Positions 1 to 64,000 of a DNA stretch of 64,000 nucleotides are shown one piece after another (positions within the stretch are counted from its first letter, which is position 1; every line of letters starts with the position of its first letter). The stretch is taken from positions 61,177,245 through 61,241,244 of the forward strand of contig CM037861.1 in NCBI GenBank assembly GCA_021292105.1. Direction: 5' to 3'. The notes beneath the pieces are model-generated. The model saw nothing but the letters and a program-made list of their open reading frames with translations, ran no database searches and had not been told where the DNA came from. The DNA is from Anadara kagoshimensis. Taxonomy: Eukaryota > Mollusca > Bivalvia > Arcoida > Arcidae. The position numbers were made by a program, and so were the translations under genes.

Positions 1-54
1 ATTGTTCTCTATATAATGGTGTTTAGGTGAAGTCATTTATTTGTATTCAAAAAA

Positions 55-215
55 GAACACACCAGTTCATGTCCAAATCGTAATCGCAAAAGTAGTAAAG
101 CAAAAAACTTTGAAAACTTGCAAATTTAAACAATTGAACTTCTATCGGAAATGAAGTGAGGTCGAGTGCTACTGAAAGCTAAGCACCTCCTGCATAAGTA
201 GTGCAAAATGAAAAT
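55..215 (-). repeat. 3' tail of YIDD retroelement family (truncated)
   Basis: On the minus strand this stretch repeats the non-coding tail that follows the reverse-transcriptase remnants near 1.4 kb and 5.3 kb. Shared landmarks are a GGAGGTGCTTA-like block, a TTTTACTTTGC-like block and the GATTTGGACATG block. Only the tail is present, as expected for a 5'-truncated insertion. Confidence 0.5.
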
Positions 216-789
216 TTAACAATTGAAGGAACATAGAACTATATGCGGCGTCAAAGATATTCAGGATAGTTTTGGATATGGAGACATCATAATTATCAAC
301 AATAAGCTTACATTATAAGCATTGTTGTCTTATACATTTTTATTCTTTTTAAATTGAACATATATACATTAAACATTAAATCTTATCTTTACTATAACTA
401 AATCTCTATTTTTAATTACATGCAATCATTGTCGCATCAGTCAATGATGAATTCTATTGCTGGTATTTATAATAATCAGTGACGACTTGCTATTTTATAT
501 TCAATCTATTGATGCATGAATCTGTTATTCTGTATATTAAAATTACTATTTTAAACTTTTATTCTTTTTATTTTATAATTAATATAACAGAACAGAATTA
601 TGTATATTGATATCAGATATGGCTTTGGTTAAACATACCACTTGTTATGGGAAAACATTCCCTGCTTGAAACACTGCCATCCATAACTTGTTCTACATGT
701 CATATGCCATTTTTTTTAAATTTAATCATGAAATACATTCAAAGTGGTATATTATATACATGTTTAAACTTGTAATGTACAAACTGTGC

Positions 790-1590
790 ACCATTGCTTG
801 CTGATTTGTTTCTTTATTCTTATGAAGCAGAATTTATGCAGAACCTTGTTAAATCTGGAGAAAAAACTGTCGCCAAATCATTCAACTCAACATACAGATA
901 TATAGATGACGTTCTGTCTCTTAACAATCTTAAATTTGGAGACTATGTAAATGTCATCTATCCTAGTGAGCTTTAAATAAAAGACATGACTGATTCCTCA
1001 AGTTCTGCTTCATATTTAGACTTATACCTGAATTATGACGCACACGAAAGGCTACATTTGAAACTTTATGACAAACGTGATGACTTCAATTTTTCTATTC
1101 TCAACTTTCCTTTTTTATGCAGCAATATACCTGCTTCTCCTGCTTATGGTGTATTTGTTTCCCAATTAATACGCTATGGTAGAGCTTGTTCCCACTACGG
1201 GACTTTGTACAACGAAGTAGGCTGCTTGCAAATAAATTGTTGACTCGGGGATATTGCAAGCCTAGGCTTATCAAGGCTCTAAAAAGTTTTATGGCCGTCA
1301 TCACAGTATTGTTGATAAGTTTGATGTTTCTGTGTCCAGGATTGCCCTGGATATATTTGACGTCTCATAGTTCCATGTTCTTTTCACACAATTTTGATTA
1401 CACACGTGGCGGGTGTAGCTAGCTAAACAGGAGGTGCTTACCCTTCCAGAGCGTCCGGCCTAACTTCCCTGGTGGAAGTTCACGTGTCTAACCTAACTTA
1501 TCAGTTCCAAAGTTTTTACTTTGCTTCTGGGTTATGATTTGGACATGGATTAGTATGTTTGTTTTTGTTCATTACAGACTGAAAATCTTC
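790..1590 (+). pseudogene. Decayed reverse-transcriptase fragment (YIDD type) with 3' tail
   Basis: Consecutive reading frames give parts of one reverse-transcriptase C-terminal region. There is a segment beginning ADLFLYSYEAEF, then the catalytic-type motif YIDDVLSLNN, then SASYLDLYLNYD, LYDKRDDFNF and PAYGVFVSQLIRYGRAC. After a further frameshift comes KKFYGRHHSIVDKF, ending at a stop near 1,370. An in-frame stop (about 974) and frameshifts show it is dead. A non-coding tail of about 200 bp follows and recurs elsewhere in the window. The family is a retroelement common in bivalve and other marine invertebrate genomes. I suspect a Penelope-like or related non-LTR element, but the subclass cannot be settled from this fragment. 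Upstream RT motifs and any endonuclease domain are absent, so the copy is 5'-truncated. Confidence 0.72.
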
Positions 1591-1851
1591 AAAAATTTGA
1601 ATTGTTGAAAACATCATTTTACTAAAGCTGAGTTTTAGCTAAAACTGTTTTTCTTAAAAACGATATTTTTCGCATATTTCTGTATTTTCCCAAAACTTCC
1701 AAATCATTTCAAGAAAGTCGTTTTTGTTGCATACAATTAATTGGTAAAGACTAACACTTTCAAATACTGCAAACACTTCAATATTTCTATTCTAAACACA
1801 TATGGTTGATAGCTTAACGGAATAGTTGCACCTCTAAAGGCTCTTTAATCT

Positions 1852-1980
1852 AATTACATATCATACCAGTGTTAATTTTAGAGCACTAGACGGTCGTTTC
1901 GGAATACAATTCCTCATCAGTAGTCCTTGGACCAAAATTATGAAACCAAACTTGTTTTCATGATGTTGAAAAAATACTCA
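1852..1980 (+). repeat. Direct repeat, copy 1 (with 2,337-2,467)
   Basis: About 130 bp matching the stretch at 2,337-2,467. Shared blocks include TTTCGGAATACAATTC and TTGGACCAAAA followed by an AT-rich tail with the same word order. The origin is unknown; it could be two copies of a dispersed repeat or a local duplication. Confidence 0.6.
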
Positions 1981-2336
1981 AAAGACCAAGTTTAGCTAAG
2001 GAAATACTTCGCATGAGGAAGTATACCTTAGTTTAGAGGGATTTTAAATTCTAACTAGCAGCAAATTTCAAGTAATCATTGGATACGATTTTGTCATTAT
2101 ATCTGGCGTCCATCTAAAGTCTGGAGTTTCATTTTAGTGGTACCAATGTGCATTTATCTTGCTTACATGTACAGTTCGTTTTCTTGTGGTGAATTCTTAT
2201 TAACTGCGATTGCAGCGTTCTATTCATTTATATATGTGTCATATCCTGATTTTGAATTTTTATTTTAAGTTTTCATTTTAAGTTGCAAATTTTGAATACA
2301 TGATTTTAAATTAAAATTCACCTCGTGGCACATGTA

Positions 2337-2467
2337 GTAATTACATATTATACCCGTTTTAGTTTTACATCACTAGGCGGCGCTTTCGGAATACAATTCA
2401 TTAGTAGTGCTTGGACCAAAAATTATAAATCCAAAATTGTTTTCAAGATAATGAAAAGATACCCAAT
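2337..2467 (+). repeat. Direct repeat, copy 2 (with 1,852-1,980)
   Basis: Second copy of the about 130-bp repeat, some 485 bp downstream of the first and diverged by scattered substitutions and small indels. It carries no convincing reading frame. Confidence 0.6.
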
Positions 2468-3480
2468 GTGCGTGTTTAGTTTTTATAATATTTCCAAAGT
2501 ATTCAGAAAAAATACTTTTTAAGCATCGAATTTTAGTGTTGGACAGAGACCCGTCAATTTGCCAGTATGATTTTAATAATGTTTAATTCTGATATCTGAG
2601 GCATTAAACATAGCCTAGATACATCGATAAACTGTCACAAGCATGTATCAAGAGGCAGTATACCATGACATTTGTCATATATGGTACCAATATAGCTAAA
2701 GCTCTACAGACTGACTGAAAATCTTTCATTGTGTTTTGTTTGAATTTTAATTTAATTAATCATGTCATGTGCTACTATTGAATTTTCATGAAATGACACC
2801 ATTGAAATATAAAATATTATATATGTAACAATAGTTTTAAAGTTCAATAGATCCAATCCCAGCCCTTCCCCCGAAAATAAATACTGGCTGTGTGCAAGTG
2901 GTATAAATCTCTTTAAGACCATGGAACTATGTAGGTAACTTAACAATTGTATATACAGTACAGACTTGTTTAACGCTGAGCTAACGAAATGAAGTCAAAG
3001 CTCGGCTGTCAAATGGTCGCCAATTGGATAGCTACCGAGAGATTGATAGTAGCTGCTGAACACCTGTAGAGATAAGCTTGAACGGAGCCCAGGTGAACTG
3101 CCGATTCGTCTCTGTTTCGTTCGCTTAGTGGTAAATATTCGACAGGTCTGTAATGTAGATTATAGCTTATTTTATACAGATATTAAGAATGGTCTTTGCT
3201 TGGAATCACAAGGACTTATAATTATACAATACATGAAATTAGTGTTGTGTCATAAAGCAGTAAAATGGAAAGAATATCGACTAGAAACAGAAAATGTATT
3301 TCGTAAATTTGTCTGCGTCTATATAAATTTTTTACACAAAATAGAACTTCCCAAAGTTATTACAGCAGAATGCAAAATCTGCCAAAAGTATATTGCTATC
3401 TGAAACAAGACGGATATGTCTGATTGGAATGATTTTGTGGTATAGGTATTTTTAAGATTTTTACAATATCATCTAGACTG
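2468..3480. other. Intergenic stretch without recognisable features
   Basis: AT-rich sequence. Short reading frames at 2,752-2,946 and 3,128-3,403 show no recognisable domain, compositional signal or splice context. I see nothing else here. Confidence 0.5.
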
Positions 3481-3484
3481 TCGG

Positions 3485-3718
3485 TATTTCTATCAACAGA
3501 GTGGCGTGAGGTAGTGACGTAATTACGCCCCAGTCATGATTATTTCACCAATACCGAGGCGATCAGTTATGGAATTGTGGAGGAAACAAATATTCCGGGG
3601 AAACCCAGCGAACTATTTCACAATAAGATCTGTCTGATAGTGGGGTTTGAATCCTAAGCGGTAAGAGACGATGTGCCGCTTTAGATCACCATAGGCTATC
3701 GAGACCTCATTCCGCCAC
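3485..3718 (-). mobile_element. tRNA-derived SINE relic (family 1)
   Basis: Read on the minus strand it has a tRNA-like head with an A-box-like TGGTGATCTAAAG and a B-box-like GGATTCAAACCCC. The family body follows: a TTTCCTCCACAATTCC-like block, then a GACTGGGGCGTAA-like block. The same order of landmarks recurs in at least ten places in this window. The copy is diverged and certainly old. Confidence 0.6.
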
Positions 3719-3934
3719 CGTAGAGACCTCTTCCATCATCTGATTAAACGTCGTGTGGTGACCTACACGAAGAGGAAAGGGCTAGATTGCTCCAACACAA
3801 ACGTTAGTAATACGTTCTGTTAAAATTACAAACAAGATTGTTAGACTAGAAGAAAATTTGTGAAATAACTGATAATTTCATCAGTCTGGAGACTGTTTGT
3901 TAATTTGAATAAAGTTTAGTATATCTAAAGTGCA

Positions 3935-4110
3935 CGCGTGACGGGTGTAGCTAGCTTAACAGGGTTCGTACCCTTTCGGAGCACCCAGTCTCACTTCCCC
4001 AGTGAAGGTCAACGTGTTTAATCTAATTTACCAATTTTAAAGTTTTTACTTTGCTTTGGGATAGTGATTTGGACATGGATTGGTATGTTTTTGGTTTAAC
4101 AAAAACATTT
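3935..4110 (+). repeat. 3' tail of YIDD retroelement family (truncated)
   Basis: Starts with GGGTGTAGCTAGCTTAACAG and continues through the family tail to GATTTGGACATGGATTGG, parallel to the sequence after the reverse-transcriptase fragment at 1.4 kb. No coding part precedes it, so this is a heavily 5'-truncated insertion. Confidence 0.65.
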
Positions 4111-4654
4111 TATGAATAAACCTTATTACATTACACTCTTAGTATGATAGTTTTTCACTTTGAAGTGAGCTTGGGAATTTTACGGAGTTTGCAGACTTTT
4201 GAAATAAGATTTTAAGCAGAGACTGCCATCAACAATAGGTCACTTCCTAATAAAATAATACATGGAATTTTTTGTAAAATGCTGCTACAATCTCTGAAAA
4301 ACAACAGGGTTTTATTAATAATGAATATGGTTTAGTATGAAATTCTGTCGGAATGTAAACCCACAAACAACTAATTATTTAAAAAATATTTTTTCCTTTA
4401 ATATACATGTACTTCATGAATACATAATCATTGCACGTCTAAAATGATTCACTTCAATTCTTTTACAAAAACGGTAACCCTGAAAGGGACTCTATTTTGT
4501 CAAGCTAAATAAGGACTGCAAAAATATTTATACTAGATGATACCATCAATAAAATGTTAGAAATTTTGATAGACACCATTATGTGTTGTGTTTTGCAATA
4601 TAGTTTTCAAACAAACAATCGATATACCAATTGGAACAAGCTGAATCGTGGTCA

Positions 4655-5430
4655 TTGTTTGCTGATTTGTTTCTTAATTAATATGAAGGAAAATTTATAT
4701 TATATATATGCAGAACCTTATTAAATCTGGAGAGAAGACTGTTGCCAAATCATTCAACTCTACATACAGATAAATATATAGATGACTTCTATTTCTTAAT
4801 CATCCGGAATTTGAGGAACATTTGTATGTGAATGTGAAGTATTCAAGTGAGCTTGAAATAAGGATACAACTGATTTTTCAACTTTTGTTTCATATTTGGA
4901 GCTATACCTCAATTATGACAATAAAGAAAGGCTACATTTGAAGGTGTATGACAAATGTGACGATTTCAATTTTAATAAACAATTTTCCTTTTCAATGCAA
5001 AATTATACCTGGTTTTCCAGCTTATGGTGTAGTTCTTTCAGAGTAAATACGCTATGATAGAGCTTGGTCCCAATACGGGAATTTTATACAACGAAGCAAG
5101 CTGCTTACAAAGAAAGTGTTGACTCGCGAATATTGCAAGCATACGCAAACCAAAGCCCTCAAAAAGTTATTTGGTCCCAATTACAATATTGTTGATAAGT
5201 ACCATGTCTCTATATCCAAAATTGCACTTGATGTATTTTACACCCTAATGTTCCGTGTTCTTTTTATTCTAAATTTTGATTTCACGCACAGCGGCAGTTG
5301 CTAGAAAGACCAGGGTCGCTTACCCGTCTGGAGCACTTGTCTCACTTCCCTGGTGGAAGCTCGCGTGTCTGTTCTTAAATTTTTACTTTGCCTCTAGGAT
5401 TGTGATTTGAACATGTATGTCAAAGAATCG
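4655..5430 (+). pseudogene. Second decayed YIDD reverse-transcriptase fragment with tail
   Basis: Same reverse-transcriptase family as at 0.8 kb and beginning at almost the same point of the element. It is broken by more stops and frameshifts, including an AT-rich insertion around 4,700. Recognisable parts are the YIDD-region coding sequence near 4,770-4,800, an SASYLDL-like equivalent near 4,880-4,920, and the C-terminal part around 5,116-5,240 (KALKKLFGPNYNIVDKYHVS). The family tail follows. It has no coding capacity. Confidence 0.65.
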
Positions 5431-5492
5431 TGACTAGGACATAAAGCATTATTAGTCTACTCCGCATATTCTTAGAACAACACTTGTTTCCC

Positions 5493-5920
5493 CAGGGTTC
5501 GTACAGACATTTGGACTCCAAATTTTAGGACTTTTTAGGTTCTTTTCAGGGTCTTATTTGCACATGTAAGGCCTAATCAGAGAGACCATTTTAGTAAAAA
5601 CAAATTGGTGCAAAGGCAACTAAATCAATCAAACATGTTCATAGTAATGACACTTGAAAGGAAGGTTGAAGTTGGGTGTTTGGTTGGGCCAGATACCTTT
5701 AAATTGCACATTTCAATGTAATATCAATTAATTATTTATTTACATCAGTCTATTTGCAACCACCTAATAGCAAAATACAGACACCCAACTGGCCAAATTC
5801 GAGGGCTTTTTAGGGCCTTCAGGATAAATTCAAGGGCTTTTTAGGGCCAGACTTGTTTTTAGGGTCTTTTTAGGACAAACCTCAAAATTTAAGGACTTTT
5901 CCAGGCCTGTACGAACCCTG
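5493..5920. mobile_element. Non-autonomous DNA transposon, CAGGGTT..AACCCTG ends (copy 1)
   Basis: A 428-bp element with terminal inverted repeats CAGGGTTCGTACAG and CTGTACGAACCCTG. The interior carries subterminal copies of AAGGACTTTT and GGGCTTTTTAGGG-type words. A near full-length relative lies at 59,705-60,128. The CAG..CTG ends suggest the hAT superfamily; flanking duplication at this copy is not clear. No transposase is encoded. Confidence 0.75.
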
Positions 5921-5929
5921 TTCCAGTAG

Positions 5930-7430
5930 TAGCATTTACTCGATTCGTTAATCACGTTAAACGCATGGAACAACCGTAAAATCTATAACCGTTAAACCGA
6001 AATAAACACATCAAGCGTTTAAATTGACAAATTGGCCAGTTTGAAATCCGGCAGTCAGTTCATTAATTTTCGTCAGTTCAATCGACGATTCATTGGTTTA
6101 ATCTGTGGAAAAAAACGATAATATACGGTGGCTTAAAGTTTACTGAGACATGCACGTATCTGCTTACTTTAACACATTAGCGTCAGCGAGAGTTGTAGCT
6201 TAACTTAATTCATTGTGCTCGGTATTATAACGAGCTGCTGCGTCCTTTGATTTATCAGAGGAGGAAATCTTTTTAAACATTTAATCTCAGCACTCGGAAC
6301 GCCACAAATTGTGTATCAGCTTTACTTTATAACCTTCCGCCGTTGGAAAATAGGGATTACTTTTTGACAAGTGTTCGACGGCTGGAAAAACACCCATCAG
6401 TATAACTCATACTCTGTGCTAGTGTCTGGTCTAGTGATTTGTCCTTTGATGATACCCTCAAAAGCGAAGTATATCTTTGAGGTGATGTACATATCGGATC
6501 CAAAATATTTCTCTATTATAAAAATAATCAATAAAACAAAAATAAATATGGATATCATTTTTTATGATAAATGATTAGTAAAGTACGGTTTATTATGCAA
6601 ATTTTAATGTGAATGTTTAGGATTCACATGTAAATACATCTTGTGTTTTATCAGGGCTCTCCGGTTTCCTCCGCCATACTAAAACAGCATTCCATGTATC
6701 CTTTGCTGTTTTTTTTATTATTATTATTATTTAACATGTATGCACATGTAGGTGTTAAAAAAGACATAATTATTTTCTTATTCTGTGACAATACTGCTAA
6801 TCTTGCATGGCTGACAACGTCTAGTCACTATCCATGGAATACCCTTACTGTAGGTGCATTGAAGATTCCATAGTGACTGGATAGATGAATATCCTCTATG
6901 CATATTAGTTGTGGTTCTGGTCTGTAAAACATTTTTGAGTTCCTTTTATTTTTATTTTTAACTTATTTGACACTTGTAATATTGTTAAACAATGTAAGCA
7001 GTTTACATCAACAAGATGGTCCTAAGTCTGTTGATCATGTGATCATCGTGAATTTGCAATTTCTAGTCCTGAATTTGCAATTTCTGGGTACAAAAACAAT
7101 CCATGTAACCAGAATTTTTAAGATTTCAAAAGGAGACCTACATCACTGAGAGTGGAAAAATGCAAGACAATCCTTTAAACTTTATTCATCAACCGTTGAC
7201 AGCACTTTTCAATAAAGACATGATCAGTGTGGTGTATGGTTTCCATCATGAAAAGTCGTGACAAGTTATAACAAATTTTATTGACATAAAAACACATTTC
7301 AAAACTTAATAAATGTTTATTTTGCCTGTAAACGATTTTAACAACTACATATTTACAAAATATTAAACAGCTTATGCTGTTCAAGTAAACAAACATTTAA
7401 TATATATGTATATAAAATTTCCTCACTAAA
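5930..7430. other. Intergenic stretch without recognisable genes
   Basis: AT-rich DNA. The short open frames at 6,371-6,574, 6,643-6,873 and 6,967-7,149 have no recognisable domain or splice-linked context and look like chance frames. Confidence 0.5.

Positions 7431-7463
<33 letters not shown>
7431..7463. repeat. (TA)n microsatellite
   Basis: Uninterrupted TA dinucleotide run directly abutting a small inverted-repeat element. Confidence 0.95.
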
Positions 7464-7464
<1 letters not shown>

Positions 7465-7623
7465 CATGCCAATTGACACGAAAATCTGTAAACCCTAAGA
7501 TAGGTGGTTGTTGACCTATAGATCCCTGGCTGACTAATAGAATAGCAGGGAGGAAACTGTAGCAGCTATAGATGATAGCTGAGCTATACTGGGGTTTACA
7601 GATTTTTGCACCAATTGACATGC
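7464..7623. mobile_element. MITE with about 33-bp terminal inverted repeats
   Basis: The left end (GCATGCCAATTGACACGAAA and onward to CTGTAAACCC) is mirrored at the right (GGGTTTACAG to CAATTGACATGC) with a few mismatches. It is about 160 bp and non-coding. It lies between the TA microsatellite and unique sequence, so a TA-type target duplication cannot be distinguished. Confidence 0.7.
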
Positions 7624-8690
7624 CATATATTTTTCCAATTACTGTAGAGAAAAGACCTAACAATGTACAGACCATATTGTTTTAACTTTAAATGTACAAT
7701 TAAATCATAAAGCCAAAAAAATAATTCTGAATGCTGAAATATTGGTCAATTGGTATCTATGCTACAATGCAGATATAGATACAATAGTATTTAGTAGACT
7801 GCCAAATGATCTTATAGAACAACAAAATGTGAATATAGATCTCTGATGCCATACAACAGGAGATGCAATAATTTCAGAAAAAGACCCATTGCCCTTTTTA
7901 AGGTGTGGTGAATATAAGAAACCTTGGATGTTATTAAACCCCCAAATCAAACCAAATGGGTCAAAAGCACAAAGGTCACATTCACTTTTAAATTTTGAAA
8001 AATACCAATGTAAAAGAGAATTCTTAAATACCATGGGTATTTTTATATTTTTATTATGAAAAATATTTCTACCCATGAAGCTTATTTACAATTAGAACAC
8101 AATGGCAACCCACAAATCTGTACAAAAACAAAATATTAATATGATTCTTAAACATGTATATGATAATGCTGAAATTATGATCAAATGCAATTTTCTGTGT
8201 CAAAAAATTAAGTCATGCATACTAATTAAAGCTGTTGAATAAACATATACATGTTGTAACTAGAACTGTCTCTTGAGACCCAAATACCCCCACCCCCAAA
8301 ATCTACAAAGGTTTAATGTTTTCAAACAACCTTGACCTTTGTGATATGACCTTAGTTCAAGGTCATTACACACCTTTCTTCATGTGAAGCTTTTTTACAG
8401 CCTTCCAAAGCAATTACGAGATATGGACTGGACATAATTTTTCACAGACAGACATGGTGATTCCTAAGTAACCCCCCCCCCCCTCAAACTAGTTTGCAGG
8501 GGTATAATCATGTTGATTTTTATGTTATACATTGTAGTATGTTTTTGAGGAGAAAATTAAATGACACGTAATTTTGAAAAAAGATACAGTGGATTTGGTC
8601 ATATACATGTATCTTGTATAAATATGCAGCATTGCAAATTGAGATGCCACATTTTTTCACCCTGGTGATTTATCAACTCATTTTTTTCTA

Positions 8691-9800
8691 TATAGGCAAA
8701 CTACATTGACCTGTCTGCTTGACTTTTAATTTCAACATGTATATTGGACTAATACATTTATGTTTAAGGAATCACATGTTTATTTTGTCTGCATTGTGGG
8801 AAACAATACTGGTATACATTATACATAAGAATTTTGTATATATTAACTGTAAATCCTAGCACTATCCATGTACTGTGTGGATCATCATATATCGTCGTGT
8901 CATATGTTTTCGGCGGACATTTGTTTTCGGGGCATATTTATTTCTCTGGATATCAAACGCACGTGCATTTATAGAACATTTCCTCGGACAACTTTTTTTA
9001 AGGTAAAAACCGGACTTTTTGCCTCTGAATCGAAATGTGAAAAATCAAACTTAATATCAAAAATATAGAAAGTTCTTCCTTACATATGGTATTTCCTGTG
9101 TTTTCTGTAATGTCCGAATTAAGTATCATTGTTAAATGATGTTACAATAAAAAAACAATGCAACTGCTACTGATGTTGACATTTGGCAGCGTTCCCGACG
9201 CCATCAATAAAATCATGTGACTGCCACATGGTTAGCATGTCTGTACAATATGAAATCGAAAGAATAAGGTGGCTCTGTTTTTATATATTTTCTATACAAA
9301 TATTGTTTGCAACTTATATATAGTTTATATATAGTTTGACTTGCGTTATTTCACCAAAAGAAAATAATATCTAGAATAAAACGAAGTTGATTAACCAAAA
9401 AATTAAGATATAAAAGGTTTAGTTTTGACTAGCATTCAAGAGCTGTATACATTTTGAGCAGTATAGAGCCACCTTATAATCCGGTTCCACTTTTGAGTCA
9501 CTCCTTCTGTTGACCAATGACATGCGCCGAAAACATATGACGTTCCAAAAATAGCATTGTAAACAGACATGCAGACAAAATCACCTCTCCGAACAAATTG
9601 CGGTATGAAATGAAAAATTTGATTGTTTGATTTGATAAAGATTGTCTTTATTTGATTTACAAGCCAAACGTCACAAATGATCTCTTATTAATTTTTTTTT
9701 GAAGCAATACTGTCTTAATACACCGAAAACCCATGACACGAGGATATAAATATTTCTAACAAAAGGTCAAACAGACAGGTCAATGTTGTTTGGATTTACC
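8691..9800. mobile_element. MITE (TATAGGCAAAC family) with a second element nested inside
   Basis: The outer ends TATAGGCAAACTACATTGAC and GTCAATGTTGTTTGGATTTA are inverted repeats related to those at 37,456-37,699 and 38,838-39,086. The interior is interrupted at 8,895-9,741 by another inverted-repeat element, which explains why this copy is about 1.1 kb while its relatives are about 250 bp. Confidence 0.6.
8895..9741. mobile_element. Nested inverted-repeat element
   Basis: Ends are TCGTGTCATATGTTTTCGG and CCGAAAACCCATGACACG, imperfect inverted repeats. A second GCCGAAAACATATGAC block lies internally near 9,525. It sits inside the larger MITE. No transposase frame is seen. Confidence 0.5.
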
Positions 9801-9940
9801 ATTTTAGACTATTCCATGTTTATAAACAAACTATGTGAACCCAGATCCTGTATATAGTGAGTGTGATAAGATAGGGAGCACTATTAATATATATAGGACA
9901 GGTTAATACAAGTACTAAACGTGCATTATATAGTACATAG

Positions 9941-10123
9941 TACAGTCAAACTTGTCTATAATGGCCACCCAAAGGAACCAGTAAATGTGGTCTTTATGGG
10001 CAGGTGGCCTTTATATACAGGTTCAAATAATATAAAAAAGAACATATCGGATACAATTCTACTGGCCTCTATAAGAGGGTGGCCCTTACATAGAGGTTGC
10101 CTTTTAAGGCAGGTCGGACTGTA
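9941..10123. mobile_element. MITE, TACAGTC-ended (Tigger/pogo-like ends)
   Basis: The left end TACAGTCAAACTTGTCTATA and right end GGCAGGTCGGACTGTA form inverted repeats, and internal TGGCC(ACC) blocks are repeated in both orientations. The ends resemble TA-inserting pogo/Tigger-type MITEs. Related ends occur at 28,237-28,390, 45,680-45,859 and, degenerate, near 58,825 and 56,385. Confidence 0.65.
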
Positions 10124-10259
10124 TGTAACTATCCTAATACTAGATAAGACTAAAAGTAGAAGCACTATTATAAATTACAAGAAATACAGAGAGTATACAA
10201 TAATCATTCAAACCACTAACATTAACCCTAAATTTGTCCCCATAGAATCATATTAGTTG

Positions 10260-11878
10260 GCAAAAGGTTTGCCATTTCCTTAACCCTCCCCCCCCCCCTT
10301 ATTAACTACATCTGACTACAATTCTATATGAAAAATACAATAAGTGTAAAAAATAACATATTAAACTATTTCAAATTTTAAAGCATACCTAATTTATGTG
10401 GACAATGTGCTTTTAAATACTGTACCCAAATAAAAGTACCCAAAAATAAAGTTCAATGTTCCCTACAGAAATTTTGGTAAAACACAAAGCTTAAAACCCT
10501 GAATAAAATCCATCAAAAATCCATTTTCGAGCTAAACAACCAAGAAATCGAATAATGTAGATTACAATAAAATGCTTGTGCAAAAAAACCCCTTACAAAA
10601 TGAAAGCTTAAAGAAAATTTAATAATTCCAAAATAATGTCATTTATACAGAAAAAAGCATATATGTGTATATACTCTAAATATGAAAATACATGCATAGT
10701 TCTACATGGGTGAACCCAATAATGAATAATAATGATTGATAATATATCACAGAAGCCTTCTAATAACTCTATATACAACTGTACATTTAAATTATTGATA
10801 CTAAACATGCTATATGAATGTATAAAACTTATTATATTCCTACAAACACAAGAAATAAACCCTTTAAAGCACTGTTTACTACATCTACAAAAATATAAAG
10901 AAATGTTGATAATAAAGTCATTAATAATGCAAAACAAGTTTCCACTGTTCTATATTGCACACAAAAATGAGGTAAATATTCACACAGTGATGCTGAAGAT
11001 GAAAAAATTCCCTACATATGTTTAGTTTCTCAAATTTCAGGAAAATTTACCGATATATCACCATTAAATAATGTTGGAATTATTTATATATTGACTGTTC
11101 ATAACTTTTACTTTCTGAAAACTATATACATATATCAGTATACTGTATAAGAAGAAACATTGGCGAGGAAAAAATATTCATAATTTTCATGGTGACCTTT
11201 GTACTGCGAATATATCTTGGTACAATTTCCCTACAGTGGGAACCATATGAATATTTCTAATTGCAAAATAGTTTAGAAGGTACAAAATTTCTTCTTATAC
11301 AGTATAAACAATTAAAAAAAAACCATCCCGGTCCATGTCCAAATCTGAAATTCAAACGCAAAAAAATTTTTTTGAAAACTGGCAAGTAAAGATAAAACAT
11401 GTGAACTTCATGAATAAAATTCTGACCAATGAAAGTTTTTATGTACTGCTTAGAACACAAAAAAATTCTGTAATGAAGCAAAAATAAACAGTTCTAATTA
11501 CCTAAAATTATGAATGCTGTCATAAAAATTACAAAATGATGAAACAAGGGAGACAACTCTGGTAATAAAAATCCTAATGCTGTTTTTGATTTTCTACAGG
11601 CACATAAATTGATAATATGAGGTATACTGGTTAGTTTACATGGACTTGCAAGAATTTTGGGTACCCATACATTGTACACTGATTTAGATATAAGCATCTA
11701 ATAATATTTTGTACATTATCCCGACACTTTCTCATAATAAGACGTTATTCTAGAAACATAAATAATGGCTCTACAACAGCATTAACAGTATCATAGGGTA
11801 AATTGCCAAAGCAAAGCCCATTGGACATGGAATCAAGTGCAATTCACAATAAGCCATCAAAAAAATGGGTGGCACTGA
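10260..11878. other. AT-rich intergenic stretch, nothing recognised
   Basis: Contains a C-homopolymer tract near 10,286 and many short chance frames on both strands (for example 10,608-10,937 minus and 10,732-11,025 plus, which overlap each other). I find no domain or gene signal. Confidence 0.5.
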
Positions 11879-11879
11879 A

Positions 11880-12495
11880 CAAGTCATAGTGATATACTGG
11901 TAGATGGCATTATACATCTGTGAATGGCTCACAGTGACATTTAGGACCCTATACATATGTGGATAGCTCAAAGTGACATGGAAGGCCCTATACATGTGTG
12001 GATCAGTCACAATGACATGGAAGGCCCCATACATGTATAAATTGGTCACAGTGACATGGAAGGCCCCATACATTGTAAATTGGTCACAGTGACATGGAAG
12101 GCCCCATACATGTGTAAATTGGTCACAGTGACATGGAAGGCCCTATACATATGTGGATAGCTCACGGTGACATGGAAGGCCCCATACATGTGTAAATTGG
12201 TCACAGTGACATGGAAGGCCCTATACATGTGTGGATCAGTCACAGTGACATGGAAGGCCCATTGACACATTATTGGCTCACAGTGACAAGAAGGACCTTT
12301 AAAACATGTGAATGAGTGAATGACATGGAGGCCCTATACACATGTGAATGAGTCACAGTGACACCCTATACATGTGTGAATGACTCATGTTACACAGAGG
12401 ATCCTTGCATGCATGTCAATGGGTGACAGTCACATGAAGGGCCCTAAACACATGTGTGAACATGTCATAATGACATAGTGGGCTCTGTACAGATT
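11880..12495. repeat. 39-bp minisatellite, about 15 diverged units
   Basis: The unit is close to CACAGTGACATGGAAGGCCC followed by CATACATGTGTAAATTGGT. The core from about 11,930 to 12,260 keeps strict 39-bp spacing; outer units are degenerate. It lies just downstream of the SPSB3-like gene stop codon, possibly within its 3'UTR. The repeated open frame on the minus strand is a by-product of the unit being a multiple of three. Confidence 0.88.
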
Positions 12496-12543
12496 GCTGG
12501 AATGTTTTATACAAATGAAATTCAGTGATGATGTAAGTAAATG

Positions 12544-15500
12544 CTACATGTCTTTAATATGCTCCTTCATAACGTTTGGTAGAGGTAGTCTGTCATAATC
12601 TGATTTAATCAAATTCTTTTTGATTGTCAGAAAACATTTTTCCTGAAGTGATAAATAACGGCAAGTTCTGGCACCGAGTCCCAGCTCTGTCTCTGTTGCT
12701 GTAGAGCTTACAACAGGATACAGTGGTACGTTAACTTTGTCCAGTCCATGAAATGCAACACCTTGGCTGACACCATTGATGTAATATGTTAATGTGCCTT
12801 TATAGAGATTTAACTGACAACCAATCACAGTTGTCTTGTCGAAAAATGGTGCACAATACTCCTGACACTTCCCATCATGCCATATTGTTCCTTTGTATGA
12901 TAATCCCCAACTCTCTTGATCAAGACCTGGAAAAAAACACAAGAGCTATTAACACAACAGTAAAGTTAACCTGTCAACTAATTCATAAAAACATTTTTTG
13001 CAATAACATCTGTCGGTCAAAAAAATAAAATTTTTAACAATAGTTCTGATGTTGGTTTTAGGGACAAAGCTTGAACTAATGTTTAGCAAGCAGGTGGGTT
13101 TTAAATTATGAATTTTCACTGACTGTTTTTCTTTCTTTATTAAGTACGGGTAATGAAGAATATGGCAACTTTAATACCAATATATCATTTGAAATTTTGC
13201 AATATTTATGACACTTTTCAATACTTTTTAAAATACATGTTTTCTTTTTTATGGTTAAATTGAAAGCTGCATGTACAAATAGGAATTTTTTTTGTATATA
13301 TTGTATTCCCATCACAAACATGAACTGGAAATAACATATAGCTTAAAACCAGAATCATAAGTATTTTTCTTCACTGATTTGTATCACAGCAAACATTATA
13401 AGTCTATCATAAAATATACATATACAGTAAATGTTTCTATTTTTGGTAGCCAAAATCTCTAATGGCTACAAATATTTAAGAAATTCATCAAAAAAACCTA
13501 TTTTGGCAAATTTGTGAAAAAATACTTTAAAATGAAATATGTTTTCACATTTTTAATTTTTTTTTTTGAAATTTGGATACTAACAATTTTAATTTGTGGA
13601 TTTACCTAGAAACTATATTGTATTCTAGCATACTATAAGTCAAAGGTTAGTGTGCATTATATATATAAAGTATATATATGGTAATTCCTCATGTATATAA
13701 TTATACAAGTCACTTGAGGTCATCTGGAGGTCAAACAGGTGAACGGTCTACCTTTGACCTCAAGTTATTTATATATTATATTAGGTATAAGCTTCTTTAT
13801 ATATTTTGTATACTTACCTATTAAGTTGACATACTGATGATTAGATTTGTGTAGTAGTGTATTCTGTGTCCCAACACCTACCATAACTGAGGTCCCTGCC
13901 GGGGGCTCTAAAAATATAATCTCCCAATAGTGTTCACCATTTGTAAACCCCTTGGTCCCTCTAACACCTGAAAAATATATACATAAGATATGTATATACA
14001 TGTTGTTAACTTCTTTAAAATGCAATTTTCATCAACATTTAAATGATGGTATTCTCACAGCTGAAAAAAGCTCTTTTACACTTTATTAAATGTATGTTAT
14101 AGATTGTAGTGTGATTTATAACTTCAATACTGACAGCAAGACAATGGATCAGCTTCACATTAGATCACTTTCAGTGTAACTCTTAGTTTCCATGACCAAA
14201 CATTAAGATGGATATCAATCAGAATCCAAAGACCTGAACCCTTTAAGATTTTCTCCAGGAATTCCACATATTAATAAGCATCTCTGTATATTGTAACATT
14301 AATTATATATATTTTGTGAAATTTGGCTCACTTTGTTACCGCACTGTAACATTAATTTTTAAATTCAGTGGAAGAACAATACCACATAATGGTACCAGTC
14401 TGTATACCAAAAGTTAATAAATGACATTCACAAAAATGAAAGCTACCATAAATTTCCAATCCCAATAGCCAATCTCACCATTGACTACTAACTTCTCTCA
14501 AAGAGTAGGCCATATAAGCAAATTTATGAAGAAAATACTTCAAAGGGACTATATTTTCACAAATTTTAGAAATTTGACTACTGTACTAATATTTTCGTGG
14601 AAGCGCATGGTCTAGTGGTTAAGGCGTTGGACTCATGATTCGAAGGTCATGGGTTCGATCCCTGGACCGGGCGATGTGTTGTGTCCTTGAGCAAGACACT
14701 TAATTTCACGTTGTTCCAGTTCACTCAGCTGAAAAATAAATGAGTACCAGCAAAATGCTGGGGGTTAACCCTGCGATGGACCGGCGTCCCATTCAGGGGA
14801 GAGTCTTGTACTCTCAGTCGCTTAACGCCACGGAAACCGGGATAAGCTCTGGCCTGATGGGCCTAATGGCTCGGGACAGACTTTAACTAACTTAACTAAT
14901 ATTTTCATATTTGGGGAAACTTAGAAAAGATGTCCTACAGGTGTTGATTATGTTTCTTCTTAGTTCTAGTTGATTTGATGATTCATTTTATTATTACCTG
15001 CTGTTCCAGTACTTTGATAAACCGGGTCCACATAAAAGTAAGCATTATTGAGGTCTGATGATAACATCACCTCTGGGGACTTGTGGTACTGGTCCCATAC
15101 CCAATCATCAATACAAAAATCCTTTATATCCTTTATATTACAAGAACCCAATTTAATTGTCTCAAAATCTAAAGCTGCAAGATAAAAATAAAATCATTAT
15201 GAATTTATGATAGTAGAACTTAATTACCGATATGCTCAAATTTAGACAGAATCATGAAAATAAATTTTATTCAACTTTTCAGAAAATGTTTAATCACAAG
15301 AGTTTCAAACTCATAATAATTACTTTATTTTTAATTTTCTGAAGAAAAAATTTAATTTTGACAGTTTACTAAAATTTGGACTTTTTGTATGGAAATTGTA
15401 CCAAAATCAAACACTTGGTGATAAAAAAGTACATAAATGGCAACCTTGCACAATAAAACTACTAATCTGGACAATTAAAATAAATTTGATTGGTCAGCCT

Positions 15501-16097
15501 GTACATACATTTAATATAAGCTGAAAATATTAAACTTTCAGTTACACGTAAGCAAGCAATCTTATAACAGTTTACAAGGGCACAAATGAATACCATCACT
15601 GTTGGACTAAAGAAATTGAATTAAAATGAACTAAGATATTATATGAAGGAATCAGAGAATAGACATACAAATTGAGCCTTAAACATATTCCAAATATCAA
15701 AATTCTGACTAAAATCCTTACCCATTTATTTGTAACTTCAACTTTAAAATATTTTACCTGCAATGGAAAATAAATCTTTTTCATTTTTTCTCAATCTATT
15801 CATTAAATATACACAATATTACTGCAAAATTGCATCAGATTAGTAAAAGGGAGATAACTTAACGGTTCCCTTCTCAATTTCCTTTTAATTTCTCTTTTAG
15901 TTTATCTTTTTTATCAAATTTTTTAACTGAACTATAATTTCAATTTCAATATTTACTTTAATAACAATGAACTATTTTTATCTTAGTAAAAAAAAATCCA
16001 AACATTACAACAAAATATCTAATGCAGGGTTTACTTTAAAATATTTTACATTATGACACTTTTTCAGTCCCTTACCATGTCCCTTCTTTGTTTCCAT
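12544..16097 (-). CDS. SPSB3: SPRY domain/SOCS box protein, SPSB3-like
   Basis: A four-exon minus-strand model: 16,097-16,076, 15,174-14,998, 13,967-13,818 and 12,926-12,544. All junctions are GT..AG in phase 1, giving 243 aa. SPSB proteins are substrate receptors that bind targets through the SPRY domain and recruit Elongin BC/Cullin-5 through the SOCS box. Visible evidence: VRGTKGFTNGEHYWEI and VMVGVGTQ (around residues 68-97), ESWGLSYKGTIWH (from about 121), GTLTYYINGVSQGVAF, and YPVVSSTATE. Then comes a C-terminal BC-box SLQEKCFLTI (residues 209-218) and Cullin-5-box LPLP (230-233). The order and the family-specific RGTK..G.HFWEI/SWGLSY pattern fit SPSB3 better than SPSB1/2/4. The start is the ATG at 16,097, whose short first coding segment joins exon 2 in phase. 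The last exon and SPRY are certain; the 22-nt initial coding segment is less sure. A 5'UTR exon probably lies at about 17.45 kb, head-to-head with PICK1. Confidence 0.88.
13495..13610 (+). repeat. Dispersed about 110-bp repeat, copy 1
   Basis: Contains GCAAATTTGTGAAAAAATAC and, further on, a GAAATTTGGATACTAA block. The same order of words recurs at 14.5, 16.2, 29.1, 33.5 (minus) and 51.2 kb (minus). Non-coding, in an SPSB3-like intron. Confidence 0.6.
14505..14920 (+). repeat. Dispersed about 110-bp repeat, copy 2, split by a SINE
   Basis: The repeat is recognisable as GACTATATTTTCACAAATTT followed by a block ending GAAACTTAG. The SINE at 14,597-14,894 interrupts it exactly, so the SINE is the younger insertion. 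Confidence 0.55.
14597..14894 (+). mobile_element. tRNA-derived SINE with perfect 12-bp target-site duplication
   Basis: The head resembles a tRNA: A-box-like TGGTCTAGTGG and B-box GGTTCGATCCC, with ACTCATGA in the anticodon position. A tRNA-unrelated body follows (CTTGAGCAAGACACTTAA, CCAGCAAAATGCTGG, ACCGGCGTCCCATTC). ACTAATATTTTC flanks both ends (14,585-14,596 and 14,895-14,906), marking a retroposed, relatively young insertion. It lies in the SPSB3-like intron. It is not a functional tRNA gene, because the acceptor arms do not pair. Confidence 0.9.
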
Positions 16098-16154
16098 TCC
16101 TGATACTGGTAACCAAAATCAACAAACACTCTACTAATTTCAGAGGAATTCATT

Positions 16155-16260
16155 CCAAAAAGTAACCCATTGTTTTAGCAAATATGTGAAAAAGTACTTT
16201 AAAAAGGACTTTATTTTTACAAGTTTGGGAATTTGGTTTCTAATAACTTGTGGAAACCTG
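16155..16260 (+). repeat. Dispersed about 110-bp repeat, copy 3
   Basis: Carries AAAAAGTAACCCATTGTTTT and GTGAAAAAGTACTTTAAAAA in the family order. It sits just upstream (in gene direction) of the first coding exon of the SPSB3-like gene. Confidence 0.6.
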
Positions 16261-16776
16261 GTCCTTTGTATTATTTTTTACTGTATGTACATGTGTACCT
16301 ATTACATTAATTTTAAATCACACAATATGGTATGTTATTTTTGTTATCTTTATGGGTTTAAAATTTAACCAAAAGTTAATTTTAATAAAAAAAATATCAA
16401 ATAAAATTATGATAAAAACTAACCTGATCTATGTTTCAAACTAAATAATAAATTGATGTCAAAGAGAAGTGTAATTTATCATTGTTATTGATTTTACAAA
16501 ATCTCACTCTCACACATAAATGATATTTGTTAACTGGAAATAATATGTTCTACATCAGATGACCAGAATCTCCAGGCCACTTATAAAAACCTAATTTATA
16601 CAGAATGTGTTGATCAACAACTTCTTAATGTAGTTGCATATTGACTTAATTAATTCATGGAAACATCCCTGGTCCTACCTCCCCAGGGGACCATCATCTG
16701 GAAATCATTTTAAAATTATGGTAAATGGATTACAGGAAACACTGACCAATGTCAACATCAGTTATAGTTATCCATA

Positions 16777-16779
<3 letters not shown>

Positions 16780-16812
<33 letters not shown>
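16780..16812. repeat. (GA)n microsatellite
   Basis: Uninterrupted GA run; a short CT run lies at 17,056-17,071, giving a potential inverted pairing about 250 bp apart. Confidence 0.95.
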
Positions 16813-16815
<3 letters not shown>

Positions 16816-17448
16816 ACGACTGAACTCATAATCCATCCATTTATGTGAGAAGAATATAATAAAACTATCTCCATATATCCATATAATTTTTGAAAGTAAC
16901 TGACTTTATATACTATTTCATGGGAAAAAAACCTTCAGATCCTTTCTTCCTTTTTTTGGGGTTACAAACTTACAATTACAAGACAGATGTGTGAGAATGA
17001 CTAACTCCTGCATAGGATACAATTAACCAATTAAGATAGATTTAATGTTTATTTGCTCTCTCTCTCTCTCTGTATTTTTCTGATCTTTGGCAGTTTGGGG
17101 TGATTCATTCATGAATCCCTTGTTAATAATGAAACTAAATTTGTGGAAACCCAGTTATTCAGAAATCAACTTGAGATTAAAGGTATAACAATTTCTTGAA
17201 ATAATATCCATTGATGCTGCACATTGCAATTATCATTAAAATGTCTTCAGATTCATCGCCTTCACAAACAAAAATGTATATTTATCACACAATCGGACTA
17301 AAGCAAGGTCATGTTTTGAGCAATATTTTTCAAATTCTGAGATGAAGGGCACAGATTATTCATAAATTTATTGAATATTTATTTCACAAACTCAAAGAAT
17401 CAATCATGACATTGTAAAACAATTCACATGTTTTTAGCTGACACTCAC

Positions 17449-17947
17449 CTGGATCGCTCGTGTCTTGAAAGTGGTGTACTGGTGCCGAAAATTGGTTTGT
17501 TTATTGACCCGTATTTGTTGACCGAGATTACTCTTGTTAATTTTTCTCCCTCGAATAAATTTATTATTTATCCGAAAATTGAGCACAAACTTTCGCTTTT
17601 CGTGCCTTTCTTGAAGACAAAAACATTTTTAAATATTTTACTGTTTATAATTGTTAATTTAGAGGAAGAAATGATGTAATTTTTAATCAATATCATCATT
17701 TTTTTGTATCTAATTATCAATTCCACGTGTCCTTGAAAGATTGATGCAACAGCCGCAAAAATTCGGGCACCTGCTGCTGATTGGTTTATTGGTCACACGC
17801 CTCCAACCTGCTACCCCTGCCGATCTGAAATATTGGGACGTACACCATCAACTTCCGTCTTGCATAAAATGTCTGCATTTCCGGTATACCTTTTGTAAAC
17901 AAAAATATAATTTTTCTCGATGTTAAAGAAGTAAAAAGGAGAAAATC
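17449..17947. promoter_or_regulatory. Putative shared promoter of SPSB3-like gene and PICK1
   Basis: On the minus strand a strong 5' splice site, ATCCAG|GTGAGT, ends at 17,449. The preceding sequence has no ATG, consistent with a 5'UTR exon of the SPSB3-like gene. PICK1's ATG is at 17,948 on the opposite strand, so both transcription starts must fall within roughly 500 bp. No canonical TATA box is obvious. The transcription start sites themselves cannot be read from sequence. Confidence 0.5.
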
Positions 17948-20900
17948 ATGTATTATGATCAAGGAGGAATGGAATATGAGCTGGAGGAGGACAAGTTGTG
18001 AGATTTTAAATTGATTTGAATTTTTGTATAGCTTCATTACCCTCCATTTCCACTGACGGTTTCCCCCAACGACTTTTTGCAGCATATTGACAGTTTTTCT
18101 TTATTCACACATAGTTTTGTTAGAGCACTGGTTGGGCATTCTTGTCTGTATGAGCTTTGTCAAAAGTACACTTGCATTTTAAGCATGAGTTGTCTGTGTT
18201 TCAAATTTCTCGTATATATTGAATTGTAACGTGTTTGACCTCTAACCTTTATGATGTCAGTCATTTTCTGACGTGGCTATACATTAATACTAGTTGAGAA
18301 AGTTTTCAACCTGTGGGATATAATTTGATAGCACATTCATTTCAGTTTCACAGGAAATTGTGTATCATGCTTGCCTACATTTTATAACCAGTTCAGAAAC
18401 TTTGGATGAGGAATGGACTGTCTGATTTAGAATAAATATATCTGCATTGTTCAGTTGTTGGGAAAGGGAAAACTGCTACAAATGATTTGAAAACCATATA
18501 ATGGAGCGGGCAGTAGTAAAAATGCATGTTTCGTTTTAAAGAAATTGTCTATTATGGTAATGGGTGTAATATTTGCAGCATTTCACATATTTGAAAAAAA
18601 TGAAAAAGTTGTCATGTACGACTGTGAATTACTAAATAATCTATAGGTCAGAAGACAAAGTTTCAAATCATACAATTTTCATTTTTAATAAACAATTAAG
18701 TTTGTGCATTAAGATGTCAACTTTTTTGCTTTAATACTTGAGAGAAAGGCCAATACATACTTGTATCACAATTAATTTATTGTTGCTAATGATTAACAAT
18801 ACACTTTTTCCATTAAGAAATAGTGAAATACATGTATACTGTACAACTTCAGCAATGTACAAAATTAATTTGTGATTGGATGTTTGTTACACTGTTATAA
18901 CTATGTAGAATTTCTTTACAATGTTTTTGTTTGACCAGTCAAGTTCAACTATAAAGGTACCAATTTAATTACATGTAATGATGTATACATTTTCTCTGTC
19001 AGACTTGTTTTATGTAAATGAATGATCACTATAGCAGTAACTTGAGTAAGTACCGATGTGTGTGTGTGTTTTCAGCAGTAAAATATGCCAAGTGTCAAAA
19101 AATTGAATACCGATACATATTTGTGTAAATTCTGCTCTTATTTTCCAATTATTAAAAACAATCTCCAGTCAGACTTTAACACCCTCACCCAGAGTCTGAA
19201 TTCCTAACATGACACATTAATATTTAGTTTACTGATCTGCAACAAAGTAATTGTACTATTGTAGCTCACCCAGCAATATAACCATCTGTTTCAGTGCACA
19301 TAAATGATATAAATAACACAGCTTTTATAATATCTCCATTTCAGTGCACAGTGCTATTCCTATATCTCTTACCTCATGCACCATGACCTATGCTTTTATC
19401 TTCAAAGATCATAGAGGTTTACTATGACACTCTATGGTACTCTTTCATTTTGAGTTATGTGTTGTGTGTATGTGAATGATAAATGTAGATCTATGCACTT
19501 AGATATTCCTTTTGTTCTTTAAACATGTGTATTCCAGTTGGATGTGGAGGTTACATTGTAACCGATTCTGCTTTTTCAATCTTTGTTTCAAATTCTAGTA
19601 TATCTGTTTAGTTATCTTTAGTTTTGTGTGATTCTGTCTGCTTGTTGGTTTGTAGTACAATGTGTATATACATGTATATTTACAGTTTATTTACTTAGAT
19701 TAGATTATTGGATGTTGACTTTTATGATGAATGTTTTGGTCGTCATCCTTAACGTTTACCTGAACCAATTAACACAAAAGTGTCTATGTATAAAAGTCAT
19801 TATCACTACATGTAGTTAACAAACATGTTGAAAAATTGTAACCACTGCATATCACATGACCCTGTAGTATACTAGTGAGGGGCATAAAGTCTTAAGTAAC
19901 AGCAAAAGGATCAAGGTTGTTCTCATCACTTAACATTTAAACTTAATTTCCTCCAACATCCTAAAAACTAACAAAATAGCTCAAGATTTCATAAAATATA
20001 ATGTATTGTGGTTGTTTTAATTTTGTTCAAGTACTGTCTCTGTGGCTCAAAGTTCATAATATCTTGAATTAATGGAATCCATTGAATTATATTGTACTAG
20101 AGGCTACCAGAAATGGTCTTTAATCATTATAGGAGTTCTATTTATAGAGTTAAATGGTTCTCAGGTGAGCGTTAAGGCCTAATTTGGTTTCTTGTTTATT
20201 TATAGATGTTGATTTTGTCAATGTTGTAGTAGCTAGTGAATTTAGTGATTCATCTGTTTTTGAAGTTAGACTGCACATACACATATAAAACCAGGTCATG
20301 TCGGGTCATGAATATGATTATGATTTGTTGCCGACCTTTGACCCAGACGACTACGATCCACAAGAGGATGGATACCCATTTTTCTATGGAGAAGATACAA
20401 GGTTCATGTTCAGATTTGTTACTGATATTCTTGCCAAGCCACATTCTGTCTTTGAATTACAAAATAATACAGCTTCCATTTTTGATAGGAACTGAAATTG
20501 AATATCAAAATTTGATATTTAGGATATACCTGAAGTTTTACATGTATACAACATTCACTTGTCCAAATAGTATAACAACAGATAAATGAATAATTAACCT
20601 ATGTGCTATGTCTGTATCCATTTACTAACCATGTCCTTGCTTAGTTTCGGTTGGCAACACATAGTTTGCACATAAGAAGAGAATGTGTCTGGATTCTGTT
20701 TGTAAATTTATTTGGAAAAGCTGTATGGTTTGGGTACATCTATTAAAAATAGACAAAGTTAATTTTTTAGTCCTTAAAACTTAGAGCACCCCAACAAACA
20801 TTAATACAAATACATGTGATTCTGTAGATCACTTTTATTTCATGAAAAATTTATTTTCGCATAAATTTGCGACTTATCCCATTCGTGAATTCATATATCG

Positions 20901-23900
20901 CACAGATATTTCCAGCACACAGATATTTCTATGTTAACATACATATGTTGTATTCAATAAGATTCGAAACGCGAATTTAAATATTTGCAAATAAGGCCAA
21001 GATGGTCTCAACGCGAAATTTTCTACTCACGAAAAATAAGTGATCTACAGTAATAATTATTCTTGTGTATTCCTGTAAATGAATAATTTTAATTGCTAAA
21101 TAAATGGATCTCAACACTAGATAAAACAAATCATACCAGATAATGTATTCTATATTAAAGTTTCAACTAGTGTTGAGATCCACCATCCATTTATTTTAGG
21201 AATTTATCATATGGTATCCACTTGAAGAAACATAACAGCACTTTGTACCTTAGGGGTGTTGGTTATCTTTATACACAAAATTATGATTAAATAATTTTAA
21301 TATTATGTTAACAAATGACATATATGTACCTTCATTTGTCTAGTGCACCATATGTTGCATTCTGTTACATGTTGTACATGCATGCTAAAAATAGTTGTAA
21401 AGTTAAGTCAGTATAACATGTGTTTTATCAGTATTATATAGATGTACCTGTATTATCTCAACATAAATGTAACAGTCCAATCTTGTCAAATATTCATTAT
21501 GTTCCATACCAGGTATACACCTTGCGAATACACTGATACTTATACTGCATCTGTGGCTTAGCAAAGACTAAAATTTTTAAAATTAAGAGATTAAGTGGAC
21601 AGTATGTACTGGTTCAAACAGTGTCAGTATAATTTTACTGGTGAAGTGGTATGCTTGTCTGTAGTGTACTGACAGGATGAACTAGCTCCTTTGAGTCACC
21701 ATGAATGCTAATAGCATAAGACAAACTACAAAACAAGCTCACACATACACAAACCTGTTCCTTGATTAATCCTTAGGATAAATAAACAGCTTCATTGTTC
21801 ATGGATCTAGATCTGACGTGGAGTAATTATATTGGTATTTTCTTTTATTTCAGGGGAATGACAGTGACCTCTGGGAGGATAAAGTTAGCCAAAGACAACC
21901 AGAACTTAATTGGTATAAGTATCGGTGGTGGAGCCCCGCTGTGTCCGTGTCTATATGTGGTCCAGATATTTGATAACACACCGGCTGCTAAAGATGGCAC
22001 CCTGGCCTCGGGCGATGAGATTGTCAGTGTTAACGGTCAGACAGTCAAAGGTAGAACTAAAGTTGAAGTGGCCAAGTTAATACAATCCATGAAGGTAGGT
22101 CACTTGTAGTTTGTGGATTTGCTTTCAATCTAAATCTTTGGTTTTTCCATGCCTGTATTCTTGAAAATTAGAGCAGTTGATAAAAACAGCCAGAACATGT
22201 AGAACATACCTGTCAAATATTTAAATTTTAGTTACTTAAGTTACCTGTCATTATTTACTATCGAGTCTCGTGGCTGAGTGGTCTAAAGAACAGACTTACT
22301 GATCACAATGCCTATAACTGCCTCAGTTTGGATCTCACTTTGGCTAATCCTAGTGTGAGAAAGTTTGACTGTTCATTTCCCAAAGGTGAATGGTTTTCTC
22401 TGAGAGCTCCAGTTTTCTCCACCATCGTACATGAAGTATTTAAATGCAATGCAACTTTTTATACAGACTTTAACAATTTAAAGAAGAAACTATCTCACAT
22501 GTTCTTTGACAACTTGACTTGAAGTTTGTTTACAGATTTAATTTTCTCTTTATTCAGGAAGAGGTTACCATTGGTTACAATAAACTACATGCTGATCCTA
22601 AACAAGGGAAGAGTCTTGATATAGGTATGTAATTGATATCAGATTGTTAAAATTTAAATATTTGTGTTTTTGTTTAGTTTTGATAAAGGTTTAAAGGACA
22701 GCTGTTTTTGTTTACTAGTATGAATGTATAAAGGGGTACATTTAATTTCATGAAAATAAAATTGTCTTTTAAAATATTGGTACTGCAAGATCTTTTATGG
22801 TAATTTCCGAAAAACATCTGATAAATATAAATTTTGAATCATACTCTACATGTTACCTTAAATCCAGTTACAGTACATGTTTTAAAATTACTAGGATTTA
22901 ATTTTACTATACCATCTTGCATCATACAATAAAACAGTTGGATTCCAGTTTTTACAAATGTTTTGATTTTGATCTCTATTTCAGTCTTGAAGAAAGTTAA
23001 ACATAGAGTTGTAGAAAACATGAATACAAACACAGCAGACGCATTAGGTCTTAGTAGAGCTATACTTTGTAATGGTAAGTAGAGTATATAAAACATGAAT
23101 ACTAACACAGCAGATGCATTAGGTCTTAGTAGAGCTATACTTTGTAATGGTAAGTAGAGTATATAAAACATGAATACTAACACAGCAGATGCATTAGGTC
23201 TTAGTAGAGCTATACTTTGTAATGGTAAGTAGAGTATATAAAACACGAATACAAACACAGCAGATGCATTAGGTCTTAGTAGAGCTATACTTTGTAATGG
23301 TAAGTAGAGTATATAAAACATGAATACTAACACAGCAGATGCATTAGGTCTTAGTAGAGCTATACTTTGTAATGGTAAGTAGAGTATAAAACACGAATAC
23401 AAACACAGCAGATGCATTAGGTCTTAGTAGAGCTATACTTTGTAATGGTAAGTAGAGTATATAAGAATACAAACACAGCAGACGCATTAGGTCTTAGTAG
23501 AGCTATACTTTGTAATGGTAAGTAGAGTATATAAAACATGAATACTAACACAGCAGATGCATTAGGTCTTAGTAGAGCTATACTTTGTAATGGTAAGTAG
23601 ATTATATAAAACACGAATACAAACACAGCAGACGCATTAGGTCTTAGTAGAGCTATACTTTGTAATGGTAAGTAGAGTATATAAGAATACAAACACAGCA
23701 GACGCATTAGGTCTTAGTAGAGCTATACTTTGTAATGGTAAGTAGATTATATAAAACACGAATACAAACACAGCAGACGCATTAGGTCTTAGTAGAGCTA
23801 TACTTTGTAATGGTAAGTAGAGTATATAAAACACGAATACAAACACAGCAGATGTATTAGGTCTTAGTAGAGCTATACTTTGTAATGGTAACTAGAGTAT

Positions 23901-26900
23901 ATAAAACATGAATACAAACACAGCAGACGCATTAGGTCTTAGTAGAGCTATACTTTGTAATGGTAAGTAGATTATATAAAACACGAATACAAACACAGCA
24001 GACGCATTAGGTCTTAGTAGAGCTATACTTTGTAATGGTAAGTAGAGTATATAAGAATACTAACACAGCAGATGCATTAGGTCTTAGTAGAGCTATACTT
24101 TGTTATGGTAAGTAGAGTATATAAGAATACAAACACAGCAGACGCATTAGGTCTTAGTAGAGCTATACTTTGTAATGGTAAGTAGAGTATATAAAACATG
24201 AATACAAACACAGCAGACGCATTAGGTCTTAGTAGAGCTATACTGTGTAATGGTAAGTAGATTATATAAAACATGAATACAAACACAGCAGACGCATTAG
24301 GTCTTAGTAGAGCTATACTTTGTAATGGTAAGTAGAGTATATAAGAATACAAACACAGCAGACGCATTAGGTCTTAGTAGAGCTATACTGTGTAATGGTA
24401 AGTAGATTATATAAAACACGAATACAAACACAGCAGACGCATTAGGTCTTAGTAGAGCTATACTTTGTAATGGTAAGTAGAGTATATAAGAATACAAACA
24501 CAGCAGACGCATTAGGTCTTAGTAGAGCTATACTTTGTAATGGTAAGTAGAGTATATAAGAATACTAACACAGCAGACGCATTAGGTCTTAGTAGAGCTA
24601 TACTTTGTAATGGTAAGTAGATTATATAAAACACGAATACAAACACAGCAGACGCATTAGGTCTTAGTAGAGCTATACTTTGTAATGGTAAGTAGATTAT
24701 ATAAAACACGAATACAAACACAGCAGACGCATTAGGTCTTAGTAGAGCTATACTTTGTAATGGTAAGTAGAGTATATAAGAATACTAACACAGCAGACGC
24801 ATTAGGTCTTAGTAGAGCTATACTTTGTAATGGTAAGTAGATTATATAAAACACGAATACAAACACAGCAGACGCATTAGGTCTTAGTAGAGCTATACTT
24901 TGTAATGGTAAGTAGATTATATAAAACACGAATACAAACACAGCAGACGCATTAGGTCTTAGTAGAGCTATACTTTGTAATGGTAAGTAGAGTATATAAG
25001 AATACAAACACAGCAGACACATTAGGTCTTAGTAGAGCTATACTTTGTAATGGTAAGTAGAGTATATAAAACATGAATACAAACACAGCAGACGCATTAG
25101 GTCTTAGTAGAGCTATACTTTGTAATGGTAAGTAGAGTATATAAGAATAAAAACACAGCAGACGCATTAGGTCTTAGTAGAGCTATACTTTGTAATGGTA
25201 AGTAGAGTATATAAGAATAAAAACACAGCAGACGCATTAGGTCTTAGTAGAGCTATACTTTGTAATGGTAAGTAGATTATATAAAACACGAATACAAACA
25301 CAGCAGATGCATTAGGTCTTAGTAGAGCTATACTTTGTAATGGTAAGTAGAGTATATAAAACATGAATACAAACACAGCAGACGCATTAGGTCTTAGTAG
25401 AGCTATACTTTGTAATGGTAAGTAGAATATAGAAAACATGAATACAAACACAGCAGACGCATTAGGTCTTAGTAGAGCTATACTTTGTAATGGTAAGTAG
25501 AGTATATAAGAATACAAACACAGCAGACACATTAGGTCTTAGTAGAGCTATACTTTGTTATGGTAAAGTAGAGTATATAAGAATACAAACACAGCAGACG
25601 CATTAGGTCTTAGTAGAGCTATACTTTGTAATGGTAAGTAGAGTATATAAAACATGAATACTAACACAGCAGACGCATTAGGTCTTAGTAGAGCTATACT
25701 TTGTAATGGTAAGTAGAGTATATAAGAATACAAACACAGCAGACGCATTAGGTCTTAGTAGAGCTATACTTTGTAATGGTAAGTAGAGTATATAAAACAT
25801 GAATACAAACACAGCAGACGCATTAGGTCTTAGTAGAGCTATACTTTGTAATGGTAAGTAGAGTATATAAAACATGAATACAAACACAGCAGACACATTA
25901 GGTCTTAGTAGAGCTATACTTTGTAATGGTAAGTAGAGTATATAAAACATGAATACAAACACAGCAGACGCATTAGGTCTTAGTAGAGCTATACTTTGTA
26001 ATGGTAAGTAGAGTATATAAAACATGAATACAAACACAGCAGACACATTAGGTCTTAGTAGAGCTATACTTTGTAATGGTAAGTAGAGTATATAAAACAC
26101 GAATACAAACACAGCAGACGCATTAGGTCTTAGTAGAGCTATACTTTGTAATGGTAAGTAGATTATATAAAACACGAATACAAACACAGCAGACGCATTA
26201 GGTCTTAGTAGAGCTATACTTTGTAATGGTAAGTAGATTATATAAAACACGAATACAAACACAGCAGACGCATTAGGTCTTAGTAGAGCTATACTTTGTA
26301 ATGGTAAGTAGAGTATATAAGAATACAAACACAGCAGACGCATTAGGTCTTAGTAGAGCTATACTTTGTAATGGTAAGTAGATTATATAAAACACGAATA
26401 CAAACACAGCAGACGCATTAGGTCTTAGTAGAGCTATACTTTGTAATGGTAAGTAGAGTATATAAGAATACAAACACAGCAGACGCATTAGGTCTTAGTA
26501 GAGCTATACTTTGTAATGGTAAGTAGAGTATATAAAACATGAATACTAACACAGCAGACGCATTAGGTCTTAGTAGAGCTATACTTTGTAATGGTAAGTA
26601 AAATTTTATACCAAGTATATAAACATACTGTATGACATAATTAAAAACAATTAATATTGCTATACATCTGCCTATCTGTCCTCTTCATGACCGATGGAGC
26701 ATAAAAAGACACAGAGATGTCTCCATTTAAGCTTGTCTCCAGGTCCATTTAACTGCCATTTCATCTTCCTTTCCTGTTTCCTTCTCTCACTTGATCTCCT
26801 CCCAGTTTCTCTTGGTCCACCTATTTTTCCTCTCATGCTATAGCCTGGAGTGAAGTAATTTATTGTCAAGAGCTGTTTGAAAAGTTTGACTGATTTCAAA

Positions 26901-29900
26901 TGCCGATTACACTTATTACTTGTATTAAATAGATGTTCAAAACCATTGGAGCCTCCTATTATTCTTGTGCCAAGTGTCATAGTAGCTCTCCAGAGAACAT
27001 CATTGTCTAACTTTGTATGCTGCTGCTGTTACTGTTGTCTGTTCAGTTTCTTCAGTTTGCTGCCATTCTTCACGCTGCTTCTGTTTTTGTACGGCATTCA
27101 CGATAGTGAAAGCGGTACTTTGCAATCGCTTTCTCTAAAACCAGGCTGTTTTTGCACATGGAAATAGTGCGCCTGGTAAATGAACGTGTAAGAAATATAT
27201 CTGTTTTATCGTTAGATATGTATTCTGAGACGGGTAATGCATTTGGTTACATATGCACATTTGGAATAAATTTTCAGAATATATTTCGAAATCTAGTAAA
27301 ATATTGCGTTGGAGTGCATCCAATAATTTGTGCAATCTGGCGAACTGATCTCGTAAATACAACAAAAGTACCGTAGTCGGAAAAGTTTGCATCCTACGAT
27401 GTCAACAACAACAACTACGATGTAAAATCATAACAATTTATGAAATAAACAACAATGGCAGGTGAATTTAACTCATTCTTTATAAAATCTGCGGTAATTT
27501 GAATTTATTTTGAAGGTTATAATAATGTATTTTGGTGTTGAGGCATTCTCTGATTTATCGATTAGTTTATACTTCTGTGAAAGGGAGATAAATCGTACAG
27601 TGTCATGAGCTAACTGACAAGCATGGAATACAAATGTAGATTTGAAATACTTTTGAAATACTTTACCGATTTGGAAGTAAAATTAACATGAAATAGGAAT
27701 ATTGTGAGTGATAATCAGCAGTTTATTGAAAACCAGACTTAACAGCAAATGATCCAGTTACCTACAAACACTAGAATGACCCCCCTCACAGCGACTGTCA
27801 GGTTTGCAAAACTCTACTTTCTCTCTATCCAAAATGACAAACAACGATCAGGTACACATTTATAATTAAAACTTTATTAAAATTTAATTACTGATCGTTT
27901 TTTCATATATTTATGGAATTACTATTTTCTGTTGACCTTTACTTAGCAAAACATGATTTGGTACATCGTTTCTTTTTCAAAAAACTGTGACCATCTGTCG
28001 GACTATAGATGGTGGAGAAACACATTTGTTCATTGATGCATTGATATTAAATTTCAGACGGACTTGTGAAGAAGTTAGAAGAATTGGAAAGAGTTGCTGA
28101 AACATATAAAGGTCTAATAGAACAAACGAGAAGACTCCTAAAGACTACATTTGAATTATCTCAATCACACAGAGGTATTGTATAATATACATGTATTACT
28201 ATTAAATCTGGTAACTGTTAAACATGTACATATAAATACAGTAAAGACCATCTGTCTATTAAAACCTCTCTTTTAAAGCACTTTTGCTTCATTTTTCATC
28301 AAAAAGAACCTCTATATAATATACCACTTGTCTAGAAATTCTATATTATGTTGGTCCCATTGGTGGTTATTATATACAGATTTTACTGTACATGTATTTA
28401 CTGTATAATTTAGCATACCGGTAGTTGGTATACCCTTGTACTTTATCATACACCTGAACATTGTTGTGGAATCATGTTTTAAGTTGATATGGAATATTTT
28501 TCTATAAAAGAGAAATTGTGATACAAACTTTTCTCAAAACCAGCAGAAACACATCGGGCCCAGGTTTCACATCATTCCTTGGCTAAGATTTTCCTTAACT
28601 TAATTCTTGCAAAATTTCAAATCGTTATAATTTTGTTAGTTTTAAAGATATTCAAAAATTTAAGGTGTCATTTTTAAGTCCACTTCTAGATTAAACCATT
28701 TGCATTTACTGTTGACAAAAATAATTCACCAGTAGTTCCAAAAATAGACAAACAAAATTAGCTAAATTTAAGTTGAGGAATGATTGTGAAACCGGGGTCT
28801 GGTCTGCACAAACATTAACGGTTATTGTATGACATGATTTAGTAATATGTGAATTCTGACTAACAGAACACTTATCCCATCCACTTCTTTGTAAACTTTA
28901 TGGCACATTATTTAATAGTTTGTAGAAACACCACTCTCATCAGATGTAAACAAAAGTTTATGTCTAACATGGAGAAACAACACTTTCAATTACCGGTAAT
29001 GTTTAAGCAATTATCACCTGGCAGATTTATAAAGAGTTGTATACTACTACTACATTTCCATTCCAAGTTGTTTTGAGAAATTCTTTCAAAAAGTAACCTA
29101 TTTCAGCAAATTTGTGAAAAAGTAAATTAAAAAGGACTATATTTTCACAAATTTGAAAAATTTGGTTACTAATAATTTTAAATTTGTGATAACTTAGTGG
29201 TAAGCTACACTAAAAATTAGAATTTCTTAAATTTTTATCATGTACGTTACTATTATTTCAGCTTTTGGTGAGGTGTTTTCTGGTATAGGTGTGAGAGAAC
29301 CTCAACCTGCCGCTAGTGAAGCTTTCTCAAAGTTTGGTGAAGCACATAGAAGTATGGAAAAATTTGCTATAACAATGTTAAAGACAGTTAAACCTGTAAG
29401 TGAAGAAGTGGTATACTCTATTTTAAAGAGGGACTTTGATGTGTGAGTGGTCTAAAGTGTGTGTATGGTTGATAGTGCCTCTCACTGCCTGGACATGGGT
29501 TCCAATTTCACTCAGGTATGTCAGTGTTAGAAAATTTATCAGTTTGCTTACCGAAAGGTGTGTGGTTTTCTTTGGGTTCTCCAGCTGTAGAATTCAGTAA
29601 GTTATTGTCTTTGGGTTCTCCAGCTGTGGAATTCAGTAAGTTATTGTCTTTGGGTTGTCCAGCTGTAGAATTCAGTAAGTTATTGTCTTTGGGTTCTCCA
29701 GCTGTAGAATTCAGTAAGTTATTGTCTTTGGGTTCTCCAGCTGTAGAATTCAGTAAGTTATTGTCTTTGGGTTCTCCAGCTGTAGAATTCAGTAAGTTAT
29801 TGTCTTTGGGTTCTCCAGCTGTAGAATTCAGTAAGTTATTGTCTTTGGGTTGTCCAGCTGTAGAATTCAGTAAGTTATTGTCTTTGGGTTCTCCAGCTGT

Positions 29901-32900
29901 AGAATTCAGTAAATTATTGTCTTTGGGTTGTCCAGCTGTAGAATTCAGTAAGTTATTGTCTTTGGGTTCTCCAGCTGTAGTATTCAATAAGTTATTGTCT
30001 TTGGGTTGTCCAGCTGTAGAATTCAGTAAGTTATTGTCTTTGGGTTGTCCAGCTGTAGAATTCAGAAAGTTATTGTCTTTGGGTTCTCCAGCTGTAGAAT
30101 TCAGTAAGTTATTGTCTTTGGGTTGTCCAGCTGTAGAATTCAGTAAGTTATTGTCTTTGGGTTCTCCAGCTGTAGAATTCAGTAAGTTATTGTCTTTGGG
30201 TTGTCCAGCTGTAGAATTCAGTAAGTTATTGTCTTTGGGTTCTCCAGCTGTAGAATTCAGTAAGTTATTGTCTTTGGGTTCTCCAGCTGTAGAATTCAGT
30301 AAGTTATTGTCTTTGGGTTGTCCAGCTGTAGAATTCAGTAAGTTATTGTCTTTGGGTTCTCCAGCTGTAGTATTCAGTAAGTTATTGTCTTTGGGTTGTC
30401 CAGCTGTAGAATTCAGTAAGTTATTGTCTTTGGGTTGTCCAGCTGTAGAATTCAGAAAGTTATTGTCTTTGGGTTGTCCAGCTGTAGAATTCAGTAAGTT
30501 ATTGTCTTTGGGTTGTCCAGCTGTAGAATTCAGTAAGTTATTGTCTTTGGGTTCTCCAGCTGTAGAATTCAGTAAGTTATTGTCTTTGGGTTGTCCAGCT
30601 GTAGAATTCAGTAAGTTATTTTCTTTGGGTTCTCCAGCTGTATAATTCAGTAAGTTATTGTCTTTGGGTTCTCCAGCTGTATAATTCAGTAAGTTATTGT
30701 CTTTGGGTTGTCCAGCTGTAGAATTCAGTAAGTTATTGTCTTTGGGTTCTCCAGCTGTAGAATTCAGTAAGTTATTGTCTTTGGGTTCTCCAGCTGTAGA
30801 ATTCAGTAAGTTATTGTCTTTGGGTTCTCCAGCTGTAGAATTCAGTAAGTTATTGTCTTTGGGTTGTCCAGCTGTAGAATTCAGTAAGTTATTGTCTTTG
30901 GGTTCTCCAGCTGTAGTATTCAGTAAGTTATTGTCTTTGGGTTGTCCAGCTGTAGAATTCAGTAAGTTATTGTCTTTGGGTTGTCCAGCTGTAGAATTCA
31001 GAAAGTTATTGTCTTTGGGTTGTCCAGCTGTAGAATTCAGTAAGTTATTGTCTTTGGGTTGTCCAGCTGTAGAATTCAGTAAGTTATTGTCTTTGGGTTC
31101 TCCAGCTGTAGAATTCAGTAAGTTATTGTCTTTGGGTTCTCCAGCTGTAGAATTCAGTAAGTTATTGTCTTTGGGTTGTCCAGCTGTAGAATTCAGTAAG
31201 TTATTGTCTTTGGGTTCTCCAGCTGTAGAATTCAGTAAATTATTGTCTTTGGGTTGTCCAGCTGTAGAATTCAGTAAGTTATTGTCTTTGGGTTCTCCAG
31301 CTGTAGTATTCAATAAGTTATTGTCTTTGGGTTGTCCAGCTGTAGAATTCAGTAAGTTATTGTCTTTGGGTTGTCCAGCTGTAGAATTCAGAAAGTTATT
31401 GTCTTTGGGTTCTCCAGCTGTAGAATTCAGTAAGTTATTGTCTTTGGGTTGTCCAGCTGTAGAATTCAGTAAGTTATTGTCTTTGGGTTCTCCAGCTGTA
31501 GAATTCAGTAAGTTATTGTCTTTGGGTTGTCCAGCTGTAGAATTCAGTAAGTTATTGTCTTTGGGTTCTCCAGCTGTAGAATTCAGTAAGTTATTGTCTT
31601 TGGGTTCTCCAGCTGTAGAATTCAGTAAGTTATTGTCTTTGGGTTGTCCAGCTGTAGAATTCAGTAAGTTATTGTCTTTGGGTTCTCCAGCTGTAGTATT
31701 CAGTAAGTTATTGTCTTTGGGTTGTCCAGCTGTAGAATTCAGTAAGTTATTGTCTTTGGGTTGTCCAGCTGTAGAATTCAGAAAGTTATTGTCTTTGGGT
31801 TGTCCAGCTGTAGAATTCAGTAAGTTATTGTCTTTGGGTTGTCCAGCTGTAGAATTCAGTAAGTTATTGTCTTTGGGTTCTCCAGCTGTAGAATTCAGTA
31901 AGTTATTGTCTTTGGGTTGTCCAGCTGTAGAATTCAGTAAGTTATTTTCTTTGGGTTCTCCAGCTGTATAATTCAGTAAGTTATTGTCTTTGGGTTCTCC
32001 AGCTGTATAATTCAGTAAGTTATTGTCTTTGGGTTGTCCAGCTGTAGAATTCAGTAAGTTATTGTCTTTGGGTTCTCCAGCTGTAGAATTCAGTAAGTTA
32101 TTGTCTTTGGGTTCTCCAGCTGTAGAATTCAGTAAGTTATTGTCTTTGGGTTCTCCAGCTGTAGAATTCAGTAAGTTATTGTCTTTGGGTTGTCCAGCTG
32201 TAGAATTCAGTAAGTTATTGTCTTTGGGTTCTCCAGCTGTAGTATTCAGTAAGTTATTGTCTTTGGGTTGTCCAGCTGTAGAATTCAGTAAGTTATTGTC
32301 TTTGGGTTGTCCAGCTGTAGAATTCAGAAAGTTATTGTCTTTGGGTTGTCCAGCTGTAGAATTCAGTAAGTTATTGTCTTTGGGTTGTCCAGCTGTAGAA
32401 TTCAGTAAGTTATTGTCTTTGGGTTCTCCAGCTGTAGAATTCAGTAAGTTATTGTCTTTGGGTTGTCCAGCTGTAGAATTCAGTAAGTTATTTTCTTTGG
32501 GTTCTCCAGCTGTATAATTCAGTAAGTTATTGTCTTTGGGTTCTCCAGCTGTATAATTCAGTAAGTTATTGTCTTTGGGTTGTCCAGCTGTAGAATTCAG
32601 TAAGTTATTGTCTTTGGGTTCTCCAGCTGTAGAATTCAGTAAGTTATTTTCTTTGGGTTCTCCAGCTGTAGAATTCAGTAAGTTATTGTCTTTGGGTTCT
32701 CCAGCTGTAGAATTCAGTAAGTTATTGTCTTTGGGTTCTCCAGCTGTAGAATTCAGTAAGTTATTGTCTTTGGGTTCTCCAGCTGTAGAATTCAGTAAGT
32801 TATTGTCTTTGGGTTCTCCAGTTTCCTACACCATGTCCGAACCAACTACCTTGTTATATATACTAAGCCTGTCTGACTAATTCTTAGATATTGTAGTGGT

Positions 32901-35900
32901 GGACTGTGACCAAGCACTTGGCATAAAGAAGGTATTTTTTTAATTAAACAAATGTTTAGTAGACTTTTCGAGGTAAGGATTTCAAACTACACTTGAGTGG
33001 CCTAAAGTGAACACTTACAGTCCATGCCATGGTTCATATTCTGCTCTGGACAGATCCTATTGTTCAACCACATCATGTTTTATCATTGATGATTTGTTTC
33101 TTTGACCATTTCAAGTAATCTTTTTATATTTTCCAGATGATTAGCGATTTAAACACATATTTAAACAAGGCAGTACCTGATACAAGGCTGACAATTAAAA
33201 AATATTTAGATGTCAAGTTTGAATATTTGGTAAGTAAAAGCAAAACTTTTGTTTCTATTTCAACAAACTTGGATGTGGATTTAACTTGCTGGTTATTCTA
33301 CCTGGTCTGTTTTGAAGACAATGTCCTCATTATTTCATACTTCTGAAATTTATTCAATTTATGCAATGATTAGACAACCAAACGCAAGGTTTCCAATAAT
33401 TTAACATAATTACTATAGTAGCCAAAATTCGTGAAAACGTAGCCCTTTTTAAACTACATGGTTTTTTTCACAAATTTGCTAAAATAGCTTACTTTTTGAA
33501 AGAATGTCTGAGAAATTATAACCCAGTGTTGAATTTGGCTTTATAATAACTTGAAACATGATTCAGTGTTTGCATATTGTTGAGCTAGCCATTTAGTCAA
33601 AAAAAGAATAGCTTGTTCATATATTTGTACAAACACATGTTTGCTAGAATTTAGTTTGTGTTTAAAATCTGGATGCCTTTTGCTTTTCATGACTTCAGTG
33701 CCATTGGAGTGCTTTTTTGGGACTTCAGTGCCACTGATATTTTTTCGGACTTAAGTGTCACTGATTAATGGTACGTTATTGTTTATGGAGTTACAAATCA
33801 CCGTACCTCTCTGTACTTGTGTTCTACTTTTCACCCCCAGGGCAGATCCTAGAAAGTTTGTGAGTTTGCTTACCTAAGGTTTGATTTTCTACAGAGTCTA
33901 CAGTTTTTAAGGGTCCTTTGTATGAGACCTTAAAACTGATGCTCCATGTCATGGTAGGCTTGGCACGAGACCTTAAAACTGATGCTCCATGTCATGGTAG
34001 GCTTGGCACGAGACCTTAAAACTGATGCTCCATGTCATTGCAGGCTTGGCACACTAAAGGACTAGCACTACACATTAAACACTGTTTCAACCAACGAACA
34101 AGCTTGGATATATGGTTATGTGTTTGGGACTCCTGTTTGGCCTTTATTGTTATAATGTTTATATTTTTTTCATAGGCATACTGTTTAAAAGTTAAAGAAA
34201 TGGATGATGAAGAGTATAGTTATGCTGCATTACAAGAACCTTTATATAGAGTAGAAACAGGAAATTATGAATACAGGTACAGAAATATGCTGCTCTCCAT
34301 AAATTATCATACATGTTTTAAACTGGTCTTATCATAACAGACTCAAAACCGTCACAAAATTAAATTGTTGAAAATATCATTATGCTAAACTGAAAGTATT
34401 TTTATCTTGAAAAATGTAATTTTCCCAAATTTCTATATTTTTCCCCAAAATTTCAGAAAATTCCAAGAAAATTGATTTTCAAGAAAACCAACTTTATTAC
34501 ATTCATTTAGATCATACAGTTAAAATATCACTTACTAATACAGAAAAAAATTCAATATTTCAAATCTATGTCTATGAACAAAATTAGATTCAATGATTAT
34601 AATGCAAACCTATGGCAAGTATATATTTGTAAAGTTAGTTATAGAGGAGTGTGTAGTAGCGTTACAATTAGATGTCTTTTACCAATACACAATTTCAATT
34701 TAATTGTATCTTTTTAAAAAATTATTTTAATATCTGGACTTTTAGTTCATTAAGGCATTCAGTTTCTATTTAAGTGTATCTATTTTAAAATTTTATTTAT
34801 ATCTGGATAATTGGGTATTTTGTCATCAAGCAAATTTGAAGGAGTTTTATGTACAATTTTTTGTGCATATGATATACTGTTATAAATATTTAAACTCCTA
34901 AAATAAATGGGGTTGGGTGTTCATCTCTTTTCTAGTGTACTTCCAACACAAATTTTATAAAACACACTGGAAATAAAACAAAAGTTATTTATGAAGACCA
35001 CTAATTAGACTATAGGAATTTTAAGACCCTAACACACAGCAATATGAAGCAAAGAGGCCTTAAACATTAGCCTCTATAGACAGGTGCAGCGCAGCCTCAA
35101 CTGCATGGTCTAGTAAAGTTTATTTTAATTCTTCTGTTTTAATGTAATTTTAGGTTAATATTACGATGTAGACAAGATGCTAGAGTAAGATTTGCCAAAA
35201 TGAGATCAGATGTTTTAGTCAAGATGGAACTTCTCGATCAGAAACATGGTAGGTCATCTTTAATGTACACAAGATACTGTGGATTGAAAGTTTTGTCTGG
35301 TGCTGAATTTAATTAAGAATCAAATAGCATTTTTTCAGGCTTGTGCAATAGTAAAATAACTTGATTTCAGAAGCACAATTATGCAAAACATTGTTATTTA
35401 AATCACATAAACTTAATTGCAATGAATTCAGGGTTTTCTTAATCTGTAAGCACACACTTAAAGACAACTATGGGACTAAGGCCAATAGATTTGACCAAAT
35501 TGATTGCATTTCATAATCCCAGTTAACAAAATTTCACTTATATTGGGAGATCACCAGCTGTAAGTGACGTGCACTAACTAGCATGGGTTCTTTAGAGGTC
35601 CATACTAGTCCAACTTATCAGCCCACCGAACTCCCTTTTTAATTTTTGACTTTTTGGGGGTTTATGGTGTGACATTATTGAATTCTTGAAATATCTGGCA
35701 AAAACAACAGAAATGAAAACCAGAGTCGATAGCTTCCAGTAAGTCCTTACCTTGCTGGCAACATGGAACACTTCCTAAAACATTATTCTACCATTCCATG
35801 CTTGAAGTATTCCATGTTGCCAGCAAGAGCAAGGTAAGGAAATACTGGAAGCTATCGGTGTGCGATTTCGTTTTTTCCTTTTTCTACAGAATTTCGAGAA

Positions 35901-36354
35901 TTTAATAATGGAAGCTGTCGGACCACAAACCCCCAACAAGTCAAAAATTAATATTGGGGTTTATTGGGCTGCTTAGTCAGACTAGAACCACACATACTTT
36001 GGCATGTGACACAAGACTTATTAGCTATTGTATGGAAGCAATAAATTTTACAAAAATGTTTAAATTTTAATCACTATATCTTTTGATTACTTTATTTCAG
36101 TTCAAGACATAGTGTTTCAGCTACAGCGTTTTGTAACAGCAATGTCTCATTACCATAATGACTGCCATTCTGTCATGAAAGAAGCAGTAGTGTTTCCAAT
36201 AGAAGTAGACTTGTCTAGAGGAACCTTTACTTATGACACCTCAAATCAATTTAACGATGGGGAGGATGAGGAGGAAGAAGAGGAGGCAGAGGGAGAAGAG
36301 GCGACAGAAGTTGTGGAAACGGAACACACGGGTGATCTCATTGCTACTGATTAA
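17948..36354 (+). CDS. PICK1: PICK1 (PRKCA-binding PDZ-BAR adaptor), complete 10-exon gene
   Basis: Exons are 17,948-17,997; 21,854-22,094; 22,558-22,624; 22,985-23,074; 28,058-28,174; 29,262-29,395; 33,137-33,229; 34,176-34,276; 35,154-35,248; 36,101-36,354. The total is 1,242 nt, 413 aa, all GT..AG with consistent phases; the vertebrate protein is about 415 aa. PICK1 is a peripheral membrane adaptor: the PDZ domain binds C-termini of receptors and kinases, and the BAR domain dimerises and senses curvature. Visible: acidic N-terminus ending EYELEEDKL; PDZ with KDNQNLIGISIGGG and FDNTPAAKDGTLASGDEI (about 22-105); linker with ADALGLSRAILCNDGL; BAR segments with GVREPQPAASEAF, LNTYLNKAVPDTRLTIKKYL and MDDEEYSYAALQEPLYRV; acidic Glu-rich tail near 385-405. 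The gene reads intact. Its oddities are in the introns: intron 4 holds a 49-copy exon/donor-site array and intron 6 a 3.2-kb minisatellite. Confidence 0.96.
20298..20401 (+). CDS. Candidate alternative first exon of PICK1
   Basis: An ATG-led frame inside PICK1 intron 1 encodes a strongly acidic, aromatic segment (EYDYDLL, DPDDYDPQEDGYPFFYGED). It ends at ACAAG|GTTC, which leaves two bases, exactly the phase needed to join exon 2. PICK1 normally begins with a short acidic stretch before the PDZ domain, so this could encode an alternative N-terminus. Weaknesses: the donor GTTCAT is poor and no homologue is known to me. It could also be a chance frame. Confidence 0.35.
20822..21050. mobile_element. 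MITE with CTGTAGATCAC ends
   Basis: The left end CTGTAGATCACTTTTATTTC and right end AAAAATAAGTGATCTACAG are inverted repeats; TTCGC/GCGAA blocks inside also pair. About 229 bp, non-coding, in PICK1 intron 1. Confidence 0.75.
21098..21200. repeat. Imperfect hairpin in PICK1 intron 1
   Basis: ATGGATCTCAACACTAG and CTAGTGTTGAGATCCA are inverted copies flanking about 45 bp, with the pairing extending to AAATAAATGG/CCATTTATTT. Probably a small foldback element. Confidence 0.7.
22258..22440 (+). mobile_element. SINE relic (family 1) in PICK1 intron 2
   Basis: The tRNA-like head TGGCTGAGTGGTCTAAAG is followed by a GTTTGGATCTCACTT-type B-box area, an AGTGTGAGAAAGTTTG block and a GGTTTTCTCTGAGAGCTCC block. 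The order matches the other family-1 copies, including the one that hosts the minisatellite at 29.5 kb. Confidence 0.65.
23016..26600 (+). repeat. 49-copy tandem array of PICK1 exon-4 end plus its 5' splice site
   Basis: The first copy is the true 3' end of exon 4. Forty-eight further copies follow head-to-tail to 26,600. Each unit carries about 59 nt of exon 4, the donor G|GTAAGTAG and about 10 more intron bases. Units are of two lengths, 75 bp and 70 bp; the shorter lacks 5 bp in the ATAAAACATG segment. Copies are 95% or more alike by eye, with recurrent variants (GATGC/GACGC/GACAC, ACACG/ACATG, GAGTAT/GATTAT), indicating ongoing homogenisation. Two donors are altered: GGTAACTAG near 23,888 and a one-base insertion near 25,564. 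In the exon-4 frame every copy reads AAT GGT AAG TAG, so any transcript not spliced at the first donor ends at once, after the PDZ domain. Reading frames on the minus strand across the array are periodic by-products. Confidence 0.97.
26601..28057 (+). other. Remainder of PICK1 intron 4
   Basis: Overlapping frames at 26,672-26,980 (minus, Arg/Lys-rich) and 26,877-27,167 (plus, Cys/Phe/Leu-rich) are mirror images of one compositionally biased stretch and show no known domain. The intron ends in TTAAATTTCAG before exon 5. Nothing else is recognisable. Confidence 0.5.
28237..28390. mobile_element. MITE, TACAGTA-ended
   Basis: The left end TACAGTAAAGACCATCTGTC and right end TATACAGATTTTACTGTA are inverted, with the ACCTCTATA/TTATATA interior typical of the pogo/Tigger-like group also seen at 9.9 and 45.7 kb. 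It is in PICK1 intron 5. Confidence 0.6.
28556..28802. mobile_element. MITE with GGTTTCACA ends
   Basis: The left end CCCAGGTTTCACATCATTCC and right end GGAATGATTGTGAAACCGGG are inverted repeats of at least 30 bp (extending through CTTAACTTA/TAAGTT). About 245 bp, in PICK1 intron 5. Confidence 0.75.
29068..29190 (+). repeat. Dispersed about 110-bp repeat, copy 4
   Basis: AAAAAGTAACCTATTTCAGC, then GGACTATATTTTCACAAATT, then TTTGGTTACTAATAATTTT; the best-preserved copy in the window. PICK1 intron 5. Confidence 0.65.
29440..32880 (+). mobile_element. SINE (family 1) expanded by an internal minisatellite
   Basis: The left flank of the array is a normal family-1 SINE: TGAGTGGTCTAAAGTG head, GGGTTCCAATTTCACTC B-box area, TTATCAGTTTGCTTACC and GGTTTTC blocks. 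The right flank resumes the SINE with TTCTCCAGTTTCCTACACC. The 39-bp array lies exactly between, at the CTCCAG segment, so the satellite is an expansion of SINE-internal sequence. Confidence 0.8.
29571..32820 (+). repeat. 39-bp minisatellite, 83 units with no indel
   Basis: The unit begins TTTGGGTTCTCCAGCTGTAG and continues AATTCAGTAAGTTATTGTC. From the first unit start (29,571) to the start of the final partial unit (32,808) is 3,237 bp, exactly 83 x 39. Two main unit types differ at one base (GGTTCTCC or GGTTGTCC). Rare types (GTATTC, CAGAAAG, CAATAAG, ATTTTCTTTG, GTATAATTC) recur at fixed spacings of 1,326 bp (34 units) and 546 bp (14 units), a nested higher-order structure. The array is in PICK1 intron 6. 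Open frames on both strands follow from the unit being a multiple of three without stops. Confidence 0.97.
33000..33075 (+). repeat. SINE (family 1) head fragment
   Basis: TGAGTGGCCTAAAGTGAACAC, then a CATGGTTCATATTCTGCTC B-box-like area and GGACAGATCCTA. Truncated, just upstream of PICK1 exon 7. Confidence 0.45.
33425..33530 (-). repeat. Dispersed about 110-bp repeat, copy 5 (inverted)
   Basis: On the plus strand it reads GTAGCCAAAATTCGTG to GCTAAAATAGCTTACTTTTT, the reverse of the copies at 16.2 and 29.1 kb. PICK1 intron 7. Confidence 0.5.
33924..34053 (+). repeat. 43-bp tandem repeat, three copies
   Basis: The unit begins GAGACCTTAAAACTGATGCT at 33,924, 33,967 and 34,010. Almost identical copies, in PICK1 intron 7. 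Confidence 0.95.
35550..36020. mobile_element. Long foldback element in PICK1 intron 9
   Basis: A large imperfect palindrome centred near 35,785. The inner arms share GATAGCTTCCAGTA, CCTTACCTTGCT and GGCAACATGGAA; outer arms share TAATTTTTGACTT, GTTGGGGGTTT and CAGCCCA-type blocks. It ends only about 80 bp before exon 10. No coding capacity, so a foldback-type MITE is likely. Confidence 0.75.
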
Positions 36355-36620
36355 AATGTTGTCATGATAAATAAGACATGTAAACTGAACGTACTGAATA
36401 AAATACCACCAAAACAGATGTTATGACATGAAAGCATCCTAGTTACAAAAAACAAAACACATACCTAAGAATCTGTTTTAGTGATTTAAAACTATTAAAT
36501 GGCTATATTAGTAATGGAAAGTGAATGTATTGAATAAAATACCACCAAATAAGATAATGTCATCATATGAAACAGCTTAGTTATAGATATGCAGGACACA
36601 TCCAAGAAACTGTTTGTTTT
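36355..36620 (+). terminator. PICK1 3'UTR with two polyadenylation signals in a duplicated segment
   Basis: AATAAA occurs at 36,397-36,402 and 36,533-36,538, each inside a copy of a duplicated block reading TGAATAAAATACCACCAAA and followed by similar GTTATGACAT/GTCATCATAT sequence. Either could direct cleavage; the first lies about 40 nt after the stop codon. Confidence 0.6.
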
Positions 36621-37455
36621 ATATAAAGGCTATTTTCATTGGAATTCTTGTATTTTTTGACATATTTGTTCTGCCTGAAAATCCTTTATTATTTCCACAA
36701 CTTATATCATAGGTGAAATTTCCATCAGGTGTGTTTTACATTCCATTCTACCAGACTTGTGCATTTTGAATCTCATATCTGTATAGAAATCCATCTCAAT
36801 TGAAATCCGTACTGATATACAAGTATATTGAAATAACTTGCGAATTTTTGAATCTCTTATTCATCTGGAAATCCATCTTCATTGAAATCCTTATATATTA
36901 ATGGTTTCAGTCTTCTTGAAATCTTTTTTTATTTACAAAATGTATTATTTAAAAACATGTTTAACTTTTATATTGAATATCTGAGCGAGTATAAAATAAT
37001 TACCCACGGTTGGTTATGATTATGTCATTGGCCCTGAAATATGGAAAAAGATGTTAAAAATTTAATTCTGTAACTTTGTAGGTATCATTGTTGTTAATTT
37101 GCCTGCTTATTCAATGATATAATTACATGGGAAGGTATAATTACATGGGAAGGAAAATATCATTGAACCAGAGTGTAAATATCAAATGGTCGCTTTTACT
37201 GAAACAAACATTGTTATATTGTTATTTACTTTAGTTGTTTACAATGAAATTTTGATTTGATTATAAAAAAATACATGTAGCATTCTGATTGCCTTTAGTT
37301 TTAAGTATATTACTACCAAAAGTAAAAAGAAACTCATCTGGACGATACATTCATGCAAACACCGTCAATTTCATACATTTCTGTTTACATTCCATTTATA
37401 TATGTGAAATTACAAACTCTCTGTCAAGTGATTTGTTAATCCATGACATTTATGA

Positions 37456-37699
37456 TATAGGCAAACAACATTGACCTGTCCACTTGACCTCTTATTTAAA
37501 TATTTATTATGAACAAGTGCATATATATATATATATATATAATGTTGGTTTATTTTGTCTACATTATGTGAACACTAACCATGTTCCTTCTGTACACATA
37601 ATAACTGCGAATCCTACTACTACCATGTATTGGGTGGACCCTTCTATATGAATATTCCTAATGAAAGGTCAAGTGGACAGTCAATGTTGTTTGCCTATA
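37456..37699. mobile_element. MITE, TATAGGCAAAC family, copy 2
   Basis: The left end TATAGGCAAACAACATTGAC and right end GTCAATGTTGTTTGCCTATA are perfect inverted repeats at the tips, continuing through CCTGTCCACTTGACC with a one-base gap. An internal (TA)n lies near 37,520. Tips ending in TA suggest a TA-inserting (mariner-like) element. Confidence 0.8.
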
Positions 37700-38837
37700 C
37701 ATAACATTTTTATTTTTGTTTATTAATTATCCAGTGAAGATTTGTTGTTTTGTGATATTAATGGTTGTATTGTTGTTATATTATTTAAAATTAGTTATGC
37801 ATTCCAAATTTTTTATTATTTCATTGTGTTGTGAAAATCTCTATCATCAAGATCTTTGTTTTAGCTCGATTAACTATGTTGATAAATCTGACCTTTAACT
37901 AACTAATATGAAGATTGATCTGACCAATTACCTGTGTAGAAGTTTACATTCAACTTTTGAACTTTATTAAAAGAAATTATCCAACGTCTGAAAAATCAAA
38001 AGGTTAACATAAACTTTTGGAAGAAATATGAATTCTGTAATAATTTGTTATTATTTAGAATTTTTACATCAGAGCTGTAAGTTGTCAGGGAAATCTGAAT
38101 TTAGTTGAGAATTTCCTCAATTTTTCTATGGTAGTGATTAATTTATCTTTGTTATATCAATATGAAATTTACCGATATAAGAATTTAATCTTCTTGTCTG
38201 ATAATTCTGACACTTATTTATTATACATGTATTTAAATACTTGGCAAGAGTTGAATGCTAACAAGTTTCAGGAAAGCTAAACTTGTATAATACACATTCC
38301 ATTTTCAAAAGTTACTGTGCATTCAAGTTAAAACAATTATGTTATTGCCCTCTATATTTGCAACTTAAATGTTTATACTCTAAAAGGGTCTGCAAGTCCC
38401 TATGATCACCATGAATTTGCAATTTTCAGGTACAACAATGTCTTATTAGAAACCCTAATAAAATGCATCACCATGCAAAAAATCATTATTAAAAGTATAC
38501 ACATTGATGTCTGTTCTTCGAAGTTAAATTTTGGGAACATTTTGCAAATGATTTAGACATGAATTGGTACGTTTATATTCTATTTTATAATACATTTCAA
38601 GTTAGACTTGCAGATTCTGTTTAAACAAGTTATCAAGCTATATAATAAAGATGTTTAATGTTTTCTGTTTTTTCTACATAGTTTATATATAAGTATTTAT
38701 GTTCTTTTTACAATTATTAATGTTGATGATAATGTGCAATAATTTACATGCATTAAGTATTTGTTGCTAAGGATACTAAATAAATCCAACAGTGAAAATT
38801 CAATGTTGACTTGTTTTGATTTGTAGAACTAGTATAC

Positions 38838-39086
38838 ATAACAACATTGACCGATCACTTGACTCTTTATTAGGAATATTCATATAAGATGATCCACCCA
38901 ATAAATGGGTAGTGTCAAAATTCAAGTTTATACATACACAGTGCACATGCCTACTCTATGAAGTGAGTATCACTCATGATGTATTGAATGAAATGAACAC
39001 CAGAGTTCCCTACACATAAATGAACCGATCCATAATAAATATTTAAATTATAGGTCAAGTGGACAGGTCATTGTTGTTTACCTATA
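38838..39086. mobile_element. MITE, TATAGGCAAAC family, copy 3
   Basis: The left end ACAACATTGACCGATCACTT and right end AAGTGGACAGGTCATTGTTG match the 37.5-kb copy. The inner TAGGAATATTCATATAAG and CCACCCAATA blocks occur inverted in copy 2. Confidence 0.65.
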
Positions 39087-39434
39087 AACATAATGGGTAA
39101 AGGTATTTCAAAATCTGATTGCAGTGTTTACAAGTGTATTTTAATGTTAAGGTGGTTACAACAAATAAAGCGAAGAAAGTCGATGGGCAAACAATGTACA
39201 TGTATACAGTTGCATGCCATTATTACTCAGGCAGTTTAGACTCACCCATGTTTAAAAACACTTTGCTATCAGGTTGCGAATGACCTATAATGGGCAGTAT
39301 GCAAATAACAATTTGTTAATTTTGAGGCCAAGTGGTTGAGCAATTAATCTTCAACCCAAGGTGTCTCACCAGTGACTTGAAGCTTGACAGGCATGTTGGA
39401 TAGAAGAGTTCTTTTTCATCAGCAGTTATTGGTT

Positions 39435-39670
39435 GACAAAGTGTCAAGTCACTTTAAATGGGGTAATGCCCAAGTCAAGATTTTTCCACTTGTATTGACT
39501 TGAGACAGTCAGTTCTTGAATAATAGAGGAAGCCAGAGTGCCTGGTGAAAACCATCAAGCAAACTGACAAACTTTTCCACACTTAGTATTTGCCCACAGT
39601 GGGATTTGAGCCTAGGTGGTGATGGTTCTGTGATCCATAAGCCTGCACTTTAGACCACCGAGGCCCCTTT
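39435..39670 (-). mobile_element. SINE (family 1), inverted
   Basis: The plus strand shows the reversed family order: CACTTTAAATGGGGTAATGC, CAAGTCAAGATTTTTCCAC, AAACTGACAAACTTT, GGGATTTGAGCC (B box) and CACTTTAGACCACCGAGGCC (A box). Intergenic between PICK1 and the megasynthase. Confidence 0.7.
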
Positions 39671-41435
39671 CCAACAGTTTGAAATCAGGGAGCATATTAA
39701 GTCATTATTTATAAAAAGCAATTCTAAAACAGCTCAAACAATTATAGAATCATACACCACATAAACATCAACATGCTTCAGTACAAAAGCAAATCATGCT
39801 TGTAATTACAATTCTGCAATTTCCTATCATTTTGATTGAATGTGTATTCTTAATTCTATGCCACATTTTACATTTATAGGCCATTAATTTCCACATACAA
39901 AATAGGTAGTTTAAGTGACATTTTTTAAAAATCTAGGAAGCATTAACTCAACAAGCATACAGATATATGTAATATGCAAGTTAGTGCAATTTATATCAGT
40001 ATTACTGGTAATTATATCAAGTACATTGTATGAATATGTTGTACACATTTTTGGGGTACAGTGGAGTAAAGGTGTTTTACTCCCAAGTCCTTCACACATA
40101 TCAAAAGGTCAGTTTTGGAATGGTAGAAAAAAACCACTGAACTTCGAAAAGCAATCCGACAAACATTATCATGTAAGGATTGTCACATTCCATTTTTGAG
40201 AATACAAAAAAGCAAGTAAAGTAAGCAAGCAAGTAAAGACATCACACACACAGCAGATCTGGAGCTAATACAAGACAATTTTCCAATGTGGCCACGTACC
40301 AATTTTGAAAATTTTAAAATGCAAATAAAGAATAAGCACACGGCTTTGTTTCAAAGGTTTCTGTATGTAAAAAAAAAAACAATTGGAAAAAATAAGTTCA
40401 ATGATAATTTGCTGTTTATTTACTGCAATATCAAAATATAAATGTCTAAATGTTCCAAAAATTGTTCCATTAGAATGTACAACATACAAAAGTGTAACAT
40501 ATAAATATGAATATATAAATAGTAACAAATATAATAAATAAATAAATGTATCAAAAATAAATAATAGAAAAATATAATGATGTGGGTATAAATAATATCA
40601 ACTTTTTAAATACTGTACCAGTATAATAAACAAAAAAATTGTTAGAATATGGCAAGATGGTAAATAACCTAATGTTAACATAACACAAATGTTTCGTTTG
40701 AGTTTGGCACAGGTTGGAATTTATTCAGACAACACTTCAATTTTTTGCCTTTGGCAAGTTATTGGCAGTTACACTCATAAATATATGTGCTACCTGCTAC
40801 AACTGAAAATTTTTCGATGTAAATTTAAAGCTGAAAATTGCTGGCCTTGGTATAATTGATTTTTTGTAGCAGGGCTTCTAAAAAATATTAATAATTGAAT
40901 TATTTTATGGTCTTCTACCAGTAATTTACAACTTAAATCTAGAAGACCCAAATACAATGTCCATGAATTCACGATTTGTCAATCTCTGAATCATTAATAT
41001 GATTTCTTAGATATTTGGCAGTACATGGAACCAGCTGCAGGAAAAATGCACTGGTTCAACAGAAAAATCTCTGTGGAGTTATCAGATTTGTTATAACCAT
41101 ATGTCACTAGATTTCAAGATATGCTCATCAAAGCAGGTTTGTATCGGTACTATTATTAGCATTGTCAGACTCCAAAGATGTTTTCTTGAATTCCCGTAAC
41201 AGGTCGCATGGACTCAAAATTACAACATTACAAAGATGCTTCCTACTAAATTCCCATAAATAAATATTCTCAAAATTGCAGAATTATAACGTCTTCTAAT
41301 AAGTTCCAATATATAAATCAGAGTCAAAAGTACAAAATTACAGTCGGTTTTCTAATAAGTTCCAATGCATGAGTCGCATAAAGTTCTCTTGTTGGCATTT
41401 CTTTATCACCGTTTCACATAAGTTGAGTATAAATG
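39671..41435. other. Intergenic/3'UTR stretch downstream of the megasynthase
   Basis: No gene is recognised. A possible minus-strand polyadenylation signal (AATAAA, plus-strand TTTATT) lies at 40,720-40,725, about 715 nt past the megasynthase stop codon, so part of this stretch is probably its 3'UTR. Confidence 0.4.

Positions 41436-64000
<22,565 letters not shown>

Follow-up and report, generated by a model that had tools for sequence, protein, structure and literature searches.

The boundary between exon 4 and intron 4 of PICK1 is repeated 49 times, in 47 of the copies the donor reaches the full computed strength, and the host gene has an intact coding sequence. All of this is directly observed in the window, that is, the whole 64-kb stretch of DNA that was analyzed. 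The array is probably a large minisatellite of the type described as mirages in amphioxus, formed by duplication at a short homology and expanded through unequal exchange. It is probably tolerated because the first donor has the favored position. We infer that donor 1 is used, that the array is neutral, and that copies 2 to 49 are spliced out.

The coding gene for PICK1 is complete on the plus strand of the window. In the spliced model, ten exons with GT-AG ends are joined into a single frame of 431 amino acids. The exon ends were set from the GT-AG ends together with the open frame, and are in this sense a prediction from the genomic sequence. Alternative ends of exons 2 and 3 would give a product of equal length that differs in one residue. 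The coding exons are exon 1 with the start codon (20298..20401), exon 2 with the bulk of the PDZ domain (21854..22094), exon 3 (22558..22624), exon 4 (22985..23074), exon 5 (28058..28174), whose acceptor is the target of the competing donors, exon 6 (29262..29395), exon 7 (33137..33229), exon 8 (34176..34276), exon 9 (35154..35248), and exon 10 with the stop codon (36101..36354).

Pfam placed a PDZ domain at residues 44-120 of the 431-residue product (E = 4.8e-11) and an Arfaptin-like/BAR domain at residues 138-373 (E = 6.7e-79). Among the 19 listed matches to PDB sequences, the best 6 were PDZ chains of PICK1 (PRKCA-binding protein). As judged from these assignments, the host gene of the donor array is an intact PDZ-BAR PICK1. 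Rfam at gathering thresholds gave no match in 20000-37000, and ARAGORN found no tRNA in the 64-kb window. A 206-residue part of PICK1 had no confirmed relative in the collections viral_contigs (9 stretches fit a pattern) and genome_contigs (45 stretches fit a pattern). This was expected, because PICK1 is an animal gene and such collections do not contain animal genomes.

The array occupies 23016..26600 on the plus strand. Its unit consists of the last 59 nt of the 90-nt exon 4 (23016-23074 in copy 1) and about 16 nt of intron, and 49 such copies follow each other head-to-tail, as a sequence-only reading of this DNA had claimed. The repeat was confirmed by TRF (23015-26600, period 75, 48.9 copies, 94% matches, score 6162) and by an exact 23-nt anchor, which occurs 49 times on the plus strand of the window (first at 23044, last at 26563) and not at all on the minus strand. 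The earlier description was right about the number of copies, but not about their uniformity, as the units are of two main lengths. There are 31 copies of 75 nt and 15 of 70 nt, the latter being 5 nt shorter in the unit tail, as well as one copy each of 73 and 71 nt. The junction with the unique intron is confined to the last copy (26541..26600, plus strand), whose donor GTAAGTAAAATTTT runs on into this intron, whereas the first copy does not. Another 1,457 nt of unique intron separate the end of the array from the start of exon 5 at 28058, in agreement with the distance of 1.4 kb that had been given.

The copies are similar, with a mean pairwise identity of 98.1% over 58 nt, and the 48 complete ones comprise 22 distinct unit sequences. 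In 28 of the 49 copies, copy 1 included, the 53-nt exon part is identical to the real exon. Copies 21-23 show a pattern of three units that is repeated directly by copies 24-26, and the fourth unit agrees too. C is replaced by T at unit position 19 in nine copies, six of which are found among copies 2-8, and copy 1 has the majority form. Identity between copies does not fall steadily with the distance between them, and the homogenization of the array is not clearly local. The unit pattern had no exact matches in viral_contigs.

The donor of exon 4 itself, GTAAGTAG, lies at 23075..23082 on the plus strand. ATG followed by GTAAGTAG is present in 46 copies, and ATG followed by GTAAGTAA in one, which is the last copy. 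The consensus donor ATG/GTAAGTA (-10.7 kcal/mol) is therefore found in 47 of the 49 copies. The remaining two copies have damaged donors, GTAACT and GTAAAG. Computed pairing with the 5' end of U1 amounts to -10.7 kcal/mol for the exon 4 donor; of the nine PICK1 donors, none is stronger and only the intron 7 donor equals it. The same value was obtained for 47 of the 49 array donors, that is, for 46 of the 48 further donors, compared with -5.0 and -6.4 for the damaged ones. Outside the two large arrays of the window, only 7 of 3,180 plus-strand GTs reach -10.7, real donors included. The claim of 49 equally good donors thus has to be reduced to 47. The related claim that the copies have the potential to recruit U1 agrees with the pairing of the further donors and with their predicted openness (100 nt flank on each side), which averages 0.54 for donors 2-48, 0.56 for donor 1, and 0.38 for the last donor.

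With regard to openness, donor 1 ranks 18th of 49, and the possibility that it is distinguished by RNA structure was rejected for this reason. As modelled, neither of the two intrinsic measures, U1 pairing and predicted openness, distinguishes the genuine donor from the other 48. Because the donors are alike in both, a preference for donor 1 must rest on position, on other factors, or on selection among finished transcripts. Splicing can prefer the donor closest to the acceptor if several strong ones are occupied. Consensus donors that are added to a pre-mRNA bind further U1 in extract (PMC8724738).

Production of the normal PICK1 protein requires that the first among dozens of near-identical donors is chosen. 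Exon 4 has 90 nt with donor 1, and would have 165 nt with donor 2 and 240 nt with donor 3. We modelled transcripts that use donor 2, 3, 4, 5, 6 or 49, or that keep intron 4, and all seven predicted products had 169 residues. According to the computed translation, the six later-donor products would end with ILCNGK. An in-frame TAG (23080-23082) follows GGT AAG, two codons beyond the normal exon end and past the PDZ domain, so that the claim of such a stop for all donors but the first was upheld at the six modelled junctions. Since the stop sits in the donor of copy 1 itself, the other later donors should lead to the same end. The distance from the stop to the next junction was 67 to 3,511 nt in the six later-donor cases. 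The 50-55 nt rule defines targets of nonsense decay in mammals, and under this rule the later-donor transcripts would be nonsense-decay substrates. Loss of the mRNA would be likelier than a stable PDZ-only protein.

Variation among the copies did not point to constraint on the additional donors, in a test that is weak due to the few variants. Up to unit position 63, there were 11 types of variants (the AACAT/AACAC site, the AACAY deletion, and the remaining tail are excluded from this count). Two types fell on the nine donor positions, compared with 1.6 expected (probability of as few or fewer 0.80). The types in the exon part were 3 synonymous and 4 non-synonymous ones.

AGs within the array have at most 9 pyrimidines in the 16 upstream positions, compared with 9-14 at the nine real acceptors, a weak test because the real exon 5 acceptor also has only 9. 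The array is unlikely to give rise to a new exon or to recursive splicing, as acceptor-like tracts are lacking. Use of the array as coding sequence on the plus strand was rejected as well, since the frames hold 111-144 stops and the longest open stretch has 46 codons. The minus-strand frames of the array contain 44-72 stops, with open stretches that reach 223 codons. These long stretches are taken as a by-product of the repeat period.

The exon can be regarded as the source of the unit because the repeated part is in-frame PICK1 coding sequence. Human PICK1 has a stretch that is closely similar to the repeated exon part. The probable source of the intronic tail of the unit and of the short homology AAACAT is AGTATATAAACAT, located in the unique intron just beyond the array (26614..26626, plus strand). 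Where the tail of one unit meets the exon start of the next, the sequence is AGTATATAAAACAT. Of 2,849 windows of 60 nt that lie outside the two arrays, 3 had a match to the unit tail as good as AGTATATAAACAT. The first duplication probably joined AGTATATAAACAT in the intron to AAAACATGAATAC in the exon via the common AAACAT, with the added assumption that about 12 nt of intron would have been lost at the birth junction. The units would then have been amplified by unequal exchange or conversion. The repeated three-unit pattern in copies 21-26 and the high identity of the copies are what unequal exchange gives.

The array is probably tolerated because exon definition would favor donor 1, which yields an exon of 90 nt rather than 165 or 240 nt, and also because transcripts made with later donors would stop two codons past the exon end and be destroyed. 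Its main effect would then be an intron 4 that is longer by about 3.5 kb, together with some loss to nonsense transcripts, and there would be no designed switch.

The sequence-only reading knew of no described donor-site satellite of this size. Amphioxus mirages and the human IFI6 array are of the same kind, although none as large was found in the accessible text. Mirages are minisatellite-like tandem repeats of variable length that span exon-intron boundaries, and were described in Adh3, the globins BflGb6 and BflGb9, TnC, and PGBD5; their units measure 10-160 bp, and many carry splice signals (PMC3087553, PMC3902484, in the accessible text). The authors take their data to suggest that regular splicing is not affected, and allow that the signals could yield alternative or aberrant transcripts (PMC3087553). 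The mirage in BflGb9 duplicates the 3' boundary of exon 2, and the PICK1 array does likewise for exon 4. The mirage copy numbers stated in the accessible text range from 2 to 7 (3 and 6 in BflGb6; 2 or 7 and 3 or 6 in PGBD5, depending on the assembly), compared with 49 in PICK1. Normal splicing was reported in the presence of mirages, and is a prediction in the case of PICK1. The PICK1 array is like the mirages in that its unit spans a boundary, with exon and intron parts of 59 and about 16 nt, in that the authentic boundary is retained, with copy 1 inside the intact frame, and in that the units carry splice signals, namely the consensus donor.

A minisatellite in human IFI6 (6-16, G1P3), reportedly described by Turri and colleagues in 1995, is said to provide multiple splice donors. 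It has a 12-nt unit in about 26 copies, starts close to the end of an exon, and includes the donor in the repeat. The PICK1 array shares this general layout. The extra donors of IFI6 add few codons, whereas the PICK1 units have 75 or 70 bp and the modelled later donors lead to a stop. Two downstream repeat units of IFI6 serve as donors, giving three mRNA species in all, so that such arrays can yield isoforms, although even there only few appear to have been reported (PMC4526556, in the accessible text).

Duplications at exon-intron boundaries have also been discussed elsewhere. In potato RdRp, a tandem duplication spanning a boundary provides copies of splice signals that are ready for use (PMC4974935), and variable repeats are present at exon-intron boundaries of human duplicated genes (PMC2812944), as far as the accessible parts of these papers go. 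Compared with intron gain by splice-site duplication, the PICK1 unit has a donor, but no acceptor-like tract, so that the units alone are unlikely to give rise to new introns or exons. Apart from amphioxus and IFI6, the accessible text of the open-licence literature yielded no donor array, and none of such size. The PICK1 array belongs to an already described kind and is notable for its 49 copies and 47 intact donors.

A regulatory role is unlikely, but of the alternatives it survives best. The length of the array might set the share of later donors, and thus lead to a PDZ-only PICK1 of 169 residues or to unproductive mRNA that lowers the PICK1 level. This would be in keeping with the full computed strength of 47 donors, with the prediction that donor 1 is no more open than the others, and with the stop right after the PDZ part in the six modelled later choices. 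IFI6 uses downstream repeat donors (PMC4526556), and in extract, pre-mRNA carrying two U1 snRNPs makes up a larger share when a consensus donor is added (PMC8724738). However, the donors beyond the first show no sign of constraint in the weak variant test, the modelled products are predicted decay substrates, and amphioxus mirages were reported, in the text available, without disturbance of regular splicing (PMC3087553, PMC3902484). A length-variable competition of donors, in which the copy number sets the read-through of exon 4 to the stop, tunes the PICK1 level or the PDZ-only form, and varies between individuals, perhaps between cells, is likewise doubtful.

An assembly artefact, in which a true allele with one or a few copies was wrongly expanded, has a low probability. 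Long arrays of near-identical units are difficult to assemble, and one amphioxus mirage appears to be aberrantly assembled in the genome draft, according to the available text (PMC3087553). Nevertheless, 22 distinct units, two main lengths, and the separate tail of the last copy would hardly result from error. This diversity is unlike a simple stutter of one unit, although the copy number may be wrong.

We consider it very improbable that the array acts through U1, either as a sink or by shielding intron 4 from premature polyadenylation. There are 47 strong U1 sites within 3.6 kb, and a second array in intron 6 (29569-32821; 83 copies of a 39-bp unit according to TRF) also has GTAAGT, in 73 places. 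These sites are weak as donors, and pair with only -5.6 kcal/mol compared with -10.7 kcal/mol for the exon 4 array. U1 ranks among the most abundant nuclear RNPs, and a few nascent transcripts cannot titrate it. The proposed sink is thus implausible by number, and unlikely.

A dispersed or mobile-element satellite that was placed at the exon end by chance is extremely improbable: Helentrons in oyster carry satellite-like arrays, as far as the available text goes (PMC7492417), and a flank of the intron 6 array resembles other places in the window, but the exon 4 unit contains 59 nt of PICK1 coding sequence, its anchor has no other copy on either strand of the 64-kb window, and at E 1e-3 the intron pieces next to the array have no match elsewhere in the window.

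The array at exon 4 represents a natural experiment in which the spliceosome chooses among near-identical donors that differ in position. The readout is easy, full PICK1 versus a stop two codons on, and could bear on exon definition, transcription order, or nonsense decay. As the array suggests, a minisatellite that spans a boundary can grow to dozens of units within a conserved gene. The intron 6 array indicates that a large array can also arise in PICK1 without an exon end; the flank that resembles other places in the window is its left one.

A second large tandem array occupies intron 6 of PICK1, between exons 6 and 7 (29569-32821), where TRF resolved 83 copies of a 39-bp unit with 96% matches. 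Its units have the motif GTAAGT on the sense strand in common with those of the first array, the 49-copy donor minisatellite at the end of exon 4 and the start of intron 4 (23016-26600). The right end of the intron 6 array repeats its first 21 nt, and places similar to its left flank were found within the window at 22352-22412, 33850-33877 and 60128-60178. On the minus strand, a stop-free frame of 1,105 aa (29508-32825) spans the array. The period of 39 nt equals 13 codons, and this frame is probably a mere by-product of that period.

TRF also identified a third, more diverged 39-bp array at 11911-12363, with higher-order periods of 78 bp and 155 bp. A SPRY-domain ORF lies close to it on the minus strand (12544-12945).

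PICK1 intron 2 holds a dispersed element (22241-22440). Relatives that are 71-78% identical lie at 51786, 63275, 60216 and 39658 within the window. The element looks SINE-like, but ARAGORN predicted no tRNA in the window.

The minus strand of 44960-62767 carries fragments of a fatty-acid-synthase or polyketide-synthase-like gene. Apart from 54154-54615, which had no Pfam match, the ORFs scanned there (five of six) matched thioesterase, carrier protein, ketoreductase, methyltransferase with pseudo-KR, or dehydratase.
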